DNA of 64,000 nt, taken from Microbacterium sp. 1S1. Lineage in GTDB: Bacteria; Actinomycetota; Actinomycetes; Actinomycetales; Microbacteriaceae. Below, piece after piece: positions 1 through 64,000 of the stretch. Under the pieces are notes generated by a model, which saw only the letters and a program-made list of their open reading frames with translations, had not been told where the DNA came from and ran no database searches. Numbering within the stretch: the stretch's first letter is position 1; each line of letters starts with the position of its first letter. The position numbers were made by a program, and so were the translations under genes. The DNA is taken from NCBI RefSeq assembly GCF_008271365.1, contig NZ_CP043430.1:1054001-1118000 (forward strand). Direction: 5' to 3'.

Positions 1-1
1 G

Positions 2-2086
2 GGTGCCCTCGCGAGCGCGGCACCGGCCCAGGCCGCTCCGGTGGCCGCCGGCGCCAAGGACGTCACGAGAGCGGAGACCGTCGCCGACCTCGCCCGCCTG
101 CGGGCGCGCGACGGCGAGGTGGCGATCGTCGCCGGATACCGGAAGGCCGGCGACGCCGGGCTGCTCGTGTACGTGGGCAGCGAGAACGCGAAGACCACGG
201 TCAACGGCGGCACCGTGATCGCGGGGAAGCGCGACACCCGCTGGATCCTGCAGCACGACGGCACCGTCGACTTCCGGGTCTTCGGCATCGCGGGACCGGA
301 GACGCCGGCCGACGACGCGCTCGCCGCGATGGTGAACGACCCCCGCATCCGCCGGATCGAGGCGAGCACGGATCTCCTGTTCCAGCGCCGTCACCGCTTC
401 ACGCGCTCTCACCTGGAGATCGATTTCGGTGGACACGTCCTCACGACGGACGGCATCGAGAAGAACACCCACGACAACCCGTTCGGCGCGGTGATGTTCT
501 TCACCGGGACGTCGAAGGACGTCACGGTCGAGCACGCGCTGGCCGAGCCCTGGCCGGAGCTGACCGACGCGGTCGCGGTGCCGGACGCGTCCCGGTTCCC
601 CGTCGACTCCTGGTGGGCGGTGCAGTGCGACCCCGTCGCCGGAGGAGGGGCGGATGAGCGGGAGCTCCAGCGCTTCGTCCAGGTGACGCAGCAGATCGAC
701 GGCACCCACATCCGCATCGACTACCTCAACGGCTGGCCGCTCGACAAGGGACGGAAGCTCATCTGGCGGCAGATGGACCCCGTCGCCGGCGTCCGCATCG
801 CGAACATGCGGTTCCTCGGCGCCGGACCGTTCGACGGCCCGACCGACGGCTCCTTCCCCGACTCGCGGGAGCTCACCGGCTCGCACCCGATCGCGTTCGA
901 GTACGCGATCCACTGCGACGTCGCCGACGTGCACGCGAGCCGCACCTGGTGGCCGGTCATCATGCGGCGCTGGAACACCCACTTCACGACGGAACGCTGC
1001 TCGGTGGAGAACCCGCCGACCGTGTTCTACGGCGGCGCCGGCTACCTCACGCAGCAGATCTACAGCCTCTACGGCCGGGTGAGCGACTGCACGTCGTCAA
1101 ACGCCCGGCACCTCAACGACCTCACCGCCAGCGCGTACTGTCTCGTCGAGAACTGCCACGGCGACGGCGACGACCAGGGCGGCAACCCGTTCACCACGCA
1201 CGGCCAGTACGAGCACGACCTCACCTTCATCGGCAACTCCGGGCTCATGGACATCGCCAACTCCGGCACGCAGTGGGGCACCGCGGCCAAGCGCATCACG
1301 GTGCGCGACCACGTCTGCTCCTGGTTCGTCGCCGGCACCAAGATCAGCGATCTGACGCTGGAGAACGTGCGGGTCATCGGCCGCTCCACGTTCGATCCGC
1401 AGGCGACCATGACCATCAACGCCGACGGGGCCCAGGTGCGCGGGTGCACCGCGGGGCTGCTGGCGATCGGACAGCGGTCGCAGCGCTCGTCGCGGCCGAC
1501 CGTGATCTCGGACTCCACCTTCGCGCTGCCGAAGGACCAGGTGCTCGTCCAGACCCCGGTCACGGCTCCCGTCCGCTTCGTGGACTGCACGATCACCGGA
1601 ATGGACGGGGTCAAGGCCCGCGGGGCGGGGCCGGTCGAGTTCGTGGACTGCCGCCTCAGCGGCCCGGTGGCGGGTGCCCCCGTCGAGCTCGGTGCCTCCC
1701 GCGTCACCATCCGCGGCGGCTCGGTGCGCGACGTGCGCCTGAGCGCGACCGCGGTCCGCGACCAGCTCATCGCCCTGGAGGGGGTCGAACTCTCCACGGA
1801 GCGCGCGGACGGCGCCCTGGTGAGCAGAGCCGCCGGTGCCGGCGTCGTGACCTGGCGGGTGACCTCGACGGCGCCGAAGGGCGCGGCGCACCTCGACATC
1901 GGGGCGGGGGTGAACCACGCCCGCGTCACCGGCAGCCAGTTCGTCGGCGGACGGCTGCGTCTGGCGGACGGATTCGCCGAGCCGTCGACGCTGCTCTACA
2001 GCGACACGGTCGAGCGCGGCGTCGAGACGGCTGTGCCCGAGGCCGGACCGCGCGTCGTCATCGCGGACGTGCTGACGAGCGCCTGA
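2..2086 (+). CDS. Secreted right-handed beta-helix protein, 5' end outside window
   Basis: The frame is open from the first bases, so the start codon lies upstream. The first residues visible (ALASAAPAQAA) look like the end of a signal peptide. About 695 codons are present. The middle and C-terminal parts carry short repeated strands such as VRFVDCTITG and VEFVDCRLSG, typical of parallel beta-helix rungs seen in pectate-lyase-like and tailspike-like enzymes. A carbohydrate-acting role outside the cell is inferred from the fold and from the sugar-acid genes downstream. No catalytic triad could be assigned, so the substrate is unknown. It ends 34 bp before the ceramidase-like gene, which is probably in the same operon. 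Confidence 0.75.
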   Translation, partial: GALASAAPAQAAPVAAGAKDVTRAETVADLARLRARDGEVAIVAGYRKAGDAGLLVYVGSENAKTTVNGGTVIAGKRDTRWILQHDGTVDFRVFGIAGPETPADDALAAMVNDPRIRRIEASTDLLFQRRHRFTRSHLEIDFGGHVLTTDGIEKNTHDNPFGAVMFFTGTSKDVTVEHALAEPWPELTDAVAVPDASRFPVDSWWAVQCDPVAGGGADERELQRFVQVTQQIDGTHIRIDYLNGWPLDKGRKLIWRQMDPVAGVRIANMRFLGAGPFDGPTDGSFPDSRELTGSHPIAFEYAIHCDVADVHASRTWWPVIMRRWNTHFTTERCSVENPPTVFYGGAGYLTQQIYSLYGRVSDCTSSNARHLNDLTASAYCLVENCHGDGDDQGGNPFTTHGQYEHDLTFIGNSGLMDIANSGTQWGTAAKRITVRDHVCSWFVAGTKISDLTLENVRVIGRSTFDPQATMTINADGAQVRGCTAGLLAIGQRSQRSSRPTVISDSTFALPKDQVLVQTPVTAPVRFVDCTITGMDGVKARGAGPVEFVDCRLSGPVAGAPVELGASRVTIRGGSVRDVRLSATAVRDQLIALEGVELSTERADGALVSRAAGAGVVTWRVTSTAPKGAAHLDIGAGVNHARVTGSQFVGGRLRLADGFAEPSTLLYSDTVERGVETAVPEAGPRVVIADVLTSA

Positions 2087-2120
2087 CCGACGGCATCATG
2101 GACATCAGGGAGGACCACGC

Positions 2121-3506
2121 GTGAACGACACCGCAGCGGCGACGCACCTCGGAGACCGCATCCGCATCCCCCGCACGCGGGCGCGCATCGGGGTCGCCCG
2201 ACGCGACATCACGCCCCCCGTCGGCATCCGCGCCAAGAACTGGGGGCCCGCCGACTGGGAGAGGTCCGAGGGAGCGCACCGCCCGTTCGAGCTGACCGCG
2301 CTCGCCGTGGTCGCTGCGGACGAGCGCCCGCGGGTGCTGCTCGCGGTGGACGGCACGTGGTGGCGCCGGGTCGCGGATGAGCAGGGGGTGCGCGGGGCGA
2401 TCCTCGACGGTCTTCGCCTCGAGCCCGATCAGCTGATGCTCTCGCTCTCGCACACGCACGCGGGGGCGGTGCTGTGCGCGGCGGACGCGCATCTGCCAGG
2501 CGGAGAGCTCATCCCCGGGTACCTGGAGGCGCTTTCGGCCGCGGGTATCGCGGCCGGGCGCGAGGCGCTGGAGGCCGCGCGCCCGGGGCTGATCGAGTGG
2601 ACCACGGGCACCTGTATCCTCGCGGCGGAGCGGGAACTCGACCTCGACGGCCGCGCGCTCGTCGGCTACAACCCCCAGGGCATCGCCGACGACACGGTGA
2701 CCATCGGCCGGATCAGCATCGACGGGGCGGTGCGGGCGACACTGGTGAACTACGCCTGCCACCCGACGACTCTGGCCTGGCAGCACCGTGAGGTGTCGCC
2801 GGACTATGTCGGGGCGATGCGGGAGACCGTGGAGGCGGCGACGGGCGCTCCGTGCCTGTTCGTGCAGGGGGCCTCGGGAGAGCTCGCCCCGCGGGAGCAG
2901 TACACGGGTGACGTCGCGGTGGCCGACCGGCACGGACGGTCGCTCGGGCACGCGGTGCTCGCCGCGCTCGACGCCCTCCCGGTGCCCGGTCAGGAGCTGA
3001 CGCTGGACGGGGTGGTCGAGTCGGGGGCTCCGCTCGCGATCTGGACCGGGACCTCCGCGGACGGCGGCGACGGCGCGGCCGGGGTCGTCTCGGCGGTCGA
3101 ACTGCCGCTGCGCGACCTGCCCAACCTGGACGAGCTCGCCGAGGAGTGGAAGGACATCGACCCCCGATCACGGGAGGAGCGCCTCGGCCGGGCACGGAAC
3201 CTCCGCGACGGCTACATCGACGGCCCGACCGTGCCGCACCCGGTGTGGGCGTGGCGCCTCGGCGACGCGGTGATCGTGGGGCATCCCGGCGAGGCGTACT
3301 CGCGGCTGCAGACGACGCTGCGGGAGCGGTTCCCGGAGACGCCGATCGTGGTGATGAACCTCACGAACGGCCCCGGCTTCGTGTACCTCCCGACGCGCGA
3401 GGCCTACGACCGCGGTGCCTATCAGTCCTGGCAGACTCCGCTGGCTCCCGGGGCGCTCGAACTCCTGGAGTCCCACGCCGTGTCCCTCGTGGCGGGCCTC
3501 CTCTGA
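2121..3506 (+). CDS. Neutral/alkaline ceramidase-like hydrolase
   Basis: A 461-residue protein starts at GTG 2121 behind a GGAGG about 8 bp upstream. It opens with the family signature DITPPVG near residue 30, followed by SHTHAG near residue 112, NYACHPTT near 210 and QGASGELAP near 250. These match the zinc-binding and active-site segments of the neutral/alkaline non-lysosomal ceramidase N-terminal domain family. No signal peptide is visible, so it may act in the cytoplasm. Members beside glycan genes are often not true ceramidases and probably cleave other amide or ester bonds. The neighbouring beta-helix protein suggests a role in handling a host or plant glycoconjugate, which is inference. 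Confidence 0.72.
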   Translation: MNDTAAATHLGDRIRIPRTRARIGVARRDITPPVGIRAKNWGPADWERSEGAHRPFELTALAVVAADERPRVLLAVDGTWWRRVADEQGVRGAILDGLRLEPDQLMLSLSHTHAGAVLCAADAHLPGGELIPGYLEALSAAGIAAGREALEAARPGLIEWTTGTCILAAERELDLDGRALVGYNPQGIADDTVTIGRISIDGAVRATLVNYACHPTTLAWQHREVSPDYVGAMRETVEAATGAPCLFVQGASGELAPREQYTGDVAVADRHGRSLGHAVLAALDALPVPGQELTLDGVVESGAPLAIWTGTSADGGDGAAGVVSAVELPLRDLPNLDELAEEWKDIDPRSREERLGRARNLRDGYIDGPTVPHPVWAWRLGDAVIVGHPGEAYSRLQTTLRERFPETPIVVMNLTNGPGFVYLPTREAYDRGAYQSWQTPLAPGALELLESHAVSLVAGLL

Positions 3507-3543
3507 TCTGGAGCGCCCGGGCGCGCGATCCCAACGGGCCGAG

Positions 3544-5094
3544 CTAGCGGCCTGCGATCTCGACCTCGCGGGGGTCGGGGTCGGGCACCGCTGTCCGTGC
3601 GCGCGCACGGGTGACGATGCGGTTGCGCACGGAGAGGACGAGCACGACACCCAGCAGCGCGTAGAGGGTGATGCTGATCGGGCCCTGGACGAGGACGGAG
3701 AAGTCGCCGTTCGCGCTCATCGCGGCATCCCGGAGACTCGTCTCGGCGAGCGGGCCGAGCACCATCCCGATGATCAGCGGCGCGAGGGGGAAGTCGAGCG
3801 CGCGCATGAGGAAGCCGAGCAGCCCCACGCCGAGCAGGAGGAGCAGGTCGAACGCCGACCCGGATGTGGCGTAGATGCCCAGGCCGCAGAACACGGTGAT
3901 GCCTGCGTACAGGTACGCCCGCGGGATGAGGAGCAGCTTCGCCCAGAGCATCGCGAACGGCAGATTCAGGATGAGCAGGACCACCATGGCGATGAAGAAG
4001 CTCGCGAGAAGCGACCAGACCAGGTCGGGAGCACGGTCGAACAGCAGCGGACCCGGCTGGAGACCGTACTGGCGGAACGCGGCGAGCATGATGGCCGCCG
4101 TGGCGGAGATAGGCAGGCCGAGGGCCAGCAGCGCCCCCATGGCCATGCCCGTCGTGGAGTTGCCGGCGGCTTCCGGAGCCGCGAGACCACGGATCGCCCC
4201 GCGGCCGAACTGAGGAACCTTCCGCCGGGCATCGAGCCGCTTCTCCAGGCCGTACGCGAGGAACGTGGGGATCTCGGAACCTCCGGCGGGGATGACCCCG
4301 AACGGAAGCCCGATCGCCGTGCCGCGCAGCCACGCGGGGGTGGCTTCCTTGAGTTCGGCGCGGCGCAGCCAGGGCCGGCCGGAGGGGGCGATGAGCTTCG
4401 AATCCGAGGAGTGCCGTTGGAGGCAGGCGACGTAGATCACCTCACCGAGAGCCAGGAGGCCCACGGTGACGGTCACGAGGGACACGCCGTCGAAGAGCTG
4501 CGGCGAGTCCATCGTGAACCGCGGCGCGCCGGACACCCCGTCGATGCCGATCACCGCGATGCCCAGACCGAGGAACAGGGCGGTGAGGCCCTTGACAACG
4601 CTGTCGGAGACGACGGTGGAGGTGGCGGCGAACGCGAAGACGGCCAGAGCGAAGAACTCGGCCGGGCCGAAGCGGCTCGAGAAGTCGGCCAGCGCGGGGG
4701 CGAGGAAGACGACGACGATGGAGGCGATGAAACCGCCGATGAAGGCGCCGATCGCAGCGGTGGCGAGGGCTTGGGCCGCTCGACCGTTCTTGGCCATCCG
4801 GTGTCCCTCGAAGGTCGAGGCGATGGCCGAAGCCTGACCCGGCGTGTTCATGAGGATTCCCATCGTGGAATCGCCGAAGAGGCCGCCGAAGTAGATCCCG
4901 GCGAACATGATGAACGCGGCCGTGGGGTCGAGGGAGAACGTGACGGGCAGGAGGAGAGCGACGGCCATGGAGGAGCCGAGGCCGGGCAGTACGCCGACGG
5001 CCGTGCCGAGGACGCACCCGACGATCACCCACAGCAGGTTCGCCGGGGTCAGGGCCCCGAGGAAGCCTTCGCCGAGCAGCTGGAGAACATCCAT
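3544..5094 (-). CDS. tctA: Tripartite tricarboxylate transporter large permease TctA
   Basis: A 516-residue polytopic membrane protein, close to the roughly 500 residues usual for TctA. Hydrophobic helices run from about residue 18 to 480, with the conserved glycine- and proline-rich segments GVLPGLGSSMA near residue 35 and IPAGGSEIPTFLAYG near 270. It is the main transmembrane channel of a sodium- or proton-coupled importer for tricarboxylates or other organic acids and needs TctB and TctC. It is last in the leftward tctC-tctB-tctA operon and starts 1 bp after tctB ends. The substrate cannot be read from the sequence. Confidence 0.92.
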   Translation of the reverse strand: MDVLQLLGEGFLGALTPANLLWVIVGCVLGTAVGVLPGLGSSMAVALLLPVTFSLDPTAAFIMFAGIYFGGLFGDSTMGILMNTPGQASAIASTFEGHRMAKNGRAAQALATAAIGAFIGGFIASIVVVFLAPALADFSSRFGPAEFFALAVFAFAATSTVVSDSVVKGLTALFLGLGIAVIGIDGVSGAPRFTMDSPQLFDGVSLVTVTVGLLALGEVIYVACLQRHSSDSKLIAPSGRPWLRRAELKEATPAWLRGTAIGLPFGVIPAGGSEIPTFLAYGLEKRLDARRKVPQFGRGAIRGLAAPEAAGNSTTGMAMGALLALGLPISATAAIMLAAFRQYGLQPGPLLFDRAPDLVWSLLASFFIAMVVLLILNLPFAMLWAKLLLIPRAYLYAGITVFCGLGIYATSGSAFDLLLLLGVGLLGFLMRALDFPLAPLIIGMVLGPLAETSLRDAAMSANGDFSVLVQGPISITLYALLGVVLVLSVRNRIVTRARARTAVPDPDPREVEIAGR

Positions 5095-5095
5095 G

Positions 5096-5686
5096 TCAGA
5101 ACCCCCCGAGGATGCCGGACGGGAGCGGAAGCCCGAGCAGCATGTCGAATCCGATGTAGGCCGTCGCGCTCACGGTGAGCCCGACGGCGAGCGCCTGCAG
5201 CGGCTTGCGCGCGCCGAAGCCCCGGGCGACGCACCAGAACAAGAGGCTGGCGGCGATCAGCCAGCCCAGGACGTTCAGGGCGAGCGCGAACACGGCGAAG
5301 GAGATGACCACCCATGCCATCGATCGCGCGTCGATGCGCACAGCGCGCTCGGCGGGCGGGGCGTCGATCTCGCCGGCCCCCTCGGCGCGAGCGGTTGCCG
5401 TAGCGGGCGCGGCCCGGAGTTCGCGCACGGTCCCGATGACGAGGAGCGCCGCGAAGGTGTACAGGCCGGTGGCGATGATCGCCGGGAAGAACTGCGGGCC
5501 GGGGAACGTCGTCCCTTCCGGCACCCGCATGGTGAGGATGCCGACGAGGAGGTAGGTCGCGAAAGCCACGAGAAGGGCAGGCATGGTGAGACCTTTGAGC
5601 ACGGCGGCGACGCCGGGCCCCGACACCAGTCGGAGACGGTCTCCGACCACGGCTGAGGCGGACGTGGGATTGGCGGGGAAGGTCAT
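5096..5686 (-). CDS. tctB: Tripartite tricarboxylate transporter small permease TctB
   Basis: A 196-residue membrane protein with four hydrophobic segments (about residues 35-55, 70-90, 125-160 and 170-190), matching the small four-helix TctB subunit. The first 30 residues are hydrophilic. Its start overlaps the stop of the binding-protein gene by 4 bp and its stop almost touches tctA, so the three genes should be co-translated. Sequence conservation in TctB is low, so the call rests mainly on size, topology and position between tctC and tctA. Confidence 0.88.
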   Translation of the reverse strand: MTFPANPTSASAVVGDRLRLVSGPGVAAVLKGLTMPALLVAFATYLLVGILTMRVPEGTTFPGPQFFPAIIATGLYTFAALLVIGTVRELRAAPATATARAEGAGEIDAPPAERAVRIDARSMAWVVISFAVFALALNVLGWLIAASLLFWCVARGFGARKPLQALAVGLTVSATAYIGFDMLLGLPLPSGILGGF

Positions 5687-6705
5687 AGTCCCATCTCCTC
5701 GTACAGGGCGCGGATGCGGTTCTCCTCGTCATCGAGGAAGACCTGGAGCTCGTCCCCGGTGATGACGCGCTCCGTCCAGTGGTAGCGGTCGATGGCGTCC
5801 TGCCACTCCGGGGTCGCCACGCTGTCGACCACCAGGTCGGTCAGTGCTTCGACGTCGCCGTCGTCCAGGCCCGACGGTGCGGCCAGCATCCTCCAGTTGG
5901 AGAGGGAGATGTCGTAGCCCTGCTCGGCCGCGGTGGGGATGTCGATCCCGTCGATGGGTTCTTTCGCGACGAGGGCGAGCGCCCGGAGGCGTCCGGCCTC
6001 GATCTGATCGATGTTGTCGGGATAGCCGCCGGCGGCCGCGTCGGCGGTGCCGTTGAGCAGGGCCTGGATGGCTTCGCCGCCCCCGTCGGACGAGATGTAG
6101 GTCGTGTCGACCGGATCGATGCCGGCCGCGAGCGCGAGGTCCGTCACCACCAGCTGATCGAACGACCCTCCTCCCGTCCACGGGACGGACTTCGGGTCCT
6201 CCGCCCACGCCTCCACGAGGTCGTCGAGCGTCTCGTACGGCGAATCGGCGGCCACGACGATCACGTCGTACTCCTCGACGATCACGGCGAGGGGAGTGAC
6301 GTCGTCCAGGGTGGCGGCCGAGTCGAACTGGATCGTCGCCGCCAGCAGGCCGGTGCCCCCCACGAGGAGGTTGTTCGGTTGACCGCTGAGGACGGAGACG
6401 TTGCCCAGGGCGATCGTGCCGCCGGCACCGGGCATGTTGACGACCTGCACGTTGTTGACCAGGCCGTTGGCCTTCTGTGCCTGTTGCAGCTCGCGTGCCA
6501 CGCCGTCCCAGCCCCCACCGGCGGCGGCGGGAGCGATGATCGTCATCGAGGCGTTGATCTCCTGGCCGGTCGCCGCCGACGTGATCGAACCGACGGCCGC
6601 GACGGCGACGACGGCGACGGTGACCGCGCCGCCGATGACACGGCCCACGACGTGCCTCGTGCCGCCGGGGTTGCGGGGACCGGACGATCTGGTGAGATGC
6701 TTCAT
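5683..6705 (-). CDS. tctC: Tripartite tricarboxylate transporter substrate-binding protein TctC
   Basis: A 340-residue exported protein with a long N-terminal hydrophobic stretch near residues 20-47. The mature part begins with the family pattern ITIIAPAAAGGGWDGVAR-like residues (here MTIIAPAAAGGGWDGVAREL) and later PGAGGTIALGNV. This is the Bug/TctC fold that captures an organic acid outside the membrane and delivers it to TctA/TctB. It has no lipobox cysteine. The ATG at 6705 is preceded by GGAG five bases upstream. It is first in the operon, divergent from a CitA-type sensor kinase whose product probably controls it. Confidence 0.9.
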   Translation of the reverse strand: MKHLTRSSGPRNPGGTRHVVGRVIGGAVTVAVVAVAAVGSITSAATGQEINASMTIIAPAAAGGGWDGVARELQQAQKANGLVNNVQVVNMPGAGGTIALGNVSVLSGQPNNLLVGGTGLLAATIQFDSAATLDDVTPLAVIVEEYDVIVVAADSPYETLDDLVEAWAEDPKSVPWTGGGSFDQLVVTDLALAAGIDPVDTTYISSDGGGEAIQALLNGTADAAAGGYPDNIDQIEAGRLRALALVAKEPIDGIDIPTAAEQGYDISLSNWRMLAAPSGLDDGDVEALTDLVVDSVATPEWQDAIDRYHWTERVITGDELQVFLDDEENRIRALYEEMGL

Positions 6706-6861
6706 TGCTGCTCCATTCGCGCGGACATCGTCGTCGCCGCGGGACTGACCTAGGGTGTCATCACGGGCACGGGCCCCCGATGTCGACCCGAATTGTTCTC
6801 ATAAACGCACACGCGGCGCACCGCCGCCCGTCCGGATCCGATCGCGAGGAGGCGACCGACC

Positions 6862-8136
6862 ATGGCCCCGTCCCCGAGCCAGCGCGTCATCCGGCTCACG
6901 CTGCTCGTGCTGCCGTCGCTGATCACCCTGTCGTCCCTGTCGATCACGGTCGCGGTGGCGCTCTCGGCGCAGGCCAGCAGCATTCGGGAGTCCACCGTCG
7001 ACCGGGTGCAGGAGGTGGCGTCGAGCCTCGCCGAGCTCCCGGACGTGCGGGCCACCGTGGAGGCGGCATCGTCCGCCGGCACGCCCGAGGATCTCGCGGA
7101 CGCCGCCGACCTGGCGCCAGCGACGGCGAGGCTGCAACCCGTCGCCGAGCTGATCGCTCGCGCCGCCGGGGTGTACTACGTGGTCATCACGGACGACGAG
7201 GGTGTGCGGATCACGCACCCGCTCGCGTCTCAGCGCGGTGTGCAGGTCGCGACGACGAATCGGTCCGTCCTGGAGGGCACACCGTTCCTCGGAACCGAGA
7301 CCGGCCCCTCCGGCCCTGCCCTGCGGGCCAAGATCCCCGTCCGGAACGACACGGGTGCGGTGGTCGGGATGGTGGCGGTCGGGGTCCGGGAAGCGGATAT
7401 CGCCGCGAGGCGCGACGAAGCGCTCGCTGACCTGCTGCCGTGGGGGATCGGTGCGCTGATCGTCGGCACGATGGCCAGCTCCATCCTCACCGCCGCGGTC
7501 GAACGGCGCTTCCGGCGACTCGACGGCCTCGCGGTGGAGCATGCGCAGATGAGCCGCACGACCGCGGCCCTGAAGGAGCAGTCACACGAGTTCACCACCC
7601 GGCTCCACGTGATCCACGGACTGGTGTCGCGAGGTGACACCCCCGAAGCGCTTTCCTACATCGAGGACGTCGTCCCGGTCACTGCCCCGAGTCCCGCCGA
7701 GGGCACGGCGGCAGGGAGCGGTGACGCCGTCCGCGATGCGGCCGTGCACGCGATCCGCGCTGACCTGCTCGACCTCGGAGCCCAGGTCGAGTTCGACCTG
7801 GACACCAGGACGGGCTTCGACGACGAGCTGGTCTCGGTGCTGGCGAACCTCTGTCGCAATGCGGGCGAGGCGGGAGCCACCCGCGTGCGCTGCACGCTGC
7901 GAGAGCATGGGGGTCGCCTTCAGGGGGCGGTGGAGGACGACGGGCCGGGCGTCGATCCGCGACTGGCCCCACGGATCTTCCTGCCCGGGTACTCCTCCAA
8001 AGCCGGCCCGCGCCGGTCGGGAGTCGGTCTTGCGCTGGTGCGGCGGATCCTCCACTCCCGCAACGGGATGATCGAGGTCGGTTCCTCGCCGCTGGGCGGC
8101 GCGCGGTTCTCGTTCGAGATGTCGGGTACACGATGA
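6862..8136 (+). CDS. CitA/DcuS-type sensor histidine kinase
   Basis: A 424-residue membrane kinase. One transmembrane helix lies near residues 10-36, an extracytoplasmic sensor domain spans about 37-185 and a second helix about 190-213. The phosphoacceptor motif SHEF has its histidine at residue 242, and the ATPase motifs NLCRNAGEA, DDGPGVDP and GVGLALVRRI follow. This is the SpoOB-like kinase subfamily that senses citrate, C4-dicarboxylates and similar acids. It is shorter than typical CitA because the cytoplasmic PAS domain between helix 2 and the histidine is absent. An AGGAGG stands about 9 bp upstream of the ATG. It overlaps the response regulator by 4 bp. Confidence 0.9.
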   Translation: MAPSPSQRVIRLTLLVLPSLITLSSLSITVAVALSAQASSIRESTVDRVQEVASSLAELPDVRATVEAASSAGTPEDLADAADLAPATARLQPVAELIARAAGVYYVVITDDEGVRITHPLASQRGVQVATTNRSVLEGTPFLGTETGPSGPALRAKIPVRNDTGAVVGMVAVGVREADIAARRDEALADLLPWGIGALIVGTMASSILTAAVERRFRRLDGLAVEHAQMSRTTAALKEQSHEFTTRLHVIHGLVSRGDTPEALSYIEDVVPVTAPSPAEGTAAGSGDAVRDAAVHAIRADLLDLGAQVEFDLDTRTGFDDELVSVLANLCRNAGEAGATRVRCTLREHGGRLQGAVEDDGPGVDPRLAPRIFLPGYSSKAGPRRSGVGLALVRRILHSRNGMIEVGSSPLGGARFSFEMSGTR

Positions 8137-8891
8137 CCGCGCCGATCCGCGTCCTCATCGTCGACGACGACCGCGGGGCCCGCGCGCTGCACGGGGCATT
8201 CGTGGCGGAGACACCCGGGTTCGTCGTCGCGGGCACCGCGGCCACGGGCGAGGAGGCATCGGCGCTGGCGACTCGCGGCTTCGACCTGATCCTGCTGGAC
8301 ATGCGCCTCCCGGACATCAGTGGTGTCGAGGTTCTGCACCGGCTCCGGACGCTCGGGCAATCCAGTCCCGACGTCCTGGTCATCAGCTCCTCGCCGGATC
8401 GGACGACCGTGCGCCAGGCGATGTCCGCCCATGTCGTCGGCTACCTGTTGAAGCCGTTCACCCAGGAGGCCTTGCAGGAACGGCTGGAGCGATACCGTGC
8501 GAACCGCCATGCGGGGGCGGATCCCGGTCGGGAGAGCCCCCTGGGGCAGAGCGAGATCGACAGGCTCCTCGCCACCGGGGGGATCGAGGCGGGCGTGCGC
8601 CCCGCTCGCACCTCACCGCCGGACCGCCCGGCGCACGCGGGAGCGGCTCGTCTACCGAAGGGACTCGCCGAACCGACGCTCGCGCGCGTCGTCGCCGCCC
8701 TCGACCCCGTGGACGCACGCTCCGCCCGACAGATCGCCACCGCCTGCGCCCTGTCGCCGGGGACGACGCACCGGTACCTCGGCTACCTCCTCGATGCCGG
8801 CGTGCTCGACGTCGCCCACCGCTACGGCCGGCGAGGTCGTCCGGAGATCCTGTACCGGATCGTGCCCTCGGGGCCTGCCGAGACCCGCTGA
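8133..8891 (+). CDS. CitB-type response regulator
   Basis: A 252-residue regulator. The receiver domain occupies residues 5-125 with the acidic pocket DDD at 11-13, the phosphorylation site Asp56 in LLDMRLPD, and the conserved lysine in LKPF near 109. The C-terminal third carries a winged-helix-like segment (ATACALSPGTTHRYLGYLL) consistent with DNA binding in the CitB/DpiA family. Translation is coupled to the kinase by an ATGA overlap. The natural target is the divergent tctCBA operon, a common arrangement for organic-acid importers. The palindrome just downstream at 8911 is probably for another regulator. Confidence 0.88.
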   Translation: MTAPIRVLIVDDDRGARALHGAFVAETPGFVVAGTAATGEEASALATRGFDLILLDMRLPDISGVEVLHRLRTLGQSSPDVLVISSSPDRTTVRQAMSAHVVGYLLKPFTQEALQERLERYRANRHAGADPGRESPLGQSEIDRLLATGGIEAGVRPARTSPPDRPAHAGAARLPKGLAEPTLARVVAALDPVDARSARQIATACALSPGTTHRYLGYLLDAGVLDVAHRYGRRGRPEILYRIVPSGPAETR

Positions 8892-8910
8892 CGCGAAGTC
8901 TCCCCTACTA

Positions 8911-8922
8911 TTGCTATAGCAA
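8911..8922. promoter_or_regulatory. Operator-like palindrome TTGCTATAGCAA, site 1 of 3
   Basis: A perfect 12-bp palindrome lies 23 bp upstream of the SDR start at 8945. The same GCTATAGC core recurs at 14014 and 14064, in the divergent promoter region of the second half of the sugar-acid locus. Three copies, each in front of a functionally related unit, support a shared repressor site. The size and symmetry fit a GntR/FadR-type dimer. No obvious cognate regulator is in the locus. Confidence 0.7.
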
Positions 8923-8944
8923 ATCCCCGAGGTAGAGGAGAGAC

Positions 8945-9703
8945 ATGACCGCGCGCCCCGTCGCCATCGTCACCGGAGGCTCGGCCGGCATCGGCTGGGA
9001 GATCGGACAGCGACTCGCCGCGGACGGCTACCTCGTCGTCGCGACCGACCGCGTCCCCGGCCTCACCGCGGGCGAGAACCCCGCGGGCATCCTGTGGCGG
9101 GAGCTCGACGTCACCGATCACGCCGCCGTCGACCGGGTCTTCGGCGACATCGAGGCGGAGCTCGGGCCCATCGAGGTGCTCGTGAACAACGCCGGCATCC
9201 AGCGTCATCGCGGGATTGAAGACCTCACGTGGGACGAGTGGTCCGCGGTCGTCGACGTGAACCTGCACGGGGTGTTCTCGGCGCTCCAGGCCGCCGGGAA
9301 GCGCATGCTCGACCGGGGCGATGGCCGCATCGTCAACATCTCCTCCATCTCCTCCCGAGGCTCCGCGGGGCGGGCGCCGTATGCCACGACCAAGGCCGCC
9401 GTCATCGGACTCACCTCCACGGCGGGAGCGGAGTGGGCGGCGCGCGGTGTCCGAGTCAACGCCGTGGCCCCGGGCTATGTCGACACCGGCGTCTTCCGTC
9501 AGGGTGTGGAGCAGGGGACGCTGAGCCTCGACACGATCCTGTCCCGCATCCCCGCGAAGCGCCTGGCAGACGCCAGCGAGATCGCCGCCGCCGTGAGCTT
9601 CCTCGTCTCGGACCAGTCGCGCTACATGAACGGGCAGACGCTGTACGTCGACGGCGGGTTCATGGTGGACTACGGCGTGCCCCTCGCGAAGAAGCCCGAA
9701 TGA
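8945..9703 (+). CDS. Short-chain dehydrogenase/reductase, sugar-acid locus
   Basis: A 252-residue classical SDR. The nucleotide-binding motif TGGSAGIG is at about residues 11-18, NNAG near 81, the catalytic serine in ISSISS near 140, and Tyr-Lys in YATTKAA near 152-156. The C-terminal VDGGF is typical. It is predicted to oxidise or reduce a hydroxy group on a sugar or sugar acid with NAD(P). It is first in a four-base-overlap operon with an enolase-superfamily enzyme and a second SDR, behind the palindrome at 8911. A GAGGAG Shine-Dalgarno stands just upstream. By analogy with the oxidative L-fucose pathway it could be the sugar or 2-keto-3-deoxy acid dehydrogenase. Confidence 0.88.
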   Translation: MTARPVAIVTGGSAGIGWEIGQRLAADGYLVVATDRVPGLTAGENPAGILWRELDVTDHAAVDRVFGDIEAELGPIEVLVNNAGIQRHRGIEDLTWDEWSAVVDVNLHGVFSALQAAGKRMLDRGDGRIVNISSISSRGSAGRAPYATTKAAVIGLTSTAGAEWAARGVRVNAVAPGYVDTGVFRQGVEQGTLSLDTILSRIPAKRLADASEIAAAVSFLVSDQSRYMNGQTLYVDGGFMVDYGVPLAKKPE

Positions 9704-10776
9704 CCGCCGTCTCCCGGGTCGACACGGCCACGGCGATCCTGCCCCTTCCCGCCCCACTGCAGCTCGGGGCGATGACGGTCACGCGGCGGGAGTACTCCGC
9801 GGTGCAGGTGGCGGCGGACGACGGGACCACCGGGATCGCCTACTGCCTGTCGCGCGAGGCTCCGATGGCAGAGATCGTCGAACGCCTGGTGGCGCCGCAC
9901 GCGGTGGGGGTCGATGCGGACGACCCCGCCGCCGCGTGGGAGCGGATGCTGCGCGGCAGTGCGATCGTCGGACGGGTCGGGCTCGTGCGGCGGGCGATCG
10001 GCCTCGTCGACATCGCCCTCTGGGATATCGCGGCTCGACGAGCCGGTGTGCCGCTGTGGACCCTGCTCGGCACGGGTGACGCCCCGCGCGAGGGAATGCT
10101 CGTCGCCGCGTATCCGTCTCTGCAGCGCACGCCGCGGGAGGTCGCCGATGAGGTGCTCGCGCAGACGGACGGGTGGGCGCAGGTGAAGATCTCCCGCATG
10201 CCCGATCCGGCATACATGCGAGAACTGCTCGCGATCCTCGGCGCCGAGCTGCCGTCGTCGACCGGGCTCGTCGTGGACGTGGGCTTCGGGTGGGCCGACG
10301 CGGAGTCCGCCGTGGCGGAGATCGAGCAGTGGGGCGAGCCGCGTCTGGCCTGGCTCGAGGACCCCTTGCTCCCCGAGGACGCGGCCGGTGTCGCCCGCAT
10401 CCGGCGCGAGACCGGGCTGCCCGTGGCGGTGGGCGACGAGGTGACCGACCCCGCCGTGCTGCGAGCCCTGGTGGAGGTGGGCGAGGTCGACGCCCTTCGC
10501 CTCGACGTCGTCGCGATCGGCGGCATCACCCCGGCGCGCGAGCTCATCGCGTGGGCGGCGGAGCGCGGTGTCCCGGTCTCCGGGCACGTGTATCCCGAGG
10601 TCACGGCCCACCTCGGCATCCAGGTGGAGACGTTCGCGCGCGGTGTGAACCCCTACGATCCCGCGCCGTCCTTCGTGACGGGCGGCCCGGGATTCGCCGG
10701 GACCGTGACGCCTTCCGCGGCCCCGGGACTCGGCTTCGGCCTCGACCCCGCCGTCTTCCGATTCGAGAGGGACTGA
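9700..10776 (+). CDS. Enolase-superfamily sugar-acid dehydratase (mandelate racemase type)
   Basis: A 358-residue protein. An N-terminal capping domain covers about residues 1-125, followed by the barrel. Catalytic features are the lysine in AQVKIS near 164, metal ligands Asp in VVDVGFGW near 195, Glu in WLEDP near 222 and Glu in VGDEV near 247, the segment RLDVVAIGGIT near 270 and the histidine in SGHVYPE near 296. These place it among mandelate racemase/muconate lactonising enzymes, most of which dehydrate acid sugars. The ATG at 9700 overlaps the SDR stop by 4 bp. In this setting a fuconate-, rhamnonate- or galactonate-type dehydratase is likely, though the exact substrate is not readable. 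Confidence 0.85.
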   Translation: MTAVSRVDTATAILPLPAPLQLGAMTVTRREYSAVQVAADDGTTGIAYCLSREAPMAEIVERLVAPHAVGVDADDPAAAWERMLRGSAIVGRVGLVRRAIGLVDIALWDIAARRAGVPLWTLLGTGDAPREGMLVAAYPSLQRTPREVADEVLAQTDGWAQVKISRMPDPAYMRELLAILGAELPSSTGLVVDVGFGWADAESAVAEIEQWGEPRLAWLEDPLLPEDAAGVARIRRETGLPVAVGDEVTDPAVLRALVEVGEVDALRLDVVAIGGITPARELIAWAAERGVPVSGHVYPEVTAHLGIQVETFARGVNPYDPAPSFVTGGPGFAGTVTPSAAPGLGFGLDPAVFRFERD

Positions 10777-10777
10777 C

Positions 10778-11581
10778 ATGACACCTTCCCCGCGCAGCGT
10801 CGTGGTGACCGGCAGCGGCAAGGGCATCGGGCGGGCCGTGGCCGAGCGGCTCACAGCTGACGGCTGGACCGTGGTGGGGCTCGAGCGCTCACCCGGCTCC
10901 GGGACCGTGGAGGAGGGCATCGTGGCCGAGGTCGTGCTCGGGGACGCCGCCGACCGGGACGCCCACGAACGCGCCGCCGCCGCCGCGCGTGCCAGGGCTC
11001 CCCTGGCCGGCTGGGTCAACAACGCGGGCATCACGAAGCGCACACCGTTGCATGAGCTCGATGAGACGGTCGTGCGTGAGATCGTCGACATCAACGGTTT
11101 CGGCTACCTCTGGGGCTGCGCGACGGCCGTGTCCGCGTTCGTCGATCAGGGCGTCGCGGGGGCGATCGTGAACATCGGCTCGATCCACGGGCGGTCGAGC
11201 TTCGTGGACCATGCGGCCTACGAGTTCACGAAGGGCGGCATCGACGCCCTCAGCCGCAGCGTCGCGGTGACATATGGCGGATTGGGCATACGGGCGAACA
11301 CGGTCGCGCCGGGTGGTGTGCGCACCCCGCATCTGGAGGCGCAGATCGCACGGGCGGCCGACCCTGCGGCCGAGGAGCGGGCGCTCGCGGAGGGCCCGCC
11401 GATGGCGCGCATCGCCCGATCGGAGGAAGTGGCCGCGGTCACCGCGTTCCTGCTCTCCGATGAGGCTCCGTACCTCTCCGGGCAGTCCATCGCGGTCGAC
11501 GGGGCCTGGACGGCGTCTTTCGGGGACATCACCCTCGACCCCGCGCTGCGCGCACGCTTCGACGCGCCGCCTGCTCCCTGA
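10778..11581 (+). CDS. Short-chain dehydrogenase/reductase, third gene of operon
   Basis: A 267-residue SDR with TGSGKGIG near residues 10-17, NNAG near 82, the catalytic serine in NIGSIHGRSS near 135, YEFTKGG (Tyr-Lys) near 148-152 and VDGAW at the C-terminus. It starts 1 bp after the dehydratase gene ends. In oxidative deoxy-sugar pathways a 2-keto-3-deoxy acid dehydrogenase of this family follows the dehydratase, so that role is the best guess. The downstream polymerase IV gene is 65 bp away and probably not part of this pathway. Confidence 0.86.
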   Translation: MTPSPRSVVVTGSGKGIGRAVAERLTADGWTVVGLERSPGSGTVEEGIVAEVVLGDAADRDAHERAAAAARARAPLAGWVNNAGITKRTPLHELDETVVREIVDINGFGYLWGCATAVSAFVDQGVAGAIVNIGSIHGRSSFVDHAAYEFTKGGIDALSRSVAVTYGGLGIRANTVAPGGVRTPHLEAQIARAADPAAEERALAEGPPMARIARSEEVAAVTAFLLSDEAPYLSGQSIAVDGAWTASFGDITLDPALRARFDAPPAP

Positions 11582-11646
11582 CCGCCCGCGACGGGTGCCG
11601 ATGTCCCCGGTCCGTGTGACGATGCGCTCGTCGACGGGAGAACGGG

Positions 11647-12843
11647 ATGCGCGGGGAAGCGACGGTGCTGCATGCCGACCTCGACGCGTTCTACGCCTCG
11701 GTCGAGCAGCGCGACGCACCGGAACTGCGCGGCCGCCCTGTCATCGTCGGCGGCGGGGTCGTGCTGGCCGCGAGCTACGAGGCGAAAGCGCGCGGTGTCC
11801 GCACGGCGATGGGCGGACGGCAGGCGCGCGAGCTCTGCCCCGACGCGATCGTCGTCCCGCCGCGCATGGAGGCCTACTCCGCCGCGAGCAAGGACGTGTT
11901 CCGCATCTTCCGTGACACCACCCCGCTCGTGGAGGGGCTCTCCATCGATGAGGCGTTCCTCGAGGTCGGCGGTCTGCGGCGGATCGCCGGCAGTCCCGAG
12001 CAGATCGCCGTGCGGCTGCGCGAGCGCGTGCGCGCCGAGGCGGGCCTGGCGATCTCGGTCGGCGTCGCCCGCACGAAGTTCCTCGCCAAGGTCGCGAGCG
12101 CGGTGAGCAAGCCCGACGGTCTTCTCGTCGTGGAACCGGACCGCGAGGAGGAGTTCCTGCTGCCGCTTCCGGTCGAGCGGCTGTGGGGCGTGGGTGCCGT
12201 GACGGCGGAGAAGCTGCACCGGTACGGCATCCGAACGGTCGGAGAGCTCGCGGAGCTCGAGGCCGCGACCGCGGAACGGATGCTGGGGAAGGCGACGGGG
12301 GCGCACGTCCATGCGCTCGCCCGACTGCGGGATCCGCGCCCCGTGGACGCGACGCGGCGCCGCGGGTCGATCGGGTCGCAGCGGGCGCTCGGCACCCGTC
12401 CCCGGTCGGCGGACGACCTGGACGTCATCCTCACCCAGATCGTCGACCGGCTCGCGCGACGCCTCCGGGACGGCGACCGCGTGTGCCGGACGGTCGTGCT
12501 GCGGCTGCGCTTCGGCGACTACGCGAAGGCCACGCGGTCCCGGTCGCTGCGGGCGCCGACAGACCGCACCGCCGTGCTGCTCGCGGTCGCCCGCACGCTC
12601 CTCGCCGCCGCGCAACCGGAGATCACCGGTCGCGGCATCACCCTGCTCGGGCTTTCGCTGTCACAGCTCGACGCCGCGGACAGCGTCCCGCCCGAGCTGC
12701 CGATCGATTGGGGGGACGAGTCCCGCCTCGACTCCGTGCTCGACACGCTGCGCGACCGCTACGGCGCGGACTCCGTGTCCCGTGCCGCTCAGCTCGGCCG
12801 CGATCCCGGCTGGTCGTCTCCGGTCCTCCCGGAGCGCCACTGA
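11647..12843 (+). CDS. dinB: DNA polymerase IV (Y-family translesion polymerase)
   Basis: A 398-residue Y-family polymerase. The N-terminal palm motif LHADLDAFYASVEQ supplies the first metal-binding aspartates. GLSIDEAFLEV near residue 98 holds the second catalytic Asp-Glu pair, and ISVGVARTKFLAKVAS is near 139. Helix-hairpin-helix and little-finger regions follow to the end. It copies past DNA lesions with low fidelity. The gene lies between two SDR groups with no partner gene (no imuA or dnaE2 nearby). No LexA box was recognised upstream, though the 65-bp gap is short. Confidence 0.94.
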   Translation: MRGEATVLHADLDAFYASVEQRDAPELRGRPVIVGGGVVLAASYEAKARGVRTAMGGRQARELCPDAIVVPPRMEAYSAASKDVFRIFRDTTPLVEGLSIDEAFLEVGGLRRIAGSPEQIAVRLRERVRAEAGLAISVGVARTKFLAKVASAVSKPDGLLVVEPDREEEFLLPLPVERLWGVGAVTAEKLHRYGIRTVGELAELEAATAERMLGKATGAHVHALARLRDPRPVDATRRRGSIGSQRALGTRPRSADDLDVILTQIVDRLARRLRDGDRVCRTVVLRLRFGDYAKATRSRSLRAPTDRTAVLLAVARTLLAAAQPEITGRGITLLGLSLSQLDAADSVPPELPIDWGDESRLDSVLDTLRDRYGADSVSRAAQLGRDPGWSSPVLPERH

Positions 12844-12912
12844 CCACTTCTCGACTCGCCCGATCGGTCCCATCCCGACCGAGCTGCCGCCTGTCGGGCA
12901 GCTCGAAGCGGG

Positions 12913-13263
12913 TCAGGCCTTGAGCATCGACGCCCGCGAGATCACGCCGCCGACGACGTCGAACGTCGCGATGGTCTCCGTGGCGATGCCGGCGTTGATG
13001 ACACGCTCCTGCGCGACCACCCAGCGGGAGCCGAAGAGAACGCTCGTGTCGATCACGCAGGAGAGTTCGGGGTTCTGCAGCCGCGGCTCGTAGAACGCGC
13101 GGATCGCGGCGGACCCGACGAGGGGTTCCGGTGCGACCCCGGTGACCACGGCGTCGTCGGCGTAGGTCGCGACGAAGGCGTCGAGGTCGTGCGCGTTGAA
13201 GGCGTCGAGCTGCGCCTGCACGGTGTCGAGGGCGGAACGGTCCTGGGTGGCGCGGTCAGTCAA
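12913..13263 (-). CDS. SnoaL/NTF2-like small protein with TTG start
   Basis: A 116-residue protein with the NTF2-like pattern QLDAFNAHDLDAFVATYADDAV at its start and RAFYEPRLQNPE near residue 55. This cone fold is used by steroid isomerase and polyketide cyclase relatives and by many small hydrolases of unknown substrate. The start codon is TTG at 13263, chosen because GGAGGAG stands six bases upstream and no ATG fits. The gene overlaps the end of the SDR by 8 bp and must be co-translated with it. Its role in the sugar-acid locus is unknown. Confidence 0.75.
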   Translation of the reverse strand: MTDRATQDRSALDTVQAQLDAFNAHDLDAFVATYADDAVVTGVAPEPLVGSAAIRAFYEPRLQNPELSCVIDTSVLFGSRWVVAQERVINAGIATETIATFDVVGGVISRASMLKA

Positions 13264-14005
13264 TGCGAACTCCTCCGTTGACGTCGTAGGTGGCTCCGGT
13301 GATGAAGCGGGCCCGCTCCGAGGCGAGCGATGCGATGATCCAGGCCACGTCCTCCGGCTGGCCGAACGCGCCGAGGGGGATGCCGGACTCGAGCTTCGCG
13401 CGGCCCTCGCCCTGGAGCTGATCCGTGATCGCGCTGGCGACCGGTCCGGGGGTGACGGCGTTGACGCGGATGCCCTCGGCGGCGAGGTGGCGGGCGAAGC
13501 TGCGGGTGATAGCGAGGATCGCCCCCTTGCTCGCCGCGTAGTGGATGCCCGTCTGCAGGGCGCCGACCTGTCCGGCGATCGAGGCGATGTTGATGACCGA
13601 GCGGTCGCCCCCGGCGGCCCGGAGCAGGGGGAGCGCCGCGCGGGTGAGGAGGAACGTGCCGCGGGCGTTGGTCTCCAGGACGAAGTCCCACTCCTCGATG
13701 TCGATCTCGGGGTAGGGGGTGTACGGGCAGACGCCGCCGTTGTTGACCAGCACGTGGAGGTCGCCCCACGCGGCGGTGATCTCGGCGATCAGCGCGGCAA
13801 TCGAGTCGGGGTCGCGGAGGTCGAGGCGCGACACCTGCACAGCGGGGGAGCCCGCGGCGCGGCACTCGTCTGCCACGCGGGCGGCTTCGGCCTCGCGTCC
13901 GGCGTAGGTGATCCAGAGGGCGACGCCCTCGCGGGCGAGTTCGAGGGCGGCGGCGGTTCCGATGCCGGAACTGGCGCCCGTGACGAGTGCGCGGCGAACA
14001 GTCAT
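13256..14005 (-). CDS. Short-chain dehydrogenase/reductase divergent from hydroxyacid dehydrogenase
   Basis: A 249-residue SDR with TGASSGIG near residues 9-16, NNGG near 88 (the usual NNAG), a catalytic serine in NIASIAGQ near 139, Tyr-Lys in YAASKGA near 155-159 and VNGGV at the C-terminus. The start at 14005 faces the divergent gene at 14083. The 77-bp gap carries two copies of the GCTATAGC palindrome. It is therefore co-regulated with the hydroxyacid dehydrogenase unit and with the operon at 8945, and probably acts in the same pathway. Confidence 0.87.
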   Translation of the reverse strand: MTVRRALVTGASSGIGTAAALELAREGVALWITYAGREAEAARVADECRAAGSPAVQVSRLDLRDPDSIAALIAEITAAWGDLHVLVNNGGVCPYTPYPEIDIEEWDFVLETNARGTFLLTRAALPLLRAAGGDRSVINIASIAGQVGALQTGIHYAASKGAILAITRSFARHLAAEGIRVNAVTPGPVASAITDQLQGEGRAKLESGIPLGAFGQPEDVAWIIASLASERARFITGATYDVNGGVRID

Positions 14006-14013
14006 GACTAAAC

Positions 14014-14021
14014 GCTATAGC
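14014..14021. promoter_or_regulatory. Operator-like palindrome GCTATAGC, site 2 of 3
   Basis: The core GCTATAGC followed by AA lies 9 bp upstream of the leftward SDR start at 14005, where a bound protein would block initiation. It is the weakest of the three copies because its left flank is AAC instead of TT or AT. Confidence 0.6.
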
Positions 14022-14062
14022 AAGGACATGGCTTCAGCACATCGGGTAGGGCGAAACCGCTA

Positions 14063-14076
14063 GATGCTATAGCATC
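14063..14076. promoter_or_regulatory. Operator-like palindrome GATGCTATAGCATC, site 3 of 3
   Basis: A perfect 14-bp palindrome ends 6 bp before the ATG at 14083, overlapping the ribosome-binding region. It shares the GCTATAGC core with the sites at 8911 and 14014. Together with site 2 it would let one repressor control both divergent units. Confidence 0.7.
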
Positions 14077-14082
14077 GCTTCC

Positions 14083-15057
14083 ATGACCGCGCCGTTCATC
14101 CTCGTCACCGACTGTGACCTCCCCGGAACCGTCATCGAAGACACCCTCCGCGCCGCCGGCCTCCGCGCGGAGCGGGCCGCCTCCGGAAGCCCGGATGACA
14201 TCGCGGCCGCAGGGGCCGACGCCGAGGCGCTGGTCGTGCAGTGGGCGCGCATCGACGGCGACCTCATGGACCGGCTCCCGAACCTCCGCATCATCAGCCG
14301 TGTCGGCATCGGCTACGACATGATCGACGTCGAGGCCGCCACCGCCCGCGGCATCGCCGTCGCGAACACGCCGAGCTACTGCATCGAGGAGGTCGCCGCG
14401 CACACCGTCGCGATGATCATGACGCAGGCCCGCGGCCTCTCGGCCTACGACCGTGCCGTGCGTGACGGCGTCTGGAAGGCCGTCGACGCCCGGCCACTCG
14501 CCGTGCGCCCGTCCACCACGACCGTGTCGGTCCTCGGCTTCGGGCGCATCGGCTCGATCGTCGCCCGCGGGTGTCGGGCGCTCGGATTCCGTGTGCTGGT
14601 CGCCGACCCGTATGCCTCCGACGACGCCGTGCGCGACGCGGGCTGCGAGCCCGTCGACATCCCGTCGGCGATCGCCCGCGCCGACATCCTCACGCTGCAC
14701 GTGCCGCTGACGGACGAGACCCGCCACCTCCTCGACGCCGAGGCGCTCGCGACGATGAAACGCGGCGCCGTGGTCGTGAACACCTGCCGTGGACCGCTCA
14801 TCGACGAGGACGCGCTGGCCGCGGCCCTCCGCGAGGGGCGGCTCTCCGGTGCCGCCCTCGACGTCTTCGCGGAGGAACCGCTCTCCGCGGCGTCCCCGCT
14901 GCGGGCGCTGGACCAGGTGCTCCTCACGCCGCACGCCGCCTGGTACTCGCCGGAGGCTCTGGCGGACTTGCCCGTGCACGCCGCCGAGAACGTGATCCGC
15001 TCGCTCGCCGGCGAGCCCGTGCCCCTCGTCAACCCGACCCCCGCCGCCGCGCGCTGA
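14083..15057 (+). CDS. D-2-hydroxyacid dehydrogenase, CtBP-like
   Basis: A 324-residue dehydrogenase of the D-isomer family. The substrate domain carries ISRVGIGYD near residue 78. The Rossmann motif VLGFGRIGSIVARG is near 150, the catalytic Arg in NTCRGPLID near 235, the Glu in FAEEPL near 266 and the His in LTPHAAWYS near 286. These are the Arg-Glu-His triad residues. It reduces a 2-keto acid or oxidises a D-2-hydroxy acid with NAD. It is followed 10 bp later by the fumarylacetoacetate-hydrolase-family gene, so it probably acts on a product or shunt metabolite of the sugar-acid pathway. Confidence 0.88.
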   Translation: MTAPFILVTDCDLPGTVIEDTLRAAGLRAERAASGSPDDIAAAGADAEALVVQWARIDGDLMDRLPNLRIISRVGIGYDMIDVEAATARGIAVANTPSYCIEEVAAHTVAMIMTQARGLSAYDRAVRDGVWKAVDARPLAVRPSTTTVSVLGFGRIGSIVARGCRALGFRVLVADPYASDDAVRDAGCEPVDIPSAIARADILTLHVPLTDETRHLLDAEALATMKRGAVVVNTCRGPLIDEDALAAALREGRLSGAALDVFAEEPLSAASPLRALDQVLLTPHAAWYSPEALADLPVHAAENVIRSLAGEPVPLVNPTPAAAR

Positions 15058-15067
15058 GAGGACACCC

Positions 15068-15925
15068 ATGGAACTGCTGCGACTCGGCGCGATCGGCCGC
15101 GAGCGTCCCTACGTCCGCGACGACCAGGGCGTGGTGCGTGATCTCGGGTCCGTGACCCGCGACATCGACGGCGCCTTCCTCGCCGCGGACGGCATCGCCC
15201 GGGTCCGCGCGGCGCTCGCGGACGGCACTCTCCCGAAGGTGGAGACCGCGGGACTGCGCGTCGGTGCCCCCGTGGCTCGGCCGACCGCGGTGATCTGCAT
15301 CGGACAGAACTATGCGGCGCATGCCGCGGAGTCCGGGTCCGAGCCGCCTGCGCACCCCGTGGTGTTCTTCAAGCACCCGAACACGGTGGTGGGCCCGGAT
15401 GACGTCGTGCTCCTCCCGCCCGGGGCCGAGAAAGTGGACTGGGAGGTCGAGCTCGCGGTCGTCATCGGCCGCACGGCGCGGTACCTGCCCTCCGTGGAGG
15501 CTGCGCGCGACGTGATCGCCGGCTACACGATCTCGAACGACGTGTCCGAGCGGGCGTATCAGCTCGAGGTCTCCGGCGGACAGTGGTCGAAGGGGAAGTG
15601 CTCCGAGACGTTCAACCCCCTCGGTCCGGCCCTGGTGCCCGCGGACGAGGTGGACCCCCAGGCGCTTCGGCTGCGCTCTTTCGTGAACGGCGAGCCGCGG
15701 CAGGACTCCTCCACCGCCGACATGATCTTCCCGGTACTGCGCCTCGTCCACGAGCTCAGTCACTACCTCGTGCTCGAACCCGGTGACATCATCAACACCG
15801 GCACCCCGCAGGGCGTCGCGCTGTCCGGACGCTTCCCCTACCTCCAGGACGGCGACGAGATGACCATCGAGATCGAGGGGCTCGGGCGTCAGCACCAGCG
15901 GACGGAGCGGGTCCGTCTCGGGTGA
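15068..15925 (+). CDS. Fumarylacetoacetate hydrolase family protein (diketo-deoxy acid hydrolase-like)
   Basis: A 285-residue protein. The C-terminal FAH domain begins at the motif ICIGQNYAAHAAE near residue 76. Metal ligands are in WEVELAVVIG near 126 and SNDVSERAYQ near 157, and INTGTPQGVA is near 240. Sequence and length resemble the 2,4-diketo-3-deoxy-L-fuconate hydrolase group, which splits the diketo acid into pyruvate and a small hydroxy acid. With SDRs, an enolase-superfamily dehydratase and a lactonase nearby, that role is plausible. Related enzymes are often misnamed ureidoglycolate lyase. Confidence 0.85.
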   Translation: MELLRLGAIGRERPYVRDDQGVVRDLGSVTRDIDGAFLAADGIARVRAALADGTLPKVETAGLRVGAPVARPTAVICIGQNYAAHAAESGSEPPAHPVVFFKHPNTVVGPDDVVLLPPGAEKVDWEVELAVVIGRTARYLPSVEAARDVIAGYTISNDVSERAYQLEVSGGQWSKGKCSETFNPLGPALVPADEVDPQALRLRSFVNGEPRQDSSTADMIFPVLRLVHELSHYLVLEPGDIINTGTPQGVALSGRFPYLQDGDEMTIEIEGLGRQHQRTERVRLG

Positions 15926-15997
15926 GGCCTGTGCCCGGGGCACGGTTCCTTTCGCTGAGTGCAACCGTGTCCCGGGTAGAGGTCTTTCCTGGACTCC

Positions 15998-16171
15998 GCG
16001 GGGTCAGGCGTTCGCGCGGGCTCAGGCGGGTGGAGGGACAGGGTGCCTGTTGTCGCGCGAGTGCCTGTCGCGACGGGCGCCCGCGGGGTCAGGCATTCAC
16101 GCGGGGTCAGGCGTTCGCGCGGGCTCAGGCGGGTGGAGGGACAGGGGGCCTGTTGTCGCGCGAGTGCCTGT
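15998..16171. repeat. 71-bp direct duplication built on an 18-bp motif
   Basis: The segment 15998-16068 recurs at 16101-16171 with one visible difference (GGGTGCC against GGGGGCC). Both copies begin with GTCAGGCGTTCGCGCGGG, and further partial copies of that 18-bp unit lie between them (for example near 16086 and 16104). The block fills the gap between the convergent FAH-family and SMP-30 genes. The same unit forms a tandem array near 23.46 kb, so this is a dispersed intergenic repeat family. No coding function is apparent. Confidence 0.85.
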
Positions 16172-16184
16172 GTTCGCGCCCGGG

Positions 16185-17033
16185 TCAGCCGGCGAAGGGG
16201 AGCACCGGGAGACCGTGCACCCCGGGCCGCACGGCGAAGACGGACCCGGCGGCAGTGCCGTGATCGGACGGCAGACCCTGTGCGGAGGTCGTGATGAAGA
16301 GCGTGCCGAGGTCATCACCGCCGAACGTGCACGCGCTGACCTGAGGCACCGGCAGCACGATGTCCTCGCGGACCGCCCCGGACGCCTCGAAGCCCCGTAC
16401 GCGGCTCCCGCCCCACAGCGCGACCCAGACACTGCCGTCCGCGGCGACCGTGAGGCCGTCGGGCACGCCGTCGTCTTCGGGAATGTGCGCGAACACGCGG
16501 CGTCCGCGGAGGTCGCCCTCGGCCACGTCGAACACGTCGATCCGGCCGGTGTCGGTGTCGACGTAGTAGACGCGGCGGCCGTCCGGCGAGTAGCTCACGC
16601 CGTTGGACGAGGTCACGCGGGGGAGCACCGTGGTCACGTCCAGGGCGGCGTCGATGCGGAGCACGGTCCCTGCACCCGCGGTGGAGTCCGTGGACATCGA
16701 TCCCGCGAGGAGCCGTCCCCGCGGGTCGCAGCAGCCGTCGTTCATGCGCACCGCGCCGTCGTCGAGCAGCGTCGCGACGGGTCGGGCCTCCGCATCGGGG
16801 CCGTCGGCGAGGTACAGGGTGCGCGCTCCCACCGCCACGAAGCCCCCGGACGTCCGCGGACGGAAGAACGCGAGGTACTCGTCGTCGATGTGCTGGCGGA
16901 CGATCTCGTCGCCGCGGAGGGTGAGCAGGTCGCCCACGTCGCCGTCGACCCAGCGCAGTCCGCCCCACCCGGGCCACCAGATCGGGGCCTCGGCGTGCAC
17001 GGCGACGGGGCCGGTGATGTTCTCGGGGGTCAT
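16185..17033 (-). CDS. SMP-30/gluconolactonase family protein
   Basis: A 282-residue beta-propeller. The start region has AEAPIWWPGWGGLRWVDGD, giving the first metal-ligand Glu near residue 14. RMNDGCCDPRGRLLAGSM near 93 provides the Asn-Asp pair, SSNGVSYSPDGRRVYYVDT near 141 the second Asn, and PDGLTVAADGSVWVALW near 193 the last Asp. These are the calcium or zinc ligands of SMP-30 lactonases, which open aldonolactones. In this locus it would hydrolyse the lactone made by a sugar dehydrogenase. It overlaps the upstream coiled-coil protein gene by 4 bp. Confidence 0.88.
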   Translation of the reverse strand: MTPENITGPVAVHAEAPIWWPGWGGLRWVDGDVGDLLTLRGDEIVRQHIDDEYLAFFRPRTSGGFVAVGARTLYLADGPDAEARPVATLLDDGAVRMNDGCCDPRGRLLAGSMSTDSTAGAGTVLRIDAALDVTTVLPRVTSSNGVSYSPDGRRVYYVDTDTGRIDVFDVAEGDLRGRRVFAHIPEDDGVPDGLTVAADGSVWVALWGGSRVRGFEASGAVREDIVLPVPQVSACTFGGDDLGTLFITTSAQGLPSDHGTAAGSVFAVRPGVHGLPVLPFAG

Positions 17034-17848
17034 GTGCCCTCCGTCGTCCGCCGCGGGTCGGTCACGGGCAGCGGCTCCGGAACGGCCTCGGCATGATCCG
17101 TCGCTGCGGCCGCGGACGGAAGCTCCTTCGCGACCTGCTTCTCGAGCACGGTCACGGCCTCGTCGGAGAGCAGGATGAGGCCGTCGAGCTCCTCGCGCAC
17201 CCGCTTGTATGCGATGTTCCGCTCGGACTGCGTCGCCGACTCGTCCACGGCGACCTTGAGGAGCTGCTGCGCGCGGTCGAGGCGCTTGCGCTCGGCCTCG
17301 GTGAACGTCGAGTCACGCAGCCGACGTGCGTCCTTCTCCGCGATCTCGAACGCGACCGCGTAGTCGCCGACGGCCTGCAGGTACTCCGCGATCTGCTGCT
17401 CCGAGAGCTTCGCGTCGGCGGAAGGCGGACGCAGCGCGTCCGCGGTCTTCTTCGCGCGGAGGAAGGCGGCCGTCAGCGGCTGGCGGCCGTCGCTCATCGC
17501 GGGGAAGGCGATCAGCTTGGCGACGTCGAGCTCGTAGTCCAGCCACCGCGCGGTGATCTCGTCGTGCTCGGCGAACAGGCGGGCGAGCAGGTCGTCGGGG
17601 GTCACCGACGCGGTCGTGTCGACGACCGTCGGACCCTGGCGCTTCGCCTGCCGTCCGGCCGTGCGCGCCTCGATCTCGGCCGTCTTGAGCTGAGCCTTCA
17701 TACGCAGCGTCTCCAGCCGGCGCTCGTGCCGACGCTTGGAACTGCGCTCCCAGGCCTTGGCGGCGCCGCCGGCCATTCCCATGATCGGGAAGACGAGCCA
17801 CCAGTAGTCACCCGCGAAGTCCCAGAAGCCCCGGATGAACTCGTCCAT
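17030..17848 (-). CDS. Membrane-anchored coiled-coil protein of unknown function
   Basis: A 272-residue protein not recognised as a named family. One hydrophobic helix near residues 15-31 is followed by a strongly basic, helical stretch (SSKRRHERRLETLRMKAQLK) and then long amphipathic helices to about residue 240, with an alanine- and proline-rich tail. It looks like a single-pass protein with a cytoplasmic coiled coil. Its stop overlaps the SMP-30 start by 4 bp, but the content does not suggest sugar metabolism and the link may be only positional. Confidence 0.7.
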   Translation of the reverse strand: MDEFIRGFWDFAGDYWWLVFPIMGMAGGAAKAWERSSKRRHERRLETLRMKAQLKTAEIEARTAGRQAKRQGPTVVDTTASVTPDDLLARLFAEHDEITARWLDYELDVAKLIAFPAMSDGRQPLTAAFLRAKKTADALRPPSADAKLSEQQIAEYLQAVGDYAVAFEIAEKDARRLRDSTFTEAERKRLDRAQQLLKVAVDESATQSERNIAYKRVREELDGLILLSDEAVTVLEKQVAKELPSAAAATDHAEAVPEPLPVTDPRRTTEGT

Positions 17849-17913
17849 GATGGGTTCAGCCTACTGCGCACCGAGGGGCCGCCGGGGGACAGCATGAGAG
17901 GGAGGACGGGCGG

Positions 17914-18762
17914 ATGAAGAGCGTCGGCATCGTCGGCATCGAGAACAGCCACGCGACGGAGATCGTCCGCTTCCTGATCACCGGCGTCGCAGAGGTCCCT
18001 CTGCGGATCACGACCGTCGTCGCGGGGGAGCCGGAGCGCACGCGGGAACTGGTGGAGCTCGGGGGCATCGATCGGGTCGTCGACGAGGTGGCTGCGCTCC
18101 GGGGCGCGGTGGACGCGCTCATCGTGACCGCCCGCGACGGCGCCGACCACCGTGCCGTCGCCGTCCCTTTCCTCGAGGCCGGGGTGCCGGTGTGGGTGGA
18201 CAAGCCGCTCGCGGCGGATGTCGCCGATGCCGACGCGATCCTCGCTGCCGCGCAGCGAGGCGGAGCACCCGTCACCTCGTCGTCGACGCTCCGCTGGCTC
18301 CACGACACCGCCGAGCTGGCGGCGGAGGCGGGCCGCATCGGGGAGGTGCAGTCGGTCACCGTCACGGGGCCGGCCGATCCGGACAGTCCGCACAGCGGCA
18401 TCTTCTTCTACGGCATCCACGTCGCCGATCTCGCCCAGTGCCTGTGGCCCGGCGCTGCGGAGAGCGTCGACGTGGAGTTCCTGCCCGCGGGTGTGGTCGC
18501 CCGGTATCGCGTCGATGGCGTGCCGGTCACGCTCGAGTTCGTGCGTCCGGACGGTGACCGTCAGGTGCCGTTCCGTGCGGCGGTCGTCGGCCGTCACGGT
18601 ATCGCGAGCCGGGAGATCGCGATCGGGCCCGGGTACGTGCAGCCCGGCGTCCGCGCGTTCGCCCGGATGCTCGAGACCGGCGAGTTCCCCGTGCCCGCCG
18701 CCGAGATGCGTGCCTCGATCGCCGTACTCGACCAGGTCGCCGAGGCGCTCGGCCCCCGCTGA
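17914..18762 (+). CDS. Gfo/Idh/MocA family oxidoreductase
   Basis: A 282-residue protein. The N-terminal Rossmann region begins SVGIVGIENSHATEIVRF. The signature KPLA in WVDKPLAADVADAD near residue 95 carries the lysine used in this family, and a C-terminal alpha/beta domain completes it. Members oxidise a sugar or inositol hydroxyl with NAD(P). It is shorter than the usual 330-390 residues, and the cofactor loop GIENSHA differs from the common GxGxxG, so cofactor use is uncertain. It stands alone between the coiled-coil gene (divergent) and the phosphonate-type transporter. Confidence 0.8.
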   Translation: MKSVGIVGIENSHATEIVRFLITGVAEVPLRITTVVAGEPERTRELVELGGIDRVVDEVAALRGAVDALIVTARDGADHRAVAVPFLEAGVPVWVDKPLAADVADADAILAAAQRGGAPVTSSSTLRWLHDTAELAAEAGRIGEVQSVTVTGPADPDSPHSGIFFYGIHVADLAQCLWPGAAESVDVEFLPAGVVARYRVDGVPVTLEFVRPDGDRQVPFRAAVVGRHGIASREIAIGPGYVQPGVRAFARMLETGEFPVPAAEMRASIAVLDQVAEALGPR

Positions 18763-18764
18763 CC

Positions 18765-18852
18765 CGGGCACAGCTCCGGAGATCCGGGCCGACACGCCGG
18801 GGCCGGGGGCACCTCGTCGGCCTGTCGCCTGCCGTCTCCGAAGTTGTGCGCG
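18765..18852. repeat. Palindromic intergenic element, copy A
   Basis: Outer arms GCACAGCTCCGGAGA and TCTCCGAAGTTGTGC are imperfect inverted complements, with GGCCGACACGCCG just inside the left arm. The same layout recurs at 22941-23024 on the other side of the PhnDCE operon, and its outer arms are very similar. The element lies directly after the Gfo/Idh gene and could act as a terminator-like hairpin, but it lacks a T tract. Confidence 0.7.
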
Positions 18853-18978
18853 AGAGACACCATCCGTTCACGCAGCGTTCGGTTACGGGTACGGCGGTCT
18901 CGTAATTCCTCGTCACCTTCGGGAGTTGGAATACCGATGGTCTCGGAATCCCGAGGCATCACCTCCCGAAAGGTCATC

Positions 18979-19881
18979 ATGCGCCGCTTCACCCTGCCCG
19001 CCGTCGGCCTCCTGGGCGTCGCCGCCTTCGCGCTCACCGGGTGCCAGACCCCGACCGCCGATGCGGCCCCTGCCGACCCCGACGCTCCCCTCACGATCGC
19101 CACGATCCCCGTCGGCGAAGACCCCACGGCCGAGAACCCGATCGAGGTGTTCGCCGCGCTGCTGGAGGACGCGACGGGCCGTGAGGTCGAGATCACCGAC
19201 GTGCCCGACTACCTGAGCGTGGTCGAGGCCCTCCGCTCCGACCACGTCGACATCGGCATCATGAGCGGCTTCCCCTCCGCGCTCGCCGTGAACACGGGCG
19301 AGGTGGACGCACTGGTGGCCTTCGAGGGCGACGGCAAGCCGGTGTCCACCTGTGTCGTGCTCGCGGACTCGCCCGTGCAGACGGTCGAAGACCTCGCGGG
19401 GAAGACCGTCGCCTTCGCCGATCAGGCCTCCAGCTCGGGCTACTTCATGCCGGTCTTCATGCTCCACGAGGCCGGGCTGGAGCAGGGCGAGGACTACGAG
19501 GCCATCTTCGCGGGCGGCCACGAGGGCAGCTTCGCGGCCCTGGAGCAGGGGCAGGTGGATGCCGCGTGCACCGCCGTCATGCTCACCGAGCTCGGCGCAC
19601 CGATGTTCCCCTTCGCGGATGGCGAGTGGCGCGCGGTCGGCGAGAGCCCGGCCATGGACGTCGCGGGTGCCGTGCTCGGTCGCCCCTCGCTCGACGCCGA
19701 GACGCGCACGGTCATCCAGGACGGCATCGCCGCCGTGTTCACCCCGGAGAACGCCGAGAAGCTCGGAGCCTTCGGGGCGTTCGCCGCCGCTCCGCAGACG
19801 GTCGACCCCGAGGACAGCGCGTTCGCGTCGTTCGCCGAGATCGCGGCCGTCGCGGGTGTCGAGTTGAAGGACCTCCAGTGA
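18979..19881 (+). CDS. phnD: Phosphonate-type ABC transporter substrate-binding lipoprotein PhnD
   Basis: A 300-residue lipoprotein. The signal ends in the lipobox LTGC near residue 19-22, so the cysteine anchors it to the membrane. The mature part is the PhnD/PtxB type, starting LTIATIPVGEDP and including VEALRSDHVDIGIMSGFPSA near residue 85 and ASSSGYFMPVFML near 152, which bind the phosph(on)ate-like group in this family. The ATG at 18979 was chosen over an upstream in-frame start because the lipoprotein signal begins there. It is first of five overlapping genes. Phosphonate, phosphite or a small phosphoester are all possible ligands. Confidence 0.9.
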   Translation: MRRFTLPAVGLLGVAAFALTGCQTPTADAAPADPDAPLTIATIPVGEDPTAENPIEVFAALLEDATGREVEITDVPDYLSVVEALRSDHVDIGIMSGFPSALAVNTGEVDALVAFEGDGKPVSTCVVLADSPVQTVEDLAGKTVAFADQASSSGYFMPVFMLHEAGLEQGEDYEAIFAGGHEGSFAALEQGQVDAACTAVMLTELGAPMFPFADGEWRAVGESPAMDVAGAVLGRPSLDAETRTVIQDGIAAVFTPENAEKLGAFGAFAAAPQTVDPEDSAFASFAEIAAVAGVELKDLQ

Positions 19882-20720
19882 CGGGCATGAGCGTCGCCGC
19901 CGTGGCTGCGCGGCACCAGGATGACGGGCGCACGCCCACGGCAGAGGTGCACCAGGCGCTGCCGCTCGTCACCGTCCGCGGCCTGCGCGTCGCCTACGAC
20001 TCCACGACGGTGCTGGACGGCGTCGACCTCGACCTCTTCCCCGGGGAGATGGTCGCCCTCCTGGGGGCCTCCGGATCGGGCAAGTCCACGCTGATGCGGA
20101 GCCTCACCGGTTTCGCGCCCATCGCGGCCGGGTCCGCGCGGGTCGCCGGGCACGACGTCACGAACCTCGGGCGAGGGGAGCTGCGGACGCTGCGCTCCGA
20201 GGTGGGGCAGGTGTTCCAGCAGTTCAACCTCATCCCGCGCCTCAGCGTCCTCACGAACGTGCTGACCGGGGCGCTGCACGGCGCCGGGCCCGCCAACCTC
20301 GTCGGCGGCTTCACGCATGCCCACCGGCGCCGGGCCCTCGACCTCCTCGACCGCGTCGGCATCGCACATAAGGCGACGGCACCCGCACGGTCGCTGTCCG
20401 GCGGGCAGCAGCAGCGGGTGGCGATCGCCCGCGCGCTCATGCAGCGGCCGAAACTGATCCTCGCCGATGAGCCGGTCGCCTCGCTCGACCCGAAGCTCGC
20501 CGACTCCGTGCTCGGGCTGCTCCGCGAGATCGCGGTGCAGGACGGGATCCCTGTGCTCGTGAGCCTGCACGTGTTGCCGCTCGCCCTCGCGCACAGCGAC
20601 CGCATCGTCGGTCTGCGGCACGGGGAGATGCTCGTCTCCGGCGTCACATCACAGCTGGACGTGGCCGCACTGGAGGACCTGTACGACGACGAGGAGCACC
20701 GCGATGACGACGACCGTTGA
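19878..20720 (+). CDS. phnC: Phosphonate-type ABC transporter ATPase PhnC
   Basis: A 280-residue ABC ATPase. Walker A GASGSGKST is near residue 67, the Q-loop in VGQVFQQFNLIPRL near 115, the signature LSGGQQQRVAIARAL near 175, Walker B LILADEPVASLDP near 196 and the switch histidine in VSLHVLPLA near 232. It powers import through PhnE. Translation can start at GTG 19878, overlapping the phnD stop, or at ATG 19887. No better Shine-Dalgarno separates them. It overlaps phnE by 17 bp. Confidence 0.92.
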   Translation: MTGMSVAAVAARHQDDGRTPTAEVHQALPLVTVRGLRVAYDSTTVLDGVDLDLFPGEMVALLGASGSGKSTLMRSLTGFAPIAAGSARVAGHDVTNLGRGELRTLRSEVGQVFQQFNLIPRLSVLTNVLTGALHGAGPANLVGGFTHAHRRRALDLLDRVGIAHKATAPARSLSGGQQQRVAIARALMQRPKLILADEPVASLDPKLADSVLGLLREIAVQDGIPVLVSLHVLPLALAHSDRIVGLRHGEMLVSGVTSQLDVAALEDLYDDEEHRDDDDR

Positions 20721-21543
20721 GCGCCAAGAGCGGGCCGTGCGCCCCCAGCTCGACCCGGCGGAGCGCGCCCGGCTCGAGAGCGCCTTCCGTGTCCCCCGCG
20801 CCCGCTTCCTCCTCGGCCTCCCGGTCGCCGCGCTGCTGCTGTTCTGGTCGTTCGCCGGAGCCGGGTTCGACTTCGTGAAGCTCGGCGAGGGTGCCGTCAA
20901 CATGGGGGAGTTCCTGTCCCGGTTGTTCCCGCCCGACTTCTCGAAGATCGGCACCATCCTCGCGCTGCTGCTGGAGACGTTCCAGATGGCCGTCGTCGGC
21001 ACCGTCCTCGGCGCGGTGCTGTCCCTGATCGTCGCGTTCGGGGCGACGTCGACCCTCGCGCCGCGGTGGCTGTACTACCCGACGCGCTGGATCATGAACA
21101 TCATCCGCTCCGTGCCCGACCTCGTGTTCGCGCTCATGTTCGTCTCGGCGGTGGGACTCGGACCGTTCGCCGGGATCCTCGCCATGACGCTCGGCTCCAT
21201 CGGGTCGATCGGCAAGATCTTCGCGGAGGCCATGGAACAGGTCGACCGCGGTCCCGTCGTCGCGATGGAGGCGGTCGGCGCCTCGAAGCGTCAGGTGATC
21301 CAGTACGCCGTGCTCCCCCAGGCCGCACCGCTGCTCACCTCGTACACGCTGCTGCTGTTCGAGGGGAACGTCCGCGGCGCGACGATCCTCGGTCTCGTCG
21401 GCGCCGGCGGCATCGGGCTGGAGCTGACGACCGCCATGCGCATGTACGACTACGGCCACCTCAGCGCCATCATCCTCTGCATCATCGTGCTCGTCACGCT
21501 GATCGACCAGGGCAGTGCCCTCATCCGAAGGAGAATCACATGA
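20704..21543 (+). CDS. phnE: Phosphonate-type ABC transporter permease PhnE
   Basis: A 279-residue permease with about six membrane helices between residues 32 and 270. The coupling motif EAVGASKRQVIQYAVLPQA near residue 188 matches the EAA loop that contacts the ATPase. It is a single permease with no PhnE2 partner. It overlaps phnC by 17 bp and the phosphatase gene by 4 bp, so expression is tightly linked. Confidence 0.9.
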   Translation: MTTTVERQERAVRPQLDPAERARLESAFRVPRARFLLGLPVAALLLFWSFAGAGFDFVKLGEGAVNMGEFLSRLFPPDFSKIGTILALLLETFQMAVVGTVLGAVLSLIVAFGATSTLAPRWLYYPTRWIMNIIRSVPDLVFALMFVSAVGLGPFAGILAMTLGSIGSIGKIFAEAMEQVDRGPVVAMEAVGASKRQVIQYAVLPQAAPLLTSYTLLLFEGNVRGATILGLVGAGGIGLELTTAMRMYDYGHLSAIILCIIVLVTLIDQGSALIRRRIT

Positions 21544-22307
21544 CCATGATCGACACCGGTCTCATCCTCAGCGCGCCGGTCAACCTGCGCGACCTCGGTG
21601 GCATCGCCATCGACGGCGGGGTGCTCCGCGCGGGTCTGGCCATCCGCACCGACGACCTCGCCTACGTGACCGCGGAGGTCGCGGACGAACTGCTCGCCGG
21701 CGGGCTCACCGCCATCATCGACCTGCGCTCGCCGCTCGAGGTCGCGGTCACCGGCCGCGGTCCGCTCGGCGAGCACCCGGTCGCCTACCACCACCTGCCG
21801 CTCATCGCCGACGTCGGAGCGTCGATCGACCGCGATCACCCCGCGCTGACGCACGAGGCCATGGGGCTGATGTACCTCCGCATGGTGGAGGGGGCGGCGC
21901 CGCAGCTCGTGACGGCGCTCAACGTCATCGCGCACACGCCGGGGGCGACGGCCTTCCACTGTGCGGCGGGGCGCGACCGCACCGGCGTCCTCGCCGCGAT
22001 GCTGCTGCTCGCCCTGGGGGCTGCGGATGACGACATCGTGGACGACTATGCGCGTACCGGGGAGAACATGGTGGCGATCATGGCGCGCACGGCGCCGGTC
22101 ATGGGGGCGATGTGGAAGGCGCTCGGCTTCGACGTCGATGCGCGGGATGCCTCGTCCGCTCTGCTGGAGGGGTCGATGGACGTGTCGATGCGGAGCCTCC
22201 TCGATACGCTCCGGGCTCAGCACGGCGACCCGCTGACCCCGCTCCGCATGGCTGGTCTGTCCGACGCGACCATCGCCCGGCTGCGCGAGCGGGCGCTCGG
22301 CGCGTGA
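21540..22307 (+). CDS. Tyrosine-protein phosphatase-like enzyme in PhnDCE operon
   Basis: A 255-residue member of the bacterial tyrosine/dual-specificity phosphatase family (Y_phosphatase3 type). NLRDLGG near residue 17 is the family start. The catalytic loop HCAAGRDRTG gives the CX5R motif with Cys141 and Arg147, and IIDLRSPLEV near 60 holds the aspartate-containing loop. It overlaps phnE by 4 bp. In family terms it hydrolyses phosphoesters. Its place after an importer suggests it removes phosphate from an imported compound, replacing a C-P lyase, but this is inference. No signal peptide is visible, so it acts in the cytoplasm. Confidence 0.85.
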   Translation: MTMIDTGLILSAPVNLRDLGGIAIDGGVLRAGLAIRTDDLAYVTAEVADELLAGGLTAIIDLRSPLEVAVTGRGPLGEHPVAYHHLPLIADVGASIDRDHPALTHEAMGLMYLRMVEGAAPQLVTALNVIAHTPGATAFHCAAGRDRTGVLAAMLLLALGAADDDIVDDYARTGENMVAIMARTAPVMGAMWKALGFDVDARDASSALLEGSMDVSMRSLLDTLRAQHGDPLTPLRMAGLSDATIARLRERALGA

Positions 22308-22924
22308 CGGTCGCGACACGGTCGCCGGAGGTGCGGCGTCGGCCCGGCCGTCCGCGTGACGAGGACATCGATGCGCAGATCGTCGCCGCCACGCTCGAGA
22401 TCATCGACGCGGGGGAAGACGTGACGGTCGCGCGGGTCGTCGCCCGGAGCGGCGTCAGCCGGGCGGCGCTGTATCGACGCTGGCCGACGCTGACCATGCT
22501 CATCGCGGCGGCCCTCGACGTGGGGCGGGAGGTCCCTCCGGAGTACCCGGCCGACGCCGATCTGCGCGAGATCCTCCTCACCGGCCTCGGGCTCGGGGCG
22601 GACGGCGTGGCTCCGTCCGCGCCCGGGTATTCCGAGGAGCGGTTCCGCCAGCGCATCCGTCTCGTCATGTCCGACCGGGCGCTGCAGAAGGCGTACTGGG
22701 AGTCGCACGTGTCCCGCCGTCGGGTCCCGTTGCAGAACGCTCTGCGGGCCGGAATCGTGCGCGGCGAGCTCCGGGCGGATCTCGACGTGGAGGCGTGCTT
22801 CGACGCGGTGGCCGGTGTCGCGTACTACCAGCTCGTCGTCCGCGGGGACCGGATCGACGACCCGGCCGTGGTGGCTCGCCTGCGCGCCGCCGTCGACGTG
22901 ATCTGGCGCGGCATGCTGTCCTGA
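22304..22924 (+). CDS. TetR/AcrR family regulator ending the PhnDCE operon
   Basis: A 206-residue regulator starting at GTG 22304, overlapping the phosphatase stop. The N-terminal helix-turn-helix reads VTVARVVARSGVSRAALYRR near residues 40-59, and the rest is a ligand-binding helical domain. As the last gene of the operon it probably autoregulates phnDCE. No clear operator was recognised upstream of phnD. Confidence 0.85.
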   Translation: MTVATRSPEVRRRPGRPRDEDIDAQIVAATLEIIDAGEDVTVARVVARSGVSRAALYRRWPTLTMLIAAALDVGREVPPEYPADADLREILLTGLGLGADGVAPSAPGYSEERFRQRIRLVMSDRALQKAYWESHVSRRRVPLQNALRAGIVRGELRADLDVEACFDAVAGVAYYQLVVRGDRIDDPAVVARLRAAVDVIWRGMLS

Positions 22925-22940
22925 CGAGACCCTCTCGAGC

Positions 22941-23024
22941 GGCACAAGTGCGGAGATCCGGTACGGCGCGCCGCCGACACGTCGTTCTGGGCGGCGTGTC
23001 GGCCGCGTTCTCCGGAGTTGTGCC
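22941..23024. repeat. Palindromic intergenic element, copy B
   Basis: Outer arms GGCACAAGTGCGGAGA (22941) and TCTCCGGAGTTGTGCC (ending 23024) pair imperfectly, and the inner arms CCGACACG and CGGCGTGTCGG also pair. It is the second copy of the element at 18765-18852. It separates the TetR gene from the convergent DksA-like gene and could end both transcripts. Confidence 0.75.
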
Positions 23025-23057
23025 CGGCACGTCTCGCGGGTCCAGGATGCTCCGGCA

Positions 23058-23402
23058 TCAGCGACCGAGCTTCTCGGCGCAGGCCACGCAGTACTCGGCG
23101 AACGGCCGCACCTCCAGTCGCTCCGGCGGGATGGGTCGCCCGCAGTGCGCGCAGATGCCGTAGGTGCCGGCGTCCATCCGCATCAGCGCCTCGTCCACCT
23201 GCCGGAGCTCGGCCTGTGCCGCCTCGGCGAGCCCTGACAGCCGTGACCACTCCGACGAAAGCGTGACGCCTTCCGGGTCGTGCTCGTCATCGTCGTTCGA
23301 GCCCTCGCGGTCGTGCATGAGCTCCGCGAGCGTAGCCGCCGTCGCCGTGACGCGGGCCTCGGCCTCGGCGCGGCGCTCTTCCAGCAGTGCACGCAGATCC
23401 AT
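23058..23402 (-). CDS. TraR/DksA-type zinc-finger protein
   Basis: A 114-residue protein. The first 70 residues are helical and acidic. The C-terminus is a C4 zinc finger: CAHCGRPIPPERL supplies two cysteines and YCVACAEKL two more. This is the TraR/DksA fold that enters the RNA polymerase secondary channel, though small actinobacterial members are poorly characterised. It lacks a clear DksA Asp-pair coiled-coil tip, so ppGpp-linked function is uncertain. Confidence 0.82.
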   Translation of the reverse strand: MDLRALLEERRAEAEARVTATAATLAELMHDREGSNDDDEHDPEGVTLSSEWSRLSGLAEAAQAELRQVDEALMRMDAGTYGICAHCGRPIPPERLEVRPFAEYCVACAEKLGR

Positions 23403-23439
23403 CCGCCCACTCTAGGTCCGCCGCCACCCGCGCTGGCCC

Positions 23440-23690
23440 GGACTCCGGAGACCGCGCGGGATCAGGCGCCCGCGCGGGATCAGGCGCTCGCGTGGGTTCA
23501 GGCGTCCGCGCGGGATCAGGCGTCCGCGCGGGGTCAGGCGCCCGCGCGGACTCAGGCGCCCCCAGCAAGAAGTCGCCTGAACTGCCGCGCCTGCCTGCCC
23601 TCCCCGACAGCCGGCACCCGCGACCGCTCGCGCAGCATCAGGCATCCGCGCGGGGTCAGGCGGCCCTGATCACAGTCGCCTGAACCCGCG
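23440..23690. repeat. 18-bp tandem repeat array
   Basis: Six or more head-to-tail copies of an 18-bp unit close to TCAGGCGTCCGCGCGGGA run from about 23450 to 23565, with further degenerate copies near 23637-23665 and a reverse-oriented TCGCCTGAACCCGCGTGAA piece. The unit is the same as in the block at 15998-16171. The array fills the 316-bp gap between the DksA-like gene and the MMPL gene, with no gene in it. Its length multiple of three creates long open frames that are not genes. Confidence 0.85.
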
Positions 23691-23717
23691 TGAACGCCTG
23701 TCCCGGCCGAACGGGGT

Positions 23718-26264
23718 TCAGCCGCGACGCCGCTCGCGGGAGCGCGGGGGCTCCACGGTGGGCACGGAGTCGGTGTGCACGCTGGGGTGATCCCGCTCCA
23801 GCGCCGCGCCCTCCATGTCGACGTTCGGAACGATGCGGTCGAGCCACGTCGGCAGCCACCAGGCCGAGCGTCCGAGCAGGTGCATGAGCGCGGGCATCAG
23901 CAGCATGCGCACCACGAAGGCATCGAGCAGCACGCCGAACGCGAGACCGAACCCGATGGAGCGGATGATGGTCGACTCCGAGAACACGAACCCGCCGAAC
24001 ACCGACACCATGATGAGGGCGGCGGCAATGACCACCGAGCGACCGGCACGGAAGCCCTGCGCCACGGCATCGCGCGCGGAGGCGCCGTGCACGTAGGCCT
24101 CCCGCATCCCCGACGCGAGGAAGAGCTGGTAGTCCATCGCGAGTCCGAACAGGATGCCGACGAGGATCACGGGCAGGAAGCTCAGGATCGGACCGGTGCT
24201 GTGCAGCCCGATCAGGTCGGCGCCCCAGCCCCACTGGAACACCGCGACGATGAGCCCGTACGTCGCGAACAGCGACAGGACGAACCCGCCCGTGGCGATG
24301 AGCGGCACGAGCAGTGAGCGGAACACGACGATCATGATGAGCAGCGACAGCCCCACGACGACCACGAGGTACAGCGGGAGAACGCTCGCCAGGGCCTCGG
24401 AGATGTCGATGTTCGTGGCGGCCTGCCCGGCGACGCCGAGGGTGATGTCGCCGTCGATCTCGGGGAGCGCCCGGAGGTCCTGCACGAGCTTCTCGGTGGA
24501 GGCACTGTTCGGCCCCTCGGCGGGGAGCACCTGGAAGGCGAGGAGCGTATTGTCGTCCGACGTCGCGATGGGGGCCACCGCGACCACGTCGTCCTGCTCC
24601 GCGATCTTCTCCGCCACGGTCACCTGTGTGGCCAGGAGGTCGTCGTCGCTCACGGCGTCGTCGAGGGTCGCGGTGACGAGGAGTGGCCCGTTCGCTCCTT
24701 CGCCGAACTGCTCGTCGACGGTCTGGAACGCGCGGTAGCTGGTGGAGTCGGCGGGCTCGCTCGATCCGTCCGGGAGGCCGAGGCGCATCGACATCGCGGG
24801 AATCGCGATCACGAGCAGCGCGACGACGCTGACGAGCGCGGTGACGACCGCGCGCAGCGTCGACATCCGGCGCACGGGCCTTCCCGCGGCGTGTTCCTGA
24901 CCGATCGTCGCCCGGGCCTTGCGGCCGAGCAGGCGGGTGCCGACGAGACCGAGGATCGCGGGGGCGAGGGTCACGGCCACGAGCACCGCGACGGCGACAC
25001 AGACCGCGCCCACCGTCCCCATGAGGCCGAGGAACGGCACACCCGTCACGTTGAGGGCGAGGAGCGCGACGATGACCGTGGTTCCCGCGAAGACCACTGC
25101 CGTGCCCGAGGTGCCGGTGGCGAGGCCGATGGACTCGCGCACGGGCGAGCCCGCCAGCAGCTGCTTGCGGTGCCGGTTCACGATGAAGAGGGAGTAGTCG
25201 ATGCCGACCGCGAGCCCCAGCATCACCCCGAGGACGGGGGTGACCGAGGCCATGTCGACGACACCGGAGAACGCGAGGGATGCCGTCACGCCGACGCCGA
25301 CGCCGACCACGGCCGTGACGATGGGCAGGGCCGCGCCGATCAGCGAGCCCAGCATCACGATGAGCACGACCGCGGCGAACGCGAGTCCGATGGCCTCGCC
25401 GACGCCGAAGATCTCGGGCACGCCCTGGGCGATGTCGGTGCCGAAGTCGACCGTGACGCCGTCGATCTCCGCGTCCTGGAAGTGGGCGATGGTGCTCTGC
25501 TTGACCTCCTCGGACAGTTCCAGGCGCGGGTCGACGAAGGAGACGTTGACGATCGCGGTGGAGCCGTCCTCCGACACGACGCCGATGCCGTCGGCGAGGT
25601 CGAGCAGAGTGGTGCCGAGCTCCAGTTGCTCCGCGTTGTCGGCGAGCTCGGCGCGGTTCGCGTCGATGGTGGCCTGCTGTGCGTCGAGCTGCGCGAGCTG
25701 GGCGTTCAGTTCCGCGAGCTGCGCATCGAGTGCGGCGGTCTGCTCGGGCGGCGCGCCGGCGGCCTCGGCCTGAGCCCGCGCGCCGTCGAGCTGAGTGATG
25801 CCGGCCTCGAGCTGGGCCCGGCCGTCGTCGAGCTGCGCCTGCCCGGCGTCGAGCTGGGCCCGCCCGCTCTCGAGCTGGGCCTGCCCGTCGGTCAGCTCCT
25901 TCGCCTGCTCGTCCTGCTGCCGCTGGGCGTCGAAGGGGTCGACGACCGAGGCGACACCGTCGAGCTCTTCCGCGCTCGCGGCGAGGTCGGAGATCGCCTG
26001 CTTCTGCTCGTCGGTGAAGGGCTCGCCGTCATCGGTCGTGTAGACGACGGTCCCGGTGCCGCCGGCGGTGTCGGGAAGCTTGTCGGCGAGCTGATCGGTG
26101 ACCTCGCCGGAGGCGGTGCCCGGAATGTCGAAGCTGTTGCTCAGCGTGCCGCCGAAAGTGAGGAAGGCGCCCACGCCGAGCCCGAGGATGAGCACCCAGG
26201 CGACCATCACCGTCCATGCTTTGCGCGCAGCGAAAGAACCCAGACGGAACAGCAGTGAAGCCAC
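23718..26264 (-). CDS. MMPL family transporter
   Basis: An 848-residue RND-type exporter with two six-helix halves: helix 1 near residue 10-35, a block near 270-440 and a second near 620-820. The periplasmic-side loop after helix 1 contains a run of QL-x2-G repeats (AQLESGRAQLDAGQAQLDDG and similar, about residues 110-215), predicted as an extended coiled coil. MMPL proteins export lipids or hydrophobic compounds. The start is GTG 26264, because AAGGAG lies five bases upstream. An in-frame ATG at 26291 lacks this. It is divergent from a TetR gene that probably represses it. Confidence 0.9.
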   Translation of the reverse strand: MASLLFRLGSFAARKAWTVMVAWVLILGLGVGAFLTFGGTLSNSFDIPGTASGEVTDQLADKLPDTAGGTGTVVYTTDDGEPFTDEQKQAISDLAASAEELDGVASVVDPFDAQRQQDEQAKELTDGQAQLESGRAQLDAGQAQLDDGRAQLEAGITQLDGARAQAEAAGAPPEQTAALDAQLAELNAQLAQLDAQQATIDANRAELADNAEQLELGTTLLDLADGIGVVSEDGSTAIVNVSFVDPRLELSEEVKQSTIAHFQDAEIDGVTVDFGTDIAQGVPEIFGVGEAIGLAFAAVVLIVMLGSLIGAALPIVTAVVGVGVGVTASLAFSGVVDMASVTPVLGVMLGLAVGIDYSLFIVNRHRKQLLAGSPVRESIGLATGTSGTAVVFAGTTVIVALLALNVTGVPFLGLMGTVGAVCVAVAVLVAVTLAPAILGLVGTRLLGRKARATIGQEHAAGRPVRRMSTLRAVVTALVSVVALLVIAIPAMSMRLGLPDGSSEPADSTSYRAFQTVDEQFGEGANGPLLVTATLDDAVSDDDLLATQVTVAEKIAEQDDVVAVAPIATSDDNTLLAFQVLPAEGPNSASTEKLVQDLRALPEIDGDITLGVAGQAATNIDISEALASVLPLYLVVVVGLSLLIMIVVFRSLLVPLIATGGFVLSLFATYGLIVAVFQWGWGADLIGLHSTGPILSFLPVILVGILFGLAMDYQLFLASGMREAYVHGASARDAVAQGFRAGRSVVIAAALIMVSVFGGFVFSESTIIRSIGFGLAFGVLLDAFVVRMLLMPALMHLLGRSAWWLPTWLDRIVPNVDMEGAALERDHPSVHTDSVPTVEPPRSRERRRG

Positions 26265-26276
26265 GTGATCTCCTTC

Positions 26277-26307
26277 AGACGAAAAGAGCATACGGCACGT
26301 CTCGTCT
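26277..26307. promoter_or_regulatory. Candidate operator between MMPL and TetR genes
   Basis: The 68-bp divergent gap holds AGACGA (26277-26282) and its inverse TCGTCT (26302-26307), separated by 19 bp. The position, overlapping the MMPL ribosome-binding region, suits a TetR repressor site. The arms are short, so this is tentative. Confidence 0.4.
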
Positions 26308-26332
26308 AGGGATCTGTGGCTATCCTGAACGC

Positions 26333-26905
26333 ATGGTGAACGAGCATCGCAGCGGCCCTGTGCGCAGCACCGCGGCCCGCGAGGCGATCCTCGACGCGAC
26401 GGCCCGTCTCTTCCACAATCAGGGGTACGACCGGCTCACGATCGAGGGCATCGCCAAGGAGGCCAAGGTCGGCAAGCAGACCATCTACCGCTGGTGGCCG
26501 TCGCGGGGCGCCCTCATCGGGGAGTGCCTGGCCGAGGGGCGTCTCATCCCCGTGGACTTCGTCGTCCCCGACACCGGAGACCTCTCCGCCGATGTCGAGA
26601 CCTGGCTGCGCAGTGTCCTGTCGATCCTCGAGAAGCCGCAGGGCGGGGTGCTGCTGCGCTCGCTCGTGGCCGCGGCCACGGAGGACGCCTCGGTCGGCGC
26701 GCACCTGGGGGAGAGCCTCGGGGTGGAGAAGTACCTGTCGGAGCGTCTCCGCGGCGGCATCCGCGACGGTCAGCTTCCGGACGACGCCCCGGTCGAGCAG
26801 CTCGGCCGGGCGATCCTCGGGGCCATCATCGTGGAGTCCCTCGGCCGCGAGGCCCACGATCCGGGCTCCGTCGTCGCGCTGACCCGGTATCTCTTCGCCC
26901 GCTGA
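26333..26905 (+). CDS. TetR/AcrR family regulator of the MMPL exporter
   Basis: A 190-residue regulator. The helix-turn-helix spans LTIEGIAKEAKVGKQTIYRW near residues 37-56, followed by WPSRGALIGE and a helical ligand domain of the TetR_C type. It is divergent from the MMPL gene with a short shared promoter region, the standard layout for local control. The ATG at 26333 fits family length. Confidence 0.88.
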   Translation: MVNEHRSGPVRSTAAREAILDATARLFHNQGYDRLTIEGIAKEAKVGKQTIYRWWPSRGALIGECLAEGRLIPVDFVVPDTGDLSADVETWLRSVLSILEKPQGGVLLRSLVAAATEDASVGAHLGESLGVEKYLSERLRGGIRDGQLPDDAPVEQLGRAILGAIIVESLGREAHDPGSVVALTRYLFAR

Positions 26906-26908
26906 GGT

Positions 26909-26970
26909 CGCGGATCCGCACGAGGTCGCACGGATTCATGGAATCCCTGCGACACGGGTGCGAATCCGCG
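26909..26970. repeat. Long two-part hairpin after the TetR gene
   Basis: Outer arms CGCGGATCCGCAC and GTGCGAATCCGCG (12 of 13 pair) enclose inner arms GTCGCACGGATTC and GAATCCCTGCGAC (12 of 13 pair) around an ATG loop. It sits 4 bp after the TetR stop and just before the end of the convergent small membrane gene, so it may end both transcripts. There is no T tract. Confidence 0.7.
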
Positions 26971-26983
26971 ATGCCGCGCCGGA

Positions 26984-27123
26984 TCAGCCGAGGAGAAGCG
27001 TGAGCACCGTCGCGCCACCGCCACCGAGGATCAGAGCCACGATGACGGTCCACGCGACGATGCGGATGCGTCGGTTGCGCTTCTCGCCGAGATCGCCGTA
27101 GTCCTCGCTGAGGCCGTCGCCGC

Positions 27124-27127
<4 letters not shown>
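26984..27127 (-). CDS. 47-residue single-pass membrane protein coupled to purL
   Basis: A short frame encodes a hydrophilic N-terminus ([20 protein letters not shown]) followed by one hydrophobic helix ([16 protein letters not shown] and on to the end). Its ATG overlaps the purL TGA by 4 bp, which strongly supports translation. Size and layout resemble small actinobacterial membrane proteins of unknown role. No family was recognised. Confidence 0.7.
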
Positions 27128-29454
<2,327 letters not shown>

Positions 29455-29527
29455 GCGCACTCCAAAGGAAGGGGCCGGCGGGGCGTCTTCAGTCTACCGG
29501 CGCCTTCCCCGGCTCCGGCGTCGCAGC

Positions 29528-30478
29528 TCACGGCAGGGATCGCGCGGTCTCCAGGCGGGCGGCGAGGACCCCCGCCGCGATGCGCAGCGCCTCCGGACCG
29601 AGGATCGTGAACGGGACGTCGAAGCGAGCGACCGCGGCGAGTACACCCGTCCAGGACCACGACCCGACGGTGAGCCGACAGGAGTCCGCGGTCAGGGGCT
29701 CGAGGGTGCCGTCCCCCACCCAGGGTGCGACCTCCCGTGCCGGCAGCGGCAGTTCGACCTCGCCGACGCAGGGCCAGCGGTCTTCCGTGGTCGCCCCCTT
29801 CGCTCGGGCCGCCAGAAAGGTGACGGCATCGGACGCGGGGAGCGGGCGCGGCGCGAACGCCGGGCCGGTCGGCGCCTTCGGCCGCATCCGGTCGAGGCGG
29901 AAGGTGCGCCAGTCATCCGCCTCCTGATCCCAGGCGAGGAGATACCAGCGGCCCTCCCTCGCGACGACCGCGTGCGGTTCCGTGCGCCGGGGCGGGCGAT
30001 CGGTCGTGTCGCCATAGTCGAAGCGCAGGACCTGGCGGTCGCGGACCGCTGTGCTCGCGGCTTCCAGGACCGCCGGGTCGACGAGGAGCTCGGTCGGTGC
30101 CCCCGCGAACCGGATACCGTCCACCCGGTGCCGGAGGGGGGAGGGCATCACCTGGCGCACCGTCGCGAGGGCGCGCTCCGCATCCTCCGCGATGTCGATG
30201 CCGCCCGCTCTGGCGCTCTGCAACGCGACCGCGACCGCGACCGCCTGCCCGTCGTCGAACAGGAGGGGCGGGAGCTCCGACCCGGCCTCCATGCGATACC
30301 CGCCGTACGGCCCCTTGCTCGCGGCGATCCGGTATCCGAGCCCCCGCAGGCGGTCGACATCCCGCCGCACGGTGCGGGTGGTCACCCCGAGACGGTCGGC
30401 CAGGGTCTGCCCCGGCCAGTCGCGTCTGGCCTGCAGCAGCGACAGCAGGGAGAGCATGCGTGCGGACGTTCCGGCCAT
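29528..30478 (-). CDS. WYL-domain transcriptional regulator
   Basis: A 316-residue protein. An N-terminal DeoR-like helix-turn-helix (TLADRLGVTTRTVRRDVDRL near residues 25-44) is followed by a WYL domain with GRWYLLAWDQEADDWRTFRLDRM near 176-198, the ligand-sensing part, and a C-terminal extension. Such proteins often sense DNA or nucleotides or a small ligand. It is divergent from the PhnB-like gene and may regulate it. Confidence 0.86.
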   Translation of the reverse strand: MAGTSARMLSLLSLLQARRDWPGQTLADRLGVTTRTVRRDVDRLRGLGYRIAASKGPYGGYRMEAGSELPPLLFDDGQAVAVAVALQSARAGGIDIAEDAERALATVRQVMPSPLRHRVDGIRFAGAPTELLVDPAVLEAASTAVRDRQVLRFDYGDTTDRPPRRTEPHAVVAREGRWYLLAWDQEADDWRTFRLDRMRPKAPTGPAFAPRPLPASDAVTFLAARAKGATTEDRWPCVGEVELPLPAREVAPWVGDGTLEPLTADSCRLTVGSWSWTGVLAAVARFDVPFTILGPEALRIAAGVLAARLETARSLP

Positions 30479-30578
30479 AGGTCCATTGTGCGGCGAGAAG
30501 AGGACAAGAACCGACCGCTACGCCTGTGATCGTGGAGGACACGCGGACCGAGAGTCGGGACGCTGAACGGAGGACACC

Positions 30579-31025
30579 ATGACCATCACCACGACCACGC
30601 ACCTGAACTTCCGCGGCACGGCCCGGCAGGCGCTCGACTTCTACCGCTCGGTCTTCGGCGGCACGGTCACCGTCGCCACGTACGGGCAGTTCGGCATGCC
30701 GGAAGGAGTTCCCGGCTTCGACAAGGTCGTCTTCGGGCAGGTGGACGGCCCCGTGCGGCTGATGGCGTACGACATCCCCGGCTCGGACGACGCCGCCTCC
30801 GCCGCGACCGCCGGCACGACCACCCGGGAGAACGGGATGACGATCACGGACCGCTCTTTCTTCCAGTCACTGCGGGCGGACTCGCTCGCGGAGCTCCAGC
30901 CCGTCTGGGACGCCCTCGCCGAGGGGGCGACCGTGATCGAGCCTCTTGCCGCGTCGGCCTGGTCGGCCGGCTTCGGCATGCTCACCGATCGCTTCGGCGT
31001 GACCTGGGTGCTCGACGTGGCCTGA
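30579..31025 (+). CDS. PhnB-like VOC-superfamily protein
   Basis: A 148-residue protein of the glyoxalase/bleomycin-resistance fold. It starts with TTTHLNFRGTARQALDFYRSVFGG, the PhnB-like signature, and later has VIEPLAASAWSAGFGMLTDRFGVTWVLD. GGAGG precedes the ATG. Members of this group usually have no proven enzymatic role. The divergent WYL regulator suggests ligand-controlled expression. Confidence 0.83.
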   Translation: MTITTTTHLNFRGTARQALDFYRSVFGGTVTVATYGQFGMPEGVPGFDKVVFGQVDGPVRLMAYDIPGSDDAASAATAGTTTRENGMTITDRSFFQSLRADSLAELQPVWDALAEGATVIEPLAASAWSAGFGMLTDRFGVTWVLDVA

Positions 31026-31057
31026 CCCGTCGTCGTCGTCGTCGAGCGTCGACCCGG

Positions 31058-31120
31058 CCCCTTGCGGGCGTCCCGGCCCGTTGCGATCGTCCGCAGGGGG
31101 CCGGGACGCCCGCAACGGGG
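31058..31120. terminator. GC-rich hairpin after PhnB-like gene
   Basis: CCCCTTGCGGGCGTCCCGGC (from 31058) pairs with the complementary stretch GCCGGGACGCCCGCAACGGGG (ending 31120), giving a long imperfect stem around a 16-bp loop. It lies 33 bp after the stop codon. There is no T tract, so it may be an intergenic repeat with terminator function. Confidence 0.55.
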
Positions 31121-31212
31121 TGGCCCGTCGCGCGAGGTGTGCGACACGACGTGTCAAGGGCCTCTTCCGCGTCGGTGGGCTCCCGTAGAAAGGAGGAGAC
31201 GAAAGGCAGGGC

Positions 31213-31440
31213 ATGGCCGCAGGAGACATCGAGACGTTCTCGCGCAATGGCATCTGGTTCAACCGGATTCAGGGCGAGTCGCACACGCTGGGCAGCAGCT
31301 TCGAGTCGATGGAGGAGGCGGTGAAAGTGGGCCGTGGTGCGGCGACGGCGCGCCAGGTGCAGCACTTCGTTCGTACGGAGGAGGGGCCGTCCGACGACGT
31401 CGCCCCGAACGAGCCGCACCCGCGCGACCTCATGTGGTGA
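31213..31440 (+). CDS. Small DUF2188-like protein
   Basis: A 75-residue protein with GIWFNRIQGESHTLGSSF and then EEAVKVGRGAATARQVQHFV. The pattern of two beta strands, a helix with AVKVGR and another strand matches DUF2188, a domain of unknown function. The ATG at 31213 is used. It ends 7 bp before the BKACE-type gene, so the two are probably cotranscribed. Confidence 0.65.
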   Translation: MAAGDIETFSRNGIWFNRIQGESHTLGSSFESMEEAVKVGRGAATARQVQHFVRTEEGPSDDVAPNEPHPRDLMW

Positions 31441-31447
31441 GCCGCTG

Positions 31448-32171
31448 ATGATCCTGCAGGCCTGCGTGAACGGTGCCAGGGACGTCGCGGAGCATCCTTG
31501 GCTGAGCGCCGACGAGTCGGTGGTCGCGCAGGATGCCGCGGCCGCCGTCGACGCGGGTGCCACCGAACTCCACGTGCACCCGAAGGACGCCGCCGGACGG
31601 GACTCCCTCGCCCCCGCGGACGTGCAGCGGTGGCTCGGGGCCGTCCGAGCCGCGTGCCCGGGAGTCCTCGTGGGTGTGACGACCGGAGCCTGGGCCGAGC
31701 CCGATGTGGCGCGACGGCTCGAGTCCATCGAGGGCTGGACCGAGCTCCCCGACTACGCCTCCGTGAACTGGCATGAGGCCGGGGCCGACGAGGTCGCGGC
31801 GCTGCTGGGACGGCGCGGGGTCGGCGTCGAGGCGGGGATCTGGGATGCGGCCGGGCTCGAGGCGTGGCGAGTGTCGCCGGTCCGCGGGCAGTGCCTGCGC
31901 GTTCTCGTCGAGCTTCCCGCGGAGGCTGCCGACGTCGTCCGGCCGCACGCCGAGGGGCTGATCGCGCATGTGGCCCGAGAGGAGCCCGATCTGCCGATCC
32001 TCCTGCACGGTGAGGAGCTGTCGACCTGGCCCGCCCTCGACCTCGCCGCAGAGCTCGGGCTCGACACCCGGATCGGCCTGGAGGACACGCTGCTCCTCCC
32101 GGACGGAGCCCCCCGCCCCGAGCAACGCCGCCCTCGTCCGCGCCGCCCGCGCCCGCCTCCCCCACTCGTAG
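31448..32171 (+). CDS. BKACE-family (DUF849) beta-keto acid cleavage enzyme with apparent frameshift near 3' end
   Basis: The frame from ATG 31448 encodes a short BKACE-family protein: ATELHVHPKDAAGRD near residue 38 carries the metal-binding histidines, SVNWHEAGADE is near 107 and TRIGLEDTLLLPDG near 207. Family members cleave beta-keto acids with acetyl-CoA. The run of six C at 32109-32114 shifts the frame. With one C fewer the protein would end PSNAALVRAARARLPHS at 32171 (240 residues). As written, the frame runs to 32413 through intergenic repeats. Either a sequencing or assembly indel or a real mutation explains this. Confidence 0.75.
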
Positions 32172-32220
32172 CCCCCGCTCCGCCCCGCCCCGCGTCGCCC
32201 CCTTGCCCCCCGTGCCCCCC

Positions 32221-32530
32221 GTGCGGGTTCAAAAACGCACTTCCATACGTGGGTTCCGGCCCGTTTTCGCACTCCCGATCCTCGGCCGGGCCCCGACCTC
32301 TTCCGTGCGGGTTCAGAAACGTCCCCGCACTCGCCTCCCCGGGGACGTTTTCGCACTCGCAGCACCGGACACCCTCGCCGCCGCATCGCGTGCGGGTGCA
32401 GGAACGCGCCTGATCTCGCCTCACCGGGGACGTTTTTCGCACTCGCAGCACCGAGCACCCTCACCGCCGCGTTGTGTGCGGGCGCAGAAACGCCCCGGAG
32501 CTCGCCTCACCCGGCACGTTTTCGCACTCC
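32221..32530. repeat. Four tandem copies of an about 85-bp hairpin repeat
   Basis: Copies begin at 32221, 32305, 32390 and 32476 with GTGCGGG, spaced 84, 85 and 86 bp. Each runs into AAACG and ends in ACGTTTTCGCACTC or a close variant. In the second copy GTTCAGAAACGTCCCC and GGGGACGTTTTCGCAC are inverted complements, so each unit can fold into a hairpin. The array fills the gap between two convergent genes and has no coding content. It resembles REP/BIME-type arrays. Confidence 0.85.
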
Positions 32531-32610
32531 GCACCCGCGGGACGGCGGGACGGCCCGGACGGCGGGACGGCCCGGGAGGGCGGGACGGCCCGGAGGGCGG
32601 GCGGGAAGGG
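32531..32610. repeat. GGGACGGC short-repeat tract
   Basis: Just after the hairpin array, GGGACGGC and GGGACGGCCCGG recur about five times with small variations, degrading to GGGCGGGCGGG. This low-complexity tract is a likely site of slippage and ends about 14 bp before the VOC gene stop. Confidence 0.7.
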
Positions 32611-32623
32611 GCGCGGGGCGGAC

Positions 32624-33001
32624 TCATCCGGCGTTCCACCCGGGCCATTCCGGGCGGTCCACGACGCAGAAGCGGTTGCCCTCGGGGTCTTCCATGATGA
32701 TGTAGTCGGCGTGGTCGGGGCGGCCGTCCCACTGCACCTCCCGCGCTCCCAGGCCCGCGAGTCGCTGTACCTCCGCGGCCTGGTCCTCCGCGTAGATGTC
32801 CAGGTGGATCCGTGGCGGCAGCACGCGCTCCGAGTGGTGGGCGTCGAGCGCGATGCACGGTGCGTCGGCGTCGCGGGGTTTCAGCACGACCCAGTCGTCC
32901 TCCGCAGGGTCTCGTTCGACGTAGTCGAGAGCGGCCTTCCAGAACGCGGTCTGGGCCGGGAGGTCGTTCACGCGGATCACGATCGACACGATCTTCAACA
33001 T
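32624..33001 (-). CDS. VOC-superfamily (glyoxalase-like) protein
   Basis: A 125-residue protein with two VOC half-motifs: VSIVIRVNDLPAQTAFWKAA at the start and IHLDIYAEDQAAEVQRLAGL near residue 64, then IIMEDPEGNRFCVVD near 102. This fold is shared by glyoxalases, dioxygenases and resistance proteins. The start ATG at 33001 fits the first strand of the domain. It shares a 58-bp gap with the WYL regulator upstream and may be controlled by it. Confidence 0.82.
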   Translation of the reverse strand: MLKIVSIVIRVNDLPAQTAFWKAALDYVERDPAEDDWVVLKPRDADAPCIALDAHHSERVLPPRIHLDIYAEDQAAEVQRLAGLGAREVQWDGRPDHADYIIMEDPEGNRFCVVDRPEWPGWNAG

Positions 33002-33059
33002 GCCGCGAGAATACGGCGGGGGTAGGTGCCCGCAGAGGGGCTTGCGGGGCCGCGGCGGA

Positions 33060-33764
33060 TCAGTGTCCGGAGCGGCCGAAGTCGCTCGCGAGCCACTCCT
33101 CGACCGACCCGAAGGGGAACTCCCGCGCCGCGAACGCCCCCGGCAGCGTCCGTACCTCCCGCATCCGATCGAGCCGGAACAGCCGCCAGTCGTCGCGATC
33201 GATGTCGAAGCCGACCACGTACCACTGCCCTCCGCGGAGGACATGGCGATGCGGCGCTATCACCCGTTCCGAGGTGCGATCGTGCTGGTCGGTGTAGGTG
33301 AAGGCGACGCGAGCACCCTGGGCGACCGCGTCGGCGAGTGTCCCGACCGCCGCCCACTCGGTGGGTGCCGACTCCGCGTGGAGGATCTGCGTGGAGAGCG
33401 CCGTCGCGGCGGCCCGTCGTCTGAGGCCAGGCGGGAGGACCTGCTCGATCTTCCCGCGGGCGACCGCGGCGGCCGGGTCCTCAGGGCTCCATGCTTCGAG
33501 GACGAGCAGTCCGGTGATGATCGCGGTGACGTCGTCGGAGTCCAGGAGCAACGGCGGGATGCGCGTCCCGGGGCGTAGGCGATAGACGGCGCCGGGGCCC
33601 GGCCGGGAGTGCACGTCATAGCCGAGGTCGCGCAACCGCTGCGCATCGCGGCGGACCGTCCGCGGGCTCACGGCGAGGCGGGAAGCGAGTTCGGGCACGC
33701 TCCACTCGCCGCCGGTCTGCAGCAGCGAAAGCAGCTGGATGGTGCGGTGCGAGGGCGCGTCCAC
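33060..33764 (-). CDS. WYL-domain transcriptional regulator, second copy
   Basis: A 234-residue protein. The helix-turn-helix ELASRLAVSPRTVRRDAQRL lies near residues 19-38, and the WYL domain is marked by GQWYVVGFDIDRDDWRLFRLD near 176-196. GTG 33764 is preferred. An ATG at 33806 would add 14 unconserved residues and reach into the divergent promoter. It is divergent from the NmrA-like gene and probably controls it. It is related to the regulator at 29528 but shorter at the C-terminus. Confidence 0.82.
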   Translation of the reverse strand: MDAPSHRTIQLLSLLQTGGEWSVPELASRLAVSPRTVRRDAQRLRDLGYDVHSRPGPGAVYRLRPGTRIPPLLLDSDDVTAIITGLLVLEAWSPEDPAAAVARGKIEQVLPPGLRRRAAATALSTQILHAESAPTEWAAVGTLADAVAQGARVAFTYTDQHDRTSERVIAPHRHVLRGGQWYVVGFDIDRDDWRLFRLDRMREVRTLPGAFAAREFPFGSVEEWLASDFGRSGH

Positions 33765-33846
33765 AGCTCCATCATCGCGCGAGATGCGGCCCGAATCAGG
33801 CCGCATCTGTCTCTAGCGTGGAGCGACAACGACCGAGAGGATCCTC

Positions 33847-34716
33847 ATGCGCATCGCTGTCACCACCCCCTACGGCCACGTCGGGCACCACCTCACCCGG
33901 ATGCTGATCCGCGCCGGCGTCCGCCCCGTACTGCTCGCCCGGGACCCTGATCGCATCGCCGCCGACCTGCGCCCGTATGTCGACGTCGTCCGGGCCGACT
34001 CGCAGGATGCCGAGGAGGTGACTGCAGCGACGCGGGGTGTCGATGCCCTGTACTGGGTGGACCCGTCGGTGTTCTCCGACGACCCGCTCGCCGACTACGC
34101 CCGTGCGACCGAGGCCCTGGTGCGGGCGGTTGAGGCCAACGGCATCGGGCGAGTGGTGTTCCAGAGCAGTGTCGGCGCGGAGAAGCGGCACGGAGTCGGC
34201 GAGATCGACGGCCTGGCGGCCACGGAGGTCGCGCTCGACGCCCTCGGCATCGACGTGACACATCTGCGCTGCGGTTATTTCTTCACCAACCTGCTGCTCG
34301 ACATCGAGTCGCTGCGGGCGGGGACGCTCGCCACCGTGCTGCCGCTCGAGTTCCGGATGCCGTGGGTGGCGCCGCGCGATATCGCGGAGGTCGCCGCGCT
34401 CGCGCTGCTGAACCGGGAGTGGAGGGGGCGGCGGGTGCAGGCCGTGCACGGACCCGCGGACGTGAGCTGGACCGAGGTCGCCGCGATCCTGACGCGCGAG
34501 CTCGGCCGAGAGGTGACCGTGCAGCGCATCGACGACGAGGAGATGCGTCAGGCGCTCCGCGCTGCGGGGATGCCCGAGGCGATGGCGGAGGCCGTGCTCG
34601 GGATGTCGACCGGACTCCGCGACGACTTCACGGCGGAGCAGCCGCGGTCCGTCCTCTCCACGACACCGACGACCCTCGAGGCGTGGGTGCGCGAAGAGCT
34701 CGTCGGACTGGTGTGA
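33847..34716 (+). CDS. NmrA-like NAD(P)-binding protein
   Basis: A 289-residue atypical short-chain fold protein. The N-terminus RIAVTTPYGHVGHHLTRMLI replaces the usual GxTGxxG with TPYGHVG. RPVLLARDPDRI follows, and VVFQSSVGAEKRHGVGEID near residue 98 lies where NmrA/TMR-like proteins have the sugar-binding region. These proteins either reduce quinone-like substrates or sense the NADP/NADPH ratio. It is divergent from a WYL regulator. Confidence 0.82.
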   Translation: MRIAVTTPYGHVGHHLTRMLIRAGVRPVLLARDPDRIAADLRPYVDVVRADSQDAEEVTAATRGVDALYWVDPSVFSDDPLADYARATEALVRAVEANGIGRVVFQSSVGAEKRHGVGEIDGLAATEVALDALGIDVTHLRCGYFFTNLLLDIESLRAGTLATVLPLEFRMPWVAPRDIAEVAALALLNREWRGRRVQAVHGPADVSWTEVAAILTRELGREVTVQRIDDEEMRQALRAAGMPEAMAEAVLGMSTGLRDDFTAEQPRSVLSTTPTTLEAWVREELVGLV

Positions 34717-34759
34717 CCGGCATCCTGCCGGAACCGACCCCGTCCGATATCGTGCGGCC

Positions 34760-35092
34760 ATGGAGACCACATCCGAGGTAACGCACGAGACCGATGGCGA
34801 CGCGCGGTCGGGGATCGCACTCGAGGCGGAGGAGGCCGAGCTCGCACAGCGGCGACGGGTGGCCGTGAACCGCTTCGGGTGGATCGTCGCGTGGGGTGTG
34901 TCCGTCGTCGCCCTGATCCTCGGCATCAGTCTTACGGGAGTCGGGACGGCCGAGCACATCGTCGAGTACAGCGACGGCTACGACGTCTTCAGGCGAGAGG
35001 TCTGGCCCGCGGGTCTCGTGCTCCTCGGCGTCGGTGCGCTCGGCGTCATCGCCACGGCCCTCGCCACGGCGGTCCTCACGCAGAGGCGCTGA
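34760..35092 (+). CDS. Two-helix membrane protein of unknown function
   Basis: A 110-residue protein. An acidic N-terminus of about 30 residues precedes a helix near residues 40-60, a short outside loop (EHIVEYSDGYDVFRR) and a second helix near 84-106. No family was recognised. It ends just before a strong terminator hairpin. Confidence 0.65.
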   Translation: METTSEVTHETDGDARSGIALEAEEAELAQRRRVAVNRFGWIVAWGVSVVALILGISLTGVGTAEHIVEYSDGYDVFRREVWPAGLVLLGVGALGVIATALATAVLTQRR

Positions 35093-35105
35093 CCTCACAC
35101 GCAGA

Positions 35106-35136
35106 ACGCCCCCGCCGTTCGGGTCGGCGGGGGCGT
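35106..35136. terminator. Bidirectional GC-rich terminator hairpin
   Basis: A perfect 12-bp stem, ACGCCCCCGCCG (35106-35117) and CGGCGGGGGCGT (35125-35136), surrounds the loop TTCGGGT. It separates the convergent membrane-protein and SDR genes and probably ends both transcripts. Confidence 0.8.
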
Positions 35137-35154
35137 CGGTTCCCTGCAGTCGCG

Positions 35155-36156
35155 TTACTGCACGGACCAGCCTCCGTCGGAGGCGAGGATGGCGCCGTTG
35201 ATGTTCACGGCGTCATCCGAGAGCAGGAAGGTGATCGACGCGGCCAGGTGCTCGGCGGTCGCGACGGTCGGGATGGCCTGCTGGAACGGGGCGAGGCGGC
35301 CGGAGCCGTACTCGGACATGTGCGGGGGCATCGGGATGCCGGTGGCGACGCCGCCCGGGGCGACGGAGTTCACGCGGATGCCCTTCGGCCCGTACATGAA
35401 GGCGGCCGACTTGGTGACGCCGATGATGCCGTGCTTGCTGGCCGTGTAGGCGTTGCCCGAGGCGTTGCCGCGGAGGCCCGCCTCGCTCGACACGTTGAGG
35501 ATCGCGCCGCGACCGGCCTTCTCCATGACGGGGAGGACCGCGCGCATGAGCTTGAACGGAGCCGTCAGGTTGATCGCGATGACGCGGTCCCACACGGCAT
35601 CCGGGGTCTCGCCGGCGGGGGAGAAGTCGTCGTTGATGCCGGCGACATTCGCGAGCCCGTCGATGCGGTCGCCCGCGGCGGCGACGACGGCGTCGATCGC
35701 CTCCTGCGTGGTGAGATCGCCTGCGACCGTGACGATGTCCGCGTCCGGCAGCTCGGCCTTGAGAGCGTCGAGCTTCTCGGCCGCGATGTCGCTCGCGATC
35801 ACGCGTCCGCCTTCCCGGGCGATGCGCGAGGCGGTGGCCTTGCCGATGCCGGAGGCGGCGCCCGTGACGATGACGGTCTTGCCGGCGAAGCGGCCCGCGG
35901 TGACCTTCTCGGTCCAGCCCTCGGAGGCGTCGTCCTCGGGGAGCTCGCCGTTGTTCGCGGCGCGCACGAGGTCGTCGACGACCGACTGCGGGAGCTGGCC
36001 CTGGCTCATGGCGACGAGCTGCTGCAGGGGGAGTCCGAGCACGGGGGTGAGGAGTTCGGGGTCGGCGCCCGTCTGCTCGAACAGGCCGCGGATGAGCGGG
36101 CCGCCCGTGGGGTCGTTCATCCAGGCGCCGATGGTGGAGTGTGCGGTGAGGGCCAT
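35155..36156 (-). CDS. Short-chain dehydrogenase with N-terminal extension
   Basis: A 333-residue protein. The SDR domain starts near residue 89 with TVIVTGAASGIG and has NVAG (family NNAG) near 170, the catalytic serine in NVSSEAG near 217 and Tyr-Lys in YTASKHG near 232-236. The first 85 residues form a separate helical region (GGPLIRGLFEQTGADPELL) not seen in ordinary SDRs. AAGGAG precedes ATG 36156. The divergent TetR gene is a likely regulator. The natural substrate is unknown. Confidence 0.85.
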   Translation of the reverse strand: MALTAHSTIGAWMNDPTGGPLIRGLFEQTGADPELLTPVLGLPLQQLVAMSQGQLPQSVVDDLVRAANNGELPEDDASEGWTEKVTAGRFAGKTVIVTGAASGIGKATASRIAREGGRVIASDIAAEKLDALKAELPDADIVTVAGDLTTQEAIDAVVAAAGDRIDGLANVAGINDDFSPAGETPDAVWDRVIAINLTAPFKLMRAVLPVMEKAGRGAILNVSSEAGLRGNASGNAYTASKHGIIGVTKSAAFMYGPKGIRVNSVAPGGVATGIPMPPHMSEYGSGRLAPFQQAIPTVATAEHLAASITFLLSDDAVNINGAILASDGGWSVQ

Positions 36157-36205
36157 ACTCTTTCTCCTTGCTCGGGTTTCGCAACGGTGCGTCTACTTAT
36201 GTTCC

Positions 36206-36225
36206 AGTGTACGCCTGAGTACGCT
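36206..36225. promoter_or_regulatory. Candidate TetR operator AGTGTAC-N6-GTACGCT
   Basis: Inverted arms AGTGTAC and GTACGCT (one mismatch) flank six bases in the 75-bp gap between the SDR and TetR genes. It ends 6 bp before the GTG start at 36232. Confidence 0.55.
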
Positions 36226-36231
36226 CGAAAG

Positions 36232-36801
36232 GTGCCCCGCCCTCGTAGTGAAAAGGCCCGCCAGTCCGTGCTGGAGGCGATGCGTCGCGCGCTCGCCGCA
36301 GACGGATACGAGGCCGTGACGATCGAGGGCCTGGCCGAGTCGGCGGAGGTGTCGAAGCAGACGATCTACCGGTGGTGGCCGTCGAAGGCCGCGATCCTCG
36401 GAGAGGCGCTGCTTGAGGGGACCGTCCCTGGTTCAGATGTCGTCGTGCCCATGACGGACGACCTCGGCGCGGACCTGCGCGCATGGTTCACAGCGGTGTC
36501 CGCGGGGCTCGCTCGGCCCGAGGGTGTCTCGCTCGCGCGGGCGCTCATCGAGGTGACGGCAGCTGATCCGGAGTTGGGGCTCGTCTTGAACGAGCGGCTG
36601 GCGACGCCGATCCGGGAATGGGTGGCGGAGCGGATCTCCCGCGGACGCGCGGACGGAGACGTACGGGCGGACGTGGATGCGGCCGCGGTCGCCGACGAGT
36701 TCATCGCGATCGCCTCGTACTCCGCTCTTATCGGACAGCCGTTGAGTGCGGAGCGGGTGGAGGAGACGGTGGTGCGTTTGCTCTGGGGGATCGCGGCGTA
36801 A
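36232..36801 (+). CDS. TetR/AcrR family regulator divergent from SDR
   Basis: A 189-residue regulator with the helix-turn-helix VTIEGLAESAEVSKQTIYRW near residues 28-47, close in type to the regulator at 26333. GTG 36232 is chosen because it starts at the usual PRPRSEKARQ region and lies after the operator-like repeat. ATG 36199 would place the operator inside the gene. It is expected to repress the divergent SDR. Confidence 0.8.
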   Translation: MPRPRSEKARQSVLEAMRRALAADGYEAVTIEGLAESAEVSKQTIYRWWPSKAAILGEALLEGTVPGSDVVVPMTDDLGADLRAWFTAVSAGLARPEGVSLARALIEVTAADPELGLVLNERLATPIREWVAERISRGRADGDVRADVDAAAVADEFIAIASYSALIGQPLSAERVEETVVRLLWGIAA

Positions 36802-36979
36802 CTAGCCCGCGGCCGGTGCTCGATGGGTCCTGAGGTGCTCGCGGCCATGTGGCGGGAGGCTTAGGCGGACGCAGAATATCAATAACGTCCTCATATGTAT
36901 GCTTTCATTGCTCATGTGGCCAAGCTTGGCGGATGAGGCCAACTATCGGCGGGCCGCTACGAGTGAATGGACCACAGAG

Positions 36980-37501
36980 ATGGTGCGCAGAACAAGCGAA
37001 CTCGTCGTCGCGATAGCCGCCACCCTTGCCCTCATGACAATGATGGCCTCACCGGCTCATGCATCCGACAGCGACGTTGATGGCGCGGAGTCTGTTGCGG
37101 CCACCATTGAGGCGGCGACCCCGACAACGACTCTGTCCGAGCCGGGGTTGGTCGATAGCGGCCGGTTGAGCACGACGGCAGGGGAGATTTCAGCGGCCGT
37201 ACCACTTTCGGCTGAAGAGAACGTCGTTGTGAGTGTGCCGATTGATGGAGGCAGCCAGACCGAAAGTCGGGTCATCGAGCTACCTGACGAGATCCCCATC
37301 AGCGATGGCGTGGTGGCCGAGGATGGCACCGTCGTCTTCACTGCCGACGACAGTTCCGGTGATGCAGTTGCTGTGCAGACACTCGCCGACGGATCGACGC
37401 GGATCCACAGGTCAACATCGCGCAGGGCGACAAACCCGAAGACCTGCTTGTTCCTGACGGCCGCTCCGGTTCCGGGCGTCATCATGAGGATCACGTGCTG
37501 A
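36980..37501 (+). pseudogene. N-terminal part of a secreted protein, apparently disrupted
   Basis: From ATG 36980 a signal peptide (ELVVAIAATLALMTMMASPAHA) leads into an acidic beta-rich segment with AEDGTVVFTADDSSGDA. This resembles the first half of the intact secreted protein at 38729-39745. Near residue 140 the sequence stops looking protein-like. In another frame a plausible continuation (VNIAQGDKPEDLLVPDGRSG and on) ends at 37518, so a single-base loss near 37409 may have shifted the frame. The domain that normally follows appears only at 37799-38086. The bases here are less GC-rich than the surroundings. Confidence 0.55.
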
Positions 37502-37520
37502 TGGTTTGGGGAGGGTGACC

Positions 37521-37802
37521 ATGACGATAGGTATCGAAGGCGAGATCCTGGTGTACGTGTTGACAGCTTCCCTGGCTGTTAGCGCAGGTCTCGTGCTCGG
37601 CGGACCGTCGTCGAGCACTCACCAATGGATGGGACTCACCTCCGGTCTTCTCATAGTGGTGGTCGTGGTCGTGGCCGGGTTCGCTCTCGGGCTGAACGCC
37701 CCGTGGGTCGGTCCGATCTTCGCTCTCGTGTGCATGTTGGCGGGGACCCTTGCTGCCACAGCGGCGAAGAGGAACGATCGTGCCTTGACGCCACTGAAGT
37801 GA
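37521..37802 (+). CDS. Small membrane protein inserted in the disrupted locus
   Basis: A 93-residue protein with three hydrophobic segments near residues 9-27, 38-58 and 62-80, and a basic tail. A good GGAGGG stands before ATG 37521. No family was recognised. It lies exactly between the N-terminal and C-terminal pieces of the secreted-protein family, and its TGA overlaps GTG 37799 of the C-terminal piece. Confidence 0.6.
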   Translation: MTIGIEGEILVYVLTASLAVSAGLVLGGPSSSTHQWMGLTSGLLIVVVVVVAGFALGLNAPWVGPIFALVCMLAGTLAATAAKRNDRALTPLK

Positions 37803-38086
37803 GCTTCCCCGTCGTCGCGGATCCGACGGTGCAGTTCTTCGGACCGTACATCCAGGTCCACCTGAACAAAGCGGAGAGTCGCACGGCGATCGGCGGCTAC
37901 GCAGCGTGTGCCGGAGTGTTGAGCAAGTCTCCTGTGCCGTTCGCAAAGCTCCTCCAGGTCTCTTGTACGACAGTCGCCGCGATCGGGGCGTCGCAGCTGG
38001 TGGGCAATCGATGCATCTCGATCCACTACGTTGTCGGTGTTGGTGGGCCGGCGGGTGTGTGGTGGCCGTGGGTGAGGAACTGCTAG
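37799..38086 (+). pseudogene. C-terminal domain of secreted-protein family, detached
   Basis: Ninety-five residues begin SFPVVADPTVQFF, the same PVVADP junction found mid-way in the intact protein at 38729-39745 (YPVVADPAVRGN). A hydrophobic, alanine- and glycine-rich stretch containing HLNKAESRTAIGGYAACAGV and a cysteine-containing end (WVRNC) follow. With no signal peptide of its own it looks like the separated C-terminus of the gene starting at 36980. A GTG at 37799 overlapping the previous stop could still allow translation. Confidence 0.55.
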
Positions 38087-38097
38087 AGGTGGACATC

Positions 38098-38365
38098 ATG
38101 CTCTTCGTCGCGGTGGGCGTAGCTCTTCTCCTCTGGGGGGGCGTTGGTGGGGCGGGTCGGCAGGAAGCTCGGCACTCTTCTCGCCATCGTTCCCGTTCTG
38201 GTGTGGTTCGGGGTCCTTGCGTGGTTCGGCTCGTCGGGCAACCTCGACAGCCCGGCCGGAGATGCGCTTCCGGTGTACCTCGTGATCGGGCTCCTTGCGT
38301 TTACGATCGGAGTCAACCTCACCGATCGCTCCGTGTCCGTGCGCAATTCACGACGGAAGCCATGA
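38098..38365 (+). pseudogene. Small membrane protein with frameshift in a G run
   Basis: From ATG 38098 the protein begins MLFVAVGVALLLWGG and then loses a sensible frame after the seven-G run at 38135-38141. With one G fewer the reading continues as VGRVGRKLGTLLAIVPVLVW and ends at 38365, giving an 88-residue protein with three membrane helices. Whether the extra base is real or a sequencing error cannot be judged here. Confidence 0.6.
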
Positions 38366-38510
38366 CCCGGGCGGTGTGTGATGCCGGCGTGTCCGGGACT
38401 ACACGGCTGCGCTCGGGATGCGTGGAATCAACGAGCGGTGTGCGGGTATGGGACGACCCCGCCACCCTGATGGGTAGCGGGGCCGATCAAGCAGAGCTGT
38501 AGACCCTTGG

Positions 38511-38720
38511 TCACTCCTTTCGGAGGAGGATGCTTCCGAAGCCGACGAGCATGAGGCATGCGCCAAGCAGGCCAGTCAGAGCAGCAGGTGCGAGGTTGCC
38601 AGTCGTGTGCTCCGCGTCTGAGATGTAGCCCTCAGCAATCGCCATGACGATGGCGAGGATGATGACGCCGGCACCGACGAATCCTATGCTGACCATCGCT
38701 CGTCTCGTTCGTTGCTTCAC
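38511..38720 (-). CDS. Small two-helix membrane protein
   Basis: A 69-residue protein starting at GTG 38720 with AGGAG six bases upstream. Helices lie near residues 9-29 and 45-63. It follows the secreted-protein gene by 8 bp and is probably co-expressed with it. No family was recognised. Confidence 0.65.
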   Translation of the reverse strand: MKQRTRRAMVSIGFVGAGVIILAIVMAIAEGYISDAEHTTGNLAPAALTGLLGACLMLVGFGSILLRKE

Positions 38721-38728
38721 AATCGCTC

Positions 38729-39745
38729 CTACGGGTTGCAGCCTGCGGCCAAGACGTCGCTGTACCTTACGTCAGGCCGCCACGCGTCGAGGTTCCATGG
38801 CGACTTGAAAGGGGCGATGTCGACGTGGCACCGAAGCTGGTTGTAGAACTTGTTGCCCTCGTATTGCGCACTCACCCAGAGCTTGTATTCCGCCCACCAA
38901 TTGGAGAACGGCGTGATCGCCCAGCCGGAGCGGGGGGTGACTCCAACGGTGGTGCCGTAGCGGCTCCAGCTGAGCTTCACGTCGGTGATGAGGTTTCCCC
39001 GGACAGCAGGGTCTGCAACGACCGGATACGCGAAGTCCGACCTGTGGCCCACGACCTGCACCAGCGTGTTCCCCCGCTGCTCGTATCGGGTGGGCACGTC
39101 GCGACCGTTGGCATCCTTTTCCCAGGCCGGATCGATCATTGCTGCCGGCTGGCCGGTCTCGTCAAGAATGGCGAAGTATCCGTCTCCTGCATCGACGAGC
39201 TGGCCGCCGTCAGCAACGGTGATCGGATACTCGTAGATAGTAGGGGCTGATGCGGTTTCGATGATGGTCGTGATCTGGACGACCCCGTCTTCGCGAACCA
39301 GCGGGACAGTGGTGGATCCATCGGTGTTGTCGAAGTGGACGAGGCCGTCCCCATCAGCAATGCCATGCGCAGCCTCCGAAGCGTTGGGGAGCCCGACGGT
39401 CACGACGTTGCCGCCCTGATCCAGCGCGACGCCCGCCGAGGCATCTCCTGGAATCGTGATGGCTGTATCCCTCTCGGGGATGTCCACCAAGTAGTCCTCG
39501 GTGTTCGCGCTCTCTTGTACGGCGAGCACCTCCGAGTTCGCAGCCCCAGGCGTGGCCGATTCGATGACCTCCAGCGTACTGAGATCGTCGATCGGGTCAG
39601 CTGCCATTGCGGGAGATGCAGCACCGACGGACAAGGCTGCGACTGCGACGGAAAGGAGAGCGGCACGCCCTGGCAGCCCGACGAGGGTCAGCCTGTGGAT
39701 GCTTGTGCCACTTCCCGACTTGCTCCTGTTCTCGGCGATGTTCAT
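38729..39745 (-). CDS. Secreted protein with PVVADP junction, intact family member
   Basis: A 338-residue protein. A signal peptide ends in AALSVGAASPAMAA near residue 50. The middle is beta-rich and acidic (about residues 60-230), then SDFAYPVVADPAVRGN near 250 leads to a C-terminal domain with several tryptophans (GWAITPFSNWWAEYKLWVSA) and a cysteine pair (LRCHVD, AAGCNP). ATG 39745 is chosen because AAGGAG lies five bases upstream. ATG 39748 is too close. Function is unknown. Related actinobacterial proteins are exported and occur in variable regions. Confidence 0.72.
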   Translation of the reverse strand: MNIAENRSKSGSGTSIHRLTLVGLPGRAALLSVAVAALSVGAASPAMAADPIDDLSTLEVIESATPGAANSEVLAVQESANTEDYLVDIPERDTAITIPGDASAGVALDQGGNVVTVGLPNASEAAHGIADGDGLVHFDNTDGSTTVPLVREDGVVQITTIIETASAPTIYEYPITVADGGQLVDAGDGYFAILDETGQPAAMIDPAWEKDANGRDVPTRYEQRGNTLVQVVGHRSDFAYPVVADPAVRGNLITDVKLSWSRYGTTVGVTPRSGWAITPFSNWWAEYKLWVSAQYEGNKFYNQLRCHVDIAPFKSPWNLDAWRPDVRYSDVLAAGCNP

Positions 39746-40149
39746 CATTGCTCCTTCGCTGATCATCCCGCCGACGTGTAAGACGTTACCCTGCACAGGG
39801 GGCCATGTCTGTCCGCCTTTAGGCCGACAGGCCGTGACAGAAAACGGGGTGCGCAGAGAGTCGGAAGCGATGCCGGAGACACGGGGGTAACGCAACGGTG
39901 AAAGGCGTCGCTGACCAGGCTGAGTGGATCTTGGCCCTATGTCGGGGTCGGCGTGCGCAGCGGCGCGATCGCGTACGTGGGCGGCACCGGTTTCGACCCA
40001 GAGCTGCGCGCATCTCGCCGAGGGCGGAACGGCGAGCGAACGGCGCGAAGCATTCATTCAGGCGGTAGACGTTCGCCGTGGGCAGGTAGGGCAAGAATCT
40101 GCTGCCCCGGGGTCGCCTCTTGGGGGTGGGCCGGGTTCTCCCCTGCAGT
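39746..40149. other. 404-bp gap without recognised gene
   Basis: The gap between the secreted-protein start and the end of the sigma-factor gene holds the promoter region of the former near 39770-39830 (AT-richer, with an inverted GTCTGTCCGCCTTTAGGC stretch). I found no gene, RNA or repeat that I can support in the rest. Confidence 0.5.
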
Positions 40150-41451
40150 TCACGTCGATGCCGAGGCGATGTCGTCCGCGTGCTGGGAGTAAGACCGTCG
40201 CTCGCGTTCCGTCGGGGCAGCACGTGCGGCATCGCGAAACGCGGAGCTCGCTTCCTCGTCGCGCCTGAGGCGCTGCAGGAGATCTCCCCGAACCGCTGAG
40301 TAGAGGTGATGTCCTCCCAACGAGCTCTCGAGCGCCTCCGCCAGCGCGAGGGCTTCGGCCGGTCGTCCCGCGTTCGCGACGGCGACCGCACGGTTCAGGC
40401 GGACGAACGGCGATGCATCCACCTGCTCCAGCACCCCGTAGATGTCGGCGATGCGGGTGTGGTCGATCTCCGTCCCCGGGGCGGGGCGGACGTACTCGGC
40501 CGCGACGGTGGCGCGGATGAGGTGCCGTCCGCCGTGGATGCCCGCCCGTGCCGCCTCTTCGACGGCGTCATCGAGAAGCCGCAGCCCCTCCTCGATCTCG
40601 GAGACATCCCACAGGTCGCGATCCTGTTCGTCGAACGGCACGGACAGGCCGTCGGGCGTGGTGCGTGCCGCGCGGCGGGAGTGCTGAAGGAGAAGGAGGG
40701 CGAGAAGACCCGTGAACTCGAGTCGAGCTGGGGAGTCCGCGGGGAGCAGCTGCCGGCACAGCCGAGCGAGTCGAATGGCCTCGGCGCCCGGGTCGGGCTG
40801 GAGTGTCGGATCGGAGTAGCCGATGGTGAACAGGGCGGACAGGACCTCGCAGACGCTCGCGCTTCGGCTGTCGAGCTGCGCGGCATCCGGAACGCGGTAC
40901 GGGATGTTCGCGTGCGCGATCTTGGCCCGCGCCCGCACGAGTCTCTTCTCCATCGTCGCGGGTGCGACCGCGAAGATCCCGGCGAGCTGTTCGATCGACA
41001 CGTTCAGGACGGTGCGGAGCGTCAGCGCTGCGCGTGCCTCCAAGGTCAACGCGGGGTGGCAGGCGGTGAAGATCAGCTTCAGCCGCTCGTCCCCGTGCGG
41101 GAACGCGTCCTCGCGGTCGTCGGCTTCCTGTGTGATGACGACGCCATCGTGCGGCTCGTGCTCCAGCCGGGCCACCGCCCGGCGCTCGGCGTCCGCGTGC
41201 CGGACGAGGTCGATCGCGCGCCGGCGTGCGACGGTCGTGACCCAGGCGGCGGGATTCGCCGGAACCCCGTCGTCTGGCCACCGCTCGACCGCTCGGGCGA
41301 GAGCGTCCTGCGTGGCGTCTTCCGCGAGGGTCCAGTCGTGGACCGTGCCGATCACGCTCGCGACCACGCGGCCGTACTCGATCGATGCCACGTGCCGCAC
41401 GGCGACCATGGCATCCGGAAGCATGCCCGGCGGCTCCTCCGGGGTGGTCAC
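40150..41451 (-). CDS. ECF RNA polymerase sigma factor, DUF6596 type
   Basis: A 433-residue sigma factor. Region 2 spans about residues 20-90 (WTLAEDATQDALARAVERWP). Region 4 lies near 135-185 (LRTVLNVSIEQLAGIFAVAPATMEKRL). The long C-terminal part is the tetratricopeptide-like DUF6596 extension, with GRPAEALALAEALE near 380. Such sigma factors replace an anti-sigma factor by this extension. It starts at GTG 41451, overlapping the YCII gene by 4 bp, which is the usual partner. Confidence 0.88.
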   Translation of the reverse strand: MTTPEEPPGMLPDAMVAVRHVASIEYGRVVASVIGTVHDWTLAEDATQDALARAVERWPDDGVPANPAAWVTTVARRRAIDLVRHADAERRAVARLEHEPHDGVVITQEADDREDAFPHGDERLKLIFTACHPALTLEARAALTLRTVLNVSIEQLAGIFAVAPATMEKRLVRARAKIAHANIPYRVPDAAQLDSRSASVCEVLSALFTIGYSDPTLQPDPGAEAIRLARLCRQLLPADSPARLEFTGLLALLLLQHSRRAARTTPDGLSVPFDEQDRDLWDVSEIEEGLRLLDDAVEEAARAGIHGGRHLIRATVAAEYVRPAPGTEIDHTRIADIYGVLEQVDASPFVRLNRAVAVANAGRPAEALALAEALESSLGGHHLYSAVRGDLLQRLRRDEEASSAFRDAARAAPTERERRSYSQHADDIASAST

Positions 41452-41789
41452 ATCGTCGACCCGAGCGGCCACACGGGGCGCACCTCTACCAGGCCGAACC
41501 GGGCCATCGGGTGTGCGGCGGCGATCTCGATCGCGGCGTCGAGGTCGTCGGCATCGATCACGTCGAACCCGGCGATCCATTCGCGGCTCTCGGTGAACGG
41601 TCCGTCGGCCACGATCCGCTCGCCGGCTCGGACGCGCACGGTCGTGGCGTCTTCGACAGGCCGCAGACGGTCACCCAAGACGTAGGAGCCGCTATCCTGC
41701 AGCGACGCCACCCACTCCCCGGCGTTGTCCTCGGCCTCGACGTAGGGCTCAGCGGTCGGGTCGGTGCAGATGAAAAGTACGTAGCGCAT
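41448..41789 (-). CDS. YCII-related (DGPF domain) protein
   Basis: A 113-residue protein with MRYVLFICTDP at the start and VADGPFTESREWIAGFDVIDADDLDAA, the DGPF signature, near residue 60. The fold is a ferredoxin-like dimer with a putative active-site His-Asp. These proteins are regularly encoded with DUF6596 sigma factors and may sense or detoxify a small compound. It overlaps the sigma gene by 4 bp. Confidence 0.85.
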   Translation of the reverse strand: MRYVLFICTDPTAEPYVEAEDNAGEWVASLQDSGSYVLGDRLRPVEDATTVRVRAGERIVADGPFTESREWIAGFDVIDADDLDAAIEIAAAHPMARFGLVEVRPVWPLGSTM

Positions 41790-42120
41790 GTGTTCTCCTC
41801 CAGGTCTTTCTACATCTACTTACCCAGACGACGGACGACCACCAGCGCAGAGGACACCGATCCGATGTGTGCCCGGAACTCCGGCGCGCGTCGCCATATC
41901 GCTTCATCATCCAGAAGTGCCACACGGCGGCGCCCGTCGCCGCAGTCGCTTCAAGCGCCGGAGCGAGCTGCGGCACAGAGTTCGCTCCCACGAGCACCGC
42001 GAGGAACCAGCCCCATACGCACAAGGTCGCGATGAGATGGCTTCGAGGGCGTGTGATCGTTGCGAACCACGTCGGACGCTCGACGATGAGTGGCTGCTCC
42101 GATCGCTCGTCACGTGCCAT
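41749..42120 (-). CDS. Small membrane protein with doubtful C-terminus
   Basis: A 123-residue frame. Two hydrophobic helices near residues 28-48 and 52-68 are convincing, followed by WMMKRYGDARR. The final 45 residues are tryptophan- and arginine-rich, overlap the YCII start by 41 bp and look like read-through. The true end may be earlier through a frameshift, or the tail is real. It overlaps the upstream gene by 11 bp, and the two share a helix pair ending in MM(K/R)R, so they may be distant paralogues. Confidence 0.5.
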   Translation of the reverse strand: MARDERSEQPLIVERPTWFATITRPRSHLIATLCVWGWFLAVLVGANSVPQLAPALEATAATGAAVWHFWMMKRYGDARRSSGHTSDRCPLRWWSSVVWVSRCRKTWRRTHALRTFHLHRPDR

Positions 42121-42349
42121 CGGGATTCCGGCCCTTCGTCGCCCTACGGGTGAGCCAACGCCTCATCATGTGCAGGTACCACGCGGCACCGATCAGCGCC
42201 GTGATCACGAACAACCACGGCCCTGTAGGGGGATAGAGCACTGAGAGCACCGTGGCTGCTGCGATCAGCAGGCCCATCGCGATTGTCAGCGCCCGTTCGC
42301 GCCCGCGCTCTGTGATCACTCCCCACCAGGTTCGCGGCACATCCCTCAT
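42110..42349 (-). CDS. Small two-helix membrane protein
   Basis: A 79-residue protein with helices near residues 17-36 and 42-60, then LHMMRRWLTRRATKGRNPDGT. ATG 42349 has AGGAGG nine bases upstream. No family was recognised. It overlaps the next gene by 11 bp and probably forms an operon with it. Confidence 0.6.
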   Translation of the reverse strand: MRDVPRTWWGVITERGRERALTIAMGLLIAAATVLSVLYPPTGPWLFVITALIGAAWYLHMMRRWLTRRATKGRNPDGT

Positions 42350-42512
42350 CTGCAGGGACCTCCTCGGTACGTGTCGACCCACCACACCAAGCCCGGAACG
42401 ACGTACGGCTGGGTGGCGGTGACCTGGACACAGCGTTTCGGCCTGGGCCTTTGGGTGCGAAGCATCGTGGCTCCCTTCTCGTGTGGCTCGGTGTGAGCGA
42501 AAGACGAGTGCA

Positions 42513-43268
42513 TCACCGACTCGCGATGCGCTGCAGGTCCGCATCGGTGACATCCTGAAAGCCGATCGACACGGGCGCGAGGCGAGTGATGCGCGCCTTG
42601 CCACTGTCGTCGGTGTAGTCGATAGACGGGCTCATGACGCGAAAGTCGAAGTCTCCTTCGCACACGAGTTCTGCTGTGACGCTGTGCGACCGGGTGTCCA
42701 ATGAGACCTCGTCTGCGTGGACGTCTGGTGAGCCCGGGTCGAAGCGCTGGACCGACGCCACCTCCTCAGGAACGGGGAAGTCGGCCGTTGTGCACCTCGG
42801 CATCCCGACCACGTCCGCACCGGCGTCTTCGGAGGCGAAATTGTCGGCCGGCTCGCCCCTCAGTGACCAACTGCCGACGGGCACCTGAGTGATCGTTGAC
42901 GAGTCCGCGAAGACGAGGCCGACCGTACGGAACGACAGCCCGGCGGCGGGAATGTCGACAGTGAAGGTGACGTTCCCGAGCGTGACCTCGTTGGCGCCGT
43001 CTCCACGGATGACGGTGAAGTCGCCCGGTGGGATCGACAACTCGTCCGAAAGCACGATGCCGGTGAGGTCCGTCCAGATCGCGTCGTCGGGCTCGGCCAC
43101 GAAGATCAGGTTGATCGGATAGGTCCCGTCGGTCGGCTGGACGATCGTCGCGGATGTCCGTGCGAAGGAGGCGGTCGAAGGTGTCGTTTCCTCCGGAGAG
43201 CAGGATGACAGGATCGCGACGAGGCTCAGTGAGAGCGCCCCCGCCCCCCATCGCAGAAGGCGCTTCAC
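42513..43268 (-). CDS. Lipoprotein of unknown function
   Basis: A 251-residue protein. The signal ends in the lipobox LSSC near residue 20-23, so it is membrane-anchored outside. The rest is beta-rich with a Thr-Asp-Ser composition, and contains Cys in MPRCTTADF and LVCEGDF. No family was recognised. It follows the secreted protein at 43270-43902 by 1 bp, and the two are probably made together. Confidence 0.68.
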   Translation of the reverse strand: MKRLLRWGAGALSLSLVAILSSCSPEETTPSTASFARTSATIVQPTDGTYPINLIFVAEPDDAIWTDLTGIVLSDELSIPPGDFTVIRGDGANEVTLGNVTFTVDIPAAGLSFRTVGLVFADSSTITQVPVGSWSLRGEPADNFASEDAGADVVGMPRCTTADFPVPEEVASVQRFDPGSPDVHADEVSLDTRSHSVTAELVCEGDFDFRVMSPSIDYTDDSGKARITRLAPVSIGFQDVTDADLQRIASR

Positions 43269-43269
43269 G

Positions 43270-43902
43270 TCAGCGGTAGTAGACGACGAGGAACTGATCC
43301 TTGGTGGGGGAGTAGAGGTCGCCGTAGGCCCAGGTTGAGCCAGGGAGGACCTTGCCGTTCTGGAACCAGGTGGACTTGACTGCGTACCGATTGAAGTTGG
43401 ATGCGAGCCCGAGCTTGGAATACCTGCTGCTGTTCGCTGTGATATTCACGGTGACGCCGTAGCTCTTCGTGACACTCGACGAGACGCCGAGGTTGCTCGA
43501 CGCCATGCCGGCACTGAGGCCCAGTCCGGACGATATCGACGACGTGACGGTGGTGTCCTCCCGCCACGAGTAGCCGGTCGAACGCGCCCATGCGCCCGTG
43601 AGGTACTCGACGAACTTCTTCTGGACCAGCACAGGGCCGCTGACCTTCACGGCCTTCTTGACGGGAGCCCCGCAGACAACGCAGCGGGGAGTGACGACGT
43701 TCGTGTGCCCTGATCTTTTCGTGTCGTCGGGTGGGATCGGTGAGGCCCCGGGAGCGCTGCTCAATGTTGATGAGCTGTCGGCCTCGGCCAAGTGGGCAGC
43801 CGAAGACGCAGCAATGGCGGATCCCGGCGATGAGACAAGCAGCGAAATCCCGGCAGCCAGCGCGAGTGCCGCCAGAGACATGGGCCTTCTGAAAACACGC
43901 AT
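43270..43902 (-). CDS. Secreted glycine/serine-rich protein with a CxxC
   Basis: A 210-residue protein. A signal peptide ends near ISLLVSSPGSAIA, and CVVC near residue 75 may form a disulphide. The middle alternates serine and hydrophobic residues (VTSSISSGLGLSAGMASSNL, then SSSVTKSYGVTVNI), a pattern seen in beta-hairpins of some actinobacterial secreted proteins and pore-forming toxins. The C-terminus ends QFLVVYYR. Function is unknown, and its link to the lipoprotein gene suggests a surface complex. Confidence 0.65.
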   Translation of the reverse strand: MRVFRRPMSLAALALAAGISLLVSSPGSAIAASSAAHLAEADSSSTLSSAPGASPIPPDDTKRSGHTNVVTPRCVVCGAPVKKAVKVSGPVLVQKKFVEYLTGAWARSTGYSWREDTTVTSSISSGLGLSAGMASSNLGVSSSVTKSYGVTVNITANSSRYSKLGLASNFNRYAVKSTWFQNGKVLPGSTWAYGDLYSPTKDQFLVVYYR

Positions 43903-44014
43903 ATGGTCCCCCTCAAGGGTCGTAGTGAGATGGGAACAGATAACTCTCGTATGAGGACTATTGCAATATATTTGAGGAGATCACGCACATTGTGGGGAGC
44001 ACTAGGATCCAGGC

Positions 44015-44188
44015 ATGGAAGCGTCGCTCTTCAGCTGGACCGGGTTCGCCATCACCGCAGCGGTCGCGGTCGTGATCCTCGTGCTCGCGTTCCTGCTCGT
44101 GCGCGGGGTGGCGCGAGTGATCGCGCGTCGCCGGAGCCGTGGCCGGGGGCGCATGCCGTCCGCACCTCGCCGACCGTCCGAAACTTGA
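44015..44188 (+). CDS. 57-residue single-pass membrane protein
   Basis: From ATG 44015 the protein reads MEASLFSWTGFAITAAVAVV, continues with one hydrophobic helix to about residue 34, and ends in a strongly basic tail (IARRRSRGRGRMPSAPRRPS). Such short basic-tailed membrane proteins are common in actinobacteria. It is convergent with the DUF4188 gene, 12 bp apart. Confidence 0.55.
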   Translation: MEASLFSWTGFAITAAVAVVILVLAFLLVRGVARVIARRRSRGRGRMPSAPRRPSET

Positions 44189-44200
44189 GTGCGACCCGCC

Positions 44201-44719
44201 TCACGCCGTGGGCTCGTTCGCGGGCGCTGCCGTCGGGGCTGCTGTCTTTCCGTCCGTGAACCGCGCCTGCGCGCGGTCATGGCGTCGCGGTACGGGCACG
44301 TGCTCCGTCGCGGCTGCGAGGCCCATGCGCTTCGTCGAGACGTACACGCTCTCGGCGGTGTCGACGAGGAACGTCTCGTGCCACACGCCGACCGCTCCCG
44401 GAGCCTTGCGGGCGGCGCGGTTGAAGGCGGTCCACGCCGGACGATGCCGCTGGTCCGGGTTCGAGGCATAGGCGTAGAGCTTGTCGACGGACGACCAGAA
44501 CTGCACGACGTAGGGTCCGCCCGATCCGAGGAGGAGCTGGTAGCCGAGCAGTCCGGAGTCGGGCTCGATGCTGAGCTCGCGGAGCATGCGCGGCATGGCG
44601 ACGAATGCCGGCAGCCACAAGTCGGGGCGCCACCACCGGTTGATCTGCATCCCGATGTGGAACACGACGAGCTCGCCCTCGTGGCGGTGGGTCATGCGAC
44701 CCGTGACAACTTTCGACAT
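44201..44719 (-). CDS. DUF4188 (monooxygenase-like) protein
   Basis: A 172-residue protein containing VVFHIGMQINRWWRPDLWLP near residue 18 and GPYVVQFWSSVDKLYAYA near 67, then VWHETFLVDT near 112. This is the DUF4188 family, a dimeric alpha/beta-barrel related to antibiotic-biosynthesis monooxygenases. Its activity is unproven. It is divergent from a MerR regulator across a large palindrome, which implies inducible control. Confidence 0.82.
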   Translation of the reverse strand: MSKVVTGRMTHRHEGELVVFHIGMQINRWWRPDLWLPAFVAMPRMLRELSIEPDSGLLGYQLLLGSGGPYVVQFWSSVDKLYAYASNPDQRHRPAWTAFNRAARKAPGAVGVWHETFLVDTAESVYVSTKRMGLAAATEHVPVPRRHDRAQARFTDGKTAAPTAAPANEPTA

Positions 44720-44735
44720 GGCGACTCCCCAATTG

Positions 44736-44772
44736 GATAGTAGTGCTATCCATAATGGATAGCACTACTATC
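44736..44772. promoter_or_regulatory. 37-bp nested palindrome between DUF4188 and MerR genes
   Basis: The left arm GATAGTAGTGCTATCCA (44736-44752) and right arm TGGATAGCACTACTATC (44756-44772) are perfect inverted complements around TAA. Each arm itself contains GATAG-N5-CTATC, so two 15-bp dyads sit back to back. It lies 16 bp from the DUF4188 start and 17 bp from the MerR start and is the likely binding site of the MerR protein. Confidence 0.88.
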
Positions 44773-44789
44773 GAAGTCAAGGGGTGGCC

Positions 44790-45398
44790 ATGAGGATTTC
44801 CGAACTGTCAGCGCAGACCGGCGTGACCGTGCCGACGATCAAGTACTACCTGCGCGAGGGGCTGCTGCCCGAGGGGGAGCGCACCTCCGCGACGCAGGCC
44901 GTCTATGGCGAGAAGCACGTGGAGCGGCTGCGCGTCATCCGGGCGCTGCTCGACGCCGGCGTGAGCATCGCCGAGACGCGACGGGTGGTCGCGGCGTTGG
45001 ATGATCCGCTTGCGAACCCGCACGAGCTGCTGGGGACCGCGCATGCCGCGATCACTCCGCCGGCGGATGACTCGTTGGACCTCGCCGGCGCTGAGGCGCT
45101 CGCCGCCCGACTCGGGTGGAAGCCGGGGATGTGTGACCCGGCCGTGCTGCATGCGGTCGCGCGGGCGCTGCAGGGGCTGGAGCGCGTCGGATTCACGGTG
45201 CCGGAGGCGGTGATGGCGGAGTACCTCGCGAGTGCGCGGCGGATCGCGGAGACGGAGATCGCGGGGGTGCCGGAGGAGTCGGCCGAGGCCGCGGTGCGGT
45301 ACGTGGTGTTGGGGTCGGTGTTGGTGGAGCCGCTGTTGCTGGCGTTGCGGCGGGTCGCGCAGCAGGTGAGCTCGGCGGAGCGGTTCGGGGAACACTGA
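44790..45398 (+). CDS. MerR family transcriptional regulator
   Basis: A 202-residue regulator. The winged helix-turn-helix reads RISELSAQTGVTVPTIKYYL at the start with the YLREGLLP wing, then a helical sensor part of the TipA/NolA-like length. ATG 44790 is preferred over GTG 44784 because AAGGGG fits its spacing. It should control the divergent DUF4188 gene through the palindrome at 44736-44772. No metal-binding cysteine array is visible, so a small organic ligand is likely. Confidence 0.86.
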   Translation: MRISELSAQTGVTVPTIKYYLREGLLPEGERTSATQAVYGEKHVERLRVIRALLDAGVSIAETRRVVAALDDPLANPHELLGTAHAAITPPADDSLDLAGAEALAARLGWKPGMCDPAVLHAVARALQGLERVGFTVPEAVMAEYLASARRIAETEIAGVPEESAEAAVRYVVLGSVLVEPLLLALRRVAQQVSSAERFGEH

Positions 45399-45413
45399 CC
45401 TTGCCCGCACGGC

Positions 45414-45438
45414 GTGAGTGAGTGTACAGTCACTCTCA
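45414..45438. promoter_or_regulatory. TetR-type operator GAGTGAGTGTACAGTCACTC
   Basis: An inverted repeat with GAGTGA and TCACTC arms around GTGTACAG lies immediately before the TetR start at 45438. A closely matching site stands before the MFS gene at about 46044-46065 (GAGTGAGTGAGTAATCACTC). Two matching sites support control of both genes by this TetR protein. Confidence 0.75.
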
Positions 45439-46004
45439 TGCCATCCTCGCGCACCTCCATCCTCTCTACGGCCGACGCCCGGCGTCCGCTCGTGGCTGCT
45501 GCGGCGCTGAGGGAGTTCGCCCGCGGAGGCTTCCACGGCACCACGGTGGCGGACGTCGCACGCGAAGCGAAGATCTCCCCCGCCTATGTGTTCAAGCTGT
45601 ATGCCGGTAAGGAAGCGCTGTTCATCGCGGCGCTCGAGGCATGCTTCGACGCGATCCTCGTCGCCCTGGAAGACGGTGCCGACGCGGCGTCCGACCAGAA
45701 GCCGGAATCTGTCCTCGATGCCATGGGAGACGCCTACGCCCGCCTCATCTCCGACCGCACGCTTCTGATGCTCCAGGTGCACGCGCAGTCAGTCGCCGAC
45801 ATCCCGGAGATCGGGGCGGCGCTTCGTGCCGGGCTCGGGCGCATCACGACATACGTCCAGTCGCGCTCCCGGGGCAGCGACGACGACGTGCAGCGCTTCA
45901 TCGCCTACGGGCAGCTCTGCCACCTCATCGTCACCACGCAGCTCGACGGGCGAACCGAGGAGTGGGTGCCCGTCCTGACAAAGGGCATCAGTCACCCCGA
46001 TTGA
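45438..46004 (+). CDS. TetR/AcrR family regulator of MFS exporter
   Basis: A 188-residue regulator. The helix-turn-helix TTVADVAREAKISPAYVFKL lies near residues 34-53, and a helical ligand domain follows. It precedes an MFS drug exporter in the same direction. Both have the GAGTGA-TCACTC operator, so it represses its own gene and the exporter. ATG 45438 sits right after the operator. Confidence 0.88.
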   Translation: MPSSRTSILSTADARRPLVAAAALREFARGGFHGTTVADVAREAKISPAYVFKLYAGKEALFIAALEACFDAILVALEDGADAASDQKPESVLDAMGDAYARLISDRTLLMLQVHAQSVADIPEIGAALRAGLGRITTYVQSRSRGSDDDVQRFIAYGQLCHLIVTTQLDGRTEEWVPVLTKGISHPD

Positions 46005-46043
46005 CCCCGCGGGCGTGCGATGCCCGTTCGCATGTCCGCAAGA

Positions 46044-46065
46044 GTGAGTGAGTAATCACTCTCCA
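46044..46065. promoter_or_regulatory. Matching operator before MFS exporter
   Basis: GAGTGAGTGAGTAATCACTC repeats the site before the TetR gene with the same arms and a slightly different centre. It lies about 28 bp upstream of the exporter ATG at 46093. Confidence 0.72.
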
Positions 46066-46092
46066 CTAACCTCGATAGGAAAGAGAAGGCAC

Positions 46093-47517
46093 ATGTCCAC
46101 ACTCGTCGCCCCTCCCGCCCGCACGCTTACGGCGCCGCGAAGCACCCGTCGGTGGCTCGCGCTCAGCGTGCTCGCCCTCGCCCAGTTCCTCGTGGTGCTT
46201 GACGCGTCCATCGTCAACATCGCCCTCCCCGTTCTCGGGCGGCAGCTCGGCATGGATACCGCGGCTCTCGCCTGGGTCATCACCGCCTACGTGCTCGCGT
46301 TCGGCGGGCTCCTGCTCCTCGGGGGCCGCCTCGCCGACCGGTACGGACACCGCCGCGTGTTCCTCCTCGGCGCCCTGGGGTTCGTGGTGGCCTCCGCCCT
46401 CGCCGGCCTTTCAGTCCTGCCCGCGATGCTCCTCACGGCCCGCGCGCTCCAGGGAGCGTGCGCGGCGCTGCTCGCTCCAGCCGCCCTCGCCCTCCTCACG
46501 CATCTCTTCCCCGACGACACCGAACGCACCCGGGCGCTGGGCGTGTGGGGAGCTGTCGCCGGCATCGGGTCGGCGGCCGGTGTGCTGCTCGGCGGCATCC
46601 TTACTGCGACCCTCGGCTGGCAGTCGGTGTTCTTCGTGAACGTGCCCGTCGGCGCCCTCGTGCTCATCGTCGTCCCGCTCCTCATCACACGCGACACCGT
46701 CCGCGCCGCCGGACGCCTCGACGTCCCCGGCGCTCTCACGGTGACCGCGGCCCTCGTTTCCCTCGTCGGAGCCTTCAGCGCTGTCGAGCAGCTTGGCTTC
46801 CTCCACCCGCTGCCCGTTGTGCTGTGTGCCGCCGCCCTGGTGCTCGCGCTGGCCTTCATTGTCATCGAGCGCCGCACGCCGGAGCCGCTCCTGCCGCTGA
46901 CGGTCTTCCGCAACCGGGATCTCGCCCTCGGCAACGTCGTGATGCTTCTCGGAGGCGCCGCTATGGTCGCGCTCTTCTTCGCCCTCTCCGTGTTCATGCA
47001 GGAAGTGCTGGGCTACGACGCGCTCGCCACTGGCCTCACGCAGCTCCCTCTGGCCGCAGCGCTCGTGATCGTCGCCGGAGTCGTCCCGGTCCTCATCGCG
47101 AGGGCAGGAGGCCGTGTCGTGCTCGCGGCATCGCTCGTGGGGCTGGGAAGCGGGCTCGTGTGGCTTGCGTTCGCTCCGTCCGACGCGGTCTTTCTCGTTC
47201 ACCTGCTCGGGCCGACCCTGCTGATCGGCGTGGGCCTGGGTGGCGCGTTCGTCGCCATCACCCAGCTCGCGGTCGATGGCGTCCACGGAGGGGAAGCGGG
47301 GCTCGCTGGCGGACTCATCAACACCAGCCAGCAGATCGGAGGTGCGGTTGGTCTTGCCGTGCTCGGGTCCATCGCTGGACTCCGGACGTCGGCCCTGGAT
47401 CTCGCTGGCGCCTCGCCGGCGGATGCTCTCACGGGTGGGTTCGCCTGGCTCTTCCTGGGAGCGGCCGCGTTGTCCCTCCTGGGGGCAGGTGTCGTCGCCG
47501 TGTGGCGGCGCGTATAG
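46093..47517 (+). CDS. MFS drug exporter, DHA2 (EmrB/QacA) type
   Basis: A 474-residue transporter with about fourteen helices. Helix 1 contains the motif LDASIVNIALPVLGRQLG near residue 33, and motif A GGRLADRYGHRRVF is near 75. Motif C-like GVWGAVAGIGSAAGVLLGG near 145 marks drug/proton antiporters. It is controlled by the adjacent TetR. ATG 46093 has a purine-rich GAGAAGG upstream and fits the N-terminus of the family. It ends shortly before a strong hairpin terminator. Confidence 0.9.
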   Translation: MSTLVAPPARTLTAPRSTRRWLALSVLALAQFLVVLDASIVNIALPVLGRQLGMDTAALAWVITAYVLAFGGLLLLGGRLADRYGHRRVFLLGALGFVVASALAGLSVLPAMLLTARALQGACAALLAPAALALLTHLFPDDTERTRALGVWGAVAGIGSAAGVLLGGILTATLGWQSVFFVNVPVGALVLIVVPLLITRDTVRAAGRLDVPGALTVTAALVSLVGAFSAVEQLGFLHPLPVVLCAAALVLALAFIVIERRTPEPLLPLTVFRNRDLALGNVVMLLGGAAMVALFFALSVFMQEVLGYDALATGLTQLPLAAALVIVAGVVPVLIARAGGRVVLAASLVGLGSGLVWLAFAPSDAVFLVHLLGPTLLIGVGLGGAFVAITQLAVDGVHGGEAGLAGGLINTSQQIGGAVGLAVLGSIAGLRTSALDLAGASPADALTGGFAWLFLGAAALSLLGAGVVAVWRRV

Positions 47518-47532
47518 AGGCCGCGAGTTATG

Positions 47533-47567
47533 CCCCGCGCGCTCGGGATGTCACCGAGCGCGCGGGG
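47533..47567. terminator. Strong hairpin terminator after MFS gene
   Basis: A perfect 14-bp stem CCCCGCGCGCTCGG (47533-47546) and CCGAGCGCGCGGGG (47554-47567) with the loop GATGTCA lies 16 bp after the stop codon. There is no T tract, as is frequent in high-GC actinobacteria. Confidence 0.78.
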
Positions 47568-47637
47568 ATACGTGCCATTCCATAACAAACCCGCAAACAG
47601 CCGCTTTCGGCTCACAGCGTTCTGTCAGGATGAGCGC

Positions 47638-48546
47638 ATGACAACACCCAACAACACTCCCGCGGGCTGGTACGACGACGGCTCGGGTCGGAATCGTTGG
47701 TGGGACGGTCAGCAGTGGGGGAATTTTGCCGATGAGGCAAGCGCTCCGGCTCCCGTCACCACCGCCGCGCCTGTCTCGCCCGCCGAGTCTCCGAAGAAGC
47801 TCAACGTTCTCGCGCTCGTGTCGGCGATCGTGGCCGTGATCGGCTTCGTCTTCGCCTGCATTCCCGGCGCACTGATTGTCGGCTGGATCCTTCTTCCCAT
47901 TGCCTTCGTGTTGAGCATCGTCTCGCTCTTCCTCAAGGGAGACAAGAAGTGGCTCGGCATCGTCGGACTCGTCCTTTCGATCGTCGGAACGATCGTCGGA
48001 GTCCTCGTGTTCCTCGGAGTCGTCGCTGCCTCGGTCGATGAGGCGTTCAGCGGCGGGGAGACGACGGTGACGCAGCCGACCGAGGAGGGCGGCGCTGAAG
48101 AAGAAGCAGCGGAAGAACCGACCGCAGGCGAGCAGGGAAGCAGGGAGAATCCGCTCGCGCTCGGCTCGGAGGTCAGCAACAGCAACTGGACTGTCGTCGT
48201 CAACTCCGTGAACCCGGACGGCAACGCTGTCGTTGCAGAGGCGAACCAGTTCAACGAAGCCCCTCCGGCAGGGTCCCACTATGAGATCGTGAACTACACG
48301 ATCACGTACAAGGGCGAAGAATCCGCGTATGCCGTGGAGGTCATGGTCGACGCGGTCACCTCGGCGGGAAATGTCATCAACGGCTATGACAACTTCGCGA
48401 TTCTCACCGATAGCTTCTCCTCAGATGAGATGTACAAGGACGGCAGCGTCACGGGCTCTCAGGCGTTCCTCGTTCCGGACGGCGAGACGATCCTGATCCG
48501 CGTCACCCCCGGCGTCCTCGCCGACGAGGTCTTCATCAAGCCGTAA
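47638..48546 (+). CDS. DUF2510 membrane protein with DUF4352-like extracellular domain
   Basis: A 302-residue protein. The N-terminal DUF2510 motif AGWYDDGSGRNRWWDGQQW is at residues 9-27. A short Ala/Pro linker is followed by helices near 56-78, 80-98 and 104-130. A Glu-rich linker (TEEGGAEEEAAEEP) leads to a C-terminal extracellular Ig-like domain with NPLALGSEVSNSNWTVVVNS, typical of DUF4352. Function is unknown, and such proteins are often surface or stress-linked. A T-tailed terminator follows. Confidence 0.8.
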   Translation: MTTPNNTPAGWYDDGSGRNRWWDGQQWGNFADEASAPAPVTTAAPVSPAESPKKLNVLALVSAIVAVIGFVFACIPGALIVGWILLPIAFVLSIVSLFLKGDKKWLGIVGLVLSIVGTIVGVLVFLGVVAASVDEAFSGGETTVTQPTEEGGAEEEAAEEPTAGEQGSRENPLALGSEVSNSNWTVVVNSVNPDGNAVVAEANQFNEAPPAGSHYEIVNYTITYKGEESAYAVEVMVDAVTSAGNVINGYDNFAILTDSFSSDEMYKDGSVTGSQAFLVPDGETILIRVTPGVLADEVFIKP

Positions 48547-48559
48547 CAGTGCGGCATGA

Positions 48560-48593
48560 GGCCCCGGAGCGCAGTTGCGCTCCGGGGCCTTTT
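48560..48593. terminator. Rho-independent terminator
   Basis: A 13-bp stem GGCCCCGGAGCGC (48560-48572) and GCGCTCCGGGGCC (48577-48589) with loop AGTT is followed by TTTT. It lies 14 bp after the DUF2510 gene and is a classic intrinsic terminator. Confidence 0.9.
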
Positions 48594-48689
48594 CGCGTCA
48601 GCCGCCGGCTCCTCGGGTCGGCCCGCGGGTCAGGTCGTGCGCTTGCGGGGGGCGGCGCTCCGCGGGGGATTCGCCCGCAGATGGGCGCT

Positions 48690-48863
48690 GACCTTCGTCA
48701 TGACCCGGGCGAGTGCCTCCACCTCACCGAGCTGGTGGCGCTGCTCGACAGCGGCGAGCTGACGTTGGAGGTCAGCCGTCGCATCCCTCTCGCCGACCTT
48801 CCGGCGTTGCATTCGGAAGCGGCTGAAGGCCGAATCGTCGGGAAGGTGATCGTGCTCCCGTGA
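48690..48863 (+). pseudogene. 3' remnant of a zinc-type oxidoreductase (quinone-oxidoreductase-like)
   Basis: The reading LTELVALLDSGELTLEVSRR and then ADLPALHSEAAEGRIVGKVI ends at 48863. It matches the C-terminal end of the MDR/quinone-oxidoreductase family (helix, GKLxPVVxRxFPL, and GKVVL). Just upstream another frame gives RRWALTFVMTRASAS, which reads as the preceding part of the same protein, so a frameshift joins the two. No start or Rossmann fold remains. The fragment follows directly on the terminator, a decayed gene end. Confidence 0.7.
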
Positions 48864-48933
48864 GAGCGGACGGGGGGTGCGGACGCCGGTCGGTCAACCT
48901 GGGCTGATCGACCGGCGTGGCGTCGGCTTCCGA

Positions 48934-50436
48934 TTAGGCGAACCCGCCCGTCAACCGTCCCCGCATCCGCGAACTACTCTCATTCATCCCGACGATCTCC
49001 ACCGTCTTCGCCAGACTGGCATACTTCGTCTCAATCGCATCCAGCGCGGCAACGGTCGATGCATCCCACACATGCGACCCCGACAGATCGACGACAACCC
49101 GAGACGGATCCTCCGTATAGGAGAACAACGTCGTCAGGTCGTTGCTCGACGCGAAGAACAACTCCCCCTCCACGACGTACGTCACCACGTCACCCGCCGC
49201 ACTCAGAACACGGCGGACCGAAACGAAGTGCGCGACCCGCCGCACGAACAGCACCGACGCAACGAGCACCCCACCGACGACCCCCACTGCCAGGTTGTGC
49301 GTGATCAGCACCAGCACCACGGTCGCCACCATCACGAACGTCTCGCTCTTCGGCATCCGCTTCAGCGTCGACGGACGCACACTGTGCCAGTCGAACGCCC
49401 CGATCGCGACCATGATCATCACGGCCACCAATGCCGCCATCGGAATCGTCCCGACGAAGTCGCCGAACACCACGACCAGCAGGAACAGGAAGATCCCGGC
49501 GCAGAACGTCGAGATGCGGGTCCGCGCACCCGAGGCCTTCACGTTGATCATGGTCTGACCGATCACCGCGCACCCGCCCATGCCGCCGAACATCCCGGAC
49601 AGCACGTTCGCGACGCCCTGCCCCCATGATTCGCGGGTCTTGTTCGAGTGGGTGTCGGTGATCTCGTCGACGAGCTTCGCGGTGAGCAGCGACTCCATCA
49701 GCCCGACGAGCGCGACCCCGAGCGCGAACGGCGCGATGATCGTGAACGTCTCCCACGTCAGCGGGACGTTCGGGATGAACAGCGACGGCAGACTCCGCGG
49801 CAGCTCACCCTGATCGCCGACCGTCGGCACCGTGATCCCGAAGGCGAGAACGACCCCGGTCACGATGACCACCGACACGAGCGGCGCCGGCACGATCTTG
49901 GTCAGCTTCGGCATCACCAGCATCACGACGATGCCGAGCGCCACCAGCGGATACACCAGCCACGGCACGTCGATGAGTTGCGGGAACTGCGAGCTGAACA
50001 CGAAGATCGCGAGCGCGTTCACGAACCCGACCATCACGCTGCGGGGGATGAACCGCATGAGCTTCGCGACGCCGAGCACCCCGAGGACCACCTGGAAGAT
50101 CCCGGCGAGGATGACCGTCGCGATGAAGTAGTCGAGCCCGTACGTCGGCGCGACGGGAGCGATCACGAGCGCCACAGCTCCGGTCGCCGCGGTCACCATC
50201 GCCGGACGCCCGCCCAGGAACGCGATCGACACGGCCATGATGAACGACGAGAACAGCCCGACCTTCGGGTCCACCCCGGCGATCACCGAGAACGCGATCG
50301 CCTCCGGGATGAGCGCGAGCCCGACGACGAGCCCGGCCAGTACCTCTCGCGTCAGCAGTCGCGGGTTCTTGAGCGCGTCGAGCACCGAGGGGCGGGCGCG
50401 ATAACGGGCGCGGTCGTCGACCGTCGTTGCAGACAT
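48934..50436 (-). CDS. SulP family anion transporter with STAS domain
   Basis: A 500-residue transporter. Helices run from about residue 30 to 400, with LIPEAIAFSVIAGVDPKVGL near residue 41 and GGMGGCAVIGQTMIN near 275, both SulP signatures. The C-terminal STAS domain includes RVVVDLSGSHVWDASTVAALDAI near 444. SulP members move sulfate, bicarbonate or other anions with H+ or Na+. The exact anion cannot be read. It starts at ATG 50436. Confidence 0.9.
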   Translation of the reverse strand: MSATTVDDRARYRARPSVLDALKNPRLLTREVLAGLVVGLALIPEAIAFSVIAGVDPKVGLFSSFIMAVSIAFLGGRPAMVTAATGAVALVIAPVAPTYGLDYFIATVILAGIFQVVLGVLGVAKLMRFIPRSVMVGFVNALAIFVFSSQFPQLIDVPWLVYPLVALGIVVMLVMPKLTKIVPAPLVSVVIVTGVVLAFGITVPTVGDQGELPRSLPSLFIPNVPLTWETFTIIAPFALGVALVGLMESLLTAKLVDEITDTHSNKTRESWGQGVANVLSGMFGGMGGCAVIGQTMINVKASGARTRISTFCAGIFLFLLVVVFGDFVGTIPMAALVAVMIMVAIGAFDWHSVRPSTLKRMPKSETFVMVATVVLVLITHNLAVGVVGGVLVASVLFVRRVAHFVSVRRVLSAAGDVVTYVVEGELFFASSNDLTTLFSYTEDPSRVVVDLSGSHVWDASTVAALDAIETKYASLAKTVEIVGMNESSSRMRGRLTGGFA

Positions 50437-50546
50437 GGAGCTCCAGGGGAAGGTGCCTCAGAGAGGAGGCAGACGTTCCAGCCTAAAGCGGACGCGTCCG
50501 CCTCTCGGACGAGTGCTCGCGTGCGGCCGGTCGCTGTCGCGTGCAG

Positions 50547-51188
50547 TCACTCTCGGAAGTAGGGAGTGAACTCCGCCGTCACGTCCCGCCCCAGAGTCTG
50601 CGCGGCACGGAGAGACAGAAGGTGGCCATTCACATGCGCTGACCAGCGCGAAGCATTGCGTACCTCATTCGGTTCGATCTCCCTCGCCCACTGGAGCGCA
50701 TACGTGCGCGAATCGAGCACCAGGAGCGTGGCAACGTCGAAGTCGAAGGACCGAAAGACGGAGAAGACCGCATTCGCACTCGTGGATGCGCTCCTTGTTC
50801 GTGCCTTCACCTGGATGCGACGGTCACCCGCGAGTACGTCGTGCGACTTGGCGGAGTTCGGCTCGAGAACGCCACCGTAGACCTGAGCGGCGATGTACTC
50901 GGCGTAGTCGCCGAGAGGCGCGTTCCCGGTCCGGACGACTCCGCGCATGCGCAGCTCGGCGAGAATCTGCGCATACTGCGTCAGCAGCGCGGTCGTCGGC
51001 TCCGACTCGAGAGGCCGTGCCACCTCCCCAGCGAAGACCTCATCGAAGAGACCAAGGACGTCCTCGGCGGTCAGCTCCCAGGCCTTGCCGCCCTTCGGAA
51101 GGGCACCGTGACGGGACCGTAGAGCGGTGCGCGCCTCTGCTATCGGCACGTCGAACCGGGCAGCGAATGCATGGGCGGTGATCTTCAC
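50547..51188 (-). CDS. Possible PD-(D/E)XK-fold nuclease-like orphan (DUF6998-like)
   Basis: A 213-residue protein. The first 70 residues are helical. The core reads GNAPLGDYAEYIAAQVYGG near residue 90, SHDVLAGDRRIQVKARTRS near 113-131 and then VFRSFDFDVATLLVLDSRTY. The DRRIQVKAR strand with an earlier acidic residue resembles the D-(E/Q)-x-K core of restriction-type nucleases, though only QxK is clear. It stands alone with no methyltransferase neighbour, so it is not a typical restriction system. A nucleic-acid role is a guess. Confidence 0.55.
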   Translation of the reverse strand: MKITAHAFAARFDVPIAEARTALRSRHGALPKGGKAWELTAEDVLGLFDEVFAGEVARPLESEPTTALLTQYAQILAELRMRGVVRTGNAPLGDYAEYIAAQVYGGVLEPNSAKSHDVLAGDRRIQVKARTRSASTSANAVFSVFRSFDFDVATLLVLDSRTYALQWAREIEPNEVRNASRWSAHVNGHLLSLRAAQTLGRDVTAEFTPYFRE

Positions 51189-51286
51189 CCTTTCACGCTA
51201 TCCACGACGGAGGAGAAACCAGCCCCTCTTCCACCCGCCCCTCACATCCGCCAGGATGAACACGACCGCCCCGAAGGAGCCCCCGC

Positions 51287-51799
51287 ATGTCGTCGCTCGC
51301 ACCCTCCACCTCCCCGGACACGGCTTCCGCTCGACTCCCCGGCGCCGTGGTCATCGCCGCGATCCGCCGCGTCCTCCTGTGGTCGCTGATCGTCGCGTTC
51401 GTCTATCCGGTGTTCATGACCGCCAGCAAAGGCATCTGTCCCGGCGGCGTCGACGGGAACGGCGGGTTCATCGACTCCGCGGGTCAGCCCGTGGAGGAGG
51501 CTCCGCAGTGCATCCAGCTCACGCTCGCGCCGAGCCCCCTCGTCTACATCGCCATCGCCGTCATCGTGCTGCTCGCGCTCGGTCGCGTGATCAAGGCGAC
51601 TGACGAGCGCGCGGCGCTTCGCACCCTGGAGTGGACCCTGCGCGGAGTCGGACTGTTCGTGGTGGTCGCGATCGTCGTCTCGCACGTGTGGTTCGCGCTG
51701 ATCCCGATCGAGCAGTTCACCGGCGACTCCTGGAGCGTCGTCAGCCCGTTCCCGTTCGGCGCGATCGACGTCGAGGTGACGCCGATGACGACCTCGTGA
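51287..51799 (+). CDS. Three-helix membrane protein of unknown function
   Basis: A 170-residue protein with helices near residues 28-48, 85-105 and 120-140. An outside loop between the first two holds two cysteines (GICPGG and APQCIQL). No family was recognised. It is convergent with the metallophosphoesterase, 4 bp apart. Confidence 0.62.
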   Translation: MSSLAPSTSPDTASARLPGAVVIAAIRRVLLWSLIVAFVYPVFMTASKGICPGGVDGNGGFIDSAGQPVEEAPQCIQLTLAPSPLVYIAIAVIVLLALGRVIKATDERAALRTLEWTLRGVGLFVVVAIVVSHVWFALIPIEQFTGDSWSVVSPFPFGAIDVEVTPMTTS

Positions 51800-51803
51800 C
51801 CGC

Positions 51804-52682
51804 TTAGTCGCGCCAGTCGATCCCGACGCCGGCGATCCGTCGCCCGGCCTCGTCGGCGGCGACCGGCTCTCCGACGTCCGCCCCGCGTTCGAGCGAGACG
51901 GCGGAATGCACGATGGTGTCGGCGTACACGTGCACGAGGTTGTAGCCCTGCGCGGCGTCCTGTCCGCGGGTCGCCCCGACGGGCTGCGCGAGGTCCTGAC
52001 CGTACGCGCTCGACGAGGCCACCGCGACGGGGATCCCGGCGAAGGTGCCGAACGACGGATGGTGCACGTGCCCGGACAGGATGCCCCGCGCGTCCGACCC
52101 CCGCAGCACCGCGGCGAGCGCGTCCTGATCCCGGAGCTCGACGGTCACGGCGAGGTCGAGCACCGTGGGCAGCGGCGGATGATGCAGGAGCAGCAGCGTG
52201 CCCTGTGGTGCCGCCGTCGCCAGCTCTCCCTCCAGCCAATCCAGCTGCGACGACGACACCTCCCCCCAATGCGCGCCGGGCACCGTCGAATCGACGACGA
52301 TGACGCGCATCCCCCCGAACCACCGCACCTCGACGATCGGCTCGGCACCCGCCCCCGCGAGTCCGAGCTCCGATCGCATGGCACGGCGGTCGTCATGGTT
52401 GCCGGCCGCCCACACGACCTCGCACCCCAGCGCCGCGGCGGCGGGCGCCACGAGCTGGCGCAGGCGCTCGTAGGCGGGGGCATCGCCCCGATCCGTCAGG
52501 TCTCCCGTGAACAGCAGCGCGTCGGGGCGGAGCCCTGAGGCGACGAGCCGGTCGAGCATCTCCGCGAGGTTCGCGTCGGCGTCGGCCCCGCTGCCGTACA
52601 GCGGCGACCGTTCACCCGGCAGGTGCGTGTCGGAGATGTGCACGAAGGTGTGCGACGGGCGGGGGTGTTCGGTGAAGATCAT
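51804..52682 (-). CDS. Metallophosphoesterase, CpdA-like cyclic/diester phosphodiesterase
   Basis: A 292-residue calcineurin-like hydrolase. The five metal-binding motifs are present: DTH near residue 18-20, GDLTD near 60, GNHDD near 94, HHP near 166 and GHVHH near 199. It lies last in the ABC-importer operon, after the LacI gene. That suggests it hydrolyses a phosphodiester or phosphomonoester brought in by the importer, although CpdA-type enzymes also act on cAMP. It has no signal peptide, so it is cytoplasmic. Confidence 0.85.
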   Translation of the reverse strand: MIFTEHPRPSHTFVHISDTHLPGERSPLYGSGADADANLAEMLDRLVASGLRPDALLFTGDLTDRGDAPAYERLRQLVAPAAAALGCEVVWAAGNHDDRRAMRSELGLAGAGAEPIVEVRWFGGMRVIVVDSTVPGAHWGEVSSSQLDWLEGELATAAPQGTLLLLHHPPLPTVLDLAVTVELRDQDALAAVLRGSDARGILSGHVHHPSFGTFAGIPVAVASSSAYGQDLAQPVGATRGQDAAQGYNLVHVYADTIVHSAVSLERGADVGEPVAADEAGRRIAGVGIDWRD

Positions 52683-52724
52683 GTCTCTTCCTGGTCGGCG
52701 GGCGGAGGCAGGTCGGGGCAGAGG

Positions 52725-53747
52725 TCAGACGGCGGAGGCCGTGGAACCGGGGACGAGGGTTCCGGTGAACGAGCGCCGCACGAGGGTCTCCGGCTCGTCG
52801 GCGGTGAGCAGCCGCTGCATGGTCTCGACGGCGGCTGCGGCCACCGCCTCCACGGGAATCCGCAGCGTGGTGAGCCCGAGCAGGTCGGCGCCCGGAAGGA
52901 TGCCGTCGCAGCCGGTCACGCTCACGTCGTCCGGCACGCGAAGGCCCGCCGCGCGGAGGGCGCGCATGACGGCGAGCTGTCGGTAGTCCGACGCGCACAT
53001 CACGGCGGTGGATCCGGCGCGCACGGCCGCGAGGGCTTCGTCGATGCCGTCGTCGGGGCGGGCGCCGGCTGAGATCATCGTGACGGCGACCCCGGCGCGG
53101 ATCAGCACCTCGCGCATCGCCAGGGCCCGCAGGTGCTCGGGATAGGACGCCTCAGGACTCCCGGCGAGCACGACCACCTTCCGGTGCCCGAGGGCGACCA
53201 CGTGCTCCGCGAGCAGACGTCCGTGGCCCTCGTCGTCGTAGTGGGCGGTGTGGATGCGGCCCGCCGACTCCACGCGCCCTGCGCGCAGGATCGGCACCTG
53301 GTCGGCGAACGGCTCGAGCTGCGCCGCCGAGATGCCGCCGGTGGCGACGATGAGTCCCGCGACGCGCATGCCGAGCAGCCGATGCAGCGCGCCCACCTGC
53401 TTGGCACCCTGCTCGTCGGCGCCGATGGTGACGGTCACGAGGTCGAGGCCGCGCTGATGCGCCTCCTCCTGCAGCCGGGAGAAGAGAAGGCCGTATGCGG
53501 GGTTGCTCGCATCGCGCAGCATGAGGCCGACGGTGCCGGTGCGTCCGGCGGCGAGTTCCGCGGCCATGGTGTTGCGCACGTATCCGAGTCGTTCGGCCGC
53601 TTCCAGGATGCGCTCCTGTGTCTCGGGCGCGAACCGACCCTCGCCCTTGAGAGCTCTGGTCGCCGTCGCCCTCGACACTCCGGCCGCGGCGGCGACGTCG
53701 CTGATCGTGACCCGCAGGGCGGGGGTCCCGGCATCGGCCCCACTCAT
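52725..53747 (-). CDS. LacI family transcriptional regulator
   Basis: A 340-residue regulator. The N-terminal helix-turn-helix VTISDVAAAAGVSRATATRAL near residues 12-32 and the hinge EAAERLGYVRNTMAAEL near 48 are LacI-typical. The periplasmic-binding-like effector domain follows to the end. Its ATG overlaps the permease stop by 4 bp, an unusual but clear coupling, so the regulator is co-translated with its targets. A palindrome before the binding-protein gene at 57763 is a candidate operator. Confidence 0.9.
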   Translation of the reverse strand: MSGADAGTPALRVTISDVAAAAGVSRATATRALKGEGRFAPETQERILEAAERLGYVRNTMAAELAAGRTGTVGLMLRDASNPAYGLLFSRLQEEAHQRGLDLVTVTIGADEQGAKQVGALHRLLGMRVAGLIVATGGISAAQLEPFADQVPILRAGRVESAGRIHTAHYDDEGHGRLLAEHVVALGHRKVVVLAGSPEASYPEHLRALAMREVLIRAGVAVTMISAGARPDDGIDEALAAVRAGSTAVMCASDYRQLAVMRALRAAGLRVPDDVSVTGCDGILPGADLLGLTTLRIPVEAVAAAAVETMQRLLTADEPETLVRRSFTGTLVPGSTASAV

Positions 53748-55603
53748 GCGCGCCGCTTCCGTCGGCGGGGCGCTCCGGCGCGTGAACCTCGTCCATACAC
53801 GAGATACATGGTGACACCCATGATGATCATGAGCAGCACGGTGTAGACGAACGTGATGGGCATCGCGTCGAGGTTGTTCTCCCCGCGGGTGCTCTCCTGG
53901 ATCGCGACACCGAGCGGCTTGTACAGGGGGTGGTAAAGGAAGATCGCCGCGTCGTAGTCATCGAGCAGGCTGTTGAAGTTGAGCGCCGTGATCGCGGCCG
54001 CCGTCGGCAGCACGAGCGGGACGAGCACACGCCGGAACGTCGTCAGCGAGCGCGCTCCGAGGATGCGGGAGGCGTCCTCCAGGGAGTCCGGCACGGAGGC
54101 GAAGCCCGCTTTCAGCAGCCGCAACGTGAACGGGATCTTCACGCAGATGTAGGCGACGAGAAGCAGGATCGGCGTCCCCGTGAGCACGATGTTCCCGACG
54201 AGCACCTGCGGCGCGTCGAACGCCATGACGAACGCGAGGGCGATCAGCACGATCGGGAGGATCCAGGGGATGTGCAGCACGTACTCGATGGCCGTGGTGA
54301 GGAGGTTGCGGTGCTTCTGCATCATCCGCGCCACGAACAGCAACCCGCCCACGACGATGACCGCGGCCAGGGCACTGTAGACGACACTCACGATGAACGG
54401 CCGAAGAGCCGCCGCGCTGGAGAACACGGTGACGTAGTTGTCGAGCGTGAAGCTGTCGAGGGTGATCGACCCGGCGAGGATGCTCCGCGCGTCGACAAAC
54501 GAGAAGATCACGATGAGCACGACCGGGATGAGGTAGATCACCCACAGCAGGTACGCCACGACGTGCACGACCGCGTTCGCGAAGGGGTTGCGGATCCGCT
54601 GCTTCTGGATCGGCGTCGCCACCTTCGCGACCGAGAAGTACACGCCGGACTTCTCGGCGCGGTTCATGATCGCGAGCAGGATGATCGTGGCGACACCGAG
54701 CACGATCGCCAGCAGTGCCGCGATGTCGCGCGTGATCGGGCTCCGCGACAGGTCGATGATGAGGGGCGCGACGGTCTGGAAGTCCGGGCCGCCGAGGACG
54801 AGCGGCGCGGTCAGGGCGCCGAGACCGATGAGGAACGTCAGCACCGTGACGGCGAACAGCATCGGCTTCATGACCGGCAGCACGATGCGGCGCAGGATCG
54901 TCCAGGTCGAGGCGCCCATGAGCTTCGCGGCCTCGATCGAGGCGTAGTCCACTTTGCCGAGCGACGACGACAGGAAGAGCATGTGGTTCGTCGTCGTGGC
55001 GAACGTCATCACGAACACGACCGCGAAGTACCCGGAGAACCAGTTGCGATCCATGTCCGGCCAGATGTTCACCATGAGGTTCGTGATGAAGCCGAACTTG
55101 CCGTAGATGAAGTTGTAGCCGGCGGCGAGCACGATGCCGCCGTAGATCAGGGTCGTGGCGTAGCCGAGCCAGAGGAGTTTCGCGCCGCGCACCTGGAAGT
55201 ACTGCGTCACCAGCACGATGAACACCCCGACGACGTTCACCGTCACGGACAGCGTGATCGCGAGGAGGAAGCTGTTGCCGAGAGTCTTCAGGGCCCGCTC
55301 GCTGCCGAGCAGCTTCTCGACGGCGCGGATGCTGAACTGCCCGTCGGGGAAGAACGTCGTGGCGAGCAGTTCCGCGTTCGGCAGCACGAGGAAGGCGGCG
55401 GCGAACCAGATCACCACGATGCCGGTCACCCACGCGAGCGGGGAACGGAGCATCGCCCGCACGCTGCCGGGTCGGCCGCGGCGGAGGCGGGGCTTCGTCG
55501 CGGTGCCCGTCTCGGCCGCCTCGGTGGTCAGGGCGCCGGGGGTGTCCGTCATCGCCGCGGACGGCGGCGGCGTCGGACGGGAGTCGTTCTGCGGAGCGTT
55601 CAT
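53744..55603 (-). CDS. ABC importer permease, two permease domains fused
   Basis: A 619-residue protein with two copies of the six-helix permease domain, about residues 55-310 and 345-600. Each half has an EAA-type loop (AAKLMGASTWTILRRIVLPV near 222 and ASRILGARSLTTFRRVLVPL near 520). The fused form is found in iron, thiamine, putrescine-like and 2-aminoethylphosphonate importers. One gene thus supplies the whole channel. It follows the ATPase by 1 bp and overlaps the LacI gene by 4 bp. Confidence 0.9.
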   Translation of the reverse strand: MNAPQNDSRPTPPPSAAMTDTPGALTTEAAETGTATKPRLRRGRPGSVRAMLRSPLAWVTGIVVIWFAAAFLVLPNAELLATTFFPDGQFSIRAVEKLLGSERALKTLGNSFLLAITLSVTVNVVGVFIVLVTQYFQVRGAKLLWLGYATTLIYGGIVLAAGYNFIYGKFGFITNLMVNIWPDMDRNWFSGYFAVVFVMTFATTTNHMLFLSSSLGKVDYASIEAAKLMGASTWTILRRIVLPVMKPMLFAVTVLTFLIGLGALTAPLVLGGPDFQTVAPLIIDLSRSPITRDIAALLAIVLGVATIILLAIMNRAEKSGVYFSVAKVATPIQKQRIRNPFANAVVHVVAYLLWVIYLIPVVLIVIFSFVDARSILAGSITLDSFTLDNYVTVFSSAAALRPFIVSVVYSALAAVIVVGGLLFVARMMQKHRNLLTTAIEYVLHIPWILPIVLIALAFVMAFDAPQVLVGNIVLTGTPILLLVAYICVKIPFTLRLLKAGFASVPDSLEDASRILGARSLTTFRRVLVPLVLPTAAAITALNFNSLLDDYDAAIFLYHPLYKPLGVAIQESTRGENNLDAMPITFVYTVLLMIIMGVTMYLVYGRGSRAGAPRRRKRRA

Positions 55604-55604
55604 G

Positions 55605-56624
55605 TCACGCCGCCGGGTACTGCAGGACCCACCGGGGGTCGACGTGGATGCGCACGTCGTCGCCGACGTCCCACCGGCGCGCGCTCGCCGCGGCCGGCAC
55701 GCTCACCCGGAGCGTCGCATCGGCCGCCGACACCGTATAGACGCTGTGGCTGCCGTGGTACGTGCGGCCGGCGACGGTGCCGTCGAGGGAGCCCGTTCCT
55801 CCGGTCGTGGCTTCGGCCGGCGAAGCCAGATGCAACTTCTCCGGACGGACGTAGCTCTCGGCCGTGGCGTCGAGGCCCGCGCCGATCGCGACGAGCTGGG
55901 CGGGGCTGAGCCGGTTGTTCTCGCCGATGAACCGGCAGACGAACGGCGTGGCGCTGCGGTCGTAGATCTCCTCCGGCGTGCCCACCTGCTGCAGGGTCCC
56001 GGCGTCGAGCACCGCAATGCGGTCGCTGAGGGTGAGTGCCTCCTCCTGGTCATGCGTGACGTACACGGTGGTCACACCGACCTCGTGCTGCAGCTCCTTG
56101 AGCTGCTCGCGCAGCTGCACGCGGAGCTTGGCGTCGAGGTTCGACAGCGGCTCGTCGAGCAGCAGGATGCTGGGGGTCAGGGCGAGCGCGCGGGCGATGG
56201 CGACGCGCTGCTGCTGCCCGCCGGACAGCTCCGCGACGTTCTTCTCGAGCTGCGACGCGGCGAGCCCGGTGCGGTCGGCGACCTCGTCTACGCGTCTCCG
56301 CTGCTCGGCCTTCGACACCTTCTGCACCGACAGGCCGAATGCGATGTTCTCCCGCACGTTCATGCTCGGGAACAGGGCGTAGTTCTGGAACACCATGCCC
56401 ACGCCGCGCTTCTCGCTCGGCACCCTGGTCACGTCGCGACCGGCGATGTGAATCCGGCCGCCGGTCGGCTCGATGAACCCCGCGAGCGTGCGCAGGGCGG
56501 TGGTCTTGCCGCATCCGGACGGACCCAGGAGGGTGAAGAACTCACCCTCCTGGATCTCCAGATCGAGGTGCGAGACCGCACGGTGGTCGCCGAACACGAC
56601 CTCGACGTCGTCGAAACGGATCAT
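55605..56624 (-). CDS. ABC importer ATPase, FbpC/PotA-like
   Basis: A 339-residue ATPase. Walker A GPSGCGKTT is near residue 36, the signature LSGGQQQRVAIARAL near 134, Walker B ILLLDEPLSNLD near 154 and the switch in YVTHDQEEAL near 188. A C-terminal TOBE-type regulatory domain covers about 240-339. Ligand classes for this type include iron, spermidine/putrescine and 2-aminoethylphosphonate. It lies between the binding protein and fused permease. Confidence 0.92.
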   Translation of the reverse strand: MIRFDDVEVVFGDHRAVSHLDLEIQEGEFFTLLGPSGCGKTTALRTLAGFIEPTGGRIHIAGRDVTRVPSEKRGVGMVFQNYALFPSMNVRENIAFGLSVQKVSKAEQRRRVDEVADRTGLAASQLEKNVAELSGGQQQRVAIARALALTPSILLLDEPLSNLDAKLRVQLREQLKELQHEVGVTTVYVTHDQEEALTLSDRIAVLDAGTLQQVGTPEEIYDRSATPFVCRFIGENNRLSPAQLVAIGAGLDATAESYVRPEKLHLASPAEATTGGTGSLDGTVAGRTYHGSHSVYTVSAADATLRVSVPAAASARRWDVGDDVRIHVDPRWVLQYPAA

Positions 56625-56659
56625 CGTCTTCTCTCTCTGCCGGTACGGGACTGCGCGGG

Positions 56660-57736
56660 TCAGCCGACGTACTTGAGCGTGACCTTCTCGACCCAGGCGC
56701 CGAGGTTCTCGCTCACGAAACCGAAGTCGATGTCCTGACGGTCGAGTGTGCCCATGAGCTCGACGACCTCGGGGTTGGCCTTCTCGACCGCGCCCTCGTT
56801 CACCGGCATGGCGTTGAACTCCGCCGCGAACTCGCCCTGCACCTCGGCGCTGCCGAACCAGTCGATGAACTCCTGTGCCTTCTCCTCGTTGTCCGTGCCG
56901 CTGATCTGCGCGATCTGCTCGGTCACATAGGGGACGCCGTACTCGGGCACGATCATGCCGGTGGTGGTGCCGTACTCCTCGTCGCGGGCCGCGATGCCGC
57001 TCGACGGGAGCACGCCGTAGTCGACCTCGTCGCGGGTGATGCGGGCGTAGAGGTCGGTGCCCTCCACGGCCGGGGAGCCGTTGGCGTAGTACGACTTCAC
57101 GAGCTCCCAGCCTTCGTCGCTCACGCCGAGGTCGCCGTCCTCGTCGAGGTGCCGGGTGAGGATGCTCGCGAGCACGAGCTGCGGGGTCGCCTGGCCGAGC
57201 GCGGGGTTGACCTCGTAGCGGCCCGCGAACTCCTCATCGGTGTACAGGTCGTCGGGGTCGGAGGGCGCATCGGTGATGCGGTTCTCGTCGTAGACCGTGA
57301 CGATGGCCTGCTCGACGAGCGGCCAGAACGCGCCGTCCTTCGGGTCGCCGGCGTCCGCGGGCACCTCGCCGCTCCAGCTCGGCTCGTAGGCCGTGATGGC
57401 CTCTTCCGTCTTGAGCTGCTCGAAGAACATGTTGTTCAGGCCGAAGACCACGTCGCCGACGGGGTTGTTCTTCTCCGCGATGATGCGGTTCGTCAGGTCG
57501 GCACCGCCGAGGCCCACGATCTCGATGTCGATGCCCGCCTCCGCCGCCTTCTCGGTGATCCATTCACCGCGACCGTCGCTGTTCGAGTTCGTGTAGACGA
57601 TGAGGGTGTCGCCGGAGCCGCCGTCGCTACCTTCGCCCGCGTCTCCGTCGCCGCTCGCGGTGCATCCGCTGAGCGCGATCGCCGCCGCGGCCGTCAATCC
57701 GATGAGCGCCCAGCGCCTCTGCTGCCTGTCGGCCAT
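56660..57736 (-). CDS. ABC importer substrate-binding lipoprotein
   Basis: A 358-residue lipoprotein with lipobox LSGC near residue 22-25. The mature domain follows the iron/AEP class of binding proteins: DTLIVYTNSNSDGRGEWITE near residue 43, NNPVGDVVFGLNNMFFEQL near 92 and GVLPSSGIAARDEEYG near 240. It captures the ligand and gives it to the fused permease. The neighbouring phosphodiesterase favours a phosphate- or phosphonate-containing ligand, which is inference. It is first in the operon. Confidence 0.88.
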   Translation of the reverse strand: MADRQQRRWALIGLTAAAAIALSGCTASGDGDAGEGSDGGSGDTLIVYTNSNSDGRGEWITEKAAEAGIDIEIVGLGGADLTNRIIAEKNNPVGDVVFGLNNMFFEQLKTEEAITAYEPSWSGEVPADAGDPKDGAFWPLVEQAIVTVYDENRITDAPSDPDDLYTDEEFAGRYEVNPALGQATPQLVLASILTRHLDEDGDLGVSDEGWELVKSYYANGSPAVEGTDLYARITRDEVDYGVLPSSGIAARDEEYGTTTGMIVPEYGVPYVTEQIAQISGTDNEEKAQEFIDWFGSAEVQGEFAAEFNAMPVNEGAVEKANPEVVELMGTLDRQDIDFGFVSENLGAWVEKVTLKYVG

Positions 57737-57762
57737 GTTCGTCCCTTTCTCGCCTTCGAGGT

Positions 57763-57777
57763 GTGTCGATGCGACAC
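57763..57777. promoter_or_regulatory. Candidate LacI operator GTGTCGATGCGACAC
   Basis: A perfect 15-bp palindrome, GTGTCG and CGACAC around ATG, lies 27 bp upstream of the binding-protein start. The operon contains its own LacI-type regulator, so this is the best operator candidate. LacI sites are usually even-centred, so a three-base centre is unusual. Confidence 0.6.
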
Positions 57778-57886
57778 TACCGGTTCTTGTGGTGAAGGCA
57801 CAAAGATTGTCTGATTTCGTGGGCGCGGTCGCGCGTCCGCACTCAACCTAGGCGCCGGGCGTGAACGCGAGGGTGCGGCGAGGTGA

Positions 57887-58060
57887 ACGGGTGGGGATGA
57901 GCGGCGGCCGGCGCTTACCGCGAAGGCCGAGCGACTGCTCGGTTGGCGAGCCGATTTGAGCATCGCGGACGGGGTCAGGGCCTCACTCGAGTGGGCAGAG
58001 AAACTCCCGGCGGTGCTCACTCGCGAGCGGGCGGGCACAACGGCAGCGGAGGTCAAGTGA
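57887..58060 (+). pseudogene. 3' remnant of an NAD-dependent epimerase
   Basis: The frame open from 57887 reads DERRPALTAKAERLLGWRAD, then LSIADGVRASLEWAEKL and ends at 58060. This is the recognisable C-terminus of NAD-dependent epimerase/dehydratases (K-AxxLLGWxP, then L-x-GLxxxIxW). There is no start or Rossmann domain, so only the tail survives. The bases between 58061 and 58195 contain short open frames but no clear gene. Confidence 0.75.
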
Positions 58061-58194
58061 CGGCCGCCGTCAACGTTGTTCTGTTTCGGCACTCTTCTTC
58101 GTGACGTGGACGCCGCTTCGACGTGGAGGCGGCCCGGCGCGCGGCGGACCGCTTCGTCGCCCATCGCGCGACCTAGCGGCGTGACGGGGCGAGG

Positions 58195-58407
58195 TCAGTC
58201 TTCGTCCGGTACCCAGCGGAGGAGGTCGCCGGGCTGGCAGTCCAGTGCGGCACACAGGGCATCGAGAGTGGTGAAGCGCACGGCCTTCGCGCGCCCGTTC
58301 TTGAGCACCGCGAGGTTGGTGGGAGTGATGCCGATCCGTTCGGCGAGCTCGCCGACGCCGATCTTGCGGCGGGCCATCATCACATCGATGTCGACGACGA
58401 CCGCCAT
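58195..58407 (-). CDS. Small XRE-type HTH regulator coupled to DUF2975 protein
   Basis: A 70-residue protein that is almost only a helix-turn-helix: IGVGELAERIGITPTNLAVL and RFTTLDALCAALDCQPGDLL, the YozG/Cro type. Its ATG 58407 overlaps the DUF2975 stop by 4 bp. Such DUF2975/HTH pairs act as a small membrane-linked regulatory module in many Gram-positive bacteria. Confidence 0.85.
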   Translation of the reverse strand: MAVVVDIDVMMARRKIGVGELAERIGITPTNLAVLKNGRAKAVRFTTLDALCAALDCQPGDLLRWVPDED

Positions 58408-58895
58408 CAGATCACCTCGTCGTCGAGCTCGGCCTGCAGGGCTCGCGCCTCGGCGTCCCGGTCGATGGCCTGGCGGAGCAGGGCCTTCATGACGACCACG
58501 AGGAGCGCGACCCCCGCGATCACGACCCCCGCACCGCCCACCAGCGCGACCACCCCGGGCGCGACCGTGCCCGCGGCGAACACGGCGGCCAGGGCCCAGG
58601 TGAGGACGGCGGCCGCGAGGATCGCCCCGATGATGACGTTGACGGGCCCGAAGGAGGATGCCGTGAAGATCGCTCCGCGGCGCACGCGCGTCAGGAGGAG
58701 CCAGACACACACCCCGACCACCTGCAGTGTGACGATGCCGGCGCCGAGCAGGGCCACGACGGCGATCCGCCCCCAGAGCTGCTCGTCCGCGAGGTCGAGC
58801 CACAGCAGCGGAAGGATCAACCCCTGCACCGCGACAGAGCCGAGGAGGGCTGCGGCGAGAAGGATCCGCAGCACCGTGATCGTCGTGTTGGTCAT
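58407..58895 (-). CDS. DUF2975 membrane protein
   Basis: A 162-residue protein with four helices near residues 8-30, 42-66, 82-104 and 112-135, matching DUF2975. The C-terminus is acidic and charged (DRDAEARALQAELDDEVI). It is paired with the XRE regulator and probably controls it from the membrane. The upstream region has the AT-rich stretch ATCTATCGTTAATCGTTC, a likely promoter or operator. Confidence 0.85.
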   Translation of the reverse strand: MTNTTITVLRILLAAALLGSVAVQGLILPLLWLDLADEQLWGRIAVVALLGAGIVTLQVVGVCVWLLLTRVRRGAIFTASSFGPVNVIIGAILAAAVLTWALAAVFAAGTVAPGVVALVGGAGVVIAGVALLVVVMKALLRQAIDRDAEARALQAELDDEVI

Positions 58896-58970
58896 GCGCG
58901 CACTCCTGATGGCTATCGAAAGACAACGAGAATCTATCGTTAATCGTTCGATGCGGCAAGAAGCCTTACG

Positions 58971-60572
58971 TCAGCGGCGGAGTCGCGCGCGCACGCGCCG
59001 CGCGGTCCGCGCGAGCGAGTCGCGCCAGGCACCGCTCGGCCACTCCCGGCGCAGCCGAAGGCCTCCGTCCTCGGTCCGCACGAGTTCGACCCGTCGGCCG
59101 GCGAGGAGCGGCGACCGGCCGAGGTGCGCCGTCACGTCCGGGGCCGCGGTCAGTGGTGCGGCGAACATCCACCCGGCGTAGCGAACCGCGACGGACAGGT
59201 CGGCCTCGCGTGACCCGTCCTCGCGGAACACCTTCATCGGATCCAGGGCGATCGGCACCGCATCGAGACGCTTCGGGCGCCGGCCGCCGATCTTGCGCTC
59301 CGAACCCGCGGCCGACTCCGCAGCGTGTCCGGGCGACGGCGTGTCCCGTGCGATCAGGTCGACGCGATCGGCGCGGCGCTCCTTGCGGGCGTTGAGCAGC
59401 CCGGGGGGAAGGTCCTCGATCGTCGAGAGCGGGAGGGAAGCCAATCGGTCGGCGGAACCGACCGTTTCGAACACGAACGCCTCCTCGCCGTCGCGGAGCA
59501 GACGGACGCGCACGGTCAGCTGCAGCCCGCCGCGGGACCACCGCGCCGCCGTCACGGTGGCGGTGCATTTCGTCTCGGACTCGAATGTGGCGAAGGCGAG
59601 CAGATCGTCCCGGCGGTCGGCGCGCAGCAGGGCCGCCCGGATACGCTGCGGGAAGGACAGCCCCGTATCGACGCCGGGGCCGAACCGTCGCTGCGTGAGG
59701 GGCACCACCACGTCCAGCAGGCGGTCGCGGTACTCCGCCGGGTACTTCACCATCCGGCGTCCCGCGATCCGGTTGAGGATCTTGCCGCGGAACCAGTGGC
59801 GCAGCAGCCGGTCCCGCACCCGTCCGGGCTCCGTGTTCGCCTCGACGACGTCGAGCACGGTCTCCAGGTGCGGGAAGTACGACTCCGGTTCGATGCGGGA
59901 AGAGCTCGCGCTCCCGGGCTCTTTCACCCACGCGTAGCAGGGCTCGCTCGCGAGCACCGAGATCGTGTCGGCGGCGAAGTACGCCTGCATCACGAAGAGG
60001 TGGTCCTCGAGGCGCACCTTCCCGTCCGGGAAGCGGATGCCATGCTCCCGCAGGAAGGCCGTGCGGAACATCTTGTGCGGCGTCAGCATCTCCAGGATCG
60101 GGTCTTCGCCGAGCACCGCGTGCGGGATGTCGCGCTGGAAGATCTTGGCAGGCAGCTTCCGTCCGATCCCCACCTCTTTGCCGACCACGACGTCGGATCC
60201 GTGCTCGTCGGCGTAGTCGCACAGCCGCTCGAGCGCTCGCGGGTACAGCCGGTCGTCCTGATCGACGAACTGCACGTATGTCCCCCTGGCCTCCTCGACG
60301 CCCCGGTTGCGCGGGGTCCCCGGCCACCCGGAGTGCGGGAGCGAGAGCACGCGGACGTGCGGACGGTCCTTCGCGATGCTCTCGAGCCGCGCGGCCGTCT
60401 CCTCCCCGGAGCCGTCGTCGCAGAGCAGGACCTCGAACGACTCTCGCTTCAGCGTCTGCGCGTCGAGCGAGGCGATGAGGTCGTCGAACGACGCCTTCGG
60501 CCGGAACACCGGCACCACCACGCTCACCCGCACCCGGCCGTCTGCGGTCTCGCCCGCGGTCGCACTGCTCAT
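58971..60572 (-). CDS. Family 2 glycosyltransferase
   Basis: A 533-residue GT-A glycosyltransferase. SVVVPVFRPKASFDDLI is near residue 17, LLCDDGSGEET near 48 and the DxD-like motif FVDQDDRLYPRAL near 101. EDHLFVMQAYFA near 189 is the second catalytic segment. The C-terminal 200 residues are a separate basic domain with beta-strand character. It probably adds a sugar to a cell-surface polymer such as teichoic-acid-like or capsular glycan. The acceptor is unknown and no wall-glycan cluster lies nearby. Confidence 0.82.
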   Translation of the reverse strand: MSSATAGETADGRVRVSVVVPVFRPKASFDDLIASLDAQTLKRESFEVLLCDDGSGEETAARLESIAKDRPHVRVLSLPHSGWPGTPRNRGVEEARGTYVQFVDQDDRLYPRALERLCDYADEHGSDVVVGKEVGIGRKLPAKIFQRDIPHAVLGEDPILEMLTPHKMFRTAFLREHGIRFPDGKVRLEDHLFVMQAYFAADTISVLASEPCYAWVKEPGSASSSRIEPESYFPHLETVLDVVEANTEPGRVRDRLLRHWFRGKILNRIAGRRMVKYPAEYRDRLLDVVVPLTQRRFGPGVDTGLSFPQRIRAALLRADRRDDLLAFATFESETKCTATVTAARWSRGGLQLTVRVRLLRDGEEAFVFETVGSADRLASLPLSTIEDLPPGLLNARKERRADRVDLIARDTPSPGHAAESAAGSERKIGGRRPKRLDAVPIALDPMKVFREDGSREADLSVAVRYAGWMFAAPLTAAPDVTAHLGRSPLLAGRRVELVRTEDGGLRLRREWPSGAWRDSLARTARRVRARLRR

Positions 60573-60700
60573 GGACGTGTCCCCCCTGTGATCATGCCCG
60601 GCCCGAATCTCCCCCGCCGGTACTCCCAGCCAACCATCCCTTCCTGTGGAGCACGCCAGGCTCGCGGCGGACGCGGGTGTATGCGACGACCGCGGAGGAT
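60573..60700. other. 128-bp gap, nothing recognised
   Basis: The gap between glycosyltransferase and DUF4127 genes contains no gene, repeat or hairpin I can support. It is probably the promoter region of the glycosyltransferase gene. Confidence 0.4.
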
Positions 60701-62203
60701 TCAGCGCAGGGTGAGGCCGATCTCGAAGGAGCGACGCCAGGGCAGGACGAGCTCCTCGATCCGCACGTCATCGGCAGGCAGCATCGACTCCAAGAGGGCT
60801 GTCAGCTCCGCCTGGATGACGCGCTCGGCCGTCGCGACCTGTGCGTCGTCGGCCATCGGGTAGACGTCCGGGAAGAGGGACGGCCCCGCATCCGTGCGGA
60901 CGACAGCCTGGTACGCGAAATCGTCGAGCAGGCGGGTGAGCAGAGCGATCCGTGCGGCGCGCTCGTCGAAGGAGCCCGCGGCACGACCGACGACCCCGGC
61001 GGCCGCGACCGCGACCACGCTGCCCAATGTGTTCCCCGCCGTGTTCCAGCCGCCGAACGCCTCCAGCCGCCCGAGCAGCCCGGCCTCGGCGAGCGCCCGG
61101 ACGAGCGCTTCGTCCGCGCCGTTCGGGTACCGCACGTCGGCGAGCGCCACGTGCTCCCCGGCGTCGAGGCGAGCTTGCACCAGGGCCACCGTCCCCGCGA
61201 CGGCCTCCGCATCCACGGCCTGGGGCCGTCCGCGGAACATGTCGTGCCGGTCGGGATCGGGGGCGTGCAGCACGAGCGTGACATCGCCCCCTGCGGCGAC
61301 CTCGACCGCTCCGGCCGCCCGGATCTGACGGCTCGCGGAGGCGGCGAGCGACATGTTCTCGTACGGCGGGATGCGCTCCATTCCGGCCGCGTCCGCGCAG
61401 GCGACCGAGAACGAGGCGGTCACCCCGGCGTTCGCGGCCAGAGCCCGGGCGACCAGCGCCGCGCCCACTTCGTCGGCCCCGGGGTACATCAGCACTCGGC
61501 GCCCCGACGGCAGCATCCGCATCCAGTGACGGAGCCACACCTGTTCCGCACTGCCTGCCGCGAACGGCGCGGTGTCGTCCGCGGTGATCGCGAGGAAGTC
61601 CAGCGTCTCGTCCTCCACGAGGCCGAGGGTCGAGAGGTTCACGATGTGATTGCGCAGCCGACGTGACGAGTAGTCCGAGACGACGTCGGCGGGCACCGGG
61701 GTCAGCTCGTCGAGTGGCAGCACCTCCGTCTCGCCGAGCAGCCGGTGCGCGTCGCCGCCGAGAGCGTGGATCTCCTTGCCGTGCTCCGTCCAGTAGGCCG
61801 GCTCCTCGGCGGCGGAGTAGGAGTTGCTCGCCCTGGTCACCAGCGACACCGCCGAGATCGGGAGATCGGGCCGCACCCGCCGCACCTCGCGCAGCACGTC
61901 GAGGCGCGCCAGCACGGTACGCGTCGTGTCGTGGCTCGTCCGGCTCGCGATGAGGCCCCCGTAGAGGAGCATGTCTACCGACACCACCAGGTGGACGGTG
62001 GCCGGGTCCGCGGCGCGCTCCCGCAGCCAGGCACCCAGCGCGTCCGCGTCGCCCGCGGTGCGGTAGGAGGGGAGGATCCCGGCGGGTGGGACGTCGAGCG
62101 TCACACCGGCGACGGCCGCGACATCGCCGGGGAGCTTGACGTTCACCGGCCGGTCGTCGAGAGGGAGCAGCGCGATGCGCGGGCGGAGGGTCGGGTCGGA
62201 CAC
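60701..62203 (-). CDS. DUF4127 family protein
   Basis: A 500-residue protein that begins RIALLPLDDRPVNVKLPGDV, the DUF4127 start, and contains VSVDMLLYGGLIASRTSHDT near residue 93 and SLVTRASNSYS near 143. The family is about this size and its biochemical role is not established. Members often lie beside sugar-transport genes and GntR regulators, as here. It starts at GTG 62203 with AAAGG upstream. It should share regulation with the divergent SBP gene. Confidence 0.82.
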   Translation of the reverse strand: MSDPTLRPRIALLPLDDRPVNVKLPGDVAAVAGVTLDVPPAGILPSYRTAGDADALGAWLRERAADPATVHLVVSVDMLLYGGLIASRTSHDTTRTVLARLDVLREVRRVRPDLPISAVSLVTRASNSYSAAEEPAYWTEHGKEIHALGGDAHRLLGETEVLPLDELTPVPADVVSDYSSRRLRNHIVNLSTLGLVEDETLDFLAITADDTAPFAAGSAEQVWLRHWMRMLPSGRRVLMYPGADEVGAALVARALAANAGVTASFSVACADAAGMERIPPYENMSLAASASRQIRAAGAVEVAAGGDVTLVLHAPDPDRHDMFRGRPQAVDAEAVAGTVALVQARLDAGEHVALADVRYPNGADEALVRALAEAGLLGRLEAFGGWNTAGNTLGSVVAVAAAGVVGRAAGSFDERAARIALLTRLLDDFAYQAVVRTDAGPSLFPDVYPMADDAQVATAERVIQAELTALLESMLPADDVRIEELVLPWRRSFEIGLTLR

Positions 62204-62250
62204 GAGGAGCCTTTCGTCGGTGAAGGGGATCGCAGGTCGGGGGAGGCGGA

Positions 62251-62967
62251 TCAGGGGCGGGCGATGGAGACGAGGTATGAGTAGCGGTCGCCGCGGTACA
62301 CCGACTCGGCGTACTCGATCGGGCGGCTGCGGGCATCGTAGGTCGTCCGCTTGACGAGGAAGGCGGGGGAGAAGGGCGGGGTCTGCAGCGCGGCGGCCTG
62401 CTCCTCGTCGAGCACCACCGCGTGGATCTCCTGGTCGGCGCGCACGGCGGTGATGCCGAACCGGGTGCGCAGGTCGTCGTAGAGCGAGTCGCCGACGATG
62501 CCGTCCTCCAGGCCCGGCACGGCGTCGGCCGCGATCGAGCAGACCTCGAGGCAGATCGGGATGTCGTCGGCTGTCCGGACACGGTGGATCCGCACGACGG
62601 GGGACTGCGGGCTGAGGTTCAGGGCGTAGCCCGCGGTCTGCCCGGCCGCCGCGGTGCCGACGTCGACGGAGAGGGATCCTGGCCGCATGTTCCGCGCGAG
62701 CATGTCCTCCGAGAACGAGGTCAGCTCGAACGCCTTGCTGATCCGCGAGGCGCTCACGAACGTTCCCGCGCCCTGCAGGCGGTAGACGAGGCCGTCGCGT
62801 TCGAGCTCGTCGAGGGCCCGGCGCACCGTCTGCCGGTTCACCTCGAGCGACTCGGCGAGCTCCCGCTCGGTGGGGAGCTTCTCGTGGGGCGCCAGACCCT
62901 GCTCGATGACCTGCTCCAGATGCCGTCGCACGCGTTCGTGCTTCGTGACGCCCTCGATGGCCGACAT
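62251..62967 (-). CDS. GntR family regulator, HutC/UTRA type
   Basis: A 238-residue regulator. The winged helix-turn-helix LPTERELAESLEVNRQTVRR is near residues 34-53, and a UTRA effector domain with SPVVRIHRVRTADDIPICLE is near 122. HutC-type regulators sense sugars, sugar phosphates or amino acids. It precedes the DUF4127 gene by about 47 bp and is divergent from the SBP gene. Two inverted repeats in the divergent gap resemble sites bound by HutC-type regulators such as DasR. Confidence 0.86.
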   Translation of the reverse strand: MSAIEGVTKHERVRRHLEQVIEQGLAPHEKLPTERELAESLEVNRQTVRRALDELERDGLVYRLQGAGTFVSASRISKAFELTSFSEDMLARNMRPGSLSVDVGTAAAGQTAGYALNLSPQSPVVRIHRVRTADDIPICLEVCSIAADAVPGLEDGIVGDSLYDDLRTRFGITAVRADQEIHAVVLDEEQAAALQTPPFSPAFLVKRTTYDARSRPIEYAESVYRGDRYSYLVSIARP

Positions 62968-62981
62968 GTCTTCCCCCTCAT

Positions 62982-62995
62982 TTGGACTAACCCAA
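62982..62995. promoter_or_regulatory. HutC-type operator TTGGACTAACCCAA
   Basis: Arms TTGG and CCAA around a six-base centre lie 15 bp upstream of the GntR start. It is the weaker of two sites in the 128-bp divergent gap. Confidence 0.6.
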
Positions 62996-63045
62996 TCTTG
63001 ACGATCACCCCGGATTGTGTCAATGTCTCCTCTCAGCGGTTCTTA

Positions 63046-63061
63046 ATTGGTCTATTCCAAT
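63046..63061. promoter_or_regulatory. HutC-type operator ATTGGTCTATTCCAAT
   Basis: Arms ATTGG and CCAAT are perfect inverted complements around TCTATT. The TGGTCTA-CCA layout resembles known DasR-type sites (consensus TGGTCTAGACCA). It lies 35 bp before the SBP gene start and probably controls it. It shares TTGG-xCTA-CCAA with the site at 62982. Confidence 0.72.
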
Positions 63062-63095
63062 CCTTTGCACGGTCAACGATGAGCGGAGAATCCCC

Positions 63096-64000
63096 ATGCA
63101 CGTGAAGCACAACATGCGCCGACGCGTCCTGGTCGCCGGGGCGCTGGGTACGGCGACGATCGTCGCCCTGAGCGGCTGCGCCGGCGGCGGCGGTGACGCG
63201 GGCGGCCCCACCGAGATCACCTTCTCCTACCTGTGGGGTGGCGAGGAGGCGAAGGCGTTGGAGGAGATCATCGCCGACTTCAACGCCAGCCAGGACGACA
63301 TCGTCGTCACGGGCGTCTCGAGCCCGGACACTCAGAAGCAGCTCACGTCGATGTCGTCGTCGAACGGCTCTTTCGACATCTCCGACAACTTCGGCAACAC
63401 CGTCGGTGCGTGGGCCTCCAAGGGCATCCTCGCTCCGCTCGACGAGGCGATCGCCGCCGAGGGCATCGATGTCGACGACTTCGTCCCCAGCGCCATGGAG
63501 CAGATGACCTACGACGGGAAGGTCTACTCGCTGCCGATCGCCATCCACAGCTTCCAGCTGCTCTACAACCCGCAGCTGCTCGAAGAGGCCGGCGTCACGC
63601 CGCCGACCACGATGGACGAGCTCGCCGCCGCCATCCCGAAGCTCACCAAGAAGGACGCCTCGGGCCGGATCACGCAGCTCGGTCTCGGGTCCGCGAACGA
63701 CAGCACCACCCTGACGACCCTCGGTTACGCGTTCGGCGGAAGCTGGGACGGCGAGGATGGCCCCACCCCCGCGGAGGACGGAAACCTCGAGGCCCTGCAG
63801 TGGTACCAGGACAACGTGATCGAGCCCGTCGGCGCGGACGCCATGGCGACGTTCGTGTCCGGCCAGGGTGAGTACCTCTCCGCACAGGATCCGTTCTTCA
63901 GCGGCCAGGTCGCCATGATCATCGACGGCGAGTGGCGGTCGGCCAGCGCGGCGAAGATCGCCCCCGACTTCGAGTGGGGCGTGACGGCGATCCCCGCCGC
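63096..64000 (+). CDS. Sugar-type ABC substrate-binding lipoprotein, 3' end outside window
   Basis: The frame runs from ATG 63096 to the window end (about 301 codons). A twin-arginine-like RRRVLVAGALG stretch leads to lipobox LSGC near residue 25-28. The mature part begins EITFSYLWGGEEAKALEEII, the family 1 extracellular solute-binding protein type. Later YSLPIAIHSFQLLYNPQLLE near 145 is the segment usually found in sugar binders. ATG 63114 is another possible start. The importer permeases are expected downstream outside the window. It is divergent from the HutC regulator. Confidence 0.85.
   Translation, partial: MHVKHNMRRRVLVAGALGTATIVALSGCAGGGGDAGGPTEITFSYLWGGEEAKALEEIIADFNASQDDIVVTGVSSPDTQKQLTSMSSSNGSFDISDNFGNTVGAWASKGILAPLDEAIAAEGIDVDDFVPSAMEQMTYDGKVYSLPIAIHSFQLLYNPQLLEEAGVTPPTTMDELAAAIPKLTKKDASGRITQLGLGSANDSTTLTTLGYAFGGSWDGEDGPTPAEDGNLEALQWYQDNVIEPVGADAMATFVSGQGEYLSAQDPFFSGQVAMIIDGEWRSASAAKIAPDFEWGVTAIPA

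What the first reader, a model, noticed from the sequence alone, without database searches (positions are those of the whole stretch)
18979..22924. Phosphonate-type importer fused to a phosphatase operon, with no C-P lyase
PhnD-PhnC-PhnE is joined by translational overlaps to a CX5R phosphatase and a TetR regulator. There are no C-P lyase or phosphite dehydrogenase genes here. The arrangement suggests uptake of an intact phosphoester that the phosphatase cleaves inside the cell. This would be a different use of the PhnD scaffold.
Basis: partly seen in the sequence, partly recalled or inferred. Interest (0 to 1): 0.7.

Follow-up and report, generated by a model that had tools for sequence, protein, structure and literature searches.

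The report
Organophosphate importer with its own phosphatase
A Microbacterium operon pairs a phosphonate-type ABC importer with a tightly linked phosphatase; the pairing recurs in many actinobacterial genera and carries a phosphate-starvation promoter site, so it most likely imports a small phosphate ester whole and removes the phosphate inside the cell.

Summary
In detail: phnD-phnC-phnE-phosphatase-TetR (18979-22924) is one overlapping gene run. The pair is conserved. In 119 genomes of the genus, 21 carry the close PhnD and the same 21 the close phosphatase (one cut by a contig end). Of 80 named loci fetched by phosphatase similarity, 78 have phnE directly upstream, overlapping by 4 bp in 73. 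A PHO-box repeat and a conserved promoter block precede phnD; the same pattern stands before two pstS genes of this genome. In a 59-row PhnD tree the phosphatase-linked PhnDs lie on one side of one branch; none of 20 mycobacterial PhnD loci has the phosphatase. Related phosphatases also sit inside other ABC-importer operons, there with a metallophosphoesterase. I support 'import a phosphate monoester intact, dephosphorylate it in the cytosol' (about 0.6). The ligand is unknown; the main rival is a plain phosphate importer, as shown for Mycobacterium smegmatis PhnDCE. A PhnD-scaffold phosphoester importer is no longer new in itself: GpxB, a glycerol-phosphate binder, was published in December 2025. 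I found no paper on this operon with its dedicated phosphatase in the open library searched. I rate it a new variant of a known kind.

The parts
18866..18880 (+). Candidate PHO box, GTTCACGCAGCGTTC (two 11-nt direct repeat units)
   Evidence: Pattern GTTCAYN5RTTC: 15 matches in the own genome against 0 for the reversed control; exact in 39 of 74 phnD upstream regions of named loci against 6 of 529 control regions
18897..18907 (+). Conserved promoter block GTCTCGTAATT (probably -10 region)
   Evidence: Exact in 55 of 74 phnD upstream regions against 0 of 529 controls; mostly 31 or 42 nt from the box start, i.e. in 11-nt register
18928..18952 (+). Candidate TetR operator, imperfect palindrome; weak
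   Evidence: Conserved block in close relatives; palindromes only modestly above shuffles over 102 loci
18979..19881 (+). phnD, lipoprotein substrate-binding protein of the phosphate/phosphite/phosphonate family
19878..20720 (+). phnC, ABC ATPase
   Evidence: PF00005; TIGR02315 257.5 bits, cut-off 266.1
20704..21543 (+). phnE, ABC permease
   Evidence: TIGR01097 281.5 bits, cut-off 216.7
21540..22307 (+). Y_phosphatase3 cysteine phosphatase, P-loop HCAAGRDRTG, no signal peptide evident by inspection
22304..22924 (+). TetR-family regulator
   Evidence: PF00440 and PF16859; follows the phosphatase directly in 71 of 80 named loci

Best explanation
The operon is a phosphate-scavenging system. Under phosphate starvation PhoP activates it from the PHO box (inferred from sequence). 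PhnD, a lipoprotein on the outer face, binds a small phosphate monoester by its phosphate end through the conserved SSS-His site (inferred). PhnE and PhnC import it intact. The cytosolic cysteine phosphatase cleaves it to phosphate plus an alcohol (inferred from family and linkage). TetR tunes the operon, perhaps by sensing the ester or its product (weak inference). Shown here: gene order, overlaps, conservation of the unit, the PHO-box pattern also before two pstS genes, the separation of phosphatase-linked PhnDs in the tree, and the changed phosphatase P-loop of this branch. The ester itself is not identified; the apparent loss of the acidic pair said to hold the amine of 2-aminoethylphosphonate argues for an uncharged or anionic tail.
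For: Co-occurrence in 119 genomes of the genus, own included: both present in 21 (one phosphatase cut by a contig end), both absent in 98, none discordant. Flanks differ while the four core genes stay together in 20 of 20 loci, TetR in 19 of 20. 11 of 11 loci outside the genus; a Rhodococcus plasmid typed as conjugative carries it too. 78 of 80 named loci, 4-bp overlap in 73 of 78. PHO box and promoter block. PhnD tree of 59 rows: the 31 phosphatase-linked rows lie on one side of a branch with support 99/98. Negative control: 0 of 20 mycobacterial PhnD loci carry the phosphatase. In plasmids the phosphatase family lies inside an ABC-importer operon in 12 of 13 annotated loci read, 10 of the 12 with a metallophosphoesterase or phosphodiesterase.
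Against: No binding, transport or enzyme data. Mycobacterium smegmatis PhnDCE is reported to import phosphate, not phosphonate or phosphite, under PhoP (PMC7866108, passages read), and that review suggests the same for Streptomyces phnCDE without C-P lyase. The pocket lacks, by alignment, the hinge tyrosine used by PtxB; the residue aligned with GpxB tail residue Arg223 is not conserved. The phosphatase family is not tied to importers everywhere: of 14 loci of the genus-wide paralogue, 13 are not in an importer run (11 have a carboxymuconolactone-decarboxylase-like gene next to it, as called), and two Blastococcus phosphatases have no phn genes nearby. 11 of the 15 genomic box matches are not at genes I recognise as phosphorus genes. 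On the other side of the tree one kind of partner enzyme is not confined to one PhnD clade.
Confidence: 0.6

Rival explanations
1. PhnDCE is a second high-affinity importer of inorganic phosphate, as in Mycobacterium smegmatis, and the phosphatase does an unrelated or housekeeping job in phosphate-starved cells.
For: Experimental precedent reported in PMC7866108 (passages); the PHO box fits it equally well.
Against: The genome already has two pstS genes with the box pattern (one scores just under its model's cut-off). The 20 mycobacterial loci of other PhnDs carry no such phosphatase, while it follows this PhnD clade in every case found from the PhnD side. A 4-bp translational overlap conserved across genera suggests a joint function.
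Confidence: 0.17
2. The imported compound is a phosphonate or other non-ester phosphorus compound, and the phosphatase acts on it or on a product made by an enzyme coded elsewhere.
For: The scaffold is the phosphonate family and the nearest solved structures by sequence are phosphite binders.
Against: No PhnJ in the genome; a separate PhnDCE with an FAD oxidase, a phosphonatase-like hydrolase and an alcohol dehydrogenase already exists in the genome (L052). The capping aromatic residue and hinge tyrosine of phosphite binders are missing by alignment. I know of no cysteine phosphatase that cleaves a C-P bond (recalled).
Confidence: 0.12
3. The phosphatase is a regulator that dephosphorylates protein components of the importer or the TetR protein.
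For: Best structural match is M. tuberculosis PtpB, described in print as having phosphoinositide and protein tyrosine phosphatase features (PMC3091653, passages).
Against: The landmark lysine of the PtpB-type P-loop is replaced by Arg or Gln in 84 of 94 distinct phosphatases next to phnE and kept in 18 of 18 not next to phnE; the wider family serves in importer operons of other transporter layouts together with a metallophosphoesterase.
Confidence: 0.06

Closest known systems
GpxB/GpxC/GpxD glycerol-phosphate importer (PhnT family; PDB 9lf9, 9lfb; PMC12718374)
   Same: PhnD-type binding protein and ABC importer taking up an intact phosphate monoester
   Different: Mostly marine Proteobacteria and a haloarchaeon; the word phosphatase does not occur in the paper's main text; the residue aligned with Arg223 is not conserved in ours; 21% identity over 261 structurally aligned residues
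Mycobacterium smegmatis PhnF-PhnDCE (PMC7866108, passages)
   Same: Actinobacterial phnDCE without C-P lyase, phosphate-starvation control
PhnDCE with TIGR03364 FAD oxidase and TIGR03351-like hydrolase (own genome, L052)
   Same: Related importer, PHO-box pattern match beside it, GntR regulator
   Different: Genes for aminophosphonate breakdown instead of the phosphatase (probably PbfC/PbfD-like oxidase, PMC10590968, passages; hydrolase 213.8 bits, just under the cut-off 218.9)
PtpB-type atypical lipid phosphatases, signature HCXXGKDR (PMC3091653, passages)
   Same: Fold and catalytic Cys, Asp, Arg
   Different: P-loop Lys replaced by Arg in the window protein; gene linked to importer genes
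PtxABC phosphite importers (PMC5700983, passages)
   Same: PhnD-fold binding protein, serine-rich helix start and His
   Different: Hinge and capping tyrosines missing by alignment; no dehydrogenase in the operon

Membership tests
PhnD equivalog (TIGR03431) | Score over the curated cut-off | tested here: not met
   99.7 bits against 261.1
Phosphate/phosphite/phosphonate binding subfamily (TIGR01098) | Score over the curated cut-off | tested here: met
   138.9 bits against 112.05
Phosphonate permease PhnE (TIGR01097) | Score over the curated cut-off | tested here: met
   281.5 bits against 216.7
Phosphonate ATPase PhnC (TIGR02315) | Score over the curated cut-off | tested here: not met
   257.5 bits against 266.1, a near miss
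C-P lyase phosphonate system | phnJ present in the genome | tested here: not met
   No PhnJ match, control rings in E. coli
GpxB glycerol-phosphate binder | Arg223 and Thr247 for the glycerol tail | tested here: inconclusive
   The profile alignment ends at 9lf9 residue 224 and places a non-conserved residue at Arg223; Thr247 lies beyond it
GpxB glycerol-phosphate binder | Binds glycerol-1- and glycerol-3-phosphate | not testable with these tools
   Needs a binding assay
PtxB phosphite binder | Capping tyrosine and hinge tyrosine | tested here: not met
   By sequence alignment ESPAMDVAGAVLGR and KPVSTC stand at these places; PVS[TS]C in 85 of 88 distinct PhnDs
PtxB/PhnD/GpxB phosphate-end site | Ser/Thr-rich helix start and His | tested here: met
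   SSSG in 87 of 88 distinct PhnDs; His181 invariant in 28 aligned rows
Y_phosphatase3 (PF13350) | Score over the gathering cut-off, CX5R motif | tested here: met
   147.8 against 22.2 bits; HCAAGRDRTG
PtpB-type atypical lipid phosphatase | Strict HCXXGKDR P-loop | tested here: not met
   Arg in place of Lys in the window protein
Pho regulon (actinobacterial type) | GTTCACC-like 11-nt direct repeats upstream | tested here: met
   18866-18880; motif as in PMC4415409 (passages). Binding by PhoP not tested
M. smegmatis PhnFDCE phosphate importer | Divergent GntR-type phnF | tested here: not met
   TetR downstream instead

The most novel reading that the evidence does not exclude
Y_phosphatase3 enzymes include an unrecognised class of nutrient phosphatases that travel with ABC importers of at least three layouts. 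With PhnDCE alone the cargo is a phosphomonoester; with Ugp-type or two-ATPase importers plus a metallophosphoesterase it is a phosphodiester cleaved in two steps. The virulence-associated PtpB branch would then be a relative of nutrient phosphatases. Within this class the TetR-type PhnDCE branch has changed the landmark P-loop lysine to Arg or Gln, which would mark a new, smaller or less charged substrate; the other importer-linked ones read here keep the lysine.
Probability: 0.4. Interest if true: 0.72.

Novelty: new variant of a known kind. Interest (0 to 1): 0.55.

Why it matters
A review of actinobacteria says that sugar phosphates and nucleotides are cut outside the cell and the phosphate then imported (PMC7866108, passages). 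A widespread operon that imports an ester whole would be a second route, hidden by the label 'phosphonate transporter'. It would also warn against counting phnDCE genes as phosphonate use in soil and metagenome surveys, and it gives a concrete gene set for ligand screening.

Tried and rejected
Phosphite oxidation through the dehydrogenase at 14083-15057: rejected, because it is not conserved near the operon and is paired with a FAH-family hydrolase. Membership of the upstream genes 14083-18762 in the system: rejected, each is seen in only 2 to 4 of the 20 same-genus stretches. TetR operator: a first impression of a strong palindrome did not hold; 8 of 8 arm pairs occur in 7 of 102 loci against 0.8% of shuffles, 7 or more in 36 of 102 against 18%, so it stays a candidate. 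'All Y_phosphatase3 are importer-linked': rejected. PtxD-like label for the dehydrogenase in L208 and L209 was mine from gene position; no curated model confirms it (L208 tested).

A first PhnD tree of 49 rows carried a wrong label: I had filed L210 under oxidase/hydrolase, but Pfam finds PhnG beside it, and PhnH in L211. The tree was rebuilt with 59 rows, all 20 mycobacterial loci and mended labels: the phosphatase side stays whole (99/98), but the five labels now need 5 changes, not the least possible 4; the C-P lyase label needs 2 changes and the oxidase/hydrolase label 3. The odds of the best explanation were not changed by this, since it touches only the other side of the tree. Rows were chosen by me, the root is the midpoint, and long branches are flagged.

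Limits of the samples: of the plasmid hits I read 14 of 91 records, taken from the 30 listed; one (H5) had no annotation. The 74 phnD rows count one locus (L168) twice. Of 21 mycobacterial matches listed I fetched 20. In the phylum sample of 396 genomes only three same-genus genomes have strong PhnD hits; two weak ones (5e-31) were not looked at. In one search counts included duplicates; one search repeats them on distinct sequences. A protein search with PhnD (561 proteins, 120 listed) gave names only and was not used further. Literature searches for the pairing found nothing on it: (open PMC library only). One search was a script that failed on a missing key and was run again.
Full report
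What is there. Five + strand genes, 18979-22924, run with short overlaps: phnD, phnC, phnE, a Y_phosphatase3 phosphatase and a TetR regulator. The window lies in a 3.40-Mb single-contig genome. I infer the genus Microbacterium, because same-genus contigs of the sample have the lengths of named Microbacterium records (1186031 bases, M. oxydans; 1537791 bases, M. algeriense).

Conservation. Searching 119 genomes of the genus (own included) with the phosphatase and with PhnD gives the same set: 21 genomes have a PhnD match at E below 1e-70 and the same 21 have the close phosphatase on the same contig (in G023 only its first 52 residues, at a contig end); the other 98 have neither close protein. 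A more distant phosphatase match, mostly 30 to 40% identical, exists in nearly all genomes (118 of 119 have some match). In 19 same-genus loci plus the window the order phnD-phnC-phnE-phosphatase holds in 20 of 20 and TetR follows in 19, while flanking genes change. Outside the genus, all 11 strong PhnD hits (E below 1e-60) of an order-wide sample of 297 genomes have the five genes. A scan of 84,980 species genomes with a phosphatase alignment returned 516 relatives; of the best 80, 78 have phnE directly upstream and 71 have TetR directly downstream; the phnE-phosphatase overlap is exactly 4 bp in 73 of 78. Genera include Isoptericola, Georgenia, Brevibacterium, Leucobacter, Rhodococcus, Dietzia, Cellulomonas, Agromyces and Arthrobacter. 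A Rhodococcus aetherivorans plasmid typed as conjugative carries the set, with phnD cut by the record start. The two exceptions are Blastococcus phosphatases without phn genes.

Promoter. Upstream of phnD stands GTTCACGCAGCGTTC (18866-18880), an 11-nt direct repeat like the Streptomyces PHO box GTTCACC (PMC4415409, passages). In the own genome the pattern GTTCAYN5RTTC occurs 15 times, against 0 for the reversed pattern. Two of the 15 stand before pstS genes, one before this phnD, one between the second phnD and its GntR gene; the other 11 are at genes that I do not recognise as phosphorus genes, some inside coding regions. Among named loci the pattern is exact in 39 of 74 phnD upstream regions against 6 of 529 other genes of the same loci, and a block GTCTCGTAATT is exact in 55 of 74 against 0 of 529, mostly 31 or 42 nt downstream of the box start, that is, in 11-nt register. 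This places the operon in the Pho regulon by inference.

Other PhnDs have other partners. Related PhnD loci carry an FAD oxidase TIGR03364 or a phosphonatase-like hydrolase TIGR03351 or both (L073-L079, own locus L052; L075 and L076 by inspection). Of 20 mycobacterial loci, 6 have PhnG or PhnH of the C-P lyase (Pfam), 2 a D-2-hydroxyacid dehydrogenase, and 12 a HAD hydrolase, oxidase or alcohol dehydrogenase or the same kind of PhnDCE without a recognised partner in view (by inspection; HAD confirmed by Pfam in 3); none has the phosphatase. In a tree of 59 PhnDs the 31 phosphatase-linked rows (28 with TetR, 3 with GntR) lie on one side of a branch with support 99/98. The other labels are clustered but not perfectly: all five need 5 changes, one above the minimum, against a mean of 26.4 for shuffled labels; the C-P lyase label needs 2 changes. 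A GntR-type variant, phnDCE-phosphatase, occurs in two order-level genomes and on a Rhodococcus koreensis plasmid.

The phosphatase family in other importers. On plasmids, 12 of 13 annotated loci read have the phosphatase inside an ABC-importer operon: two with phnDCE, seven with sugar-type (Ugp-like) permeases, three with two permeases and two ATPases, a layout like oligopeptide importers; the ten non-phn cases also have a metallophosphoesterase or phosphodiesterase. The thirteenth, H6, lies among CoA-metabolism genes. One reading is that a diester needs two enzymes and a monoester one. The genus-wide paralogue does not follow this: of 14 loci read, only L120 (the plasmid type) is in an importer run; 11 of the others have a carboxymuconolactone-decarboxylase-like gene next to them as called (one such gene confirmed by Pfam).

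What is known. GpxB, a PhnD-family binder of glycerol-1- and glycerol-3-phosphate, was published in December 2025 (PMC12718374); so uptake of a phosphoester by a PhnD-type importer is established in marine Proteobacteria. M. smegmatis PhnDCE is reported to import phosphate (PMC7866108, passages). I found no paper on the phnDCE-phosphatase operon in searches of the open PMC library; subscription papers are not covered.

Verdict. Best reading: a Pho-controlled importer of a phosphate monoester with its own cytosolic phosphatase, confidence 0.6. The ligand needs a binding assay.

Noticed in passing
51804-57736 (- strand): Another importer with a hydrolase: metallophosphoesterase, LacI regulator, long permease, ATPase with TOBE domain and solute-binding protein in one run (Pfam). 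Possibly a second organophosphate import system in the same window.
   Followed up: partly
L052 (own genome C1:302000-320000): Second phnDCE with HpnW-type FAD oxidase, phosphonatase-like hydrolase, HpnZ-type alcohol dehydrogenase and a divergent GntR gene; a PHO-box pattern match lies between phnD and GntR.
   Followed up: partly
L034 5757-6482, also L131 and L135: In Microbacterium barkeri and M. oryzae loci a second, 37-38% identical Y_phosphatase3 follows TetR in the same run; it keeps the P-loop Lys while the first one has Gln.
   Followed up: partly
L096 (Rhodococcus aetherivorans plasmid NZ_CP069307.1): The five-gene set on a plasmid typed as conjugative, near a MobF relaxase, suggesting horizontal spread.
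   Followed up: partly
Phosphatase P-loop, loci such as L034, L035, L061, L063-L069: The P-loop reads HCAAGQDRTG there but HCAAGRDRTG in the window's branch; the Gln/Arg split seems to follow the PhnD subclades and may mark different ligands.
   Followed up: no
Upstream of phnD in L034, L061, L127, L128, L131, L135, L203: Perfect palindromes such as GATATCGCCAGTCGCGATATC just downstream of the promoter block, candidate TetR operators.
   Followed up: partly
L110-L119, L121-L123: A Y_phosphatase3 paralogue found widely in the genus sample; 11 of these 13 loci have a carboxymuconolactone-decarboxylase-like gene next to it and 12 of 13 an ABC transporter run on the opposite strand that looks oligopeptide-type by inspection; role unknown.
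   Followed up: no
L099, L100, L103 (Sulfitobacter and Pseudosulfitobacter plasmids): The phosphatases of the two-ATPase importers have NCTAGKDRTG, with Asn in place of the usual His before the catalytic Cys.
   Followed up: no
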